Shown in pieces: positions 1-52,124 of a stretch of DNA of 52,124 bases. The stretch is taken from contig CANQNW010000014.1 of assembly GCA_947625305.1 (NCBI GenBank), positions 1 to 52,124 on the forward strand, in the 5' to 3' direction. Position numbers and translations under genes: made by a program. How positions within the stretch are numbered: position 1 is the stretch's first letter; every line of letters starts with the position of its first letter. This DNA comes from Candidatus Gastranaerophilales bacterium. Its GTDB lineage: Bacteria; Cyanobacteriota; Vampirovibrionia; Gastranaerophilales; Gastranaerophilaceae. The notes under the pieces are model-generated. The model saw only the letters and a program-made list of their open reading frames with translations, was not told the origin of the DNA and made no database searches.

Positions 1-270
1 GCCACTTCGACATAGTTTCTAAGTATTCAGTTGTCAGATTAACTTAGCCGTCTGTGGCTCATAGTTTTCACTTCGTTCAAACCCCTCTCCTCGAACGATA
101 CTTAATCGTTCTCGTCGGCAGAGTGCCACTTCGACATAATTCTTTTGTATTCAGTTGTCAGATAAACTCAGCCGTCTGTGGCTCATGGTTTTTACTTTGT
201 TCAAACCCTCTCCTAAAAAGGTACACCGTACCTTTTTACTCGGCAGAGTGCCGCTTCGACATAGTTTCTA
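1..270. repeat. Tandem ~125-bp repeat with variable hairpin
   Basis: Two near-complete copies (1-123, 124-249) and the start of a third (250-270) share gccacttcgacata..., ...cagttgtcaga...cagccgtctgtggctca... and a tcggcagagtg end. Each copy carries a perfect hairpin at the same place but with a different stem: GAACGAT/ATCGTTC at 93-111, and an 11-bp stem with a 3-nt loop at 214-238. Reading frames through it are by-products of the repeat. The window edge cuts it on the left. From 270 to 372 I see nothing further. Confidence 0.75.
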
Positions 271-372
271 CTTATTTTGTTTAAATAAATTCTCTGTTTT
301 ATTTAATACAATAGTCATAACACAAGCTAATATGATAAAGCAAGATGCTCCTATAATAAATTGTACATCCAT

Positions 373-600
373 TTATTTAAGCCTTTCAATATTATTATCA
401 ATTTTTTTATTTAAGTATAAAAATTTCAACAAAAATAAAATGTCAAAATATATTCCTATGATAAATAGAAATGATATTTTCATTATATTTATATTAACAA
501 AAAATAAACCTGCTAATCCGCTTGAGATTATCATTATCATTGCAAAATAGTTATTTCTTAATGCAATTAAATTCTTATTTTCTTCTTCAATATATTTCAT
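373..600 (-). CDS. Small two-helix membrane protein, unknown function
   Basis: 75 residues. A charged N-terminus (MKYIEEENKNLIALRNN) is followed by two hydrophobic stretches at about residues 17-36 and 39-60 and a basic tail, so a two-pass inner-membrane protein is likely. I do not recognise a family. The opposite strand is also open here, but this strand is preferred because a good promoter (TTAACA, 17 bp, TATAAT) ends 6 nt before the ATG and the product has a coherent membrane topology. There is no Shine-Dalgarno, so translation would be leaderless. Function is unknown. Confidence 0.55.
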   Translation of the reverse strand: MKYIEEENKNLIALRNNYFAMIMIISSGLAGLFFVNINIMKISFLFIIGIYFDILFLLKFLYLNKKIDNNIERLK

Positions 601-606
601 AAGATA

Positions 607-635
607 ATTATAACACAGTTTTATTTGGCTGTTAA
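607..635 (-). promoter_or_regulatory. Promoter of small membrane protein, leaderless architecture
   Basis: Reading the minus strand: TTAACA (635-630), 17-bp spacer, TATAAT (612-607), then TATCTT and the ATG at 600. The expected transcription start falls at or next to the start codon. Confidence 0.6.
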
Positions 636-653
636 GGAATATAGTTTGTATTT

Positions 654-1865
654 CTACCCTTTAACCAAATATTTTCCGTCTTTAATGCGAACCGCAAAAT
701 ATGGCTTATCCTTGCCTTTTTCCTTTAAAAATAACACAAACGGGCGGTCAAAATAGTAAAAATTTTCAAGATATATCTTTTCTACATACATTGCAATTTT
801 GTCTGCCACCCTCAAAGCAGCTTCACTTTTTAACCTTGCACCTTTATTATTCATATCAAATTTTACTGTTTGAAGTGTTTTTAAAATAACCCAAATATCT
901 TTGGGATTATTTTTATAATCTTTTCCCTTTATTTCTTTCATTGCAAGTTCATCGAAGTCCATTGTTCTATCTATATGCAGATAAGGAATTTTATAGTAAT
1001 TAACAAAGCTTATAATTGCATTAGGATGTTTTTGTAAATCATCTTTTGTCCTATTTTGAGTATATTCTTTCTTTTTTAATGATTTTTCCTTAATTTCGGA
1101 ATAAATCTGTTCAAATGAGGCATTAGAATCCGTTAAATACAAAATCATTTCTTCTTTATCGGTTTTATCCGTTATTTTTAAGGCGAAATCATTATCATTT
1201 GCGTAAAATAATGATTCAATCGTGCCTTCAAGTTTATCTTTATTTTCATCGGAGTCCCTGTCTTGAAATTTGACATCTTTCATAAATCCAAAATATTTAT
1301 ACTTTTGAGTTTCAATTTTATTGAAATAGTCATTTGGCAAGTTATCAAACTGGGCAATAAATGGGAATTTCTTTAAAAGCATTGAATAAATAAACCATTT
1401 ATTTGTTTTATCATCAGAAATATCAGGGAACTTAAACTGTCCTAAAATATCGCTTTTTTCTTTGAATTTATCCCAAATGCCTTTTTCAATACTTCTTTTG
1501 AGTTTTAGCGTTTGTTTGCCCACCCCAATATAGTAATCATCAGGGTTTAAATCATCTTTAATAAACTTTTGCTTATTAAGTTCCTCCGCAAGTTTAGGAT
1601 TTCCCTCAACATATTCAACCTTAGGAGTACCAATCAGATTAATAAATTCATTCCAGCATAATTGAAAAGTAGGAACCCAAACATCATCCGTTTCAACCGC
1701 AAAACCGTTTTCATCCTTTGGCAGATTGCATTCGCTCGGCTCAGGTGCCTCAATTGCAGGCGAAATATCTGATGTAACATCTTGCGCCGCTGTTTTATGA
1801 GTACTGCATCCTGCCGTAAACCCTATTAAACATATAATTACAAAAACAAAAAAAATCTTTTTCAT
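654..1865 (-). CDS. Secreted lipoprotein, unknown function
   Basis: 403 residues. The N-terminus MKKIFFVFVIICLIGFTAGC is a type II signal peptide with the lipobox Cys at residue 20, so the mature protein should be lipidated and anchored at the envelope. The rest is a hydrophilic, Lys/Asp-rich domain with no motif I recognise; it could be a substrate-binding or structural lipoprotein. The ATG is preceded by AGGAG at good spacing. Its promoter contains a G9 tract in the -35/-10 spacer, which suggests phase-variable expression, as is known for some surface proteins of other bacteria. The stop lies 54 bp from the small membrane protein gene on the same strand. Confidence 0.8.
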   Translation of the reverse strand: MKKIFFVFVIICLIGFTAGCSTHKTAAQDVTSDISPAIEAPEPSECNLPKDENGFAVETDDVWVPTFQLCWNEFINLIGTPKVEYVEGNPKLAEELNKQKFIKDDLNPDDYYIGVGKQTLKLKRSIEKGIWDKFKEKSDILGQFKFPDISDDKTNKWFIYSMLLKKFPFIAQFDNLPNDYFNKIETQKYKYFGFMKDVKFQDRDSDENKDKLEGTIESLFYANDNDFALKITDKTDKEEMILYLTDSNASFEQIYSEIKEKSLKKKEYTQNRTKDDLQKHPNAIISFVNYYKIPYLHIDRTMDFDELAMKEIKGKDYKNNPKDIWVILKTLQTVKFDMNNKGARLKSEAALRVADKIAMYVEKIYLENFYYFDRPFVLFLKEKGKDKPYFAVRIKDGKYLVKG

Positions 1866-1894
1866 TAAAAACTCCTAATCTTGAGTGCTTAATC

Positions 1895-1925
1895 ATTATA
1901 CCACTTCTACCCCCCCCCTTAGCAA
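1895..1925 (-). promoter_or_regulatory. Promoter with G9 tract in its spacer (putative phase-variable)
   Basis: On the minus strand TTGCTA (1925-1920) is followed by 19 bp, including nine consecutive G (1918-1910), then a consensus TATAAT (1900-1895). The lipoprotein RBS and ATG follow 29 nt later. Seven G would give the optimal 17-bp spacer, so changes in tract length would tune promoter strength. Confidence 0.6.
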
Positions 1926-1954
1926 TATAAAAACAAAGTTTGAAAACCATATAC

Positions 1955-2065
1955 GGAGTGTCGTAATTTCACTTACTAAGACAACATCGAAACTTCGTCT
2001 GTTTGAGCCGATAATATCGGCGAGTTACGAAGTTTTTGGTTGAAGTTAGTGAAATAGATACGCAG
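1955..2065. repeat. Long imperfect inverted repeat
   Basis: Nested arms: tatac...atttcac (left) against gtgaaat...gtata (right), AAACTTCGT against ACGAAGTTT, and a central GCCGAT-AAT-ATCGGC. The whole can fold into one cruciform of about 100 bp. It lies between the alcohol dehydrogenase terminator and the lipoprotein promoter and has no reading frame. It could be a MITE-like element or a structured RNA; the sequence does not decide. Confidence 0.5.
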
Positions 2066-2111
2066 TATAAGGTGGAAAAATTGTTTTATATTGTTTATTT
2101 GGTTATAAAAA

Positions 2112-2142
2112 GCGGTGAGCGGTAATATAAACCGCTCACCGC
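2112..2142 (-). terminator. Rho-independent terminator of the alcohol dehydrogenase gene
   Basis: A 12-bp perfect GC-rich stem (GCGGTGAGCGGT / ACCGCTCACCGC) with a 7-nt loop, followed on the minus strand by TTTTT. It lies 20 bp beyond the stop. Confidence 0.9.
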
Positions 2143-2162
2143 AATATTTTTATTATAATAAT

Positions 2163-3377
2163 TTATTTATTATACGGTTTTAAAGATTCAGTAAATATTG
2201 CTTTTACTGTTTCTTTATTACCGTCAACGGGGGCAATTGCAAGCAAACCCGATAATGACGGAGTTTCAAAAGTTAAATTAACAAGTTTATCTATATCGGT
2301 TTCAGAAAATCCTTCATCTGAAAGTTTTTTCTTAATACCTACAGAATACAGCCATTCTTCAACTTTTTTGGAGGCAAATTCCGCTTCATCGGGTGTCCCT
2401 TTTAATTCTGGTATTATTGTATGGAACAAAGTCGCTATTGTTTTTGCTTTTGCAGGGTAGATATACTTAATTACCGCAGGTAATATCATTGCAAGCCCTA
2501 ATCCGTGAGATAATTTCGGTTTAACACCGCTCAAGGGGTGTTCAAGTGCGTGTGTAAAGTGTAACAAACCGTTATCAAAACTTACACCGCCCAGTATTGA
2601 TGCATAAAGCAAGAAATATCTTGCCTCTTTGTCATTAGGATTAGTGTTAATCCTCGGCAGATATTTTCCTACAAGTTCAATACATTCTTTTGCAGTTGAT
2701 ACCGATAAAGGTGAAGCTACCTTTGATGTTGCCGCTTCAACCGAGTGATTAACCGCATCTATTGATACATATATTGTTTGCTCGGGTGATAAATTCATCA
2801 TTAAAGCAGGGTCATCTATTGAATAGGATGGATATATGCAATCATAAGCAATAGCAGGTTTATATTGCGTTTCAGGAATAGTAACAACCGCAAATCTGTT
2901 CGTTTCCGTGCCTGTTCCATGGGTCAGGTTTATTGCCACAATCGGAACTGCTTTTTCTGGAATAAACTTAAATTCCATAATATCCCTTGCACTGACACCG
3001 TCATTAGCAAGCATAATAGCAGCAGTTTTAGCAGCATCTATCGGAGAACCTCCGCCTATACCCATAACAGCTTTTGCTCCAAAATCTCTGCCGAGTTTTG
3101 CCGCTTCATCTACTGCATCCGCTGTCGGGTTCGGAGTTACTTGTGCATAATTTATATAAGTTATTGCGTTATTCTTGAATGCTTTTTCTATTACATCCCA
3201 AGCCCCCGAAGACTTATAAGCATTTCGCCCCGAAACAACAAGCACTTTATCAAGTCCTTTTGATTTCATATCTTTTGCTATATCTTCCATTTTATTAATA
3301 GCACCAAAACCAAAGTATACATTAGGTTTTACACGCAGTTCAACAACGGAATTGATATCAACATCACTTCTCCACAT
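2163..3377 (-). CDS. Iron-containing alcohol dehydrogenase
   Basis: 404 residues, of the usual length for group III (Fe-dependent) alcohol dehydrogenases, cytosolic NAD(P)-dependent enzymes that interconvert aldehydes or ketones and alcohols. The nucleotide-binding GGGSPID lies at about 108-114. Metal ligands match the family pattern: D207 and H211 (SIDAVNHS), H276 and H291, with the conserved H280 between them. GTGTE at 154-158 is the other signature. A strong AAAGGAG lies 7 nt before the ATG, with TATAAT further upstream. It is transcribed alone with its own terminator. The substrate cannot be deduced; a role in fermentative redox balance is an inference. Confidence 0.93.
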   Translation of the reverse strand: MWRSDVDINSVVELRVKPNVYFGFGAINKMEDIAKDMKSKGLDKVLVVSGRNAYKSSGAWDVIEKAFKNNAITYINYAQVTPNPTADAVDEAAKLGRDFGAKAVMGIGGGSPIDAAKTAAIMLANDGVSARDIMEFKFIPEKAVPIVAINLTHGTGTETNRFAVVTIPETQYKPAIAYDCIYPSYSIDDPALMMNLSPEQTIYVSIDAVNHSVEAATSKVASPLSVSTAKECIELVGKYLPRINTNPNDKEARYFLLYASILGGVSFDNGLLHFTHALEHPLSGVKPKLSHGLGLAMILPAVIKYIYPAKAKTIATLFHTIIPELKGTPDEAEFASKKVEEWLYSVGIKKKLSDEGFSETDIDKLVNLTFETPSLSGLLAIAPVDGNKETVKAIFTESLKPYNK

Positions 3378-3503
3378 ATTATGTCTCCTTTCTTGAATAT
3401 CCGATTATACTACATTTTTTTATTAAAATAAATATACCGATTTTATGATATATTCTTGATAATAAAAAAAATATTATTTAAAATATTTTTAAAGGTTAAA
3501 AAT

Positions 3504-4487
3504 ATGCACTATAAAAGCTGTCAATGGATAAACAGAGGAATAGAATTCAGAACGGATGAAATCCGCCTTTGCTGTTACGGATATTTGCAGGGCAGAGAAA
3601 CCGAATATCAAACAACTTTATTTTCTGATTATCATGGCGGAAAAATCGATTGGGATAAATTCTTTGAAATAAAACATCAATTAAAGCAAATGCATAAAGA
3701 AGGCAAATACTTGGATGCCTGCAAAGACTGTATTTATTTGCATGAAAGCGATTGGGATGATGATGATTACATAAATCATTTTACATTCAACCATTGGACA
3801 AAGTGTAATTGCGCTTGCACATACTGTTACACGAATAATGACAAAAAAGCTTACAATCAATATAAAGAATATAAAATTTATCCGATAATAAAAGATATGT
3901 TTAAGAAGGGATTAATAAAGAAATTAGAGAGTTCCTGTTTATGCTTTGGGGGCGGAGAGCCTACTATTTTAGATGATTTTGATAAACTTATTGATATCTT
4001 TTTAAAGCATGGAAGCAAAAATATCAGAATTAATACTTCAGGAATAAAATATTCAAAAAGCATTGAAAAAGCACTTAAACTTGGGGCTATGAGTATTGTA
4101 ATATCGCTAGATGCAGGCTGCAGTGAGACTTACGAAAAAATAAAACAGGTAAAGTGCTATGATAAAGTCTGGGATAATATAAGAAAATATATAAAATGTC
4201 AGAAAGAACCTAATCTTGTAAAAGTCAAATTTATTTTAATCCCAAAAGTTAATGACAGTTACGAAGAAATAAACAAATGGTTTGATGAAGTTGTTAAAAA
4301 CGGAATTAAAGCCGTAAGTTTGAGTGTTGAGCAGGACTGGTTTAACACCAATCAGCCGAATTTTCCTGATGACATATATGAAAAGATTTCGTATATGGAG
4401 CAAAAAGCAAAAGAATTAAATCTTGATATGGAAATTTACTGTGAGGCTCTGGCTGTTTTAAGAGACGGCAAAAAAAACCCTTCTTAA
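3504..4487 (+). CDS. Radical SAM protein with N-terminal cysteine pairs
   Basis: 327 residues from the ATG that follows AAAGG; a TTG 48 nt upstream is in frame but has no RBS. The radical SAM cluster motif CNCACTYC gives C101, C105 and C108, and GGGEP at about 149-153 is the SAM-binding glycine motif. Before the core there are CC (23-24) and CKDC (73-76), which may hold an extra Fe-S site, as in SPASM/twitch-like enzymes but placed N-terminally. The protein uses 4Fe-4S chemistry to cleave SAM; its substrate is unknown. No small peptide gene or other partner is visible beside it. Of three radical SAM genes in the window, this one alone has no homopolymer nearby. Confidence 0.85.
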   Translation: MHYKSCQWINRGIEFRTDEIRLCCYGYLQGRETEYQTTLFSDYHGGKIDWDKFFEIKHQLKQMHKEGKYLDACKDCIYLHESDWDDDDYINHFTFNHWTKCNCACTYCYTNNDKKAYNQYKEYKIYPIIKDMFKKGLIKKLESSCLCFGGGEPTILDDFDKLIDIFLKHGSKNIRINTSGIKYSKSIEKALKLGAMSIVISLDAGCSETYEKIKQVKCYDKVWDNIRKYIKCQKEPNLVKVKFILIPKVNDSYEEINKWFDEVVKNGIKAVSLSVEQDWFNTNQPNFPDDIYEKISYMEQKAKELNLDMEIYCEALAVLRDGKKNPS

Positions 4488-4498
4488 AATAAGAAGGG
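4478..4498. terminator. Hairpin at the end of the radical SAM gene
   Basis: CCCTTCTTA-aaa-TAAGAAGGG overlaps the stop codon. An A8 run precedes it on the plus strand, so a U-run follows only for minus-strand transcripts. It may block antisense transcription or act as a 3' stabilising hairpin. Confidence 0.5.
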
Positions 4499-4690
4499 GA
4501 TGAGCACTAAGAATAAGCAATCAGAAGAGTTGAGGATTTACTCTCTTATAATAAATTATTTTCCATATGTCTTCATTACACTTAATGACTATATTTAATA
4601 GTTATACTTTTGTATAAATAAACTTAAACCTTATTTGTATTGTTACCGTAAATAAGATAAAATTGAAAATATTAAACAAGGATTGGAATT

Positions 4691-5269
4691 ATGAATAAAG
4701 AAGAAGAATTAAAAGCTATAAAACAAGAATGTTTTGAATGCAAAAAGTGCGAACTTGGTAAAACAAGAAATAACATAGTATTTTCAGACGGAAATGCCAA
4801 TGCAAAAATTCTGCTTATAGGTGAAGCCCCGGGGGCTGATGAAGATGCAACGGGAACTCCTTTTGTCGGCAGGGCGGGAAAACTTCTTTCCAAATTAATT
4901 GATGATTGCGGTCTTTCAAGAAAAGATGATTTTTATATCTGCAATACCGTAAAATGCAGACCGCCTGAAAACAGAGTTCCGACAGACCAAGAAAAAAAAC
5001 TATGCGAAAATTATCTTTTATCGCAGATTAAAATTGTTAATCCTAAAGTAATTGTGTTATGCGGGGCAACCTCCGCTAAATCTTTTCTCGGAGATAAGCT
5101 TAAAATCTCTCAAATTCGGGGACAGTGGTTTAAAATCTTTGATAAATACGATGCAACGGTTATTTTTCATCCTTCTTATCTGTTAAGAAATCATTCGGAA
5201 ACTGAAGGCTCGCCAAGGGGGCTTACTAAACAAGATTTATTAAAGATTAAAGAATTTATCTTAAAATAA
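4691..5269 (+). CDS. Uracil-DNA glycosylase, family 4 type (Fe-S)
   Basis: 192 residues. It removes uracil from DNA (base-excision repair) in the cytosol. The family 4 pattern is complete: GEAPG at 44-48 (motif A), the second motif HPSYLLRN at 160-167, and four Fe-S ligands C17, C20, C89 and C105 (ECKKC and CRPPENR...C). The length is typical of the thermophile/actinobacterial-type enzyme. AAGGA lies before the ATG. The gene is monocistronic by spacing (about 160 bp on either side). A family 5 assignment is less likely given the motif A sequence. Confidence 0.92.
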   Translation: MNKEEELKAIKQECFECKKCELGKTRNNIVFSDGNANAKILLIGEAPGADEDATGTPFVGRAGKLLSKLIDDCGLSRKDDFYICNTVKCRPPENRVPTDQEKKLCENYLLSQIKIVNPKVIVLCGATSAKSFLGDKLKISQIRGQWFKIFDKYDATVIFHPSYLLRNHSETEGSPRGLTKQDLLKIKEFILK

Positions 5270-5427
5270 ACTTAACATTTGTAATATTTATTATTTTTAA
5301 AACTCAATAAAAACAAGCTTTTTGACATTCCGTTTCTTTAATTATCAATTTTAATTAACGAAATTGTACAGTTATTGTTTATGTTTGATAAAATAAAATT
5401 TATAAGGGTTAAAAGAGAAAGTATATC

Positions 5428-7908
5428 ATGGCTGCAGATAATAATTATAAAGAAATTTTGGAAGAAGTTGTTAATAAACTGGATAGTATTGATACGGTTA
5501 AGGAAGTTGATGTCCTTAATATAAAAGAAGCAGTTGAAGAACTCGGTAATTTAATGACTGATTCTCAAGTTAAATTGAATTTTCAGGAAATTAAAGAAAA
5601 ACTTGAATCTCTTTCACTGCAAATGGATAATTGCAATGAATCTCTTTTAAAAGATATTTATACCGATATAAATAAATTAAAAGACTCTGCAACTTCAGTA
5701 AATCAATATATTGAAAATCTGCAGAATATACAAAATTTAGCACTTACAAGCGCAGAATTTGAAGAGTATCAAAAACAGCAGTTAGATTTAGCCCTAAAAA
5801 CAAACGAAAACATTTTTAATGAACTTTCGGCAATAAAAGAAAATTCTTCCAAATCACATACGGAGGAAAATATACAGCAGATTGAAACAAGTCTTGTAAA
5901 TCTGCATAAAAATCTTACGGGATATATTGAAGAAATTACCTCCAGACTGGATAATGCCCCTAATATAGAAAATATAAGCGCCATCATATCGGATTTTAAC
6001 GGAATTAGTCAAAAAAATATAAAAGAAACAAATTCTTTATTAAAAAAATTACAATTAAAATTTGAAAGTTTTCAAAATACCGAATTTCAAAATCAATTTG
6101 CAAAAATTTCTGAAATATACGACAGCATAACAATGATTAATGCTTGGATAGAAAAAGTCGGCTTTCTTAATAAATCCATTGAAAATGTTTATTCAAGATT
6201 AGGTGCAAATATTGATTTTGATGAAGTATCGGATAAGGTTGATATTATTTATGAAAATATTTCCGCTTTAAATAACTGGACAATGAAAATTGATACGGTT
6301 GATGAATCGATTATTGAAATTCAATCCAAAATCAGCGCATTAAGCGATTTTATGCAAAATTCCGGAAATATTTCGGAAATAATTTCAGGATTAAAAGAAA
6401 AATTTGAGTCCGCATTTAATGAAAATATTGATTTTGAAGATTTGACTAATAAAATAGATATAGTTTATGAAAACTTATCTTCAATAAATACTTGGGCAAA
6501 TAAAGTTGATTCTATTGATAACAAAATCAATTCATTGGAAAATTTAAACACCTCCGTCGAGGAAATTAAAGAAAATGTTTCAAATATAAATAATGTTTTA
6601 GATGAAGACATGATTTCTTCTAAAATTGATATTATTTATGAAAATATTACTCTTTTGAATAAATGGATTAATAAAATTGATGACATTTCCAAACAAAGCG
6701 AAGAACTTGATAATAAGTTCAATGAGGCTAATTCAAATTTAAATGAAAAAATAGATCAAATAACAAAAACACTTTCAGATACCTCAGACATACTTGTAAG
6801 TGTTCCTGATATTAAAGAAAAACTTGAAAAAGTATCAACAGCATTAAATTCTATTACTCATTCATCTGCAAATGGAAATGATTCTTATATTTATTCACTT
6901 TTGGATATTGAATCGGATTTCCTGAAATTGCATAAATTTCTAGATGATAATACAAAAAATACTTCGCAGGATATAAATGCTTTAAAAGATAGATTTGAAG
7001 AACTTAATGATGATATTTCAAGTATCAGTGTAAGAACAAATAAATTGATACTTTCAGCAGATGATGCAAATAAAGAATTTAAAACTCATTTAGAATCATT
7101 TAAGGATATTATAAGTTTATTAAATAAACAAAGAGAAAGTTTTAATCCCGAATTAAAATTTAATTTATTAGGTACAAGATTAACAGAACTTGTAAAATTA
7201 ATGAAAAATAATCTTGAATCCAATAAAAATATTAATACTGCATTTATTTATCTTGCAGAATGGATTGATGCTACAGGCAGAACATTAAACGGTATTTCAA
7301 ATGATATAGAGCAAATTAAATCCTTATCGGAAAAAAGAAATGAAAGTACATCAACCGAAGAAATAGCACAAATTATAAGTAATAATGAGCAGGAAACAAA
7401 TGGTTTAATTGCTGATATTAAAAATCAAACATTAAATTTATTAAATGAAATTGAAAAAAATAATATTAAAATTAATGATGACATTTCGGAAATTAAAAGC
7501 CTCTTAACAGGTATAATTGTTCAATTAAATACTGCCTTAACTCCTGATATTGATTCATTAAATGAAAGAATTGATAAACTGGAGGAAGAAAATAATAATC
7601 GTTTTAAAGAACTTGAAGATATAATTCAAAATCAAGTAGCACAGCAGGCAAAACAAATTAATTCTTTAGAGGCTAAAATAGATGATATGACTTCTAAATT
7701 TAATAAGTTAATAGAAGTATTTGCCGAAGATAATAAGAATTATGAAATAAAAGATATATTAAATTATATAGCATCACAGACTTCATCATTAAATGAAGCT
7801 ATGCAAAATCAACAGAATGCAAATGCAGTTATAGATACAGTTGCAGAAAAACTTACAAGTTTTGATGAAAATATTAATAAAATAGTTTCATATATTGAAG
7901 AAGAATAA
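5428..7908 (+). CDS. Long coiled-coil protein with internal repeats
   Basis: 826 residues, acidic, almost entirely predicted coiled coil, with no signal peptide or membrane segment, so cytosolic. Four copies of a short motif of the form (D/E)x(I/V)YxxI(S/T)xxNxW recur, with Tyr at about 231, 275, 347 and 404 and Trp nine residues later. Two copies are preceded by NIDF(D/E). I do not recognise a family; SMC-like or cytoskeletal scaffolds are possible but no ATPase head is present. The stop is 2 nt from the rsmA ATG, so it is the first gene of the rsmA-ispE-murQ run. A TTGTAC / TAAAAT-like promoter may lie in the 160 bp upstream. Confidence 0.8.
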   Translation: MAADNNYKEILEEVVNKLDSIDTVKEVDVLNIKEAVEELGNLMTDSQVKLNFQEIKEKLESLSLQMDNCNESLLKDIYTDINKLKDSATSVNQYIENLQNIQNLALTSAEFEEYQKQQLDLALKTNENIFNELSAIKENSSKSHTEENIQQIETSLVNLHKNLTGYIEEITSRLDNAPNIENISAIISDFNGISQKNIKETNSLLKKLQLKFESFQNTEFQNQFAKISEIYDSITMINAWIEKVGFLNKSIENVYSRLGANIDFDEVSDKVDIIYENISALNNWTMKIDTVDESIIEIQSKISALSDFMQNSGNISEIISGLKEKFESAFNENIDFEDLTNKIDIVYENLSSINTWANKVDSIDNKINSLENLNTSVEEIKENVSNINNVLDEDMISSKIDIIYENITLLNKWINKIDDISKQSEELDNKFNEANSNLNEKIDQITKTLSDTSDILVSVPDIKEKLEKVSTALNSITHSSANGNDSYIYSLLDIESDFLKLHKFLDDNTKNTSQDINALKDRFEELNDDISSISVRTNKLILSADDANKEFKTHLESFKDIISLLNKQRESFNPELKFNLLGTRLTELVKLMKNNLESNKNINTAFIYLAEWIDATGRTLNGISNDIEQIKSLSEKRNESTSTEEIAQIISNNEQETNGLIADIKNQTLNLLNEIEKNNIKINDDISEIKSLLTGIIVQLNTALTPDIDSLNERIDKLEEENNNRFKELEDIIQNQVAQQAKQINSLEAKIDDMTSKFNKLIEVFAEDNKNYEIKDILNYIASQTSSLNEAMQNQQNANAVIDTVAEKLTSFDENINKIVSYIEEE

Positions 7909-7910
7909 AA

Positions 7911-8747
7911 ATGAACTATTTTGAGCGGGCAAAAAAATTCAGAGCAAAAAAAAGGCTCGGGCAGAATTTTCTTATTGATGAAGAGTGCATTCAAGCAATA
8001 CTGGATGTTTCTGATATTTCAAAAGAAGATACTGTTGTTGAAATAGGCCCCGGGCTTGGTTTTGTTACCGAACAACTTGTTAAATATGCAAAAAAGGTTT
8101 ATGCTGTTGAACTTGATGAAGATATGATTAATGAAATATCCAAAATCAATGCGGATAATCTGGAAATTATTCATAACGATATTTTAAAAACTGATTTATC
8201 CGAGTTCGGCGAAAATTTAAAAGTTGTTGCTAATATTCCTTATTATATAACTTCGCCGATTTTAGCGCATTTATTGGGCGAGGTTGATGATTTGGATAAT
8301 AAAAACAGAAAATCAATTTCGCAAATTGTTTTAATGGTTCAATATGAAGTAGCAAAAAGACTCAGTGCAAACGAAAAATCACCTTCAAAAGAATTCGGAT
8401 TATTATCAATTCTGGCGCAATTTTGGGCGGATATTGAATTTATAAGAAAAGTCAGTTCAAGGGCATTTTTCCCTGCGCCGAAAGTCGATTCGGCTATTGT
8501 AAAAATCAATGTTAAAAGTCAACCGTTATTAAAATTAACCAATTATAATTTTTTTAGAAAAGTAATAAAAGCCTGCTTTGCGACAAGAAGGAAAAATATA
8601 AAAAACTCGCTTGTTAATGCGGGGTTTAGTAAAATTGCAGTTGAAAAAACTCTTAAAGACCTTAATATTAATGAAAACCTTCGTGGTGAAGTGCTTTCTA
8701 TTAAACAAATGGGCGATTTAAGCGAAAAATTGAAAGAAAATTTATGA
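7911..8747 (+). CDS. rsmA: 16S rRNA (adenine1518-N6/adenine1519-N6)-dimethyltransferase
   Basis: 278 residues. It dimethylates two adenines in the 3' hairpin of 16S rRNA late in 30S assembly. The N-terminal RLGQNFLID (15-23), the SAM motif EIGPGLG (44-50) and the catalytic NIPYYITSP (108-116) are textbook for RsmA/KsgA. It starts 2 nt after the coiled-coil gene and overlaps ispE by 4 nt (ATGA), so translation is coupled. rsmA followed by ispE is an arrangement I associate with cyanobacteria. Confidence 0.97.
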   Translation: MNYFERAKKFRAKKRLGQNFLIDEECIQAILDVSDISKEDTVVEIGPGLGFVTEQLVKYAKKVYAVELDEDMINEISKINADNLEIIHNDILKTDLSEFGENLKVVANIPYYITSPILAHLLGEVDDLDNKNRKSISQIVLMVQYEVAKRLSANEKSPSKEFGLLSILAQFWADIEFIRKVSSRAFFPAPKVDSAIVKINVKSQPLLKLTNYNFFRKVIKACFATRRKNIKNSLVNAGFSKIAVEKTLKDLNINENLRGEVLSIKQMGDLSEKLKENL

Positions 8748-9595
8748 AAACTATAAAAATAAAAACTCCGGCCAAAATTAATTTAACTCTAGAAGTCCTA
8801 AATAAGCGTCCTGACGGATTTCATAATATTCAATCAATTATGCAGACTATTAATTTATATGATTATTTAACTTTTGAACTTGAAGAAAAAGAAGGAATTA
8901 CAATAAATTTAAGCGGGAATACGGATGAAATTCCTTATAATGAAAAAAATTTAGTTTATAAATGTGCATTAAAATTTTTTGAAAAACTGCAAATTAAAAA
9001 TGTACATTTAAATGTTTTTATTGAAAAAAATATTCCCGTATCAGCAGGCTTAGCGGGCGGAAGTACAAACGGTGCAGGCACTTTCTATGCTTTAAATAAA
9101 TTGTATAATAATTTGCTCAATCAAAAAGAATTAGAAGAATTATGCGCTCAAATGGGTTCGGATTTAAATTTCTGCCTGACGGGCGGCTGCAAATTATGCA
9201 CATCAAGAGGCGAAATAACGGAAAATTTACCTTTTTATGAACAAAATGTATCTTTGATTAAACCTAAAAATCTCGGAATAAGCGCAAAAGAAGCTTATAC
9301 AAAATTTGCAATGCTCAAGGATAAAACAAATCCAAATAATACGGATAAATTAAAAAAACTTTTAGAAGAGGGAAAATTTGATAAATCACTTATATATAAC
9401 AGCTTGGAAAAAGCGCTGTTAAACGATTATAAAGAATTGAACGAAATAAAAACAAATGTTAAAAATTCTCTAATGTCAGGGAGCGGATCAACGTTTTTTG
9501 TATTAAATAATAAACTTGAAGGGGATTTTGACACAAATGAATACACAATAATTGAAGGTTTAAAAACAATACCGCAAGGAGTTGGGCAAGTATAA
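8744..9595 (+). CDS. ispE: 4-diphosphocytidyl-2-C-methyl-D-erythritol kinase
   Basis: 283 residues, GHMP kinase fold. It phosphorylates CDP-ME in the MEP route to isoprenoid precursors. PAKINLTLEV (9-18) holds the catalytic Lys11, the ATP loop PVSAGLAGGSTNGAG lies at 98-112, Asp140 is in GSDLNF, and the C-terminal LMSGSGSTFF is present. It overlaps rsmA by 4 nt and shares one base with the murQ start (TAATG), so the three genes form a tight operon. Confidence 0.96.
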   Translation: MKTIKIKTPAKINLTLEVLNKRPDGFHNIQSIMQTINLYDYLTFELEEKEGITINLSGNTDEIPYNEKNLVYKCALKFFEKLQIKNVHLNVFIEKNIPVSAGLAGGSTNGAGTFYALNKLYNNLLNQKELEELCAQMGSDLNFCLTGGCKLCTSRGEITENLPFYEQNVSLIKPKNLGISAKEAYTKFAMLKDKTNPNNTDKLKKLLEEGKFDKSLIYNSLEKALLNDYKELNEIKTNVKNSLMSGSGSTFFVLNNKLEGDFDTNEYTIIEGLKTIPQGVGQV

Positions 9596-10491
9596 TGGAA
9601 AATATAATAATAACCGAAAAAAGCAATCCCGATACCGTAAATATAGATATATCATCGTCGCTTGAAATAGCGCAGATGATAAATAACGAGGATTTAAAAG
9701 TTGCGCAGAAAATAAAAGAAAATTTAACCCCTATAGCGCAGGCGATAGATTTAATTAGCGAAAACTTTTTAAAAAGCGGAAGATTGTTGTATTTTGGAGC
9801 AGGTACAAGCGGAAGATTAGGTGTTTTAGATGCTTCAGAGTGTCCTCCAACCTTTAACAGCCCATATGATATGGTGCAAGGAATAATAGCGGGAGGCGAC
9901 AAGGCCTTAAGGTATGCCATTGAGGGGGCTGAAGATTCAACAGAACTTGCAAAAGAAGATTTTAAAAAATGCTCGGTTACAAAAAACGATACCGTTTGTT
10001 CAATTTCCGCAAGCGGGAACGCAAATTATGTAATGGAAATTTTAAGGCTTGCTAAAGAAAATAACACTAAAACCATTGCAATTACCTGCAACCCGAAAGC
10101 AGAAATGAATAAATATGCTGATATAGTAATATGTATAGAAACAGGTGCTGAAACAATAACAGGTTCAACAAGGATGAAAGCGGGAACTGCGCAAAAAATG
10201 GTACTAAATATGCTCACAACAGGCGCTATGGTTAAAATCGGAAAAACATATAAAAATCTTATGATAGATGTTAAACCGACAAACACAAAGTTAAAGGATA
10301 GAGCGGTAAGAATAACTTCTCAAATCGCTGAAGTTGATTACGAAACAGCTAAAAATCTGCTTGAAAAAAACAACTATAAAATTAAAGAAACCATTTTACA
10401 ACTTAAGTATAATATACCGTTTGAGGAAACACAAAAAATTTTAAATGCCGAAAACGGAATAATCAGAAGAGTGTTTGAAAAAAATAATTGA
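9595..10491 (+). CDS. murQ: N-acetylmuramic acid 6-phosphate etherase
   Basis: 298 residues, SIS domain. It cleaves the lactyl ether of MurNAc-6-P to GlcNAc-6-P plus lactate in cell-wall recycling. FGAGTSGRLGVLDASEC (67-83) carries Glu82, and GAEDS carries Glu113, matching the two catalytic glutamates known in the E. coli enzyme. GSTRMKAGTAQK is the second sugar-phosphate signature. The ATG overlaps the ispE stop by one base. No amgK, anmK or PTS gene is adjacent, so the source of MurNAc-6-P is not visible here. Confidence 0.96.
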   Translation: MENIIITEKSNPDTVNIDISSSLEIAQMINNEDLKVAQKIKENLTPIAQAIDLISENFLKSGRLLYFGAGTSGRLGVLDASECPPTFNSPYDMVQGIIAGGDKALRYAIEGAEDSTELAKEDFKKCSVTKNDTVCSISASGNANYVMEILRLAKENNTKTIAITCNPKAEMNKYADIVICIETGAETITGSTRMKAGTAQKMVLNMLTTGAMVKIGKTYKNLMIDVKPTNTKLKDRAVRITSQIAEVDYETAKNLLEKNNYKIKETILQLKYNIPFEETQKILNAENGIIRRVFEKNN

Positions 10492-10521
10492 AGTGCTAAA
10501 TTTAAAAAAAAGGGATAATTT

Positions 10522-11514
10522 ATGCCGAAAAGTATTTTGTTTATTATTGATGAACTTGAACTAAAGTATTTTGAATTTAATGATTTAGTTACTAATTTTT
10601 GGTTTATAAAAGAATTTTTAAAGAGGGATTATAAAGTATCCGTTGCGGTAAAAGGCAATTTATTTATTGAAAATGCTCAAGCTTGGGTTTTATCTTATAA
10701 TTCATTTTTAAAAGATGAAAACATTTTTTACGATAAAGAGCGGGTTAAAAATATGGTCAATGATTTTGATGTAGTATTTTTCCGTCCCGACCCGCCCGTT
10801 GATATTGAATATATTAATGCCTGCTATGTGTTTGACTATGTAGATAGAAGAAAAACCTTACTAATAAATGACCCTGCGGAAATAAAAAATTTTAACGAAA
10901 AACTGCACGTAAATTATTTCCCCGAATTTGCGCCCGAAAATATAGTAACAGCTTCACCCGAGTTAATTTTAAAATTTGCGGAAAAAAATCATGAAACAAT
11001 CCTGAAACCCTTAAACAGATGTTTTGGAAGCGGAGTTTATTATTTAAACAGCGAAGATAAAAATCTTTTAACAATAATAAACTCAATGACACAAGAAGGC
11101 AAAACTCCCGTAATGGTTCAAAAATATATCCCCGAAGCAAAATACGGAGATAAAAGAGTTTTAATTATCGGCAGAACAGTAATGGAGGAATGTATACAAA
11201 AATTGCCGGGCGACCATAATTTTAAGTTTTCCATCCACAATGACAAATACTTCCAAGATTCATATTTAACCCAAAAGGAAAAATTAATGGCTGAAAAAAT
11301 AGCAAGTCAATTGTCTGAAAGAGGATTATATTTAATCGGACTTGATGTTATAAATGAAAAAGTAATAGAAATAAATGTAACAAGCCCATGCTATTTTATA
11401 AGAGAGATTAATCAGCATTACGGCATACATTTTGAAGAAAAAATAATGGCGCATTTAGAAAAATTAATTTCTAATCGTTATGCACAAGAAAGGTTATATG
11501 CTGTTAACCGATAA
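10522..11514 (+). CDS. gshB: Glutathione synthetase, prokaryotic ATP-grasp type
   Basis: 330 residues. It joins gamma-glutamylcysteine and glycine. The N-terminal half has FRPDPPVDIEYINA, a variant of the GshB RKDPPFDxEY signature; the ATP-grasp core shows TILKPLNRCFGSGVYYL, a VMVQKYIPEA hinge and IGLDVINEKVIEINVTSP (metal and product site). AAGGGA lies before the ATG, 30 bp after murQ. The 3' end overlaps gshA. Together the pair gives complete glutathione synthesis. Confidence 0.92.
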   Translation: MPKSILFIIDELELKYFEFNDLVTNFWFIKEFLKRDYKVSVAVKGNLFIENAQAWVLSYNSFLKDENIFYDKERVKNMVNDFDVVFFRPDPPVDIEYINACYVFDYVDRRKTLLINDPAEIKNFNEKLHVNYFPEFAPENIVTASPELILKFAEKNHETILKPLNRCFGSGVYYLNSEDKNLLTIINSMTQEGKTPVMVQKYIPEAKYGDKRVLIIGRTVMEECIQKLPGDHNFKFSIHNDKYFQDSYLTQKEKLMAEKIASQLSERGLYLIGLDVINEKVIEINVTSPCYFIREINQHYGIHFEEKIMAHLEKLISNRYAQERLYAVNR

Positions 11515-12781
11515 TAAAACCGATATCCCGTTGACTATAAAAGAACTGAGTGAAATATTTTTCTCGGGATGTAAAAATGAAACATCAATAGGGGTAGAAT
11601 CCGAAAAACTTCTTGTTTATACGAATTCAAAAAAAGCCGTAAAATATGAAGATGTAGTAAAAATATTAAATTCTTTTGATGAAAATAAATGGCAGAAAAT
11701 ATATGAGGAAGGTCATTTAACAGCCTTGAAGGGTGATATCGGGATGATAACACTTGAACCCGGGAGCCAGATAGAAATAAGCCTGAAACCATATAAAACT
11801 CTTGATGAAATAGCGGCTAAACTTAATGAATTCTATACGGAACTTAAAAATTATGCCCAAAATATCGGGGCGGAAGTATTAGATATCGGTATTCAGCCCG
11901 TATCAACTTTTGATAATATAAAAATAATTCCCAAAAAACGATATGAGTATATGACAAAATATCTGCCCTCAAAGGGATTAAGTCCTTTTATTATGATGAG
12001 AGAAACTGCAGGTATTCAGGCAAATTTTGATTACAAAAACGAAGAAGATGCAATCAGAAAACTTTCTTTGGCTTTAAAAATGAGCCCCATAATAAGTGCA
12101 GTTTATTCAAATTCCCCCGTAAGAGGCGGGAAATTAACCAATTATAAGTCTTTTAGAGCAAATGCCTGGCTGAATGTTGATGAGGACAGGTGCGGACTGA
12201 TAAGTAAAAAACTTTTCGAGAAAGAATTTAATTTTACATTTAATGATTACGTTGAAACCCTTCTTGATGTACCAATGATTTTTATTGAACGAAACGGGAA
12301 TTACTATGGGGCGGATATTAATTTTAGAGAATTTATGAAAAACGGATTTGAAGGATTAACAGCGCAAATAAGCGACTGGTTAACACATATCAGCTTATAT
12401 TTTCCTGATGTAAGGCTGAAAAGCTATGTTGAAATCCGCAACCATGATGCACAAAATGAGGAAATGACATTTTCCGTTCCCGCTTTTTGGAAAGGGATTA
12501 TATATAATTCTAATGCAATGAGTGAAATTGAAAAAATCTTATCAGACTTTACTTATGAAGACTTTATGCAATTAAGACAGGACGCCCCGAAAATCGGAAT
12601 AAATGCAAAATTAAACAAATATGTAATTGCCGATTTGGCAAAAGAGTTTTTCAAAATTTCAGCTTTAAGTCTCAAAGAAAATAATCATAATGAAGAAAAA
12701 TACCTTGAATGTGTATTTGAATACTTAAATAAAGGTATAACCCCGGCAGATAATATAATTAACGGTTATATACTTGACTAA
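11498..12781 (+). CDS. gshA: Glutamate-cysteine ligase, plant/proteobacterial (GCS2) type
   Basis: 427 residues from the ATG that follows AGAAAGG; another in-frame ATG at 11480 would add 6 residues. It makes gamma-glutamylcysteine with ATP. Signatures: IGVESEKLLV near residue 31, GSQIEIS, MMRETAGIQANFDY, the SFRANAW segment and SYVEIRNHDAQ. This is the class shared by plants and alphaproteobacteria, not the E. coli class. It overlaps gshB by 17 nt, so the last two steps of glutathione synthesis are co-expressed. Confidence 0.9.
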   Translation: MLLTDNKTDIPLTIKELSEIFFSGCKNETSIGVESEKLLVYTNSKKAVKYEDVVKILNSFDENKWQKIYEEGHLTALKGDIGMITLEPGSQIEISLKPYKTLDEIAAKLNEFYTELKNYAQNIGAEVLDIGIQPVSTFDNIKIIPKKRYEYMTKYLPSKGLSPFIMMRETAGIQANFDYKNEEDAIRKLSLALKMSPIISAVYSNSPVRGGKLTNYKSFRANAWLNVDEDRCGLISKKLFEKEFNFTFNDYVETLLDVPMIFIERNGNYYGADINFREFMKNGFEGLTAQISDWLTHISLYFPDVRLKSYVEIRNHDAQNEEMTFSVPAFWKGIIYNSNAMSEIEKILSDFTYEDFMQLRQDAPKIGINAKLNKYVIADLAKEFFKISALSLKENNHNEEKYLECVFEYLNKGITPADNIINGYILD

Positions 12782-12882
12782 ATCAAATTCTAAATTTATA
12801 TTTAAAGAATTGATATATTCTAATCCTATTAATAAAGTACATTTTTATTTTTGGATTAACATTTGACGAAAGAATATAATTT

Positions 12883-14004
12883 TTGAAAAAGATAATTATT
12901 ACAATATCACTTATATTATTGACAAATATAAACTGTAAAGCTATTGAAGAAGTAACTCTTGAAAAAGAAAAAAACGGTTTAGATTATTTATCTGATATAT
13001 ATTATGGCAAAATTGAAAATGAACGGGATGTTTCGCCCGTACTAAGGCTATTTTCAAAAGACGGGCTTAAATTTGAAAATTCATATATTAACTCTGTTAA
13101 ATTAATACTTTTGTACGGAGGGAATTTAACATATACGAATACTCATAATCATTCACCGAGTTTAGTTAAGAATTTTCCTATTGTAGAACCGATGATAAGA
13201 GTTAATTTCAATGAAAATAAAACCGAATTTATGTTTGATTACAATTTAACAAGAAATTTTGAAGGATACGATAACGAATTTTCACATAAAATATCAAGAT
13301 TGGCAATAACACATAAGTTAAATGAAAATCAGAAAATAGTAATCGGGCAGGGCGACAGAGTTCCTGCTATTATGAACGGAAGTTTACCGACCTTTATGCA
13401 GGAAATGGTTTCTAAATCTCAAATAGGCCGTACGATGGGCGATTCAAGTTCAATGGGGCTGAGAAATGTTGCTGATTATAAATATCTTGAATATGATATC
13501 GGACTATATGACAGCACTCGTTTTATGAAAGATTTCGGCAACGGACTTGATTTTAACGGCCGTATTATTTTCAAACCTCTTGCAAATATTGAAGAAGATA
13601 AAGCAGGTATATGGAAAATAGGTACAGGATATAATATCGGTGATTATTATAATTCTTATCATTTGTATTCCGTTTTTACAAATTATGACTATAAAAAATT
13701 TCATTTTAGAGCTGAATATGCTGATGCTGACGGATATAATGCCGTAAAATATTCCAAAAATGATGCAGATGGTTTTTATACAACTTTAGCTTATGATATA
13801 ACACCTAAATTACAACTCATCGGCAGATATGATTATTTTGTACCCAATAAATTACACAATAATTCCAATTCTCAAGAATATACTGCCGGTATTACTTATA
13901 GACCTTTTAAAAATATAAAATTCTTACTCAATTATGTTAAAAGAGAGGAATCAAACGGTAGTGATTCTAATATGATTTTATTTGCTACCAGATTTATAAT
14001 ATAA
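12883..14004 (+). CDS. Porin-like outer-membrane beta-barrel protein
   Basis: 373 residues from a TTG start. It has a short signal peptide (KKIIITISLILLTNINCKA), then alternating amphipathic strands rich in Tyr, Phe, Asn and Gly, and ends ATRFII, all typical of an outer-membrane barrel. No family can be named. The start is uncertain: there is no clear Shine-Dalgarno, and a TATAAT (12875-12880) lies only 2 nt upstream of the TTG, too close to be the gene's own promoter unless translation begins later. It may be read through from gshA, 101 bp away. Confidence 0.65.
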   Translation: MKKIIITISLILLTNINCKAIEEVTLEKEKNGLDYLSDIYYGKIENERDVSPVLRLFSKDGLKFENSYINSVKLILLYGGNLTYTNTHNHSPSLVKNFPIVEPMIRVNFNENKTEFMFDYNLTRNFEGYDNEFSHKISRLAITHKLNENQKIVIGQGDRVPAIMNGSLPTFMQEMVSKSQIGRTMGDSSSMGLRNVADYKYLEYDIGLYDSTRFMKDFGNGLDFNGRIIFKPLANIEEDKAGIWKIGTGYNIGDYYNSYHLYSVFTNYDYKKFHFRAEYADADGYNAVKYSKNDADGFYTTLAYDITPKLQLIGRYDYFVPNKLHNNSNSQEYTAGITYRPFKNIKFLLNYVKREESNGSDSNMILFATRFII

Positions 14005-14072
14005 AGATTTTAAACAACTTTCCGTGCTATTAGTCTGTTACTTTTCATGGTTTTAAAATTTAAAATTATGAA

Positions 14073-14448
14073 ATGCAAATTGATTATTTTGAAGTTTTAA
14101 GAAAAAATTTAAAAAGATTGTCCGAGTAAATTTTTACGATAAGCCAAAGATGTTACAAAGCGAAACGGAGTGTGACAGAGCTTGTATGCGTCAGCTGAGT
14201 AAAAATTTGCGAGTGGCATATTGAAAAGGTGAGCAACTTTACGGTTGCGAGGAGCAAGCGTAATGTTGCGACACTAGATTAAATACAGAAATGAAAAAGG
14301 CTATACTCAAGAGAAATTAAGCCTTGAATCAGATATTTCAGCTGATTATATTTCTGAAATAGAACGAGGGAAAAAAACTCCAAGTTTAAAAAGATTAATT
14401 AAAATTGCCGATGTGTTGAAAGTTCCTGTTAACAAGTTTTTTGAATAA
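14073..14448 (+). pseudogene. XRE-family helix-turn-helix regulator, split by an insertion
   Basis: The first part (14073-14129) encodes MQIDYFEVLRKNLKRL then runs into a stop. The second part (14281-14448) encodes KYRNEKGYTQEKLS... through ADYISEIERGKKTPSL to a natural stop at KFFE. Together they make one compact HTH_XRE repressor of about 70 residues, of the stand-alone kind. The break is a ~156-bp insertion flanked by AGATT. Removing the insertion and one AGATT leaves a 1-nt shift, so the gene has decayed further or the original junction differed. Confidence 0.8.
14120..14275. mobile_element. Small non-coding insertion (MITE-like) in an XRE gene
   Basis: About 156 bp between 5-bp direct repeats AGATT (14115-14119, 14276-14280). 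It has no reading frame and many short inverted repeats: taaatttttac / gtaaaaattt, gagcaac...gttgcg, ggttgcgagg...gtaatgttgcg. Ends GTCCGAG and CGACACT are weakly inverted. The disrupted flanking gene gives independent evidence of insertion. Confidence 0.65.
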
Positions 14449-14459
14449 TTGAATATATA

Positions 14460-16829
14460 TTAATTAATATCCACAACACTTACACCGTCACCGCCTTCGG
14501 CATTTTCTCCCGGGCGGAATTTTGCAACATACGGTGAATTCATCAGGTAGTCCCGTATTACCTGCTTTAATGCACCCGTTCCATGCCCGTGAATAATATA
14601 TACAGGCGATAAATTAACCAAACTTGCCTTATCAAGGTAAGCTTCAATCTCATCAAGTGCTTCCTCACAGCGATATCCTCTTAAATCCAAAGTCTGTGAA
14701 ATTGACCTTCTTTCTATAGAAAAATCCTTTTTGAAAATCCCTTTTGCTTTTGCCTCATGTTTAATCAAATTTTTATTTAAAACGGCAAGTTTATTTTGTT
14801 TAACCTTTGTTTTTAGTTGTCCCATTTGAATTTGGACATTTTTATTTTTATCGGGCAGAGCAAGAATTGTAACCTCTTGATTTAAATCCGTAATCATAAC
14901 TTTATCGCCGATTTTAGCGGTTTGCCAATCAATAGGAGTGTATTTTTCGGCAATTTCATCTTCATCCGAGCGGAAGCCCGTACGCATGGCCGTTTCTATT
15001 CCTGCCAGACGATGAAAACTTCTGCGAGCTATTTTTTCGGATTTTTCTTCACGCATTTGTTTTAAGATATCTTTAATTTCTTCTCTTGCCTCATCAAGCG
15101 AGGTTTCATATTTCTTTTTATAAATATGAATATTTTTCTTTTTTTCTTTTTTAATTTCGTTTAATTTATCGTTTAAACTCTGTTCAAGCCGTTTTACGTT
15201 TTCTTCTTTTTCTTCAATAATGCGTTTTGAATCGGATAATTCATGCTGAGTTTTTTGGAGTTCCTCTAAAACCTTTGCCGTATTATCTTTCTCGTTAAAA
15301 TATGTTTCTCTTGCATTTGATATTATTTCTTCTTTTAAACCGAGGTTCTGCCCGATTGATATTGCATTGCTTGCCCCCGGAATTCCGATTAAAAGCTTAT
15401 ATGTGGGTTCAAGTGTATTAATATTAAATTCAACCGAAGCATTAATGAAACCTGATTTCAAATATGCAAGCGATTTAAGTTCTCCGTAGTGAGTTGTTGC
15501 AACAATAAATGCACCTTTCTTTTGCAGATACTCTAATATTGCCTGAGCAAGCGAAGCGCCCTCTTTAGGGTCTGTACCTGCCGATATTTCGTCTGGCAGA
15601 ATAAGACTTTCGCTGTCTGCATGATTGATTATATTTACAATATTTGTCATATGAGCCGAAAATGTTGAAAGGTTTTGTACTATGCTCTGCTCATCGCCGA
15701 TATCGGCATAAACCTTTTTAAACGGATATATTTCAGCCTCATAGCAGGGAATGTGCATTCCTGCTTTTGTCATTAATACACATAAACCCACAGTCTTTAA
15801 AACAACCGTTTTCCCGCCCGTATTAGAGCCTGTTATTATCATGCAGTTTTTATTTTCATCAATATAAAAATCATTTTCGACAATGTTATCTTTGGATTTT
15901 ATTAAAACGGGATTTTTCATCATTTTTAAATTAATAACTTTTTTATCCGATATTTTTGCGCTTGTCCCGTCAAAAGATATTGAATATTTAGCCTTGGCAA
16001 AAATAAAATCAAGTTCAATTAACTGCAGATTTGAATTATAAATTTCATCGGCATACTGCCCGATTTCCTCAGAGAGAATTTTTAATATTTTTTCCGTTTC
16101 AATTCGGATTTGTGCTTCAATTTCTCTGATTTTATTATTTAATCCGACCAAAATTTCAGGCTCGATAAAATAGGTCTGATTACTTTGAGATACATCATGA
16201 ACAATCCCCGAAATTTTATTTTTACACTCCGCTTTAACCTGAAATACCGTTCTGCCGTCTCTTTGGGTATAAACCGTATCTTGAAGATTAGAGGTAAAAT
16301 CACTGTTTTGCATTAATGTTGATACACAGGCACGAACATTTTGAGTTGTATCTCTTAAAGTCTGATATAATCTTTTTAACTCACTTGTAGCATCTTCTTT
16401 TACGGTATAGGAAGGAGTAAAAGTATTAAATATTTTATCTTCAAATTCTTTATTGGCAAATAAAGAATTTTTTAACTGCGAAAGTTCCAAATAATCTTTT
16501 GAACAATCATCAAGAAAATTGCGCATTAATCTTGCCGTTCTTAAAGTGCGGGCAATATTAATTATTTCTTCTTCACTTAATCTGAGCTTCTTTTTTGCGT
16601 CATTTAAAGTTTTATCAATATCAAAAATATTTTCTAAAGGAATATTTAACCCTTTAGAAAGGATATTCTTTGCCTGAGTGGTCAATAATAACTGATTAAT
16701 AATTGTATTAACATCATCATAAATTTGAGCATTAAGACATCTTTGCGCACCGAGATTACTTACGGCATATCCGCTTAAATAGCCTAACACTTTATCAAAT
16801 TCTAAAATTTGTTCGGTTGATTTACTCAT
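14460..16829 (-). CDS. mutS2: Endonuclease MutS2
   Basis: 789 residues, full length for MutS2. A MutS-like ATPase with a C-terminal Smr nuclease domain; known roles are suppression of homologous recombination and rescue of collided ribosomes. Walker A GSNTGGKT at 334-341, Walker B-like LPDEISAGTDPKEG (Leu-Pro-Asp-Glu, where LFDE is usual), a long charged coiled coil (about 525-620), and an Smr domain from about 712 with LDLRG and HGHGTGAL. No Shine-Dalgarno; TATAAT ends 6 nt before the ATG. It faces the XRE remnant convergently, 11 bp away. Confidence 0.95.
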   Translation of the reverse strand: MSKSTEQILEFDKVLGYLSGYAVSNLGAQRCLNAQIYDDVNTIINQLLLTTQAKNILSKGLNIPLENIFDIDKTLNDAKKKLRLSEEEIINIARTLRTARLMRNFLDDCSKDYLELSQLKNSLFANKEFEDKIFNTFTPSYTVKEDATSELKRLYQTLRDTTQNVRACVSTLMQNSDFTSNLQDTVYTQRDGRTVFQVKAECKNKISGIVHDVSQSNQTYFIEPEILVGLNNKIREIEAQIRIETEKILKILSEEIGQYADEIYNSNLQLIELDFIFAKAKYSISFDGTSAKISDKKVINLKMMKNPVLIKSKDNIVENDFYIDENKNCMIITGSNTGGKTVVLKTVGLCVLMTKAGMHIPCYEAEIYPFKKVYADIGDEQSIVQNLSTFSAHMTNIVNIINHADSESLILPDEISAGTDPKEGASLAQAILEYLQKKGAFIVATTHYGELKSLAYLKSGFINASVEFNINTLEPTYKLLIGIPGASNAISIGQNLGLKEEIISNARETYFNEKDNTAKVLEELQKTQHELSDSKRIIEEKEENVKRLEQSLNDKLNEIKKEKKKNIHIYKKKYETSLDEAREEIKDILKQMREEKSEKIARRSFHRLAGIETAMRTGFRSDEDEIAEKYTPIDWQTAKIGDKVMITDLNQEVTILALPDKNKNVQIQMGQLKTKVKQNKLAVLNKNLIKHEAKAKGIFKKDFSIERRSISQTLDLRGYRCEEALDEIEAYLDKASLVNLSPVYIIHGHGTGALKQVIRDYLMNSPYVAKFRPGENAEGGDGVSVVDIN

Positions 16830-16835
16830 AAAGTA

Positions 16836-16841
16836 ATTATA
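16836..16841 (-). promoter_or_regulatory. -10 element of mutS2, leaderless architecture
   Basis: TATAAT on the minus strand, then TACTTT and the ATG at 16829. The -35 region is poor. It sits just downstream of the HU terminator, so mutS2 needs its own promoter. Confidence 0.5.
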
Positions 16842-16843
16842 AA

Positions 16844-16879
16844 CAAAAAAAGAAGGATAAGAAAAAATCCTACCCTTCT
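16844..16879 (-). terminator. Terminator of the HU gene
   Basis: On the minus strand AGAAGG...CCTTCT with an inner AGGA/TTCT extension across two mismatches, followed by TTTTTTT. It lies 20 bp past the HU stop. Confidence 0.8.
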
Positions 16880-16899
16880 TTTTAATATAAATTAATTGA

Positions 16900-17193
16900 C
16901 TATTTTTTAGCTAAAACTTTACCGTCAACAATTTCTTTGAATTTTTTACCAGCAGTAAATACGGGAGCTGTTTTAGCAGCGATTTTAATTTTAGCACCTG
17001 TTTGAGGGTTACGGCCTGTTCTAGCTGCTCTTTTTCTAGCTTCCCAAGTACCGAAACCTACTAAAGTTACTTTTTTACCTTTAGCTACTGTTTTTTCGAT
17101 AGTTGACATTAAACTATTTAAAATTTCTGCTGCATCTTTTTGAGTAACTTTTGCTTTTTTTGATACTTCTTGTACGAGTTCTTCTTTATTCAT
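16900..17193 (-). CDS. hup: DNA-binding protein HU
   Basis: 97 residues; a dimeric histone-like nucleoid protein that bends DNA. MNKEELVQEVSKKAKVTQKD is the dimerisation helix pair; VGFGTWEARKRAARTGRNPQ and PVFTAGKKFKE are the HU/IHF signature with the DNA-binding arm containing R-NPQTG. It has an excellent RBS (AAAGGGG) and a near-consensus promoter, as expected for an abundant protein. It is monocistronic, between its own promoter and terminator. HU rather than IHF, given length and arm sequence. Confidence 0.96.
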   Translation of the reverse strand: MNKEELVQEVSKKAKVTQKDAAEILNSLMSTIEKTVAKGKKVTLVGFGTWEARKRAARTGRNPQTGAKIKIAAKTAPVFTAGKKFKEIVDGKVLAKK

Positions 17194-17228
17194 GGTATAA
17201 ACCCCTTTCCATTAAATATAACATCCTT

Positions 17229-17256
17229 ATTATATCTATTTTTTTCAAACTGTCAA
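17229..17256 (-). promoter_or_regulatory. Strong sigma-70-type promoter of the HU gene
   Basis: On the minus strand consensus TTGACA (17256-17251), 16-bp spacer, consensus TATAAT (17234-17229). Leader of about 28 nt to the ATG. Confidence 0.85.
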
Positions 17257-17296
17257 TAGTTATGTTTCAATACAGTCATATTTTTGGGCGGTGGGG

Positions 17297-18793
17297 TTAT
17301 TTATTTTTCATCGTTGGAAAGGCAATGACATCTCTAATGGTTGTAGAGTTCGTTAACAGCATAACAAGCCTGTCTATGCCCATTCCCATACCTCCGGTTG
17401 GTGGCATACCATATTCTAAGGCATTAATAAAATCTTCATCAATATCACAAGCCTCTTCATCACCTTGAGCCTTCGCTAATGCTTGCGCCTCAAACCTTTC
17501 TCTCTGGTCAACGGGGTCGGTTAATTCCGAAAAAGCATTGGCTAATTCCCAGCCGTTAACTTTTGATTCAAAACGTTCCGTTAAACGAGGATTATTTCTG
17601 TGAACTTTTGCTAACGGAGAGATTTCTCTCGGATAATCCGTTATATGTACAGGCTGAATTATATATGGTTCAACCTTATCTTCAAATACCGCTTCAACAA
17701 TTTTACCCCAGTTCATATTTTCTTCAAGTTCAATACCGAGTTCTTTTGCTGCTTTTTCAGCCTCCTGGGCAGTCGTAAATTGTGCAAAATCAACTCCTGT
17801 TGCTTCTTTTATACTGCCAATCATGGTTTTTCTGTCCCATGGCGGAGTTAAATCTATTTCATTTTCGCCGTACTTAATTTTTGTTGTTCCTAAAACTTCT
17901 TTTGCAACAAATGCAACCATGTTTTCCGTTAGGGTCATCATGTCATTATAATCGGAATATGCCTCATAAAGCTCTATTGTAGTAAACTCGGGGTTATGAA
18001 GAGAATCTATACCTTCATTTCTAAAACAACGGTTTATTTCAAAGATTTTTTCGCTTAATCCGCCCACCATAAGTCTTTTTAAATGAAGTTCGGGCGCTAT
18101 TCTCATATACATAGGAATATCAAGCGCATTATGGTGCGTTTCAAACGGTTTTGCATTTGCACCGCCTGCTTGTGAGTGTAACATAGGTGTTTCAACTTCC
18201 AAAAATCCTCTTGATGTTAAATATTCTCTTATTTTTTGAATTATTAACCCTCTTTTTCTGAATGTTTCTTTAACTTCAGGGTTCATAATCATATCAACAT
18301 ATCTTTGGCGATAACGGGTTTCAACATCCGTTAAACCATGAAATTTTTCGGGCAGCGGTTTTAAGGATTTCGTTAATATCTCTAAATCGACCGTTTTTAA
18401 ACTTAATTCGCCTCTGGGGGTTCTTCTTATATCGCCCGTAAAACCTACTATGTCACCGATATCTATTATTTTTATAAGTTTCATCTTTTCTTCGGATATA
18501 TTTTGTTTGTGTGAAAAAATTTGGATTTTGCCTGTATCATCCATTAAATCAATAAACATGCCCGTATTTCTGACTGCCATAACTCTGCCTGCAACACTGT
18601 AGCGGTCTTGGGTTTCTTCTCCAGCAGGTAAATCTTTGTATTTTTCCTGTAATTCTTTTGCGCTTGCCGTTTTAACAAATTTATACGGATAAGGATTTAT
18701 TCCTCGTTCTCTTAATTCTTCTACCTTATGCAATCTGCCTTGTCTGATTGTATCTATTGATGATGTTGTTTCTTTAACATTAGTATCCTGCAT
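17297..18793 (-). CDS. lysS: Lysyl-tRNA synthetase, class II
   Basis: 498 residues from the ATG preceded by GGAGAG; an upstream in-frame ATG (18838) lacks an RBS. It charges tRNA-Lys. An N-terminal OB-fold anticodon domain (GRVMAVRNTGMFIDL...), then class II motif 1 (TRYRQRYVDMI), motif 2 (FEINRCFRNEGID) and motif 3 (GGMGMGIDRL) are all present. Length and order are standard. It ends just upstream of the HU promoter on the same strand. Confidence 0.97.
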   Translation of the reverse strand: MQDTNVKETTSSIDTIRQGRLHKVEELRERGINPYPYKFVKTASAKELQEKYKDLPAGEETQDRYSVAGRVMAVRNTGMFIDLMDDTGKIQIFSHKQNISEEKMKLIKIIDIGDIVGFTGDIRRTPRGELSLKTVDLEILTKSLKPLPEKFHGLTDVETRYRQRYVDMIMNPEVKETFRKRGLIIQKIREYLTSRGFLEVETPMLHSQAGGANAKPFETHHNALDIPMYMRIAPELHLKRLMVGGLSEKIFEINRCFRNEGIDSLHNPEFTTIELYEAYSDYNDMMTLTENMVAFVAKEVLGTTKIKYGENEIDLTPPWDRKTMIGSIKEATGVDFAQFTTAQEAEKAAKELGIELEENMNWGKIVEAVFEDKVEPYIIQPVHITDYPREISPLAKVHRNNPRLTERFESKVNGWELANAFSELTDPVDQRERFEAQALAKAQGDEEACDIDEDFINALEYGMPPTGGMGMGIDRLVMLLTNSTTIRDVIAFPTMKNK

Positions 18794-18937
18794 ATTACTC
18801 TCCAAATTATTCTTTTGGTTAAATTTTAACATTAACATTTTTTTATGTCATTAGAAAATTGTAGGGGTAAAAGCAAAACGGAAAAGCCTGATGTTTCCTT
18901 TTTAAATTTTCAGCCGAAAACTATTATTAAATTTTCA

Positions 18938-18946
18938 TGCAATAAT
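18938..18946 (+). promoter_or_regulatory. Extended -10 of the spermidine-synthase-like gene, leaderless
   Basis: TGc directly before AATAAT (18941-18946), then TAGTTT and the ATG at 18953. There is no good -35 and no Shine-Dalgarno. Confidence 0.45.
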
Positions 18947-18952
18947 TAGTTT

Positions 18953-19828
18953 ATGAATATTTTAATCCCCGAAGAATTAGCAATAAAAAAGCCTAAAAGT
19001 GAACTTTTAAAAATCATAAACAATAAAAAGTTTAATGACACTGTGCTTTTTGAAGTAAATTCCGATTTTCATAAAATTAAAGTCGTCGAAAATGAAATCG
19101 GGCGGTTTTTGCACTACAAAGACACTTATCAGGCAGGGTTTATTGATACGGACTTTTACAAAGGTAATCTGCCTTATATTAATTACTTTTTAATCTCATA
19201 CCTTTTAAAACCGAAAGCCGAAAAAATTCTTGTAATAGGAATGGGCTCTGGCAAGCTGATTAATGATATTGAGTTTCTTTTTGACAATTTAAAAACAGTT
19301 GATGTTGTTGATTTAGAAGAAAATATTGCCGATATCGCCGTAAATTATTTTGATTTTAAGCCGTCTGATAAATTTAATTTTATATTGCAGGACGGAATAA
19401 CCTATCTGCTTAACTGCCGTAAAAAGTACGATTTAATTATAGTTGATGTCGCAAATAATGACGGCATAGATTTAAGATTTTTAAGTGAAGATTATTTCTT
19501 AGCAGTAAAAAAATGTTTGAAAAAAAACGGAATATTTGTTTCTAATATGTGTGCAAGTCCCGATTTTGAAAATCCTAAAAACTTATTTTTCAAAAAATAT
19601 TTCCCGATATATAAAAGATTTTTCAATAATAATATGGTTTTTAAAGGCAATTATTCAGATGAGGTTTACTATAAAGCATTTTTTAATATAGATGAAAGAG
19701 TTATCGATATAACAAATGTAATAATCTTTTCATCGGATGGTAAATTAAAGTTAAACAAATCAAACATAGAAAAATTCAAAAGTTTAAATATCGATATTTC
19801 TTTATATTTGAACCAGTTTGGGGTATAA
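18953..19828 (+). CDS. Spermidine synthase-like SAM-dependent protein
   Basis: 291 residues. The Rossmann methyltransferase/aminopropyltransferase fold is visible: VIGMGSGKLIND (94-105), acidic VDLEEN (119-124), QDGITYLL (146-153) and LIIVDVANNDGID (161-173). This order matches SpeE-type proteins, but the usual D-S/T-x-DPxGP active-site motif is replaced by DVANNDGID, so polyamine synthesis is unproven and a methyltransferase role is possible. No speD or other polyamine gene is adjacent. It is divergent from lysS and followed by mosaic repeats. Confidence 0.7.
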   Translation: MNILIPEELAIKKPKSELLKIINNKKFNDTVLFEVNSDFHKIKVVENEIGRFLHYKDTYQAGFIDTDFYKGNLPYINYFLISYLLKPKAEKILVIGMGSGKLINDIEFLFDNLKTVDVVDLEENIADIAVNYFDFKPSDKFNFILQDGITYLLNCRKKYDLIIVDVANNDGIDLRFLSEDYFLAVKKCLKKNGIFVSNMCASPDFENPKNLFFKKYFPIYKRFFNNNMVFKGNYSDEVYYKAFFNIDERVIDITNVIIFSSDGKLKLNKSNIEKFKSLNIDISLYLNQFGV

Positions 19829-20530
19829 CCCCTTCAAAGTTTGGACCAACTTATTATATTTAAGCCCAACTTGGGGCATAATTTTTCTAAAGTTGGGCTA
19901 AGTATTATATTTGAACCCAACTTTAAACCCGCTCTGCGGGGGTGCAGCGGCACCTTTAAAGTTTGGACTAACTTATTTATACTAAGCCCAAATTGAGGCA
20001 TAATTTTTCTAAAGTTGGACTAAGTATTATATTTGAACCCAACTTTAAACCGGCTCTGCCGGGGTGCATAGCACCTTCAAAGTTTGGACTAATTTATTAT
20101 ATTCGAGCCCAACTTGGGGCATAGCCCCTTTATAGTTGGATTAATTTATTATATTTAAGCCAATTTTAAACCGGCTCTGCCGGCGCACAACCCCTGCAAC
20201 CTCGCTTTAGAAACGAAGGTTTTTCCGCTCGGTCGGTGGGGCATAGCCCCTTCATAGCTTGGTCTAACTTATTATATTCAAGCCCAACTTTAAACCCGCT
20301 CTGCGGGCGCCTCTTGAAATTTCTTTGTGCTCAGGCTTGTCATTCGTTCGCCTTCGGCTGTCCTCATTCCCGCCTTCGCAATTGTCTTGGTTTTTCCTGT
20401 TCGCACAACCCCTGCAACCTCGCTTTAAAACCCTTCGGTTTTTCCGCTCGGTCGGGTTGTTGCTCCCTCGGGTTCGCTTCGCTCCACCCTGCGGAAAAAC
20501 CGCAAAAAAAAAGGAACTTTTTAGGGTTCC
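19829..20530. repeat. Mosaic intergenic repeat block A
   Basis: About 700 bp without a gene. Seven copies of a unit like a(c/g)ttattatatt(t/c)(a/g)agcccaactt occur, at roughly 19852, 19900, 19963, 20023, 20092, 20143 and 20267. They alternate with ggggcata...cccctt and with small GC hairpins (cccgctctgcggg, ccggctctgccgg). A GC-richer tail (20300-20510) follows and ends in aaaaaccgcaaaaaaaaagg. Frames open here are repeat by-products. 20580-20716 is AT-rich and I see nothing in it. Confidence 0.85.
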
Positions 20531-20716
20531 TCTGAAATCTTTTTCAATTTCCTCGTGTGTTAGTAAAGGTAGTAAGTAAGGTAAGTATGAATATTAAATT
20601 TTTTATTGGTTTTAAATTAGGTTCTCTTAATATCTTGTGTTTAGTATCTACATATATATAAAGTATATACTTTTTCAATAATTGCCTTTTTTGTTCATCT
20701 TTTTTTAAAAAAAATT

Positions 20717-20742
20717 AAAAACCCTTGATTTATAAGGGTTTT
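20717..20742 (-). terminator. Terminator of the HgdB-like gene
   Basis: AAAACCCTT / AAGGGTTTT stem with a 7-nt loop, followed on the minus strand by a T-rich run, 30 bp past the stop. Confidence 0.75.
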
Positions 20743-20771
20743 AGTACTTAATAAAACTTAATATATTTAAA

Positions 20772-21905
20772 TTAAACGGCAGATTTTACTTTGTTCTGCT
20801 TGTTTTTATAAAATTTTCTTCTGCGCATTAAATCAACAAAAGCTTCTAATCTCGTTATATACCCTGCTCTGCCTGATTGTTCATCCATTATTAATGTTAA
20901 AATCGGGATTTCACAATCCTCTCTCATTGCAGGAAATATATTCTGCGACATAATCTCGGGCATGCAGGTAAACGGGCTGATATGAATTATGCCGTCAGTT
21001 CCATGCTCATTTGCATAAGCAACATCACTGACCGATTCAAGCGCATCACCGCCTATATCACGCATTAAATACGGTTTTGCCATTCTAAATGACCGCTCTA
21101 AATGAGTTTCACCTTTTTTAAACCATTTCGGGATTATTGCATCTTTTAAAAATCCTGATACGGTAAGACTTCTCCTTGTTTGAACTCCCATTCTTCCAAG
21201 TTCTTTTTCTATATTTCTGTTAGAAAACGGGTCTTGAACCATAAATATTTCGCCTGTTATATCAACATTTACAACCTCTCTTTTTTCATCTATGGGTGTT
21301 TTTCTTATTTCTGCGGCTGCCTCTTTTTCTGCCTGTTTTAACTCTTTTACATTGTTTGCCTCCAAAATAAGCGATAATGCCCTGTTATAGTTTTTTTCGG
21401 CAGTCCCCAATGTTAATTCCCTTGCACGATAGTATGAAAAAAGATTTTCAATCCTGTCTAATACAAACATTTTTCTTACCGCTATATTTATAGACTTTAT
21501 AAGTATTATCGGATTTCTTTCTCCCGTTAATTCGGTTAAAAACCTGTACATGCCTTTAAACCCGTCATATAGCTGAAGTTCAATATATTTAGATTCATAA
21601 CCCAAGTCTTTTAATACATTTCTTATGCTTTGTCCGTACTCGCCAAGTCTGCATATCCCGGGTGATGATATCATTGCTACATAATCTACATCCTTTTCAA
21701 GCGCCTGCATAAAATTCCCCAAGATGAGTTTATACGGCAGGCAAATTGAATCAGGACTGTATTTTGTACCGAGTTCTAATGTTCTTTTACTTGAATATGG
21801 CGGTATAAAAGGTTCCACTCCCAATTTCTTAAGCGCAGATGCCCAAGCTATATATACATTACCCATATGAGGAAATGCAACTTTTAACCGTTTTTTTTCT
21901 TTCAT
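20772..21905 (-). CDS. 2-hydroxyacyl-CoA dehydratase/activase-related protein
   Basis: 377 residues, related to the HgdB/DUF2229-type proteins found in or beside 2-hydroxyglutaryl-CoA dehydratase activators. The likely Fe-S cysteines are C55 (SICLPYK), C85 (SPGICRLGEYGQ) and C314 (SPFTCMPE), and MDEQSGRAGYITRLEAF near the C-terminus is characteristic. Usually it is fused to or next to an ATPase activase (HgdC); neither is seen here, so it may work with a distant partner. The start is 1 nt after the stop of the winged-helix gene, so the two are co-translated. The precise reaction is unknown. Confidence 0.75.
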   Translation of the reverse strand: MKEKKRLKVAFPHMGNVYIAWASALKKLGVEPFIPPYSSKRTLELGTKYSPDSICLPYKLILGNFMQALEKDVDYVAMISSPGICRLGEYGQSIRNVLKDLGYESKYIELQLYDGFKGMYRFLTELTGERNPIILIKSINIAVRKMFVLDRIENLFSYYRARELTLGTAEKNYNRALSLILEANNVKELKQAEKEAAAEIRKTPIDEKREVVNVDITGEIFMVQDPFSNRNIEKELGRMGVQTRRSLTVSGFLKDAIIPKWFKKGETHLERSFRMAKPYLMRDIGGDALESVSDVAYANEHGTDGIIHISPFTCMPEIMSQNIFPAMREDCEIPILTLIMDEQSGRAGYITRLEAFVDLMRRRKFYKNKQNKVKSAV

Positions 21906-21906
21906 T

Positions 21907-22479
21907 TTATACTTTTAGCATGTATCCGCCATTTTCTGCATTATGGAGGATATCTTCATTTAATTTGCTTCTTAAATTTTTAATATATTTGTATACGTAA
22001 TCTCTCGGCAATTCAAGGATTTTTGCCAAATCTTTTGCATATACTATTGTATTTCTGTTTTCAAGAAAATGGTCAAATACCATTTGTTCACGTTCAGTTA
22101 AAGATTTTTTAAATGAATAATTGATACTTTGTTCTTTTTCTTTCTTTATCGGTTTCTCTTCTTTTTTCTTTGCTGAAACGATTTCCGTATTTTTCTTTTC
22201 TTCTTTTTTAACGGATGGTTTTATTTCTTTTTTAGCAGTTATTTCTTTTTCTTTATTAAAAGATTTTAGTGCTATAGTTTGTATTTTTTCTGTTCTTGGT
22301 ATGTATTTATCTGTAGACATTGAATTTAATGATCTTAACATTACACTGTCTACCAAACTGTCATCGTGTTTTTCTTCTTGAATTACTTTACCTAACCTTG
22401 CTGCGTATTCTTCTAATGTAATACGTTCTAATGAGCTTCTCCATTTACGGATTTCTTCTTTGCTCAAATATTCGGGCAT
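21907..22479 (-). CDS. Winged-helix regulator with a Lys/Glu-rich linker
   Basis: 190 residues. The N-terminal ~80 residues are unassigned, followed by a K/E-rich linker (about 85-120). The C-terminal 65 residues (LTEREQMVFDHFLENRN... to NAENGGYMLKV) look like an OmpR-type winged helix, with recognition helix DYVYKYIKNLRSKL and the closing beta hairpin GGYML. There is no receiver domain. AAGGAG lies 9 nt before the ATG. It is co-transcribed with the HgdB-like gene, so it may regulate it. A 17-bp palindrome lies upstream. Confidence 0.65.
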   Translation of the reverse strand: MPEYLSKEEIRKWRSSLERITLEEYAARLGKVIQEEKHDDSLVDSVMLRSLNSMSTDKYIPRTEKIQTIALKSFNKEKEITAKKEIKPSVKKEEKKNTEIVSAKKKEEKPIKKEKEQSINYSFKKSLTEREQMVFDHFLENRNTIVYAKDLAKILELPRDYVYKYIKNLRSKLNEDILHNAENGGYMLKV

Positions 22480-22656
22480 ACCATTAATCTCCTTGACTCT
22501 GATTCATAAACTGTTTTCGGATTAATCATTTCAAAGACGTTTTAAATTATTTTGTAATCTATATGTCAATGTATTTATTAATCTGTTTTCTACATTACAA
22601 ATTTATCACAAATTTCAAGTAAAATCTTAAAATATAAAGTAATTTAAATAAAGATT

Positions 22657-22673
22657 TACAAATCCGATTTGTA
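22657..22673. promoter_or_regulatory. 17-bp palindrome, candidate operator
   Basis: TACAAATC-C-GATTTGTA, perfect 8-nt arms, between the NrtR-like gene stop and the winged-helix gene. On the minus strand its right arm provides TTGTAA, which is followed after 17 bp by TTTATA, so the palindrome overlaps a possible -35. It does not resemble the NrtR sites I know of. Confidence 0.5.
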
Positions 22674-22680
22674 CACTTTA

Positions 22681-23367
22681 TTATGAGAAGAAATGTCCTC
22701 TTTTAGAGTTCAAAGTTATATTATCAAAGGAATATAACCTGGCAGGACGTTTAGAACCGACTTTTGTATATTCGTTTAATTCTTTTAATATAGCGCCCGT
22801 TAAAACTTTTTTACGGAAGTTCCTTTTATCAAGTTTCATATCCAAAATAAGTTCATAAGATTTTTGAAGTTCGGTTAAAGTAAACTTTTCAGGCAGAAGC
22901 TGGAATGCTATCGGGCAAAATTCCAACCGTTCTCTCATTCTTTTTATTGAGTATTCTATAATTTCCTTGTGGTCGTATGCTAAAGTCGGCAGGTTATATA
23001 CTTCATGCCATTGTACTTCCGTAATCCCTTGAGAATTATCAACCGATAATTTAATATCATCACTTCTTATCAAAGCGAAATATGCACATGTAATAACCCT
23101 TGAACCGGGGTATCTTAAGGGGTCGCCGAAGGTATATAATTGTTCAAGATAAATGTTATCTACGTTTGTTTTTTCTTTTAATATCCTTAAAGCAGCAGCA
23201 TCAAGGTTTTCGGATAGTCTTATAAATCCTCCCGGGATTGCCCACCTGCCTTTAAATGGTTCATTTGCACGTTTTACCAATAATACTTGGAGTTTGTTAT
23301 TCTTAATTGTAAATATTACTACGTCGGTTGTTATTTCGTGTGTTTTAATTTCTTGAAAAGTGCTCAT
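22681..23367 (-). CDS. Nudix-winged helix regulator, NrtR type
   Basis: 228 residues. An N-terminal Nudix fold has GRWAIPGGFIRLSENL and then a degenerate box (LRILKEKT in place of REuxEE), so hydrolysis is probably lost. The C-terminal ~80 residues, with FTLTELQKSYELIL, RNFRKKV and RPARLYSF, match the winged helix of NrtR repressors, which bind ADP-ribose and control NAD metabolism. AGGA precedes the ATG. It lies 4 bp behind the lytic transglycosylase gene in an apparent operon. No NAD gene is nearby, so its targets are elsewhere or the ligand differs. Confidence 0.85.
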   Translation of the reverse strand: MSTFQEIKTHEITTDVVIFTIKNNKLQVLLVKRANEPFKGRWAIPGGFIRLSENLDAAALRILKEKTNVDNIYLEQLYTFGDPLRYPGSRVITCAYFALIRSDDIKLSVDNSQGITEVQWHEVYNLPTLAYDHKEIIEYSIKRMRERLEFCPIAFQLLPEKFTLTELQKSYELILDMKLDKRNFRKKVLTGAILKELNEYTKVGSKRPARLYSFDNITLNSKRGHFFS

Positions 23368-23371
23368 ATTC

Positions 23372-23965
23372 CTATATTCCCTGGGTTGATAAATATTCCT
23401 TTAATATTGTTTCATGTTGATATCTAAAATCTTCATTGCTGACAAAATTTATATCCTTTAAAGCATTTTTATAATCAGCAATTACAGGGTCAGGAGATGC
23501 TTTTAAATGATGATAATTTTTTATTATCGAAGAAACAAATTTTTTCGTTTCTACAAAAGGCGGAACTCCGTTATATTTTTTTACGTTTCCGGGGCCTGCA
23601 TTATATGCTGCAAGCGCAAGTTCCATTGAACCAAACATTTTATACATCATTTTATAGTATGAAATGCCTGCTTTGATATTTTCTTGTATGTGATACGGAT
23701 TATACCCTAATTTTTTTGCTGTTGAAGGCATTAATTGAAATACCCCTACAGCTCCGTATCTGCTCCTTTTTTCATGGCAATAACCCGATTCAGCTTTTGC
23801 TATACTTAAAGCTATGGCAGGATCAACTCCCATTTCATTTGCATGTTTCACGATTAATCCCTTTACTGTTGTTGTATTAACAGCACCATCCGCCATTGCA
23901 TTTATAGGGAAACTCATCATCGTAAAAAGAGTTAAAATTGTTGTTATTATTACTTTTCTAGCCAT
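23372..23965 (-). CDS. Lytic transglycosylase, SLT domain
   Basis: 197 residues from the ATG that follows GAGGG; a TTG four codons upstream is also in frame. A signal peptide (residues 1 to about 26, ending INAMADG) exports it. The goose-lysozyme-like SLT domain shows the catalytic Glu in SIAKAESGY, then GAVGVFQLMPSTA and ALAAYNAGPGNVKKY, which cleaves peptidoglycan glycan strands to anhydro-MurNAc ends. The C-terminal 40 residues are unassigned. It precedes the NrtR-like gene. Confidence 0.92.
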   Translation of the reverse strand: MARKVIITTILTLFTMMSFPINAMADGAVNTTTVKGLIVKHANEMGVDPAIALSIAKAESGYCHEKRSRYGAVGVFQLMPSTAKKLGYNPYHIQENIKAGISYYKMMYKMFGSMELALAAYNAGPGNVKKYNGVPPFVETKKFVSSIIKNYHHLKASPDPVIADYKNALKDINFVSNEDFRYQHETILKEYLSTQGI

Positions 23966-24092
23966 GTAAACCCTCAATGTTTATTTACCACGGTTTTGAA
24001 GTTGTTATTTCTATTTTATTCCGTAAAAATAAAAATTCAACCGTTAAGGTATACATATCCTCTAATGCTTATAATTTAAATAAAAACTGGAA

Positions 24093-24281
24093 CTAGTCCA
24101 AAAGTTCATCAAGCAATTTTGCATCCGATGCTGTTTTTTTGGTATCGAATACAATATTTCTTTTCATATAAGTTCTTAAAGCTTCACGAATTAACTCGCT
24201 TCTTGTTCTCTGTTCATTTTGAGCCATTTCGTCTATTTGATTTAAAAATTTTTCAGGGATGGATAATAACACTTTTGCCAT
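24093..24281 (-). CDS. Ribbon-helix-helix (CopG-type) protein
   Basis: 62 residues. KVLLSIPEKFLNQIDEMA forms the strand and first helix, RTRSELIREALRTYMK the second; this is the classic RHH DNA-binding fold of antitoxins and small repressors. AAGGA precedes the ATG. No toxin gene is adjacent on the same strand (the neighbour is a divergent peptidase), so either it is an orphan antitoxin or a free-standing regulator. The 83-bp divergent region is very AT-rich. Confidence 0.85.
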   Translation of the reverse strand: MAKVLLSIPEKFLNQIDEMAQNEQRTRSELIREALRTYMKRNIVFDTKKTASDAKLLDELLD

Positions 24282-24364
24282 AACATTTCCTTATTACTTA
24301 TTTCATATATATATTATATACTATTATTAATATATAGTCTATAATAAAAAAACAGGAGTATATT

Positions 24365-25600
24365 ATGCAGAATTTAAGAAATAAATATAAATTAGTTGAT
24401 ATATTTTGCCAATTGGCTGAAATACCTTCGCCCTCTTTAAAAGAAGATAAAGTAATTAATAAAATATTGGAAATTTTTAAAGAAAATAATATTCATGCCG
24501 AAAAAGACGGCTACGGGAATATAAAAGCAAAAATTGAAGCAACGGATATAACAAAAAAACCTTTGCTTTTAAGTGCGCATATGGATGTTGTAGGGGATGA
24601 TTCTCCCGTTAATATAAGACTTAACGGCAATATTATAGAAACAGATAAAACAAGAACTTTAGGTGCAGATGATAAAGCGGGTGTTGCTGCCGCCATTATG
24701 CTTGCAATAGAATTATCTCAAAATAAAGAACTTAAACATGGCGGTTTGGAAATTATTTTTACCCGTGATGAAGAACAAAATATGACGGGCATTCATAATG
24801 TTAAAACCGATGAAATTGAAGCCGAACATATTCTTGTATTGGATGCTGATAAAGTAGGGCAGGTTCAAATTGCAGGAGCAAGCTATACAAAATTAACGGT
24901 TACGGTAAATGCACTAAAGGGCGGACACTCCGGTATTGATATTGATGATAAAACAAGACTTAATGCCGCAAAATTAATAGCGGAGCTCGTTAATGAAATT
25001 CCTCAAGGTGTTTATAAAAAAGATGATTTTGGAGTTGTAACTTCAATTAATCTCGGTGTAATTATCGGAGGAGGTATTGAAACAGCCGTAAACGATATTA
25101 AAAATTCAGATTTGCCTAGTGGTAAATACCTCGACTGCATTATAGATAAAGCTGTTACAAATATTATTAACACCAAAGCGGGTGCTGCTTATTCAATCAG
25201 AAGTTCAAGCAGAGAATTTGAAAATAATTTAATTTCAGAAATAAAAGAAATTGTTAATAACTTTAATAAAAAATATGAAGGACTTGCCAAAGCTGAAGTT
25301 CAAACCGCTCAACATCTTCCTCCGTTTGAAAAAAGCGATGATGAAACTTTAATAAATATTGCGAAAATTGCAGGGAAAAATTTAAATCTTGATTTGGATA
25401 TTTCCTCCTTCCACGCAGGCGCTGAAACTCACATTTATGCAAATAATAAAAATAAATACGGCAAAACTCTTAAACCCGTTTTAATAGGTACTGCAGATGT
25501 TTATAATATGCACTCAGCAGATGAACAGATGGATTATACCTCTTACCTTAAAGGTTATGAATTTCTTAAAGAATTCTTTAAACAATTTAATAATAATTAA
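24365..25600 (+). CDS. M20-family peptidase, peptidase T-like
   Basis: 411 residues, dinuclear zinc aminopeptidase fold, cytosolic. LLSAHMDVV gives His and Asp ligands, TLGADDKAGVAAA the bridging Asp, FTRDEEQNMTG the catalytic Glu pair, LDADKVG a further ligand, and FHAGAETHIYAN the last His. The dimerisation domain follows KGGHSGIDI. This order is that of PepT/PepT-like tripeptidases. AGGAG lies before the ATG. The gene is 47 bp upstream of the RRE-radical SAM gene but that gene has its own promoter. Confidence 0.88.
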   Translation: MQNLRNKYKLVDIFCQLAEIPSPSLKEDKVINKILEIFKENNIHAEKDGYGNIKAKIEATDITKKPLLLSAHMDVVGDDSPVNIRLNGNIIETDKTRTLGADDKAGVAAAIMLAIELSQNKELKHGGLEIIFTRDEEQNMTGIHNVKTDEIEAEHILVLDADKVGQVQIAGASYTKLTVTVNALKGGHSGIDIDDKTRLNAAKLIAELVNEIPQGVYKKDDFGVVTSINLGVIIGGGIETAVNDIKNSDLPSGKYLDCIIDKAVTNIINTKAGAAYSIRSSSREFENNLISEIKEIVNNFNKKYEGLAKAEVQTAQHLPPFEKSDDETLINIAKIAGKNLNLDLDISSFHAGAETHIYANNKNKYGKTLKPVLIGTADVYNMHSADEQMDYTSYLKGYEFLKEFFKQFNNN

Positions 25601-25611
25601 TTTGTTTAATA

Positions 25612-25640
25612 TTGCAATTTAAAACAGGTATTTTTATAAT
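25612..25640 (+). promoter_or_regulatory. Promoter of the RRE-radical SAM gene, leaderless
   Basis: TTGCAA (25612-25617), exactly 17 bp, consensus TATAAT (25635-25640), then TAACAT and the ATG at 25647. No Shine-Dalgarno. Confidence 0.7.
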
Positions 25641-25646
25641 TAACAT

Positions 25647-27017
25647 ATGTTTAAAGTAATTAAAAATATTACAATCTCAAAACACATATCAACTACAACA
25701 TACCACATAGATTCAACCCCTTTTGCATTAAGTTTTATAACTGATTTAAAAAATCGCATCGAATATGTTTTAAAAGGTAAAATTGCAATTTTATGGGAAT
25801 TTATTGTTCAAACTCTTGATTATGATTTAATCAGGGAATTTGCCGTTAAAAATCAGCTTGAAAATATTCTTGATGATTTTTTATCACAATTAAAGGAAAT
25901 AAATTTAATTGAAACAGATTTAGAATTTCCTTCATATAAAATTAATTATTTCAATCAACATATGAATTTTAATAATAAAGATTATAACTATTTTTTAAAA
26001 TCTAAAAGAAAATTTTGCGAAAATCATAAATTTATAGAAATACTAACATTAGATTTAACCTATAAATGTAATTTAACTTGCAAACACTGCTGTTCACCAC
26101 AAGCAAAAGATGATTGTGAAATAACATATGAGCAGGCAAAAAAAATTATAGATGACTTTTGCGGGTTTGGAATAAATCAAGTTTTTATGACAGGTGGAGA
26201 ATGCACTTTAAATAAAGATTTTTTAAAAATTGCAAAATATGTAAGAAGTAAACATTTAAATCTTTTTATTTCTACTAACGGACAAAAACTATATGACGAT
26301 GAAAATTTGTTTAATGAACTTATAAAAATTTATCCTTATTCTATTCAATTAAGTTTATACAGTACGAACCCTGACATACACGATAATATGACAGGAGTAA
26401 AAGGGTCATATAACAAAACTCTATCGGTAATAAAAAAAATAAAAAAAAATAATATTTCAGCAGGTATTTCAAACTTTGTTTCAAAATACAATAAAACCAG
26501 TGCTAACGATTTGAAAAAACTGGCTAAAGAATTAAATGTCAGTTATACAGATACTTGTTTATTTATTAATAATCCGGAGAATAATAATTTTGAGGCGGAA
26601 CTTTGCGAAAAAGATATTGAAAATTTTTACTATAATCTTGCTCAATATTCATCAACTTATAAAAAATTCGAAAAAAATGATGAATCTCTTTGCACGGCAG
26701 GTATTACAAGAATAGCAATAGCTCCTAACCTTGATATAATTCCTTGTTTATACAATAGACATATATTAGGAAATTACAATACTACAAGCATAAAAGAGTT
26801 GAAAGAAAAAATACTGCCTGAATATCGTAAAATTTTTACATCAAATAATTTAACCGAATGCTTTAAATATGACTATTGTAAATATTGTTCATATTGTTCT
26901 ACTTTAGCTGCATTTAATGAAGGCTTTATGAAAAAATCAGAGATTTTATGCACAAATGCCAGAGCTATGCAAAAAGCATTCTTAAAATATGAACAGTTGA
27001 AAAAAGCTGAAACTTGA
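25647..27017 (+). CDS. RiPP-type maturase: PqqD-like RRE + radical SAM + SPASM
   Basis: 456 residues. Residues about 20-90 (LKGKIAILWEFIVQTLDYD to FLSQLKEINLIE) look like a PqqD-type RiPP recognition element. The radical SAM motif CNLTCKHC gives C141, C145 and C148, with TGGE at 182-185. The C-terminal ~110 residues hold SPASM-like cysteines (SLCTAG..., IIPCLYN, ECFKYDYCKYCSYC) for auxiliary 4Fe-4S clusters. This architecture is that of enzymes that modify ribosomal peptides by radical chemistry. A 54-residue peptide gene with a strong RBS lies 244 bp downstream, the natural candidate substrate. No exporter or protease is adjacent. The chemistry installed cannot be read from sequence. Confidence 0.88.
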   Translation: MFKVIKNITISKHISTTTYHIDSTPFALSFITDLKNRIEYVLKGKIAILWEFIVQTLDYDLIREFAVKNQLENILDDFLSQLKEINLIETDLEFPSYKINYFNQHMNFNNKDYNYFLKSKRKFCENHKFIEILTLDLTYKCNLTCKHCCSPQAKDDCEITYEQAKKIIDDFCGFGINQVFMTGGECTLNKDFLKIAKYVRSKHLNLFISTNGQKLYDDENLFNELIKIYPYSIQLSLYSTNPDIHDNMTGVKGSYNKTLSVIKKIKKNNISAGISNFVSKYNKTSANDLKKLAKELNVSYTDTCLFINNPENNNFEAELCEKDIENFYYNLAQYSSTYKKFEKNDESLCTAGITRIAIAPNLDIIPCLYNRHILGNYNTTSIKELKEKILPEYRKIFTSNNLTECFKYDYCKYCSYCSTLAAFNEGFMKKSEILCTNARAMQKAFLKYEQLKKAET

Positions 27018-27025
27018 TTTATACT
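26997..27025 (+). promoter_or_regulatory. Promoter inside the maturase 3' end
   Basis: TTGAAA (26997-27002), 17 bp, TATACT (27020-27025), AAAGCT, ATG at 27032. It has the same spacing as the maturase promoter and predicts a leaderless start for the G-tract ORF. Confidence 0.55.
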
Positions 27026-27031
27026 AAAGCT

Positions 27032-27233
27032 ATGAGCAAGTTTTTAAGCATGTTTTCAAGATTTAAAAAATCCCCCAAAGTTGGGGGGGGGGATTTTAGG
27101 CTGTAAATTTTCTCAAAAGCCCCTATCTAAAAGAAATTTAAAATCATTTTACTTTTTAATTAATACTCATTCCCTTAAAACTGAAAACAAATCCGTTATA
27201 AAAAACGGAGGTATTTTGCTTGCAAATATTTAA
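27032..27233 (+). CDS. Putative phase-variable small ORF with a G10 tract
   Basis: From the ATG at 27032 the reading is MSKFLSMFSRFKKSPKV, then glycines from a G10 run (27083-27092). With ten G it stops at 27106 (24 residues). With nine G the frame runs on for 46 more codons to 27233, about 66 residues in all, through ILGCKFSQKPLSKRN... to GGILLANI. A -35/-10 pair at ideal spacing lies 6 nt before the ATG. The basic, Phe-rich N-terminus could be a membrane-active or secreted peptide. The tract also forms one arm of a hairpin, so it may instead be only a terminator. No family recognised. Confidence 0.4.
27067..27097 (+). terminator. Hairpin with G10 arm after the maturase gene
   Basis: AAAATCCCCC (27067-27076) pairs with GGGGGATTTT (27088-27097). 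The run of T is only four long and is part of the stem. It may terminate the maturase mRNA 50 bp past the stop, while variation in G number would shift the pairing register. Confidence 0.5.
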
Positions 27234-27261
27234 AAAAAAATAAATATGAAAGGAGCATTTT

Positions 27262-27426
27262 ATGCCAGATGATAAAAATTTAGATGATTTAAGTATTGAT
27301 GAAGTTAATGAACTTTTTAACTCTGTTATAGAAGTACCTGAGGAATGGAAAATCTCCGCTATATCGGTGAATCAATCTTGGATGGACAAATATATTCAGG
27401 GTGATCGTACTGGTTCTTCTTGTTAA
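27262..27426 (+). CDS. Candidate RiPP precursor peptide, 54 residues
   Basis: Below the usual gene-size cut-off but well supported: AAAGGAG lies 6 nt before the ATG. Residues 1-26 are acidic and helical (MPDDKNLDDLSIDEVNELFN), like the leader of peptides recognised by PqqD-type domains. Residues 27-54 form a different, polar segment with two Trp (29 and 40), one Tyr (44) and a single C-terminal Cys (EEWKISAIS..., SWMDKYIQGDRTGSSC). It is encoded downstream of the RRE-radical SAM-SPASM gene on the same strand. The Trp-x-x and terminal Cys residues are plausible sites of radical crosslinking. I know no named family that matches. An unrelated small regulator remains possible. Confidence 0.6.
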   Translation: MPDDKNLDDLSIDEVNELFNSVIEVPEEWKISAISVNQSWMDKYIQGDRTGSSC

Positions 27427-27599
27427 AATTAAAAAACCAGAGACTTTATATGCCAATACCTGATTAATACGAAAAAAGTATTTGTTTAAATATTTTAATA
27501 ATATTTAAAGCAAGTACTTGAAATATTATTTTCTTCTTACTATTATAATAAGCAAGACTTACCCACCACCAAAGTCACAACATCAAAAAGGAAAAAAGA

Positions 27600-27875
27600 A
27601 TGGCTATAAACTTAAAAAACAAAGCCGAAATAGTTAAAAAATTCGGTAAAAATGAACAAGATACAGGCAATGTAGAAACCCAAATTGCACTGTTAACAGA
27701 AAAAATAACAGAATTAACAGAACATCTTAAAAATAATCAAAAAGATTTCCAAGGTCGCAGAGGGCTTTTAATGATGGTTGGTAAAAGAAAAAGACTTTTA
27801 TCATACTTAAAAGACAGAAATCTTGATGATTACAGAAAGATTATTAAAAAATTAAACATAAGAGAAACAAAATAG
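27600..27875 (+). CDS. rpsO: 30S ribosomal protein S15
   Basis: 91 residues, binds the central domain of 16S rRNA. FGKNEQDTGNVETQIALLTEKI, HLKNNQKDFQGRRGLLMMVGKRKRLLSYL is the S15 signature. AAAGGAAAAAAGA lies before the ATG. It has its own terminator; the 170 bp upstream are AT-rich, with a TATAAT near 27543. pnp, often next to rpsO, is absent. Confidence 0.97.
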   Translation: MAINLKNKAEIVKKFGKNEQDTGNVETQIALLTEKITELTEHLKNNQKDFQGRRGLLMMVGKRKRLLSYLKDRNLDDYRKIIKKLNIRETK

Positions 27876-27894
27876 TTAAATTTAAACAAATGTT

Positions 27895-27919
27895 AAAGAC
27901 CGCAATATTTGCGGTCTTT
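27895..27919 (+). terminator. Terminator of rpsO
   Basis: AAAGACCGCAA / TTGCGGTCTTT, 11-bp stem with a 3-nt loop, followed by TTTTT. Confidence 0.92.
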
Positions 27920-27992
27920 TTATTTGACCATGATTTTTTTTGAAGGTACAATTACATAAAACGGTTAGAAGAAATCATGAAAGAGAGTTAAA

Positions 27993-29264
27993 ATGAGTTC
28001 AAAAAAATATTTATTTACTTCTGAATCGGTAACGGAAGGACATCCCGATAAAGTATGCGACCAAATTTCGGATGCAATTTTGGATGAATTCCTTACTAAA
28101 GATTCAAAATCAAGAGTAGCGGCAGAAACCTCCGTTACAACAGGGATGGTGCTTGTATCTGGCGAAATAACTTCCTCATGCTATGTTGATATTCCGCATG
28201 TTGTAAGAACAACAATAGAAAATATAGGATATACAGGCAAATCTTCAGGCGGATTTGACAGTAAAACCTGCGCTGTTATAACTAGTATTGATGAACAATC
28301 TACAGATATAGCAGGCGGTGTTAATAAAGCATTTGAAACAAGAGATAATAATGCTGCAGTTTCATCTGATGAAACAAACAATATAGGTGCGGGCGATCAG
28401 GGTATTATGTTCGGGTTTGCCTGCAACGAAACACCTGAACTTATGCCTCTGCCTATAAGCCTTGCACATAAGCTTTCATATAGACTTGCTCAGGTAAGAA
28501 AACAAGGAATTTTATCTTATTTAAGACCTGACGGTAAATCTCAAGTTACCGTTGAATACGAAAATGATAAACCCGTAAGAATTGATACCGTTGTTATTTC
28601 AACCCAGCATGATGAAACAATAAACGGAATTACCGATAATACTCAAATTCAGGAAATTATAAGAAAAGATGTAATTGAACATGTTATTAATTATGTATTT
28701 TCACATGAAGAATTAAAACCTGATAATTCAACAAAATATTTAATAAATCCTTCGGGAAGATTTGTAATAGGCGGCCCGCAGGGTGATGCAGGTTTAACCG
28801 GAAGAAAAATAATAGTAGATACTTATGGCGGTTACTCAAGACACGGCGGCGGAGCTTTCTCGGGTAAAGATCCAACCAAAGTAGACAGAAGTGCTGCTTA
28901 TGCCGCAAGATATGTTGCTAAAAATATTGTTGCTGCAGGCTTAGCAGATAAATGTGAAATCGAACTTGCTTACGCAATCGGTGTTGCTCAACCTGTTTCT
29001 ATATACGTTGAAACCTTTGGAACAGGTAAAATCTCAGATGATGATATTATGATGCTTATTCAAAAGAACTTTGATTTAAGACCTATTGCTATCATTAATC
29101 AATTTGATTTGAGAAATCTGCCTAAGAAAAACGGCGGTAAATTCTATCAAAAACTCGCTGCATACGGACACTTGGGAAGAACTGATTTTGATGTTCCTTG
29201 GGAACATACAGATAAAGCTCAACTGCTTAAAGAACAAGTTTCTTCTTTAACGGTAGGTGTTTAA
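27993..29264 (+). CDS. metK: S-adenosylmethionine synthase
   Basis: 423 residues, a little longer than the usual 380-400. It makes SAM from methionine and [23 protein letters not shown] (methionine/ATP site), [12 protein letters not shown], and [19 protein letters not shown] (P-loop-like and K ligands) are all intact. GAGAG lies before the ATG. Between the rpsO terminator and this gene there are only about 70 bp, too short for a SAM riboswitch. It supplies the SAM used by the window's three radical SAM enzymes and its methyltransferases. Confidence 0.97.
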
Positions 29265-29281
29265 ATTAAATTTTAATAATG

Positions 29282-29311
29282 AAAGACTAACAGACAAATC
29301 TGTTAGTCTTT
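29282..29311. terminator. Bidirectional terminator between metK and the CCA-type gene
   Basis: AAAGACTAACAGA / TCTGTTAGTCTTT, 13-bp stem, CAAA loop, then T7 on the plus strand. The stop codon of the convergent gene lies inside the stem. Confidence 0.9.
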
Positions 29312-30526
29312 TTTTAGGAATTTTTTTACAAAATTAATTTCTTCTTCCTTTGAAATTAATCTTCCGTTTAGCTTTTCTTTCAAGATACTTTCAAACAATT
29401 TATTAAAATACGGTGAAGGAATAAAGCCTATTTCTTTTAAATCATCACCAGTTATCAGTACTTGAATATCCTTTAAAGCATTAAGAAATTTAGTAACTGC
29501 AGGATTTCCCGAAATAATATAATATGAAGCAATAGAAAGATTATTTAATTTATTAAACATTTTGTAAATTTGAAAATTATCTTTTACTTTCGCATCTTTT
29601 TTTAAAAGTTCTCTAACTTCCGTTATTACTTTTCTTTCAGATGATGTAATATTTAATCTTTTTATTGCGTAATCGGAATTTACAACAAGTGCGGCAATAT
29701 AAATAAACCAAATTTCATTTTCATTAAATAAATCAAACTCTTTTAAAGATTTAAATCGTTCATTATCAAGATGTAATATCGGATTATCTGAAATTAATTT
29801 GTAAGCTTTTGTACTTATAATTAAATCATATAAATTATCTTTCTTAATATTAAAATACTGATGAAATTCATTCTTAATCCGTTCTAAAGGCATTTTATCA
29901 TTTATATTATTAAGATAATCATTCATAAGATTTTGTGTATTTTCTTCAAGTTCAAAATTAAATCTGACCTTAAATTTTAAAGCCCTGATTATTCTTGAAG
30001 GGTCATCAATGAAACTTTTATCATGAAGAATTCTTATTTTTTTGTTTAATATATCCTGATATCCTCCGCAATAATCAATGAGAGAATATTTTTCCTCCCC
30101 CGTTAATTTTAAAGCAAGAGTATTAATTGTAAAATCCCGCCTTTTTACATCATTTTCAAGTAAACAGCCAAAATTATATGCTTGAGGAAGAACTCCCGAG
30201 TCTGTATATTTTTCTTCCCTTGTTGAGGCAAAATCAATAATTCCGCCATCAGAGAACTGAACTTTTGCGGTTCTTAATTTCTCTTGAATATTCAAGATTT
30301 TACAATTATATTCTTGTTCAAGAACATTTGCAAAATCAACCGCATCGCCTTCTACTGCAATATCAATATCTTTAATCGGATTGCCTAAAATTAAATCTCT
30401 TGTCACTCCGCCTATAAGAAAAATTTTAAATCCGAATTTTTCAGCACAATTTATTGCTGTCTCTACTGCAGATTTATAAATATCTCCTATAGCTGAGTTA
30501 AACTCTTTATCTAAAAGAACTGCCAT
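29303..30526 (-). CDS. CCA tRNA nucleotidyltransferase / poly(A) polymerase family protein
   Basis: 407 residues, class II nucleotidyltransferase. FLIGGVTRDLILGNPIKDIDIAVEG at about 37-60 contains the G-G-x-x-R-D and DxD metal motifs; RRDFTINTLA and DPSRIIRALKF are the next two motifs. The C-terminal half is a helical tRNA-binding region. The enzyme probably adds or repairs the CCA tail of tRNA, but CC-adding, A-adding and poly(A) polymerase variants are not safely told apart by eye. No clear Shine-Dalgarno (ATG follows TTTTGAGGTAGT, where GAGGT may serve). Confidence 0.88.
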   Translation of the reverse strand: MAVLLDKEFNSAIGDIYKSAVETAINCAEKFGFKIFLIGGVTRDLILGNPIKDIDIAVEGDAVDFANVLEQEYNCKILNIQEKLRTAKVQFSDGGIIDFASTREEKYTDSGVLPQAYNFGCLLENDVKRRDFTINTLALKLTGEEKYSLIDYCGGYQDILNKKIRILHDKSFIDDPSRIIRALKFKVRFNFELEENTQNLMNDYLNNINDKMPLERIKNEFHQYFNIKKDNLYDLIISTKAYKLISDNPILHLDNERFKSLKEFDLFNENEIWFIYIAALVVNSDYAIKRLNITSSERKVITEVRELLKKDAKVKDNFQIYKMFNKLNNLSIASYYIISGNPAVTKFLNALKDIQVLITGDDLKEIGFIPSPYFNKLFESILKEKLNGRLISKEEEINFVKKFLKKD

Positions 30527-30578
30527 ACTACCTCAAAAGCCAAGTTATATTTTAACATTTTGAGTTTTATTTGTAAAA

Positions 30579-32219
30579 TTATTTAAGGAATTCTGAAAAT
30601 ACGGAACTTTCTTGTTTATAATTATAATCACCTGCAGAGTTTACGGAAGTATTAATTTGTTTATTCATATTTTGTTTTGCGTGTTTTCTTTTTTCAAGTG
30701 ATTTTGTAATAAATATATTTAGTTTAGCAATACCGATACCTAAAACAAGCCCTGAATATAAATAACCTGCAATTTGTGCGAAACCTGCTTTCCTTACTAA
30801 AGATTTAACTTCAGGTTCCGCCTTTTTATATAATTCTTTAAACGGAACAGCCTTGCCGTCTTTAATTATTTCCTTTGCTTTCGGGAGCAATATTTCATCA
30901 AAAGATTTAACACTTGATTTAGTAAGCCAATTCCAAGCATATTTTACACCTTTTTTAGCACCGTCTTGAACAACAGGGTTATTCATTATTTCTTTACCGC
31001 CTAAGCCTCTTGCAACAAGTTTAGAGACAACTCCGCCTAAAATAAGCCAGTTAGCAAAGCCCAATGTATCTTTAATAAATGATTCTCTAAGTTCGTTTCC
31101 GTCTCTTGATGCTAAAAATCTTGAACCGATTGTGAGTCCGTATAAAAATTTAAATTGATTTAACGTGGGAATCATGCTGTTAAATTGAACATTAGCGGGA
31201 AGTTCGGATAATTTTCCTATACTTGATATAGCTGCTATAGGAAAGCCTATACCCAATATTGTCTTTAATGTTTTAAATGATTTGGATTTACTTGCCTGTT
31301 TATCTTTAACCCCTACAAATCCGTCTTGTCCCGTACGTTTTTTGGTCAAATATCTGTTAACGGGCTGAACAGACATACATAAAGCAGCGCAAATCCCAAG
31401 CCCTAAAGCTGTACTAAGATTTTTATTTTTGGACAATTTCCTTGCAAATTCAGGTATTTTATCAAGAGTTTTAGTTTTAAATGCATTAGATAAAACAACT
31501 GCATTATCAATTAATTCTGTTAAATTTGAAGATACACCTTTTTGGATAACTTTACCCGATGCATCAGTTATGGCATTTAAATTAAAAGCAGTTTGTGCAC
31601 CCGTATCTTTAATAATATTATTTATAATAACAGTTTTAAGCCTATTGACCTCTTTGGTCATATACTTTTTATCTCTGCCTTTTAGTTTGGATAGTACAGA
31701 AGATTTATTCGCCAGTTCAACAAGCTTTTCCGTCAATTCGGTACTTACATTTTCAGAAATCCCTTTAAATTCTGTACCGTTTAGTCCCTTTATATTCTTT
31801 AAAAATTCCGCAAAAAATCTATCTGCTTGCCCTTGAGTGTTCTGCCATATGTTTGACAGATTCATTATCGTATTATTATTTGCATATATCCTTTGCGCCT
31901 TTATACCGTTTACCTTATTAAAATTCTTTGATATTAAAGTACTTGCCCCTAAACCGATTAACCCGACACAGGCATGTATAAAACAACTTATTCCTTCACG
32001 GAACATAGCCTCAATTCCCGCCTGCTTGCCTCTGTTTTTCATTTCAATAGCGGTTCTTGGTATAACCATTGAACATAAATCAACCCCGCATGCACCAAGT
32101 GCAGGCTTTTGATTTATTCCGCGCAACAGCCAAAGTCCGCTGCTTAAGGGACCTTTAAATGATTGTTTTTTGTTTTTTTCTGTTAAAGTGTTGTTCGGCT
32201 GTGCTATTCTATCTATCAT
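30579..32219 (-). CDS. Large unknown protein with several membrane segments
   Basis: 546 residues, basic. Hydrophobic stretches around 70-90 (FIHACVGLIGLGASTLI), 268-285 (LSTALGLGICAALCMSV), 315-335, 385-405 and 490-510 suggest a multi-pass membrane protein; a Ser/Thr/Asn-rich start (TEKNKKQSFKGPLSSGLW) and a Lys-rich end frame them. I recognise no family and no catalytic motif. AAGGA lies 13 nt before the ATG. It is on the same strand as the CCA-type gene, 52 bp ahead, and could be co-transcribed with it. Confidence 0.75.
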   Translation of the reverse strand: MIDRIAQPNNTLTEKNKKQSFKGPLSSGLWLLRGINQKPALGACGVDLCSMVIPRTAIEMKNRGKQAGIEAMFREGISCFIHACVGLIGLGASTLISKNFNKVNGIKAQRIYANNNTIMNLSNIWQNTQGQADRFFAEFLKNIKGLNGTEFKGISENVSTELTEKLVELANKSSVLSKLKGRDKKYMTKEVNRLKTVIINNIIKDTGAQTAFNLNAITDASGKVIQKGVSSNLTELIDNAVVLSNAFKTKTLDKIPEFARKLSKNKNLSTALGLGICAALCMSVQPVNRYLTKKRTGQDGFVGVKDKQASKSKSFKTLKTILGIGFPIAAISSIGKLSELPANVQFNSMIPTLNQFKFLYGLTIGSRFLASRDGNELRESFIKDTLGFANWLILGGVVSKLVARGLGGKEIMNNPVVQDGAKKGVKYAWNWLTKSSVKSFDEILLPKAKEIIKDGKAVPFKELYKKAEPEVKSLVRKAGFAQIAGYLYSGLVLGIGIAKLNIFITKSLEKRKHAKQNMNKQINTSVNSAGDYNYKQESSVFSEFLK

Positions 32220-32429
32220 ATGTTTTGTCTTTTCCTTAAATATTAAGACATACCAAAATTTTTTTTGCTAGATATCCCTATGATTTATTACAAAATTTAA
32301 CCGTAAATTATTTTATCAAAATAAATTTGATTTGTAACAAAATACAAATTTTTCTTTACAAATTAATAAAAAAAATTAAAGTTTTTATAAAATGTGCCGA
32401 TATATACAATACATATAAGGTGTATATTC

Positions 32430-32690
32430 ATGTCAGAAAATATTATTAAACAACCCTTTGGGTTAAATATAGCACTTCCGCAGACTACTATTCAAGAAAT
32501 TCAAAAAATCGCAAAAGAAGAACTTGAAGAAATTACCATTAATCCTTTTATTAATTATTTAGAGGAAAATGATAAAGTGTTTTCAGGCGAAATTGAAGAT
32601 GAAATAGATAAATACCGTTCACAGATATATTCACTTAATGTTTTAATGAATGAAGATCAACCAAGATCGACATTTATTACTAATATGTAA
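32430..32690 (+). CDS. Small acidic unknown protein
   Basis: 86 residues from the ATG that follows AAGGTG; a longer reading from 32394 has no RBS. Acidic and largely helical (TIQEIQKIAKEELEEI, EIEDEIDKYRSQIYSL), with no signal peptide or membrane segment. No family is recognised. It is divergent from the large membrane protein and followed directly by mosaic repeats. It is alone on the plus strand here. Confidence 0.6.
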   Translation: MSENIIKQPFGLNIALPQTTIQEIQKIAKEELEEITINPFINYLEENDKVFSGEIEDEIDKYRSQIYSLNVLMNEDQPRSTFITNM

Positions 32691-32699
32691 AAAAAACTA

Positions 32700-33125
32700 A
32701 TAAACATAGGCACAGGGTGCATAGCACCTTTAAAATTGGTCTAACTTATTATATTTAAGCCCAACTTGAGGCACAGGGTGCATAGCACCTTCAAAGTTTG
32801 GACTAAGTTATTATATTCGAGCCCAACTTGAAACCGGCTATGCCGGGGTGCAGCGGCACCTTTGAAATTGGACTAACTTATTATATTTAAGCCCAACTTG
32901 AGGCATAGGGTGCAGCGCACCTTTATAGTTGGTCTAACTTATTATATTTGAGCCCAACTTGAAACCGGCTATGCCGGCGGGTCTTGGTTTTTGCTTTCTC
33001 TCTGCCCTGTCGCTCGCCACACTTCGTGCCTGCTCGCTTCGGGCATTCACTTATTCAAGTTTCGCTTCGCTGCACTCTACGCAAAAACCGCAAAAAAAAG
33101 GTCGCATCAGCGACCACAGTCTTGT
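32700..33125. repeat. Mosaic intergenic repeat block B
   Basis: Four copies of the same unit as block A (...a(c/g)ttattatatt(t/c)(a/g)agcccaacttga...), at roughly 32740, 32810, 32877 and 32937. They are mixed with ccggctatgccgg hairpins and gggtgca(t)agc(g)cacc linkers. A GC-richer tail ends in aaaaaccgcaaaaaaaagg, the same end as block A, followed by GGTCGC-atca-GCGACC. The frame open here is a by-product. 33126-33245 is AT-rich with nothing visible. Confidence 0.85.
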
Positions 33126-33249
33126 TATGGAGAAAAGGAGTGAAGGAAAATAAGTAATAAAGAAATTGACTATACTATTTAAATTCCCATAATTTAGTAT
33201 ATATAACATATATACTTTTTATATATTAATATATCTTTACACACAAAAA

Positions 33250-33267
33250 AACTGCCCGAAGGCAGTT
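33250..33267 (-). terminator. Terminator of rpmI-rplT
   Basis: AACTGCC-cgaa-GGCAGTT, stem of 7 bp with a tetraloop, followed on the minus strand by TTTTTTT; 21 bp past the rplT stop. Confidence 0.9.
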
Positions 33268-33287
33268 CTTTTTTATATTTTCTTATA

Positions 33288-33638
33288 CTATTTTGAAGAT
33301 TTTGCAGTATCAACAATAATAGAAAATGCATCAGGTTCATTAACCGCTAAATCTGCAAGCATTTTTCTGTTGATTGCAACATTAGAAGTTTTTAGCGCAT
33401 TAATAAATCTTGAATAGCTTAAACCATGTTGTCTTACAGCTGCATTAATTCTTACAATCCATAGACGGCGCATATTTCTCTTTAAATGACGTCTGTCTCT
33501 GTATTGATATTTAAGTTTTTTCATTACTGCAGTATTCGCAACTTTAAATATTCTGCTTCTTGCGCCTTTAAAACTTTTAGCTAATTTTAATATTTTCTTA
33601 TGTCTTTTTCTAAGGACATTTCCACGTTTTATTCTCAT
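33288..33638 (-). CDS. rplT: 50S ribosomal protein L20
   Basis: 116 residues, very basic; early 50S assembly protein and, in several bacteria, a translational repressor of its own operon. [44 protein letters not shown] and [12 protein letters not shown] are the L20 signature. GAAAGGAA lies before the ATG. It follows rpmI by 32 bp. Confidence 0.97.
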
Positions 33639-33670
33639 TTTTAATTTCCTTTCTTCTTCTTAAAATAACA

Positions 33671-33877
33671 TTAATTACACTTCGCATAAGGAAGTTCTTT
33701 TAAAACAAGTTTCTTATGTGTAGCAGAAACTTCAATCATAGAAGAAAGTTTTCTTTTTCTTGACGCACTTTTGTGTTGAAGCAAGTGTCCTTTGCCTGCT
33801 TTTCTTCTTAAGATTTTTCCGCCTGCGGTAATTTTATACCTTTTTGCACCGCTGCGGTGTGTTTTCATTTTAGGCAT
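33671..33877 (-). CDS. rpmI: 50S ribosomal protein L35
   Basis: 68 residues, basic. MPKMKTHRSGAKRYKITAGG and LRRKAGKGHLLQHKSASRKR are diagnostic. AAAGGAG precedes the ATG. It normally follows infC directly, but here a gene on the other strand and 1.1 kb separate them. A -10-like TATTAT on the minus strand (33954-33949) may start a separate rpmI-rplT transcript with a leader of about 65 nt that can fold (ATGCG...CGCAT). Confidence 0.96.
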   Translation of the reverse strand: MPKMKTHRSGAKRYKITAGGKILRRKAGKGHLLQHKSASRKRKLSSMIEVSATHKKLVLKELPYAKCN

Positions 33878-33978
33878 AGTTTTTTCTCCTTTTTATTGAC
33901 TTTTAAAATTAGCCGATTATGCGACATGCCTCCGCATTCTCTGACTTTATAATATAATTTTAATTCAAACATTTTTCT

Positions 33979-34006
33979 TTGCAATAAAAACTTTATATAA
34001 TATAAT
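33979..34006 (+). promoter_or_regulatory. Promoter of the phase-variable radical SAM gene
   Basis: TTGCAA (33979-33984), 16-bp spacer, TATAAT (34001-34006). The gene's AGGAG and ATG follow about 60 nt later. Confidence 0.6.
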
Positions 34007-34076
34007 TTAAACTGAGTATTATATGACTTTATGTTCAACTATAATTAAAGTCTATAAATTATTTAGGAGTATTAAT

Positions 34077-34983
34077 ATGGACAATTTTATATTTAGTCAA
34101 TATATTGAAGGGGAACATAAAATAACAAAGATTTTTGGAATTAAAATAAAAACGTTTACCCCCCCCCTCACGCAATATTGCAGGATATGTTGCAAAAATA
34201 GTGCCTTATAGTTTTTTACCAAGGCTTGAAATACATATTGCCGAACATTGTAATTTAAATTGTCAGAGCTGTACTCATTTTTCACCTATTGCTGAACCTG
34301 AATTTTTACCCGTTGATGAATTTGAAAAAGATATAAAAAGAATGTCGGAATTAACTGACAGAATTGATGATATTCATATTCTGGGCGGTGAACCACTTTT
34401 AAATCCTGATTGTATTAAGTATTTAGAAATAGCAAGAGAATATTTCCCTAAATCTAATATAAAATTAGTTACAAACGGAATTTTGCTTCCATCTATGACC
34501 GACTTTTTCTATGAGTCTTTAGCAAAATTTAATATAATACTTGCACCGACTAAATATCCTATAAAAATAAATTGGGATAAAGTTCAAAAAAAATGTAAAC
34601 AATTTTCTGTTAATTTAGAATTTTTTAATGACAGTAAAGTTATAAAAACCTCGTATAAACTTACTTTAGATACTAAAGGTACACAAAATGAAAAAATAAG
34701 TTTTATTAAATGTTCGCACGCAAATTCATGTATACAATTAAAAAAAGGAAAAATATATACTTGCTGTACCGCAGCATATATAAATCATTTTAATAAATAT
34801 TTTAAAACAAATCTGTGCGATGATGAATATAACGGAATTAATATATACAAGGTAAATAATATACAAGAAATTTTAGAGTTTATAGCACATCCGATACCAT
34901 TATGTAAATATTGCAATGTATATAAACATTTATATGGTTTAAAATGGAAAACCTCAAATAAAAATATTGAAGAATGGATTTAA
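34077..34983 (+). pseudogene. Radical SAM protein, frameshifted at a C9 tract (probably phase-off)
   Basis: AGGAG and ATG begin the frame MDNFIFSQYIEGEHKITKIF, which runs into nine C (34159-34167) and stops at 34211 after 44 residues. The frame after the tract continues SRNIAGYVAKIVPYSFLPRL and then a complete radical SAM domain: HCNLNCQSC (CxxxCxxC), ILGGEPLLNP, and later Cys clusters (CCTAAY, CKYC). With eight (or eleven) C a 301-residue protein results. The family, with C-x-HFSP after the cluster, is often found with surface-polysaccharide genes, which is family knowledge and not shown here. A GTG at 34201 could start a shorter form but has no RBS. Confidence 0.8.
34159..34167. repeat. C9 homopolymer in a coding sequence
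   Basis: Nine consecutive C in an AT-rich gene, exactly where the reading frame breaks. One base less restores the frame. Confidence 0.85.
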
Positions 34984-34995
34984 TTTAAACATTAC

Positions 34996-35514
34996 CTAAG
35001 GAGCAAGAATTGTTACAATATTTCTGCCGTCCATTGCGGGCTTGCGTTCTATTGTCATTTTTTCGCCTTCAAGGTCGGTTAGAAATCTGTTTGCTAAATC
35101 ATATGCTAAATGATTATGCTGCATCTCTCGGCCTCTTAACATAACAACAATTTTTACCTTATTTCCGTTTGCAAGGAATTTTTTTATACTGTTAATTTTA
35201 ACATTATAGTCATGAACATCTATTTTGTATCTGACTTTTACTTCTTTTACATCAACAACGTGTTGCTTTTTTCTTGATTCTTTTGCTCTTTTTTCGATTT
35301 CGTACTTATATTTACCGTAATCTAAAATTTTAGCAACCGGAGGTTCTTGGTTTGGTGAAACAATAACTAAATCCAACCCCTTATCTTCTGCCATTAACAG
35401 GGCTTTTGATGTTGCAACTACCCCGTAATTATTTCCTTCATCATCTATTAATCTAACTTCTTTTGCTCTGATATTACCGTTTAAAAGTGAATTGGGCTGG
35501 TTATCTCTACTAAT
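34996..35514 (-). CDS. infC: Translation initiation factor IF-3, AUU start
   Basis: 172 residues. It checks start codons and prevents early subunit joining. From an ATT at 35514-35512, preceded by a perfect AGGAGG 8 nt upstream, the reading is ISRDNQPNSLLNGNIRAKEV, then VVATSKALLMAEDKGLDLV, the IF-3 N-domain; KPAMDGRNIVTI closes the C-domain. Starting at the first ATG (35394) would remove the N-domain. An AUU start is the known basis of IF-3 autoregulation. The usual partners rpmI and rplT lie 1.1 kb downstream, beyond an opposite-strand gene. Confidence 0.95.
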   Translation of the reverse strand: MSRDNQPNSLLNGNIRAKEVRLIDDEGNNYGVVATSKALLMAEDKGLDLVIVSPNQEPPVAKILDYGKYKYEIEKRAKESRKKQHVVDVKEVKVRYKIDVHDYNVKINSIKKFLANGNKVKIVVMLRGREMQHNHLAYDLANRFLTDLEGEKMTIERKPAMDGRNIVTILAP

Positions 35515-35522
35515 TGTTTTAT

Positions 35523-35573
35523 CCTCCTGTTTTCTGTCAGGAACATTGTATCAAATATAAGTTAACTTTGCAA
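35523..35573 (-). promoter_or_regulatory. Promoter and RBS of infC
   Basis: On the minus strand TTGCAA (35573-35568), 17 bp, TACAAT (35550-35545), a short leader, then AGGAGG (35528-35523). Confidence 0.75.
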
Positions 35574-35599
35574 ATAAAAAAGTCTTGATTTTAAATTAT

Positions 35600-35990
35600 G
35601 TTTTATATAAAATAAAATCGAAACCGTAGAAAGCCGGGAAGCTTTAGGGCCAAAAACTAAGGGGCTAAAACAAGCCAAAACGAGGGACGAAAGCAAACAA
35701 GTCAAATGCGACTGAGGCAAAAGTGAATAAACCGAAATCGGACAAGCCGAAGGTGATGAGGCGAAAGCAAAATAGCCAAGTGCTAATAAGGCGGAAACGA
35801 TAAGGTTAAATCGAATAAGCCAAATGCGGCTGAGGCAAAAGTGAGTAAACCGAAAGCAAACGAGGTGAAAGCAATTAGCCATAAAGCAATAAAGCAAAAG
35901 CAAGTAAGCAGAAACCCTTGATATAATAAAAATAAGCCAAAATTAAAAAAAGCTTTTAAAAAACCACCCGACCGAGGATTAACATATATT
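35600..35990. repeat. Purine-biased degenerate repeat block D
   Basis: About 330 bp of the infC-rplJ divergent region consist of short cycles of the form gc(c/g)-aaa-gc, cgaaagc, gaggc. A unit of about 37 bp (aag(t/c)caaatgcg(a/g)ctgaggc...) recurs near 35699 and 35817, some 118 bp apart. An open frame on the minus strand is a by-product: Cys/Leu/Ser-rich, without RBS. Read on the minus strand its style resembles the GC-rich tails of blocks A and B. Confidence 0.65.
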
Positions 35991-36034
35991 ATAAGTCAAT
36001 TTATGGATTGGTTATTTATATTTATTCTTGCAAA

Positions 36035-36063
36035 TTTACGGTTAAACGTAAATTTTTTACGTT
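36035..36063 (+). promoter_or_regulatory. Two mutually exclusive hairpins in the rplJ leader
   Basis: TTTACG (36035-36040) pairs with CGTAAA (36047-36052), but AACGTAAA (36045-36052) also pairs with TTTACGTT (36056-36063). The shared segment means only one can form, a layout expected of an autoregulatory leader. The L10 protein is known to bind such leaders. Confidence 0.45.
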
Positions 36064-36097
36064 ATTAAGGTCGATAACAAAAAATAAGGAGCACAAA

Positions 36098-36619
36098 ATG
36101 TCAACAAAAGCCTTTAAGCAAGAAAAAATTGAAGCAATGAAAGAAAATTTTTCTAAGGCTAAAGTTGCGGTTGTTACCGAATACAGAGGATTAACGGTTG
36201 AAGAAATAACAAAACTCCGCCGTAATCTTCAAAAAGAAAACAGCGATTACATGGTAACAAAAAATACTTTAGCAAAAGTTGCATTTAAAGGAACTCAATT
36301 TGAAGTTCTTGCAGACACATTAAAAGGACCTGTTGCTATTGCGTTTGGTTTTCAGGATGAAGTAGCACCCGCAAAAATTTTAACTAAGTTTATAAAAGAA
36401 GTTAAAAAAGGTGAAATAATCGGTGCTGCATTAGACGGTAAATTATTAAGTGCAAAAGAAACAGAAGTTCTTGCTAATCTTCCTTCAAAAGAAGAACTTT
36501 ATGCAAAAATGCTTGGCAGCATAAATTCACCTGCTTCAGGTATCGTTGGTGCTGTTAACGCAGTTATGAGCAGTTTAGTCAGAGCAATGGATCAAGTTGC
36601 TAAACAAAAAACTGCATAA
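36098..36619 (+). CDS. rplJ: 50S ribosomal protein L10
   Basis: 173 residues from the ATG after AAGGAG; an upstream in-frame start has no RBS. The stalk base that carries L7/L12 dimers. KAKVAVVTEYRGLTVEEITKLRR and YMVTKNTLAKVA, GPVAIAFGF are typical. It precedes rplL by 63 bp. The usual upstream rplK-rplA and downstream rpoB are missing. Confidence 0.96.
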   Translation: MSTKAFKQEKIEAMKENFSKAKVAVVTEYRGLTVEEITKLRRNLQKENSDYMVTKNTLAKVAFKGTQFEVLADTLKGPVAIAFGFQDEVAPAKILTKFIKEVKKGEIIGAALDGKLLSAKETEVLANLPSKEELYAKMLGSINSPASGIVGAVNAVMSSLVRAMDQVAKQKTA

Positions 36620-36682
36620 AAATTTCGCAGGGGACGATAGTCCGATAAGTATTACAAAAAAATAAATAAAAGGAGAAATAAA

Positions 36683-37057
36683 ATGAGTGTAGAATCAATT
36701 TTAGAATCAATTGAAAAATTAACATTAATCGAAGCAGCTGAATTAGTTAAAGCTATGGAAGAAAAATTCGGTGTATCAGCAGCAGCTCCTGTAGCAGTTG
36801 CAGCAGCTCCCGCAGCAGCAGGTGCAGCTCCCGCAGCTGAAGAAGCTTCTGAAGTTACCGTTGTATTAGCATCAGCAGGCGCAAACAAAATCGCTGTTCT
36901 TAAAGAAGTTAGAGCTATTACAGGCTTAGGCTTAAAAGAAGCTAAAGATTTAGTAGACGGCGCTCCAAAACCTTTAAAAGAAGGTGTTAAAAAAGAAGAT
37001 GCTGAAGCTATGAAAAAACAACTTGAAGCAGCAGGCGCTACAGTTGAATTGAAATAG
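36683..37057 (+). CDS. rplL: 50S ribosomal protein L7/L12
   Basis: 124 residues. N-terminal dimerisation helices ([20 protein letters not shown]), an Ala-rich hinge (about 33-58), then the factor-binding domain with [20 protein letters not shown] and [25 protein letters not shown] precedes the ATG. Its terminator lies 244 bp beyond the stop because a mosaic repeat sits in between. Confidence 0.97.
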
Positions 37058-37059
37058 CG

Positions 37060-37290
37060 AAATTTCGTGCGAACGAAGTTCGATTTGCGAAAGCCGCAGT
37101 GAGGACAGCCGAAGGCGAACGAACGACAGGCTAGAGCGAAAGAAATTTCAAGACAGCGCCCGCAGAGCGGGTTTCAAGTTGGGCTCAAATATAATAAGTT
37201 AGAGTAACTTTAAAGCTGCCACTGCAGCCGAGCCCGAGGGAGCAGCAACCCGACCGAGCGCAAAAAACCAAGATCCGCAGAGCGGAGTTA
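37060..37290. repeat. Mosaic repeat block C, inverted relative to A
   Basis: 37085-37194 is, in reverse complement, close to 20281-20390 of block A: gaggacagccgaaggcgaac, aaagaaatttcaaga, gcccgcagagcgggttt, then aagttgggct and ataataagtta. A further piece cccgagggagcagcaacccg matches the tail of block A in another order. It lies between the rplL stop and its terminator, so it should be transcribed. Confidence 0.85.
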
Positions 37291-37300
37291 TTGTTTGAAA

Positions 37301-37326
37301 GAAGAGATTGCATTTGCAATCTCTTC
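37301..37326 (+). terminator. Terminator of rplJ-rplL
   Basis: GAAGAGATTGCA-tt-TGCAATCTCTTC followed by TTTT. Beyond it, 37330-37440 is AT-rich leader sequence of the next gene. Confidence 0.88.
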
Positions 37327-37445
37327 TTTTATTACCGTTTAGACTTAGTTCTTTATAATTTTTTTAATTATTCTTTTAAGTAATATTCAAATCCGTTCTG
37401 TTATTTAATACTTAATTCGGTACTAAGTTATAACGGAGAAGAAAC

Positions 37446-38000
37446 ATGAAAAAAATCTATTTTTTATTTTTATCTTTTGTTTGCTTTAGCTGTTTATCAG
37501 TATATGCAGACAGTCCTTGCGATAGTGAAATGCCTCAAAGAACAAAATCAACCTGTTCAAAATGTCAAAAACAGCATAAATATTATACTTATGCTCCTGT
37601 TAAGACACAATCTTGCCAAAAACCTTGTGAAAAAATGTATAATCCGCCCCCTACCCCTTGCTTTGATTCTTGTTCTTCAAGCTTTTTATGCACTAAAAGA
37701 GATATGAAATCATTATTCAGATGTATGAATTTAAGCGAAACTCAAATATGCAACGCACAAAAAATCCAAAATAAATATGAACAGGAAGTTTTAAGCTTAA
37801 ACGAAAGAATTAAATGTGAAAACGAAAGATATTATGAGTTAAAAAATAATTGTTCTAAAAACAGCGAACTGCGAAAACAAAAAAGATTAATTAAAAAATT
37901 AGAAAAGAAGAGAAAAGAAATTTGCAAGTGCTATGAAAAACAATTTGAAGCAACGCTTTCAAGCATGCAAAGAAAATCTTACAGAAAAGCAAAAAAATAA
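37446..38000 (+). CDS. Secreted Cys-rich protein with Spy/CpxP-like helical part
   Basis: 184 residues. A signal peptide (residues 1-21, cleaved after VYA) exports it. The N-terminal third of the mature protein is rich in Cys and Pro (CSKCQKQHK, PPPTPC, CFDSC). The C-terminal half is basic and helical: LSETQICNAQKIQNKYEQEV then MQRKSYRKAKK, similar to the LTxxQ repeats of Spy/CpxP envelope chaperones. About 16 cysteines suggest disulfides or metal binding. GGAG precedes the ATG. It stands alone between two terminators. Function is inferred from a weak resemblance. Confidence 0.6.
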   Translation: MKKIYFLFLSFVCFSCLSVYADSPCDSEMPQRTKSTCSKCQKQHKYYTYAPVKTQSCQKPCEKMYNPPPTPCFDSCSSSFLCTKRDMKSLFRCMNLSETQICNAQKIQNKYEQEVLSLNERIKCENERYYELKNNCSKNSELRKQKRLIKKLEKKRKEICKCYEKQFEATLSSMQRKSYRKAKK

Positions 38001-38019
38001 AATAATTGATAATCGAATT

Positions 38020-38048
38020 ACGGCGCACATATTTTATATGTGCGCCGT
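38020..38048 (+). terminator. Terminator of the Cys-rich protein gene
   Basis: ACGGCGCACATAT / ATATGTGCGCCGT, 13-bp stem with TTT loop, then TTTT. Confidence 0.9.
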
Positions 38049-38140
38049 TTTGTTAAAAATAATCTAAATAAAGGGTTTACTTTCGGGAAAAAATAATTAA
38101 TATGTTAATACGGCGAATTATAAAATGAGGAGTTGTAATC

Positions 38141-38707
38141 ATGACAATATTAAACGGACAATCTTTATTGGCAAGCGCAATGGCAGGATTAACCAATACA
38201 TATTCAACATTAATGAGCGCACACAGTTCATCGGGAAAAGGTTTGACATTAGAGGATTTATCTAATGTTTCTTCAACAACACTAATGAATTTAGGTTCAA
38301 ATTATTCATTTTTACAATATTTGACTAATAATTTTGCATCTTTAGATAAAGACGGAGATGGCGAAATAACAAGCAATGACCTAAATAATGTTATGACTAC
38401 AATGCAGTCAAAAGGTTTAACTTATAATGAAATTCAATCTTTATGTTCAACAGGTAACGGTGATACTTCTTTGTTATCAACGGTTTTAACATATTTCAAC
38501 AAAATAGATGCTAATGGTGACGGCAGAGTTACAAGTGAAGAAATAACAAAATTCAGCTATGACTGCCAAAGATATGATGTAGAAGCAAAGTATAAATCTT
38601 TTAAAGCATCTTCTGCAAGTTTGTATTATAGTGACGGGGTTGAAGATGATACCTCAAGTGTTTTAGATAGTCTAAGACCAAGTTTTTCAAATAAAACAAA
38701 CTCTTAA
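38141..38707 (+). CDS. EF-hand calcium-binding protein
   Basis: 188 residues with two canonical EF-hand loops: D69-K-D71-G-D73-G-E75 ... D80 and D123-A-N125-G-D127-G-R ... E134. The rest is Ser/Thr/Asn-rich, without a recognisable signal peptide or membrane segment. EF-hands in bacteria bind Ca2+ for buffering, signalling or structure. GAGG lies before the ATG. It is monocistronic with its own terminator. The start MTILNGQSLLASAMAGL recalls secreted rod or flagellar-type N-termini but this is only an impression. Confidence 0.8.
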   Translation: MTILNGQSLLASAMAGLTNTYSTLMSAHSSSGKGLTLEDLSNVSSTTLMNLGSNYSFLQYLTNNFASLDKDGDGEITSNDLNNVMTTMQSKGLTYNEIQSLCSTGNGDTSLLSTVLTYFNKIDANGDGRVTSEEITKFSYDCQRYDVEAKYKSFKASSASLYYSDGVEDDTSSVLDSLRPSFSNKTNS

Positions 38708-38729
38708 AAATTTCATATAAAAAAGTATT

Positions 38730-38758
38730 GATGGGTTAGCAAGCATAACCCATCTTTT
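38730..38758 (+). terminator. Terminator of the EF-hand gene
   Basis: GATGGGTTA-gcaagca-TAACCCATC followed by TTTTT. Confidence 0.9.
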
Positions 38759-38810
38759 TATTTTTGTTAAATTCTTTTATTATCAAATATTTAAGATTAT
38801 TATTATATAT

Positions 38811-40862
38811 ATGATAAAAAGGTTTATTGTATTTATTTTAATAAGTATTTTATGTGTTGTTAATATTCAAAGTGACAGCATTAAAGCCAATGCCGATGAT
38901 TTAATACCGTTACCTGTACTGGAACCTCAACAGGCAATAAACCCGCTTAAAATAAACAGTATAAATTTTGATAATTCTGATTCAATAATATTTCTTGGTA
39001 CTTCAGGAGTTAATAATCAGGAAGATACAATTAAAATAAATAAAAGTGTTCTATCTGAACCGAACAGAATTATATTTGATATTGAAAATGCAATTATCAC
39101 ATTTCCGAATTCTTCTTTTGAATTAAAAAACAGCAGATTAACTCAACTAAAAATAGCCCAAAATTCAACAAATCCGAATATTGTAAGAATAGTTATTCAA
39201 AACTCTCAAAATTATGATGCATCAAAAATTAAAGTATTAAAAATAAAAAATAATATAATAATAAAACTCAGTAATGAAATTCCTATTCAACCTTATTTAA
39301 GCCAAATATACAAAGAAACAAAAGGAAGTGCGGTTGAATATAATGATAAAACAATTGTGATACCTGAAGAAAAACGTACAATAGAATCGGATGAGATCTT
39401 TAACAGAGTACAGGAGGCTTTTAAAGCTGATGATACTCAATTGGTAAGACCTAATATTGAACAAAAACAAGCAAAATTAAAATCAAGATTTTTCCTTGAG
39501 CAAGCGGAAGTTAAAGGCGGAAATCTTTTTATATCAGGTATCGGAGTTGTAAATACAGAAAAACCCTTAATATTGACAGATCCCGTCAGAATTGTTTTTG
39601 ACCTGCCAAATACTATTGTTAAACAAGAACTTCGAGATAAAGAATTTAAATTAAACGATACAGACATTGCAAAAATAGGGCAGTTTGAGCCTTCAAAAGC
39701 AAGGATTGTTATATATACGAATAATATTCAAAAGTATATTCCGATATATTCTTCCAACCTTCAGACTTTAATTATTGCAGGCAATTCCTCATATCTGCAA
39801 ATCTTGGATTCTCTTGCAGAACTTTCATACTTTAAAGAACAAAATGTTAATCCCTCAACGGATGTTATAAATATAATGTTTACTAATCCTATAACATATT
39901 CTATTCAAAGAGCACAAAATAAATTAAATATAATAATATATAACCTGACAAATTTTGATTTTGAAGCATTTAATTCCTTAGCAATTGCAAATTCTACAGG
40001 ATTTGAGGCAAAAAAATTAAATTCTAATACATATAAAATATCCTTTCCCGCAAATTCAAATACACTTGTTGATTGTTATGAAAGTTTAAATGCAACACAG
40101 CTAAGACTGGTATTCTCTCATATCAGAACAACTGCAATAATAAGTCAAAGTACAGAACCTTCTAAACCGCAAATCAATTATGAGCCACAGCCAAAATCAC
40201 ATATCGATAAAGACAGTCCTTTTGCTGATTTAATGGAACGGTCTAAAAATAAACAAGTAAGACAGCCTGTAAAAAAGAAAAATCCTAAGAAAAAACTACC
40301 CTCTGTTGCAAAAATAAAAAACAAGGTAATTATTATAGACCCCGGGCATGGCGGTAATGATACAGGAGCAATGCGAGGGAAAATATTAGAAAAAAATATT
40401 ACTCTTGATATTGCACTTAAAGTTAGGAAAATCTTACAAGAGTATGGATTTAATAAAGTTATTATGACAAGGTCGGGTGATACAACCATATCACTTGCTG
40501 ACAGAGTTGAAACGGCAAATTCACACAAGGCAGATATCTATGTAAGTATCCACATAAATGCAAGTGTTAAAAGCGAAATAAAAGGGGTAGAAACTCACTA
40601 TTACACTGAAAAAGGATTAAGTGTCGCAAAAGTTATTCATAAAAAGTTAATGGAAAATATTGATGCTGAAGATAGAGGCTTGTTTAAGTCTAAATTTTAT
40701 GTTATAAACCACACAGAAGCACCTGCCGTATTGTTGGAATTAGGATTTATTTCAAACGAACAGGAAAGAAATTCATTAATATCCGAAAAAAGACAACAAG
40801 AATCCGCGCAGGCGATTGCTGAAGGAATTATTAATTATTTACTGGAGCATAAAAATGACTGA
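38811..40862 (+). CDS. N-acetylmuramoyl-L-alanine amidase with AMIN domains
   Basis: 683 residues. A signal peptide comes first. AMIN-like beta-sandwich segments (about 55-160 and 225-320, with phrases such as RIIFDIENA and RIVFDLPNT) target peptidoglycan or the secretin region; a basic Pro/Lys linker follows (about 470-500). The C-terminal Amidase_3 domain (from about 503) has DPGHGG with its first Zn His, VSIHINAS with the second His, and LLELGF with the catalytic Glu. It cleaves the stem peptide from MurNAc, as AmiC does in cell separation. TATTAT lies 7 nt before the ATG, so the mRNA may be leaderless. It overlaps murI by 8 nt. Confidence 0.92.
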   Translation: MIKRFIVFILISILCVVNIQSDSIKANADDLIPLPVLEPQQAINPLKINSINFDNSDSIIFLGTSGVNNQEDTIKINKSVLSEPNRIIFDIENAIITFPNSSFELKNSRLTQLKIAQNSTNPNIVRIVIQNSQNYDASKIKVLKIKNNIIIKLSNEIPIQPYLSQIYKETKGSAVEYNDKTIVIPEEKRTIESDEIFNRVQEAFKADDTQLVRPNIEQKQAKLKSRFFLEQAEVKGGNLFISGIGVVNTEKPLILTDPVRIVFDLPNTIVKQELRDKEFKLNDTDIAKIGQFEPSKARIVIYTNNIQKYIPIYSSNLQTLIIAGNSSYLQILDSLAELSYFKEQNVNPSTDVINIMFTNPITYSIQRAQNKLNIIIYNLTNFDFEAFNSLAIANSTGFEAKKLNSNTYKISFPANSNTLVDCYESLNATQLRLVFSHIRTTAIISQSTEPSKPQINYEPQPKSHIDKDSPFADLMERSKNKQVRQPVKKKNPKKKLPSVAKIKNKVIIIDPGHGGNDTGAMRGKILEKNITLDIALKVRKILQEYGFNKVIMTRSGDTTISLADRVETANSHKADIYVSIHINASVKSEIKGVETHYYTEKGLSVAKVIHKKLMENIDAEDRGLFKSKFYVINHTEAPAVLLELGFISNEQERNSLISEKRQQESAQAIAEGIINYLLEHKND

Positions 40863-41658
40863 TAAACCAATTGGTGTATTTGATTCGGGAGTAGGAGGAC
40901 TTAGTGTATTCTCTGAACTCTATAAACTTCTGCCCGATGAAAATTATATCTATTTTGGTGATACTGTTAATCTGCCCTATGGAAACAAATCAAAAGATGA
41001 ACTTATAAAAATAACTGATAATATCTTTGATTTTTTTAAAAATAAAAATGTAAAAGCAGTTGTAATGGCTTGTAATACCACATCTGCAGCAGCTTATGAG
41101 GCATTAAAAGACAAATATGATTTTAAAATTTACCCTGTTGTTCAAACAATTTCAAAAGAAATCGCCGTTAAAAATTATAAAAAAATAGGAGTTTTTGCAA
41201 CTCAGGCAACAATAAGTTCGCACGCATATAAAAAAGAAATTCAAAAATATAATCCGCTTTGCGAAGTATTTGAACTTGCATGCCCAAAATGGGTTAACAT
41301 TGTTGAAAATGAACTACAAAATGAACCCGAAAGTATAAATAACATTAAAATTCAACTGGATTTAATACTTAAAAACGAAGTCGAAAAAATAATTTTAGGA
41401 TGTACTCATTATCCTTATTTAATAAATGTTTTAAAACAATTTGCCTCCGAAGAATTATTTATTAATCCTGCCAAGGCATTTGCAAGAAATATAATTTCAG
41501 ATTTAAAAAATAATAATCTGATTTCAGGTAAAAAAGATTATGAACCGATATTTTATGTAAGTTCTAATCCCAAACAATTTATAAGTGCATCAAAACTTTT
41601 CTATAATGTTGAAAAAGCGGTTGAAATCGATATATTAAAATCATTAATAAAAAAGTAA
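40855..41658 (+). CDS. murI: Glutamate racemase
   Basis: 267 residues from the ATG that overlaps the amidase end and follows GGAG. It makes D-glutamate for peptidoglycan. IGVFDSGVGGLSV (6-18), the first catalytic Cys C73 in MACNTTSA, and the second in ILGCTHYPYL are intact. Coupling with an amidase joins wall synthesis and turnover in one transcript. Confidence 0.96.
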   Translation: MTDKPIGVFDSGVGGLSVFSELYKLLPDENYIYFGDTVNLPYGNKSKDELIKITDNIFDFFKNKNVKAVVMACNTTSAAAYEALKDKYDFKIYPVVQTISKEIAVKNYKKIGVFATQATISSHAYKKEIQKYNPLCEVFELACPKWVNIVENELQNEPESINNIKIQLDLILKNEVEKIILGCTHYPYLINVLKQFASEELFINPAKAFARNIISDLKNNNLISGKKDYEPIFYVSSNPKQFISASKLFYNVEKAVEIDILKSLIKK

Positions 41659-41732
41659 CCTCAATAGAAATAGTAAACAGATTATAAAAAAAGCGGATTT
41701 GATTTTTATAAAAATATCCTTAAATAAATAAT

Positions 41733-42230
41733 ATGAGAAAGATATTATTTAGTTTACTGAGTTTAATATGTATAAGTATATTACCTTGTTTTGCGCAGGT
41801 AATAGAAGGAAATATAAGTATGTCGGACAAAGTTCCGGCAGAATTTTTCGGTGATTGGCGGGTGGAATCCGTTTGTACAAAATCAACCAACACACACTAT
41901 TTTGATGCAACAAGCATGGATATATGGACACTGTCAAGGCAGGGTGACGTAATAACCTTAATGAATCCCTTATCGGGTGCAAAGGCTGAAATAACGGTCA
42001 ATGATGTAAAAGGTAAAACCGTTAAATTTGAAAAAAGAACAAATTATCCTGATGAGGAATCTCTTGAAACCCCTATTTTAACAATAAACGGAGATAATTT
42101 TACGGGGGTGGATAAAATAAGTATAAAAACATTTAAAGACGGGAAACTTATTAAAGAAGATTACGTCGAATACCAAGTAAGAGGCACAAAAATGTCCGGT
42201 TCTCCGATTTCGGGGATTTTAGGAATATAA
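41733..42230 (+). CDS. Secreted small beta-rich protein, unknown
   Basis: 165 residues with a signal peptide (residues 1-21, ending PCFA). The mature part is beta-rich and lipocalin-like in feel: FFGDWRVESVCTKSTN, ITLMNPLSGAKAEITV, TILTINGDNF-like strands, and a glycine-rich end (SGSPISGILGI). No cofactor or catalytic motif. No clear Shine-Dalgarno. It precedes trxB by 19 bp and may share its transcript. Probably an envelope protein; family unknown. Confidence 0.65.
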   Translation: MRKILFSLLSLICISILPCFAQVIEGNISMSDKVPAEFFGDWRVESVCTKSTNTHYFDATSMDIWTLSRQGDVITLMNPLSGAKAEITVNDVKGKTVKFEKRTNYPDEESLETPILTINGDNFTGVDKISIKTFKDGKLIKEDYVEYQVRGTKMSGSPISGILGI

Positions 42231-42249
42231 TCAGTAAGGGTGAGGGAAG

Positions 42250-43197
42250 ATGACAGATAAAAAAGTGTTAAATTATGATGTAATAATCCTAGGCTCAGGG
42301 CCTGCGGGGTTTTCATCCGCAATATATTCAGCAAGGGGAAATCTAAAGACTGCAATTATAGATAAAAATATGTTTGGCGGACAGCCATCTAATTATCTTG
42401 AAATAGAAAATTACCCGGGATTTCCCGTTATAGGCGGGTTTGAACTTATGCAGAAATTTGAAGAACATGCGGATAAATTCGGCATAGATAAATATCCTAT
42501 GACGGAAATAGAAAGAATTAATTTAAAATCTCAAATAAAAGAAATTGAAACACCAGATACAATTTTTAAAGCGAAAGCGGTAATAATAGCAACGGGCGCA
42601 CAGGCTAAAAAGCTGAATATAAAAGGAGAAACTGAATTTATAGGCAGAGGTGTAAGCTACTGCGCAGTATGTGACGGAGCTTTTTATAAAGATAAAATAA
42701 TCGCTGTTGTAGGAGGGGGCAACTCCGCTTTAGAAGAAGCAATGTATTTGACTAAATTTGCTAAAAAAGTTTATGTAATTCACAGAAGAGAAACCTTTAG
42801 AGCCGATAAACTGGTTTGTCAAAGAGCCTGCAGAAATGAAAAAATAGAATTTATAATGTGTGCTCAGCCTTGTGAAATTATCGGAAATCAATGTGTTGAA
42901 AAGCTAATCTTAAAGGATTTAAAAAACAATAAAAATATAGAACTCTGTCTTGATGGTGTTTTCCCCTATATCGGTTATACTCCGAATATTGATAACTTTA
43001 TAGGACAGGTTGAACAAAACTCTGAAGGATTTATTGAAACAGATATTCATATGCAGACTTCACTTGAAGGTGTATATGCGGCAGGCGACGTAAGAAATAC
43101 TCCCCTACGGCAGGTTGTAACAGCTGCCTCTGATGGAGCTGTTGCAGCAACATGTGCCGTTAAATATATTGAAACGTTAACTCAAGTTACGGTTTAA
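42250..43197 (+). CDS. trxB: Thioredoxin reductase
   Basis: 315 residues, FAD/NADPH flavoprotein reducing thioredoxin in the cytosol. FAD motif ILGSGPAGFSSAIY (13-26), redox pair C138-AV-C141 in SYCAVCDGAFY, NADPH motif VVGGGNSALEEA, and the C-terminal YAAGDVRN FAD motif. GAGGGAAG precedes the ATG. With gshA and gshB elsewhere in the window the cell has both thioredoxin and glutathione thiol systems. Confidence 0.95.
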   Translation: MTDKKVLNYDVIILGSGPAGFSSAIYSARGNLKTAIIDKNMFGGQPSNYLEIENYPGFPVIGGFELMQKFEEHADKFGIDKYPMTEIERINLKSQIKEIETPDTIFKAKAVIIATGAQAKKLNIKGETEFIGRGVSYCAVCDGAFYKDKIIAVVGGGNSALEEAMYLTKFAKKVYVIHRRETFRADKLVCQRACRNEKIEFIMCAQPCEIIGNQCVEKLILKDLKNNKNIELCLDGVFPYIGYTPNIDNFIGQVEQNSEGFIETDIHMQTSLEGVYAAGDVRNTPLRQVVTAASDGAVAATCAVKYIETLTQVTV

Positions 43198-43218
43198 ACC
43201 CTATTTCTTTAATTATGT

Positions 43219-43224
43219 TATTAT
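43219..43224 (+). promoter_or_regulatory. -10 element of the GT9 gene, leaderless architecture
   Basis: TATTAT, then ACTCTT and the ATG at 43231. No Shine-Dalgarno; the -35 region is weak. Confidence 0.45.
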
Positions 43225-43230
43225 ACTCTT

Positions 43231-44226
43231 ATGGGTAATAACATAAATAAAATTCTTATTATAAGACTTGGCGCAATCGGCGATGTAGTTCATACTACAA
43301 GCCTTTTTCGCGCAATAAAAAAATATAACCCGAATATAGAAATTCATTATCTTACAAGTAAATTAATCGAACCTTTATTAATCGCCGACCCCGATTTAAA
43401 TAAAGTAATCCCCGTAAAAGAAAAAATAAGCTTGTTTTCGGATTATACAAAAGAACTTGCCCAGATTTTGAAAAATGAAAAGTATGATTTAGCAATAAAT
43501 CTTCAGCCTTCATTTAAAATTAAATATTTATTGTTTTTGGCAGGCATAAAAAAACAGCTTATATACAGAAAAACATTTAGACTTCATGCCGTAACAAATT
43601 TCTGGCAGACGGGGCTTAAGGCATTTCCTGAATTAAAAGAAGAAAAAGAACTTAAATTATATCTGCCATCGGATGCTATAAATAGAGCAAAAGAACTTGT
43701 AAAAGACTTAAAGCGCCCAATAACAGTTATCAATGCAGGCGGAGTTCTTTCAAAAAGACAGGGCAGAACTTATCCTATAAATAAATGGATTGAACTCGGT
43801 GAAAAAATAATTGAAAAAACAGGCGGGACAATAATTCTAAACGGTGCTAAAGAAGATAGGGAAATCTTATCAGATTTAAATAAAATTCCTAATTGTGTTA
43901 ATTTTATAGGAGAATTATCGCTTGTTGAGTCTTGCGCAGTTATAGAGCAGGCAGATTTAATGATATCGGGTGACTCGGGCCCTTTGCATATTGCAACCGC
44001 ACTTGGGGTAAAATCTGTGGGATTATACGGCTCCATGCCCGCAAATAGAACGGGCTGTTACTCTAACGGAATAAATGTTATTTCAGAAAAAGAATGTGTG
44101 CCCTGCAACAGAAGAAAATGCAAATATTTAAAAAAGTCCAAAAATCTTTTTGCACCTTGCATGGAAGAAATAAATACAGAAACTATTATAAATAAAATAA
44201 CGGAAATAAAAAATGAAATTAAATAA
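43231..44226 (+). CDS. Glycosyltransferase family 9 (heptosyltransferase-like)
   Basis: 331 residues, GT-B fold. ILIIRLGAIGDVVHTTSLFRAI is the N-terminal signature of ADP-heptose:LPS heptosyltransferases; the donor site has NAGGVLSKRQGRTYPINKW and MISGDSGPLHIATALGV. It likely adds a heptose-type sugar to lipopolysaccharide core at the inner membrane. A Cys-rich segment (CVPCNRRKCKYLKK) occurs near the C-terminus as in many GT9 members. It overlaps the AlgJ-like gene by 14 nt, so the group may build and O-acetylate a surface glycan. Confidence 0.88.
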   Translation: MGNNINKILIIRLGAIGDVVHTTSLFRAIKKYNPNIEIHYLTSKLIEPLLIADPDLNKVIPVKEKISLFSDYTKELAQILKNEKYDLAINLQPSFKIKYLLFLAGIKKQLIYRKTFRLHAVTNFWQTGLKAFPELKEEKELKLYLPSDAINRAKELVKDLKRPITVINAGGVLSKRQGRTYPINKWIELGEKIIEKTGGTIILNGAKEDREILSDLNKIPNCVNFIGELSLVESCAVIEQADLMISGDSGPLHIATALGVKSVGLYGSMPANRTGCYSNGINVISEKECVPCNRRKCKYLKKSKNLFAPCMEEINTETIINKITEIKNEIK

Positions 44227-45376
44227 AGATACTCCAATATCAGATATTATACTTATTTCAATATTTTTTATACTGTTATTTGTTCCAGTACTTAAAATAG
44301 ATTATAAGACTATAAATGCAGTTGAAGAAAATAAAACACTTGCGGAATTCAAGCCTTTAATTAGAAAAGATAAAACAATAAATTATAATTTTGGATTAGA
44401 TTTTAATTCTTGGTTTAGCGACAGATTTTATTTGCGAAAAAAAATGATAGATGTGTATAACTACATTCACTATGTATTTTTCAAAAAAAACGAACAAGGC
44501 TGGTTTGAAAAAGAAAACGGCATATTTATGTTTGAATTTGAATCTAATCATTATGATAATTACTATGTTAAATATCAGTTTGAATATTTATTTAAATTAG
44601 ATAAATTTTTTCAAGATAGAAATATTAAATTTTATATTATAATAACTCCGCAAAGAAGTGATATATATCCGCTTCATTATAACCCGATAAATAAAGGATA
44701 TAAAAATGATAAATTTATAAAATATATTAATTCTCTCAACAACGAAAATAAATTAAAAATAGTTTTTCCATATAATGAAATAAAAGAAGAAACAAAAAAG
44801 GACTTAATGTATTATAAAGTAGATTATCATTGGACAGATGATGCAGCTTTTATCGGTTATCAAAAAGTTATGCAATTAATTAAAAAAGATTATCCAAATA
44901 TAAAAGTGTTAAGTAAAAATGATTTCAATTACTTTTATGATACGAAGTTAAGAATTAATTATAATGAATTAAAAGAATATGGAACAGTTTTTAATCCTGT
45001 CGGTGTAAAAAGAAAAGATTTAGAAAAATTTATAAATACTAAATATAGATATTACAGACATAAAAATATAGATAAACTGCAAGATATTTATATTGATGAA
45101 AAGTATAAAAGATTTAATTATTTCTATTATCCAGAAGGTGCAGATTTAAGGGTAATTTTATTAGGGCCAAGCACAATTGAAGCCCTTAGCCATACTATTC
45201 CTTTTACTTTTAAAAATGTATTAAAAATTCGTACCAATGCAATAAAAGGTATAAATGACTTTAAAATAATGAAATATTATAAAGATATAATACTTAATTA
45301 CAAACCGGATATAATAATCTTTTGTATTCCATATCAGTCAATATATACTTTTGCCGAGTATATGGAAATGGAGTAA
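44213..45376 (+). CDS. AlgJ/AlgX-like membrane-anchored O-acetylation protein (DHHW type)
   Basis: 387 residues. One N-terminal membrane anchor (about 9-28) leaves the rest in the periplasm. An SGNH-like region shows QGWFEKENGIFMF, IIITPQRSDIYP, the DxHW motif DYHW at 204-207, and a late GPSTIEALS where the catalytic Ser may lie. Such proteins work with AlgI-type MBOAT enzymes to transfer acetyl groups to polysaccharides. It overlaps the GT9 gene and ends 2 nt before the MBOAT gene, which supports this pairing. Confidence 0.8.
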   Translation: MKLNKDTPISDIILISIFFILLFVPVLKIDYKTINAVEENKTLAEFKPLIRKDKTINYNFGLDFNSWFSDRFYLRKKMIDVYNYIHYVFFKKNEQGWFEKENGIFMFEFESNHYDNYYVKYQFEYLFKLDKFFQDRNIKFYIIITPQRSDIYPLHYNPINKGYKNDKFIKYINSLNNENKLKIVFPYNEIKEETKKDLMYYKVDYHWTDDAAFIGYQKVMQLIKKDYPNIKVLSKNDFNYFYDTKLRINYNELKEYGTVFNPVGVKRKDLEKFINTKYRYYRHKNIDKLQDIYIDEKYKRFNYFYYPEGADLRVILLGPSTIEALSHTIPFTFKNVLKIRTNAIKGINDFKIMKYYKDIILNYKPDIIIFCIPYQSIYTFAEYMEME

Positions 45377-45378
45377 AT

Positions 45379-46797
45379 ATGCTGTTTTCTTCAATGAGTT
45401 TTATTTATATATTTCTTCCGATTGTACTTATTTTATATTTTTCTGCAAATAAAAAATATCATAATATGATATTACTAATTTCAAGCATAATATTTTATGC
45501 AATGGGCGGATTAAAATATATTCCTCTATTATTTGGGATTATCATTATAAATTATATAGGAGCTTTGGCAATACAAAATGCTGAAAAATATAAAAAACTG
45601 ATATTAATTATTACATTAGCATTAAACCTTAGTTCTTTAATATATTTTAAATATTTTAATTTTATAATTGATAACATTAATAATTTATTTGATTTTGAAA
45701 TAAGTATTCCGCAGATATTATTGCCTATCGGTATTTCTTTTTATACATTCCAAGCAATATCATACATAATGGATGTCTATAGAGGAGAAGTTAAAGCTCA
45801 AAAGAATTTATATAATATTGCTTTATATATATGTTTATTTCCTCAATTAGTTGCAGGTCCTATTATTAAATACCATGATATTTCAGACCAATTAAAATCA
45901 AGAGAAATAAATCCCGATAATATTGTATTAGGAGTTAAACGATTTATAATCGGTTTATCTAAAAAAATGCTTATTGCTAATACATTAGGAGCCGTTGCTG
46001 TTAAAATATTTGATCAATTACCAAATTATTTCACTCCATCAATAGCCTGGCTGGGCGGAATAAGTTATGCTTTTCAAATATACTTTGATTTTTCAGGTTA
46101 TTCTGATATGGCAATAGGATTAGGATTAATATTTGGATTTCGTTTTATGGAAAACTTCAATTATCCGTATATTGCAAGGTCAATGACAGACTTCTGGCGC
46201 AGATGGAATATATCTTTATCAACATGGTTTAAACTATATGTCTATATTCCTTTAGGCGGAAGCAAATTAGGAAAATACAAAACCATAAGAAATTTAATTA
46301 TTGTATTTTTCCTAACAGGGTTATGGCATGGTCCGAATTGGGCTTATATTACTTGGGGATTATGGAACGGGCTTTTTGTTATTATTGAAAAACTTATTAA
46401 TATTAAAGAAATTGAAAAAAAATATACTCAATGGTGGGTTAAAGCTGTTCAGCATTGTTATTTCTTAATAGTTATAATTATTGCAACAGTAATTTTCCGC
46501 TCATATAATCATTATGAATTTAAATATATAATTGATTTTATAAAAAACATGTTCGGATTATTAATTTTAGACACGAATGAAATCAAATATTCAATTTATT
46601 ATTATTTGGGCATTAAAGAAATTATTATATTAATAATTGCTTTAATTTGTTCTACTCCATTATTTAAAAATATTACCAATGTTAAAAATAAAGTCTTAAG
46701 AATATTTGCAAATTTATGGATATTAATCTTGTTCATTTTGTCAACAATTTCAATTGCGGCAACAACTTATAATCCGTTTATTTATTTCAGATTTTAG
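45379..46797 (+). CDS. MBOAT-family O-acyltransferase, AlgI-like
   Basis: 472 residues from the ATG after GGAG, polytopic. It carries acetyl groups across the inner membrane for O-acetylation of a surface polysaccharide. FPQLVAGPIIKY (154-165), FDFSGYSDMAIGLGL (236-250), DFWRRWNISLSTWF (271-284) and the catalytic His317 in GLWHGPNWAYITWG are hallmark motifs. It completes the GT9-AlgJ-AlgI run. The convergent restriction gene ends 100 bp away; AAAGAAACT...AGTTTCTTT there may be a weak shared terminator. Confidence 0.92.
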   Translation: MLFSSMSFIYIFLPIVLILYFSANKKYHNMILLISSIIFYAMGGLKYIPLLFGIIIINYIGALAIQNAEKYKKLILIITLALNLSSLIYFKYFNFIIDNINNLFDFEISIPQILLPIGISFYTFQAISYIMDVYRGEVKAQKNLYNIALYICLFPQLVAGPIIKYHDISDQLKSREINPDNIVLGVKRFIIGLSKKMLIANTLGAVAVKIFDQLPNYFTPSIAWLGGISYAFQIYFDFSGYSDMAIGLGLIFGFRFMENFNYPYIARSMTDFWRRWNISLSTWFKLYVYIPLGGSKLGKYKTIRNLIIVFFLTGLWHGPNWAYITWGLWNGLFVIIEKLINIKEIEKKYTQWWVKAVQHCYFLIVIIIATVIFRSYNHYEFKYIIDFIKNMFGLLILDTNEIKYSIYYYLGIKEIIILIIALICSTPLFKNITNVKNKVLRIFANLWILILFILSTISIAATTYNPFIYFRF

Positions 46798-46898
46798 GTT
46801 TCTATTTTACCATCAATCTTCTTTTTGCTAAAATATCCGAGACTTGTTTTAGAAAGTAAATAGTTCTTGTAAAACACTAAAAGAAACTTTAACTATAA

Positions 46899-48287
46899 TT
46901 ATAATTTATACAGTTTCTTTATTTCATCAACTGAAATATCAAAGCCTATATACTTGTATTTTGGCAATAGACGATTGTAAATATTCTCAATTAATTGCGC
47001 TTTAACTTCTTTTGTACCATTGTGGAAAGCTCTGTGGCATGTCGGGCATAATGAAACGATATTTTCCGTACAATCCACATTTATATTATATTTCTGCCAT
47101 ATTTGTTGTTGATATTTTACAGGGACTAAATGATGAGCCTCCATAAAATTTTTATGTGTTTTAGCTGATTTAAATGTTTCATGATTTGGATTATTTTCAC
47201 AACAATAATAAGCATTTTGAATTGCAATTCTTCCTAACAACGGATTTCTTCTATATTTCTTACTTATAGAAGTTTCATCATATTGAGCCGGAGCAATTTT
47301 TGCTGCTCCTTCTGCAACATCAGGGTTGATATTATATTCATTAATATTATCAATTTTATCTATATAGTTATCATCTTTTTCTTCATCAGATTCTTCTGAT
47401 TCAATAATTTCTTTCTCGTCAGCAATTTGGGTTTCTTTAATTATAGTTTCTTGTTGAGGTTCATCTTTAAGATTTATATCAAAGCCCTGAATATTGTATA
47501 GAAAATAAGAATAATCCACATCACGCAAAAGAATTTTATTTAATTCTTCTATATCGTATTTTTGCATAAAGTTGTAATTGAAATAGTCATCAAAAGTTGG
47601 GTTGATAGAAATTTTAGCAGAATCAATATTAAATAAATTAGTATTATTTCTAATAAGGGTTACAATCCTGCTATATCCTTTATAATATTCGACATGTTCA
47701 GATACAGGAGAATTTGTTCTTATATATTCAACTGCCTGTTCCCATTGGGAATAATCTTTGCAAGTCATAATATAGGTGTATAAATGGTCTAATGAAACTT
47801 CATTTATACCATATTGTGTTTGCAATTCTTTCAAAACTTTATAAATAAAGATAATCGGTAAAATATTATAATCTTCATTATTATTTGCAGTATCAATAAT
47901 TGCGTGAATTTTAAACTTTAATACTTGTTCTGTGATGATTTTGTTATATTCATACAAATTAAGATTCGGGTTAATTTCTTTTAATCTGTCATATACTGCA
48001 GTTGGTTTTTCTTTATTATACTGACTCCCTCTTTGATAAAACGGTGTTTTTGTAATTAATCCAAAGAACTGAGGAATTACAAGTGTTCTATGTCTGTCAG
48101 TTTCTATACCATATTCTTTGTGATGTTCAGTAAAATATTGTTCTATATTAGTTTTTTCTCGGTTAGGTATATTTTCAAAGAAATTTGTAACTCTGATAAT
48201 TTCATCAAATTTGCTAACTTGCTGCTTTGTAAATACCCAAACTGATTTTTCATTAAGTGTACTTAAATATTCTTCTGCACTAATCAT
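46899..48287 (-). CDS. HNH endonuclease, putative restriction enzyme
   Basis: 462 residues. The C-terminal ~90 residues form an HNH/beta-beta-alpha-Me nuclease: MEAHHLVPVKY, then ENIVSLCPTCHRAFHNGTKEV with zinc Cys, plus an upstream CCENNPNHE. The N-terminal ~300 residues are unassigned and probably recognise DNA; an acidic linker (EKEIIESEESDEEKDDN) joins them. It overlaps the C5 methylase gene by 8 nt, and is the last gene of a modification-restriction operon, so it is the natural restriction subunit. HNH-type type IIS enzymes such as MnlI and HpyAV are known; similarity to these is inference. Confidence 0.82.
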   Translation of the reverse strand: MISAEEYLSTLNEKSVWVFTKQQVSKFDEIIRVTNFFENIPNREKTNIEQYFTEHHKEYGIETDRHRTLVIPQFFGLITKTPFYQRGSQYNKEKPTAVYDRLKEINPNLNLYEYNKIITEQVLKFKIHAIIDTANNNEDYNILPIIFIYKVLKELQTQYGINEVSLDHLYTYIMTCKDYSQWEQAVEYIRTNSPVSEHVEYYKGYSRIVTLIRNNTNLFNIDSAKISINPTFDDYFNYNFMQKYDIEELNKILLRDVDYSYFLYNIQGFDINLKDEPQQETIIKETQIADEKEIIESEESDEEKDDNYIDKIDNINEYNINPDVAEGAAKIAPAQYDETSISKKYRRNPLLGRIAIQNAYYCCENNPNHETFKSAKTHKNFMEAHHLVPVKYQQQIWQKYNINVDCTENIVSLCPTCHRAFHNGTKEVKAQLIENIYNRLLPKYKYIGFDISVDEIKKLYKL

Positions 48288-49392
48288 TGTTTAATATCTC
48301 CTGAATTAATAGCCCCCAAAAATAAGCCAATTTGGGTGGAACAGCATTGCCTATTTGTTTATATATTGAAGTTTTATTTCCTAAAAACATAAATTCATCA
48401 GGAAAACTTTGTATTCTTGCCCCTTCTCTTGGTGATAAAGTTCTATCTTCAACAGGATGAATGAATCTACCGCCTGAAGGAGTGTCAAATCTTGTTGTTA
48501 TAGTTGGAGCAACTCCATTTTTATCTAATCTGCCGTATGCACCGCTATGAACCGATTTTATAACATCTTTTAATTTTGTCCAATTTTCTCCGGCAGATAT
48601 TTGCTTAATCCTTTTTATTGCAATTTCGTTATGATGAGGTTTTACATGGTTGTATGCTTTTTTATTTATTCCGGCTAAAAATTCTTGGTATTGATTTAGA
48701 GGATGTAATTCGGCAATATTCCCATTTTTATCTTCCTTTTGTAAATTGGAAATTGCATCCCAAACTGTTACTTTATCAAAAAAGTGCGGGTACTTTTGTA
48801 AAACTTTTTTCCTTGTTAATTCTATCAAATTATCAATATCTAATTCTTTATTTAAAGAACCAATTATAAAAACTCTTTCCCTTTGTTGAGGGATACCATA
48901 ATCAAGTGCTTTTACCACAGTATGTTTAAGAAAATATTTATCACCGTCAAAATTCTTTTCATCAGAAAAAAGGCTGATAATTTGATTGAATATTTCGCCT
49001 TTTTCCATTGTAAGGATACCTTTTACATTTTCCAGAATAAATATTTTAGGGTGAACTTGTTGAACTATTTTAAAATAGTATTTAAACAAATAATTTCTTG
49101 GATCATCAATAAAACTATTTTTTCGTATTCTTGCACCCGCCATAGAAAATCCCTGACAAGGCGGCCCTCCTATAATGACATCCGCGTTATATTTTGAAAA
49201 ATCAACTTCTTCTACAACCTGCTTTATATCTTTTGCATACATATCGGTTAAAGGATGATTATATGAATATGTATCAGCAATTTGCTTATCATATTCGACT
49301 GCTGCCGCAATATCATATCCTGCTTTTTCAAACCCTACCGAAAATCCTCCGGCTCCGGCAAATAAATCAATTACTTTATTTCTCTTTCTCAT
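48280..49392 (-). CDS. DNA (cytosine-5) methyltransferase
   Basis: 370 residues. Motif I DLFAGAGGFSVGFE (9-22), motif IV GGPPCQGFS with catalytic Cys79, motif VI ENVKG (121-125), motif VIII QQRERVFIIG, and IQSFPDEF with GNAVPP at the C-terminus are complete. The target-recognition region lies at about 210-310. It methylates cytosine in the restriction target. It overlaps the N6A methylase by 17 nt and the HNH gene by 8 nt. Codon use is AT-rich like the neighbours, so a foreign origin is not obvious from composition. Confidence 0.95.
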   Translation of the reverse strand: MRKRNKVIDLFAGAGGFSVGFEKAGYDIAAAVEYDKQIADTYSYNHPLTDMYAKDIKQVVEEVDFSKYNADVIIGGPPCQGFSMAGARIRKNSFIDDPRNYLFKYYFKIVQQVHPKIFILENVKGILTMEKGEIFNQIISLFSDEKNFDGDKYFLKHTVVKALDYGIPQQRERVFIIGSLNKELDIDNLIELTRKKVLQKYPHFFDKVTVWDAISNLQKEDKNGNIAELHPLNQYQEFLAGINKKAYNHVKPHHNEIAIKRIKQISAGENWTKLKDVIKSVHSGAYGRLDKNGVAPTITTRFDTPSGGRFIHPVEDRTLSPREGARIQSFPDEFMFLGNKTSIYKQIGNAVPPKLAYFWGLLIQEILNND

Positions 49393-51193
49393 TTATTTCA
49401 CCTGCCGAACGATAGTATAATTGATAATTCTTGATATAATCTAATTCTTTATTTGTTAAATTATACAATTTTGCTAATTCATTATCAATTAAGTCTATTT
49501 GTATTTTGCAAAGTCTGTGTTTATATTCATACATTGCTTGTTTGGAATCTATTTTAACTTTGGTTTGTTCTAACAGACTATTTAAATCTTTGGACAATTT
49601 TTGATATTCTTTAGCTGCCGGCATTGCAACATCCGGAATATAAAACTGTTCTAACTCTTTATTTGTAATATGCCAGCAATCAGAAACCTTAATCCAATAC
49701 CACCAATACAAACTTGAATTTAGTACACAATTTATTAAATGAACATAGTTTTTATCATAATACATAACAGAGTATTCGTTACTTTTATAAGGTTGCTCAA
49801 TAAAAGATTTTATCCAAAATGCAGCTCTTTTATTTAAGTACAAGGGGCATCCATTCTTCTCAATTTGTCTTGAAATAATTGAATTGCCTTTATTATGAAT
49901 TTTGTTATAAATTGATTCTTCAATTGTATTAGATAATTTAGGATAATAATTATCTTGTCTATACTTATTTAAAATAAATTCATTATTTTCAAAAAGATGT
50001 TTTCTTTCAGATTTATACCAATAATTATAGTCAGAAGTATAGATTTCATGTTTATTTGGTTTAGTATATTTCTTAGCAATTATAATGTTTAATTTTTGAT
50101 GAACACCTACAAATAAACAATCCGGTCTATCAGCAAAACTTAATATATATTGGTTCTTAGAATTATTCTCAACATAATTTCTGATATTTGCCATTCTGGA
50201 TGTTGAAATATAAGATATTGGAATAATATAACCGATTACTCCGTTATCTTCTAACAAATCAATACTGTTGTGTATAACATCAGCATATAAATTACCGTAT
50301 TTTACACAGTTAGAATAATCAACGGTACTTTTTTCAACATAAGGCGGATTCCCAATAATTAATTGATAATCGTCAATAAATTCGGTAGAAGATGTAATAA
50401 AGTTCATATTATAGAAATTTAATTCTAAATAATCATATATTGCATTAATATCTATTGAATTACTTATATGCAGAGTTTTAAATAATAATCTTGTTTTGGA
50501 AATATATGTAGAATATCTGTCTATATCATTTCCATGAATAGAGTTTATAATTTTGCAAATATCTTTATTTGTTATTTTTTTGTATAAAGATAATAAATCT
50601 ACCTTACATTCAAATGTCTTTACAAGAAATGCTCCGGTTCCACATGTAGGGTCTAAAACCTTAATATTAACAATAAAATCATATATTTGAGAATCTTTTT
50701 TTAATATTGATTTTATATCTTTGCGAATATTTTTGACATTTTGAGGATAATATTTTTTATCTATTTTATTGCATATTAGTTGATATATGCAATTATAAAT
50801 TATGTATTCAGAAACATCTTCAGGAGTATAATAAACCCCATTGTTTTTTTGAACCATACTTTTTTCATTTAATTTTTCAAGTTCATTTTGGAAAGTTTTT
50901 TCATCCAAATTATGTGCAGCTAAAACATGAATCAAATTTTTATAATAATCATATAAAATGGTATTATCATATTTATTTTGTAATAAAGACAATACATCAT
51001 GATAAGTTTTTTTTATATTTTTACGTAAAAATTGTATCTTGAAGTTGATATATTCATTATTTTGAATATCTTCTTGATAAATAGAATACATAGCAGAATT
51101 CAAATCTTGATTAAAATATTGTTTGAATTCCTGCTTTTTGTTTTTTGTATCTAAGACTTCCACAACATCTCTTATAAATATATAATAATCCAT
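49376..51193 (-). CDS. DNA N6-adenine methyltransferase, Eco57I-like
   Basis: 605 residues. SAM motif DPTCGTGAFL (181-190) and catalytic NPPY (282-285) define an N6-adenine gamma-type methylase. YYTPEDVSEYIIYNC (121-135) is the entry region common to type IIG/Eco57I methylases, and the C-terminal ~250 residues should hold a specificity domain. No PD-(D/E)xK nuclease motif is seen, so cleavage is left to the HNH protein. It is first in the operon. A 77-residue gene starts divergently 78 bp away. Confidence 0.88.
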   Translation of the reverse strand: MDYYIFIRDVVEVLDTKNKKQEFKQYFNQDLNSAMYSIYQEDIQNNEYINFKIQFLRKNIKKTYHDVLSLLQNKYDNTILYDYYKNLIHVLAAHNLDEKTFQNELEKLNEKSMVQKNNGVYYTPEDVSEYIIYNCIYQLICNKIDKKYYPQNVKNIRKDIKSILKKDSQIYDFIVNIKVLDPTCGTGAFLVKTFECKVDLLSLYKKITNKDICKIINSIHGNDIDRYSTYISKTRLLFKTLHISNSIDINAIYDYLELNFYNMNFITSSTEFIDDYQLIIGNPPYVEKSTVDYSNCVKYGNLYADVIHNSIDLLEDNGVIGYIIPISYISTSRMANIRNYVENNSKNQYILSFADRPDCLFVGVHQKLNIIIAKKYTKPNKHEIYTSDYNYWYKSERKHLFENNEFILNKYRQDNYYPKLSNTIEESIYNKIHNKGNSIISRQIEKNGCPLYLNKRAAFWIKSFIEQPYKSNEYSVMYYDKNYVHLINCVLNSSLYWWYWIKVSDCWHITNKELEQFYIPDVAMPAAKEYQKLSKDLNSLLEQTKVKIDSKQAMYEYKHRLCKIQIDLIDNELAKLYNLTNKELDYIKNYQLYYRSAGEINEKEK

Positions 51194-51271
51194 TTAATTA
51201 TATTATAAAAGTTTTTTTTAAAGCAATTTATAAAGTTTTGCAAAATTTTATATAACAAATTAAGTCTAATA

Positions 51272-51505
51272 ATGACATTTTGTAATCAATTACACGAACT
51301 GTTAAGATTAGCAGAGCAGCAAGTGAAAAGAGAGATTATTCAAACTTGCATCCGAACCCTGTCTTATAATGGCGAAACCCTTAAAATAGTTAAAAATGGG
51401 GCTGGTAATGTGTTATTATTAGAACCCCTTAATATACTTTATCATATTGCAACATCAAACGAATATCAATACATAGAAGATTCTTTATTAAAATTTGTTG
51501 CATAG
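51272..51505 (+). CDS. Small unknown protein divergent from the R-M operon
   Basis: 77 residues, mixed helical and beta (LHELLRLAEQQVKREIIQ, NGETLKIVKNGAGNVLLLEP, YQYIEDSLLKFVA). It has no HTH signature, so I do not call it a controller protein, though its divergent place would suit one. There is no convincing Shine-Dalgarno. A hairpin (cggcttgcccg / cgagcaaaccg) follows the stop at 51510-51540. Confidence 0.45.
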   Translation: MTFCNQLHELLRLAEQQVKREIIQTCIRTLSYNGETLKIVKNGAGNVLLLEPLNILYHIATSNEYQYIEDSLLKFVA

Positions 51506-51561
51506 AAAAACGGCTTGCCCGAATTAACGAGCAAACCGAACAACATGAAAACAGTCAGCAC

Positions 51562-52047
51562 TTATTCTTGAAATAAATGCTGTTCTTCCCCTCTCCTCTT
51601 TACCAAGCCTGCAAGAACTTTTTTATTAGCACCGAAAACAAAACTACCTTTATATTTTTCTTCAGGAGTTTTAGCATTAGCATTTTCAAATAAAAATCTT
51701 TTTGCAGCACCTTTGTAATCTTTTGAATTTAATAACTTTAATAAAGTTGATTTTGAAAAATTACCATATCCGATATTAAATTCAAGGCTGACAAGTGCGT
51801 CAAATTGATTCTGTGTTAATGGAACATTAACAAGCCGAGAAACATTATTACAATGAATCATTAAATCATTTTTCAAAAGACGTTCTGCTTCCGAATCAGA
51901 AATTCTCATACCAATTCTAACATCAGAACCAGTATGACCATAACCTATTGTCAAAACATTTGAAGGACATTTATAAGCTGATAAACTACACCCTTCATAT
52001 TTTTTTATTAAGTCGATTCCCTTTTGCGAAATATACATATCAATCAC
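51562..52047 (-). CDS. Phage-type lysozyme, GH24 muramidase
   Basis: 161 residues from GTG, preceded by AAGG at 10 nt; an ATG three codons on is an alternative. The catalytic pattern Glu-8aa-(Cys/Asp)-5aa-Thr is exact: E18, C27 and T33, in KKYEGCS and CPSNVLTIGYGHT. LTQNQFDALVSLEFNIG is the second conserved block. It hydrolyses peptidoglycan for host lysis. No signal peptide or anchor is seen, so export would need a holin. The upstream partial gene ends 3 nt away, in keeping with a lysis cassette. Confidence 0.9.
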   Translation of the reverse strand: MIDMYISQKGIDLIKKYEGCSLSAYKCPSNVLTIGYGHTGSDVRIGMRISDSEAERLLKNDLMIHCNNVSRLVNVPLTQNQFDALVSLEFNIGYGNFSKSTLLKLLNSKDYKGAAKRFLFENANAKTPEEKYKGSFVFGANKKVLAGLVKRRGEEQHLFQE

Positions 52048-52050
52048 TTT

Positions 52051-52124
52051 TTATTTTCCTTTTTCTAAATCTTGTATTCTATGATTTATTACTTTTATTT
52101 GTTCTGCTTGTATTCCCTGTTCTT
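52051..52124 (-). CDS. C-terminal fragment of a small coiled-coil protein
   Basis: Partial; the window ends inside it. The last codons read EQGIQAEQIKVINHRIQDLE, GK, stop, a helical segment of a kind seen in small phage proteins next to endolysins (XhlA-like, for example). AAAAAGG inside its end serves as RBS for the lysozyme gene. Confidence 0.5.
   Translation of the reverse strand, partial: EQGIQAEQIKVINHRIQDLEKGK

Follow-up and report, generated by a model that had tools for sequence, protein, structure and literature searches.

A radical SAM maturase and its candidate precursor peptide in a Gastranaerophilales bacterium: a possible new RiPP locus with inferred chemistry

Does a radical SAM gene that is followed, on the same strand, by an open reading frame for a 54-residue peptide represent a RiPP locus, and if so, to which class does it belong? 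The question was raised by an initial annotation, made without database searches, of a 52,124-nucleotide stretch of DNA (the window; contig CANQNW010000014.1), which we assigned to the 1.97-Mb genome G000, whose nearest named relatives are Candidatus Gastranaerophilales MAGs. The best explanation is that the two genes encode the maturase and the precursor of a leader-guided, Cys-crosslinking RiPP system; we consider this likely, with the caveat that the chemistry is inferred.

The first gene (25647..27017, + strand) encodes a 456-aa protein in which a Pfam scan detected Radical_SAM (7e-19). The radical SAM/SPASM assignment requires a CxxxCxxC motif and auxiliary-cluster Cys, and both are present: the motif (C141, C145, and C148; 26067..26090, +) and all seven Cys of a SPASM-like region (349, 367, 405, 411, 414, 417, and 435; 26691..26951, +) are invariant in 27 homologues, and the Pfam SPASM score was slightly short of the cut-off (18.1 vs 21.5 bits). 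None of the curated NCBIfam maturase cut-offs was reached, and the protein stayed far under each, for example, 67 of 300 bits for SkfB and 57 of 850 bits for AlbA. The closest solved enzymes in profile and fold searches are the RiPP maturases SkfB, CteB, SuiB, and PqqE, of which SuiB, SkfB, and CteB are nearest to the entire protein: SkfB was the best PDB match of the sequence profile (1.9e-23), and SuiB was the best Foldseek match (3.1e-14) of an AlphaFold2 model of the whole maturase (pLDDT 78). Two further radical SAM-like genes lie elsewhere in the window: 34201-34983(+) shares 38% identity over 250 aa with a gene directly downstream of the maturase of locus L047, and 3456-4487(+), whose product contains CNCACTYCYT, has no obvious Cys peptide adjoining it.

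The N-terminal domain of the maturase (residues ~6-93; 25662..25925, +) is predicted to be a PqqD-like RRE. The sequence evidence for this identity is weak, but the predicted structure is much clearer. Pfam found no PqqD match in the window maturase and only weak ones in 4 of 26 homologues (best 7.7e-5), and a profile search of PDB sequences retrieved no RRE; among the relatives, PF05402 gave a single match, elsewhere in the window's own genome (C2:208765). Residues 1-95, modelled separately (pLDDT 89.6), had as their best PDB match the RRE of TbiB1 with its leader (Z 11.4, 1.8 A, 82 residues), followed by a lasso-peptide B1 protein, cyanobactin heterocyclases (LynD-type), ThcOx, TruD, TigE, the PbtF RRE, MccB, SuiB, and CteB; every top match was an RRE. 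The annotated RRE-radical SAM-SPASM architecture thus held, and so did the PqqD-like N-terminus. It should be noted that RRE-like parts also occur apart from this fusion: in contig C17 of the window's own genome, a 106-aa stub (L076:6991-7311(-)) consists of only the RRE part of a maturase, being either a remnant or a stand-alone copy, and adjoins a leader peptide with PEEWKI, as in the window peptide; in an unrelated bacterium, a PqqD-like gene, assigned by eye, is followed by a separate radical SAM gene (L192:1746-3049(+)), a split form of the fused architecture.

The second gene (27262..27426, +) lies 244 bp downstream and encodes the 54-aa candidate precursor; an AAGGAG ribosome-binding site (27250..27255, +) is located 6 nt before its ATG. 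A family HMM built without any sequence of the window genome ranked this peptide first among 390 small ORFs of the window (E 2.4e-10, compared to 0.32 for the runner-up), and the peptide with an ideal ribosome-binding site claimed by the initial annotation held as well. No Pfam or NCBIfam family claims it. The predicted leader, MPDDKNLDDLSIDEVNELFNSVIEVPEEWKI (27262..27354, +), mostly retains the family motif (L10, S11, F19, I23, and E24), and the predicted core, SAISVNQSWMDKYIQGDRTGSSC (27355..27423, +), spans S32-C54, its exact boundary being inferred. The initial annotation had placed two Trp, one Tyr, and a terminal Cys in the C-terminal part; this held only in part, as W29 falls in the leader end PEEWKI, a motif common to a second peptide of the same genome, and the core contains one Trp, one Tyr, and one Cys. 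This Cys is the extreme C-terminal residue, so that at most one thioether can form; a WMDKY stretch is also present.

An iterated search of loci from the genus produced 95 peptides that share the leader ..ENLSxEEIxELYxDIIE..[IL][AS], in which near-constant columns (L, S/T, I, Y/F, D, I, I/V, and E) precede a short linker and [IL][AS]; an SD-like site precedes 81 of them. The cores behave differently: they align no better than shuffled sequences, their identity being close to the shuffled baseline (17.6 vs 16.0%; for long cores, 20.5 vs 19.8%). Cores are enriched in Cys and Gly and depleted in Glu, Ile, and Leu; Cys accounts for 11.9% of short cores vs 1.8% in the background and is present in 92 of the 95 cores, i.e., absent from three, whereas Trp in short cores is close to background (0.013 vs 0.008). 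Long cores, of roughly 40-140 aa, are Cys- and Tyr-rich. Nine family-peptide matches were found in the window's own genome, the window peptide included. Beyond the genus, 292 genomes of the phylum yielded only marginal matches to the leader (E about 1e-3 to 1e-2), all within long ORFs. A diversity-generating retroelement was considered and set aside, because the cores vary in length, not just in sequence. Two loci (L100:245-910(+) and L185:3440-4084(+)) encode single proteins of >200 aa with apparently three successive leader-like segments and one Cys-containing tail.

Of the 29 maturases in the clade to which the window copy belongs, 25 have an adjacent family peptide, and 21 of those 25 have, in addition, a TupA-like ATP-grasp gene upstream. 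One criterion for a RiPP locus is a precursor with a conserved leader and a variable core adjoining a modifying enzyme, and this criterion is satisfied, as is that of an RRE, by predicted fold. The initial annotation had named two outcomes that would refute it, homologous maturases without such a peptide nearby and an N-terminal domain without an RRE; it survived both checks, the second by predicted fold. Its proposal that the peptide is the substrate is supported, as the predicted conserved leader and variable core were found, the substrate role itself remaining an inference. Outgroup maturases, with unrelated peptide leaders, still adjoin short Cys-containing peptides; an example of such a leader, MLKISRIARHTSKIVCGCPLGSESACGIMYRQY, occurs in tandem at L079. 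A second precursor family, MLKIS..A.HT...GC...C, accompanies maturases of the same kind that form a different clade (L079:8673-8774(-) and 8838-8936(-); L069:4336-4434(+); L063:4287-4394(+); L066:335-445(+)); the window's own genome carries two of its members in tandem on contig C1. YcaO cyclodehydratase genes at L061:6713-8479(+), L065:5219-6890(+), and L070:7207-8937(+) adjoin outgroup maturases and a TupA ATP-grasp gene, bringing three RiPP enzyme types together at one locus; the L061 protein matches PF02624 (4.6e-46), and those of L065 and L070 cluster with it.

The initial annotation did not foresee that the commonest partner of the family peptides is not the radical SAM enzyme but the TupA-like ATP-grasp ligase. 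A PF14305 gene immediately precedes 65 of the 75 testable peptides on the same strand, usually at a spacing of -11 to +40 bp. The Pfam E-values of these ligases range from 1e-22 to 1e-31, and 42 full-length sequences share 30 nearly invariant residues, including a Lys, an Arg-x-Asp, and a Glu, which we take to correspond to the catalytic residues of ATP-grasp enzymes. Unrelated cores are found even with ligases that share as much as 93% identity. The window-type radical SAM enzyme goes with short-core peptides; long-core peptides are accompanied by the ATP-grasp and sometimes by a U32-peptidase-like gene or another radical SAM gene, most of them without the window-type enzyme. The U32-peptidase-like gene, found directly 3' of long-core peptides (L126:1044-2186(+), L124:140-1285(-), L138, L139, and L145), could possibly encode a leader protease or a tailoring enzyme. 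The window's own genome has eight PF14305 matches, and most of the genus has between 0 and 11; the counts rise to at least 50 in G022 and at least 52 in G009, an extreme lineage-specific expansion. In these two genomes (L146-L165 and L126-L145), a leader peptide whose long core is Cys-/Tyr-rich comes after many of the ligases. In other genera of the family, the copy number is 0-3, and no leader peptide was found downstream of PF14305 genes at the loci inspected there. Some family cassettes lie near glycosyltransferases.

The window copy is atypical, another feature absent from the initial annotation. Its maturase is nested in a clade with an upstream peptide and ligase, and it is the sole member of that clade with a downstream peptide; no ATP-grasp gene is present at the locus, both flanks of which are fully visible. 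Comparison to sister species showed that the pair resides in a ~1.9-kb insertion (25601..27510) flanked by an M20 peptidase gene and rpsO, the right end being uncertain by tens of bases in AT-rich sequence. In the sisters G026 and G010, rpsO directly follows the M20 gene and the insertion is absent; the flanking genes are 92-100% identical to those of the sisters (M20, 92-94% in DNA). A phage origin was rejected, as the phage search returned distant radical SAM hits only, none with 80% coverage, and viral contigs yielded two distant radical SAM proteins; a plasmid origin was rejected, as only ~26%-identity radical SAM proteins were found on plasmids. No protease or exporter was identified at the locus. 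Export through a double-glycine leader and a C39 peptidase was also rejected: the conserved site is [IL][AS], and no PF03412 match exists in the window's own genome (96.8% complete).

RREs bind leaders, and SPASM radical SAM enzymes crosslink cores. In the mechanism that we propose, the conserved acidic leader (LSxEEIxELYxDIIE) would dock on the N-terminal RRE, and the radical SAM centre would remove a hydrogen atom from the C-terminal, hypervariable core; aided by the auxiliary Fe-S clusters, it would most likely join a core Cys sulphur to a nearby carbon in a thioether of the sacti/ranthipeptide type. The leader would then be cut off near [IL][AS] by a protease encoded elsewhere. In most relatives, the upstream-encoded TupA-like ligase would add a second bond of the amide or ester type; for the window copy, it may be supplied in trans or dispensed with, action in trans being conceivable since the same genome has other family peptides and the PF14305 genes counted above. 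The genes, the predicted RRE fold, the leader/core split, the Cys enrichment, the gene linkage, and the insertion are shown, but evidence of a bond, a product, or expression is lacking. Cys chemistry is best supported by the outgroup maturases, which lie beside Cys peptides even though the leaders of these are different. The single Cys of the window core, the three family cores without Cys, the missing ATP-grasp, and the unusual gene order count against the proposal.

The rival explanation that survives best, and that we regard as possible, is a RiPP with a C-C crosslink or another aromatic change (a Lys-Trp bond as in streptide, or a cyclophane of three residues, W-M-D or Y-I-Q) in place of the Cys thioether. 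The top Foldseek match, SuiB, is the Lys-Trp streptide enzyme, and an enzyme of this kind could use the WMDKY of the window core, which has only a single, terminal Cys. Conversely, Cys is the residue most enriched over nearly all cores, Trp in short cores is near background, and the closest sequence profile, SkfB, is that of a thioether enzyme. A second, unlikely alternative is that the peptides are attached to, or modified with, glycan of the cell surface: the TupA-like ligase would couple them to a sugar or an amine, the radical SAM enzyme would merely tune some of them, and the result would be a surface feature, not a free natural product. The characterised TupA-like domain Cj1438C forms an amide on capsule glucuronate (PMC11800379), most long-core peptides lack the window-type enzyme, and the proximity of some cassettes to glycosyltransferases also fits; however, no glycan locus is constantly linked to the cassettes, the window copy has no ligase, and the leader and RRE logic is typical of RiPPs. 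It is also unlikely that the window pair is a decaying one, i.e., a nonfunctional inserted radical SAM gene with a stray precursor left after ATP-grasp loss. The downstream position of the peptide, unique in the clade, the absence of the ligase, and a second, degenerate copy in the genome (a peptide and the maturase stub at L076) are in line with decay, but both ORFs are intact, all catalytic and cluster Cys are retained, the ribosome-binding site is strong, and the leader motif is largely kept. A chance ORF beside an unrelated radical SAM enzyme, to which a short ORF in an AT-rich genome might point, is all but excluded by the foreign-only profile match and the adjacency in the relatives.

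Returning to the preferred reading of a Cys-crosslinking system, the gene pair appears to offer modified peptides from a new natural source, insofar as the inferred chemistry is correct. The initial annotation considered the class undescribed, and this is supported, as no family and no named class fits, although the inference is from sequence alone and no product has been seen. The open-access literature that we searched contains no account of RiPPs from Gastranaerophilales/Melainabacteria, or of TupA ligases acting on peptides, which leaves novelty unproven. The architecture of an RRE-radical SAM-SPASM enzyme with a precursor is already known and the bond is unproven; therefore, we keep the claim of novelty modest, and the ATP-grasp side may deserve more. 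A bolder reading, toward which we lean only slightly, is that TupA-like ATP-grasp ligases define a new RiPP class, which has a common leader, hypervariable Cys-rich cores (<10 to ~140 residues), and >=50 ligase copies in some gut Gastranaerophilales, and in which the RRE-radical SAM maturase is an optional second tailoring enzyme, carried alone at the window locus. If this is true, a ligase family that the literature found describes only as acting on polysaccharides would join ATP-grasp peptide chemistry, and gut bacteria would be shown to hold a natural combinatorial library of peptides, with one leader, two enzyme types, and about a hundred unrelated cores in one genus. The loci are small (1-3 genes) and directly testable, and the matched cassettes are ready substrates for probing the tolerance of the RRE-radical SAM enzyme.

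Among known systems, sactipeptides and ranthipeptides (SkfB, CteB, and PapB) are similar in having an RRE-radical SAM-SPASM maturase adjoining a leader-core precursor with core Cys, and they include the nearest PDB sequences and folds; their criterion of a Cys-bearing core is met by nearly the whole family, with one Cys in the window core. They differ in that the window maturase is under the curated cut-offs, the family leader is unrelated, and the present family has hypervariable paralogous cores, a usual ATP-grasp partner, and no C39-type exporter found. Streptide and other radical SAM-crosslinked RiPPs resemble the system through SuiB, the best fold match with the RRE included, but no conserved Lys-Trp motif is apparent across the family cores, which are hypervariable, the window core having WMDKY. 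Graspetides likewise combine an ATP-grasp enzyme with a precursor, and sometimes with SPASM enzymes (PMC8939145); the ligase here, however, is TupA-like PF14305, unmentioned in that 2022 survey, no NCBIfam graspetide ligase model matches the family ligases, so that the MvdC/D-like criterion is unmet, and 8 of 44 short cores offer no Asp/Glu for a linkage, a C-terminal carboxylate as the linkage site not being excluded. The TupA-like ATP-grasp enzymes of polysaccharide loci (Cj1438C and TupA) share PF14305, whereas the ligase here is paired with a leader peptide. Finally, prochlorosin genomes pair one leader type with many variable cores, and the ProcA/ProcM system of picocyanobacteria (PMC10783134) is similar in this respect; there, a solitary lanthipeptide synthetase is present, whereas here radical SAM and ATP-grasp enzymes take its place and the modifying genes are copied with most of the peptides.
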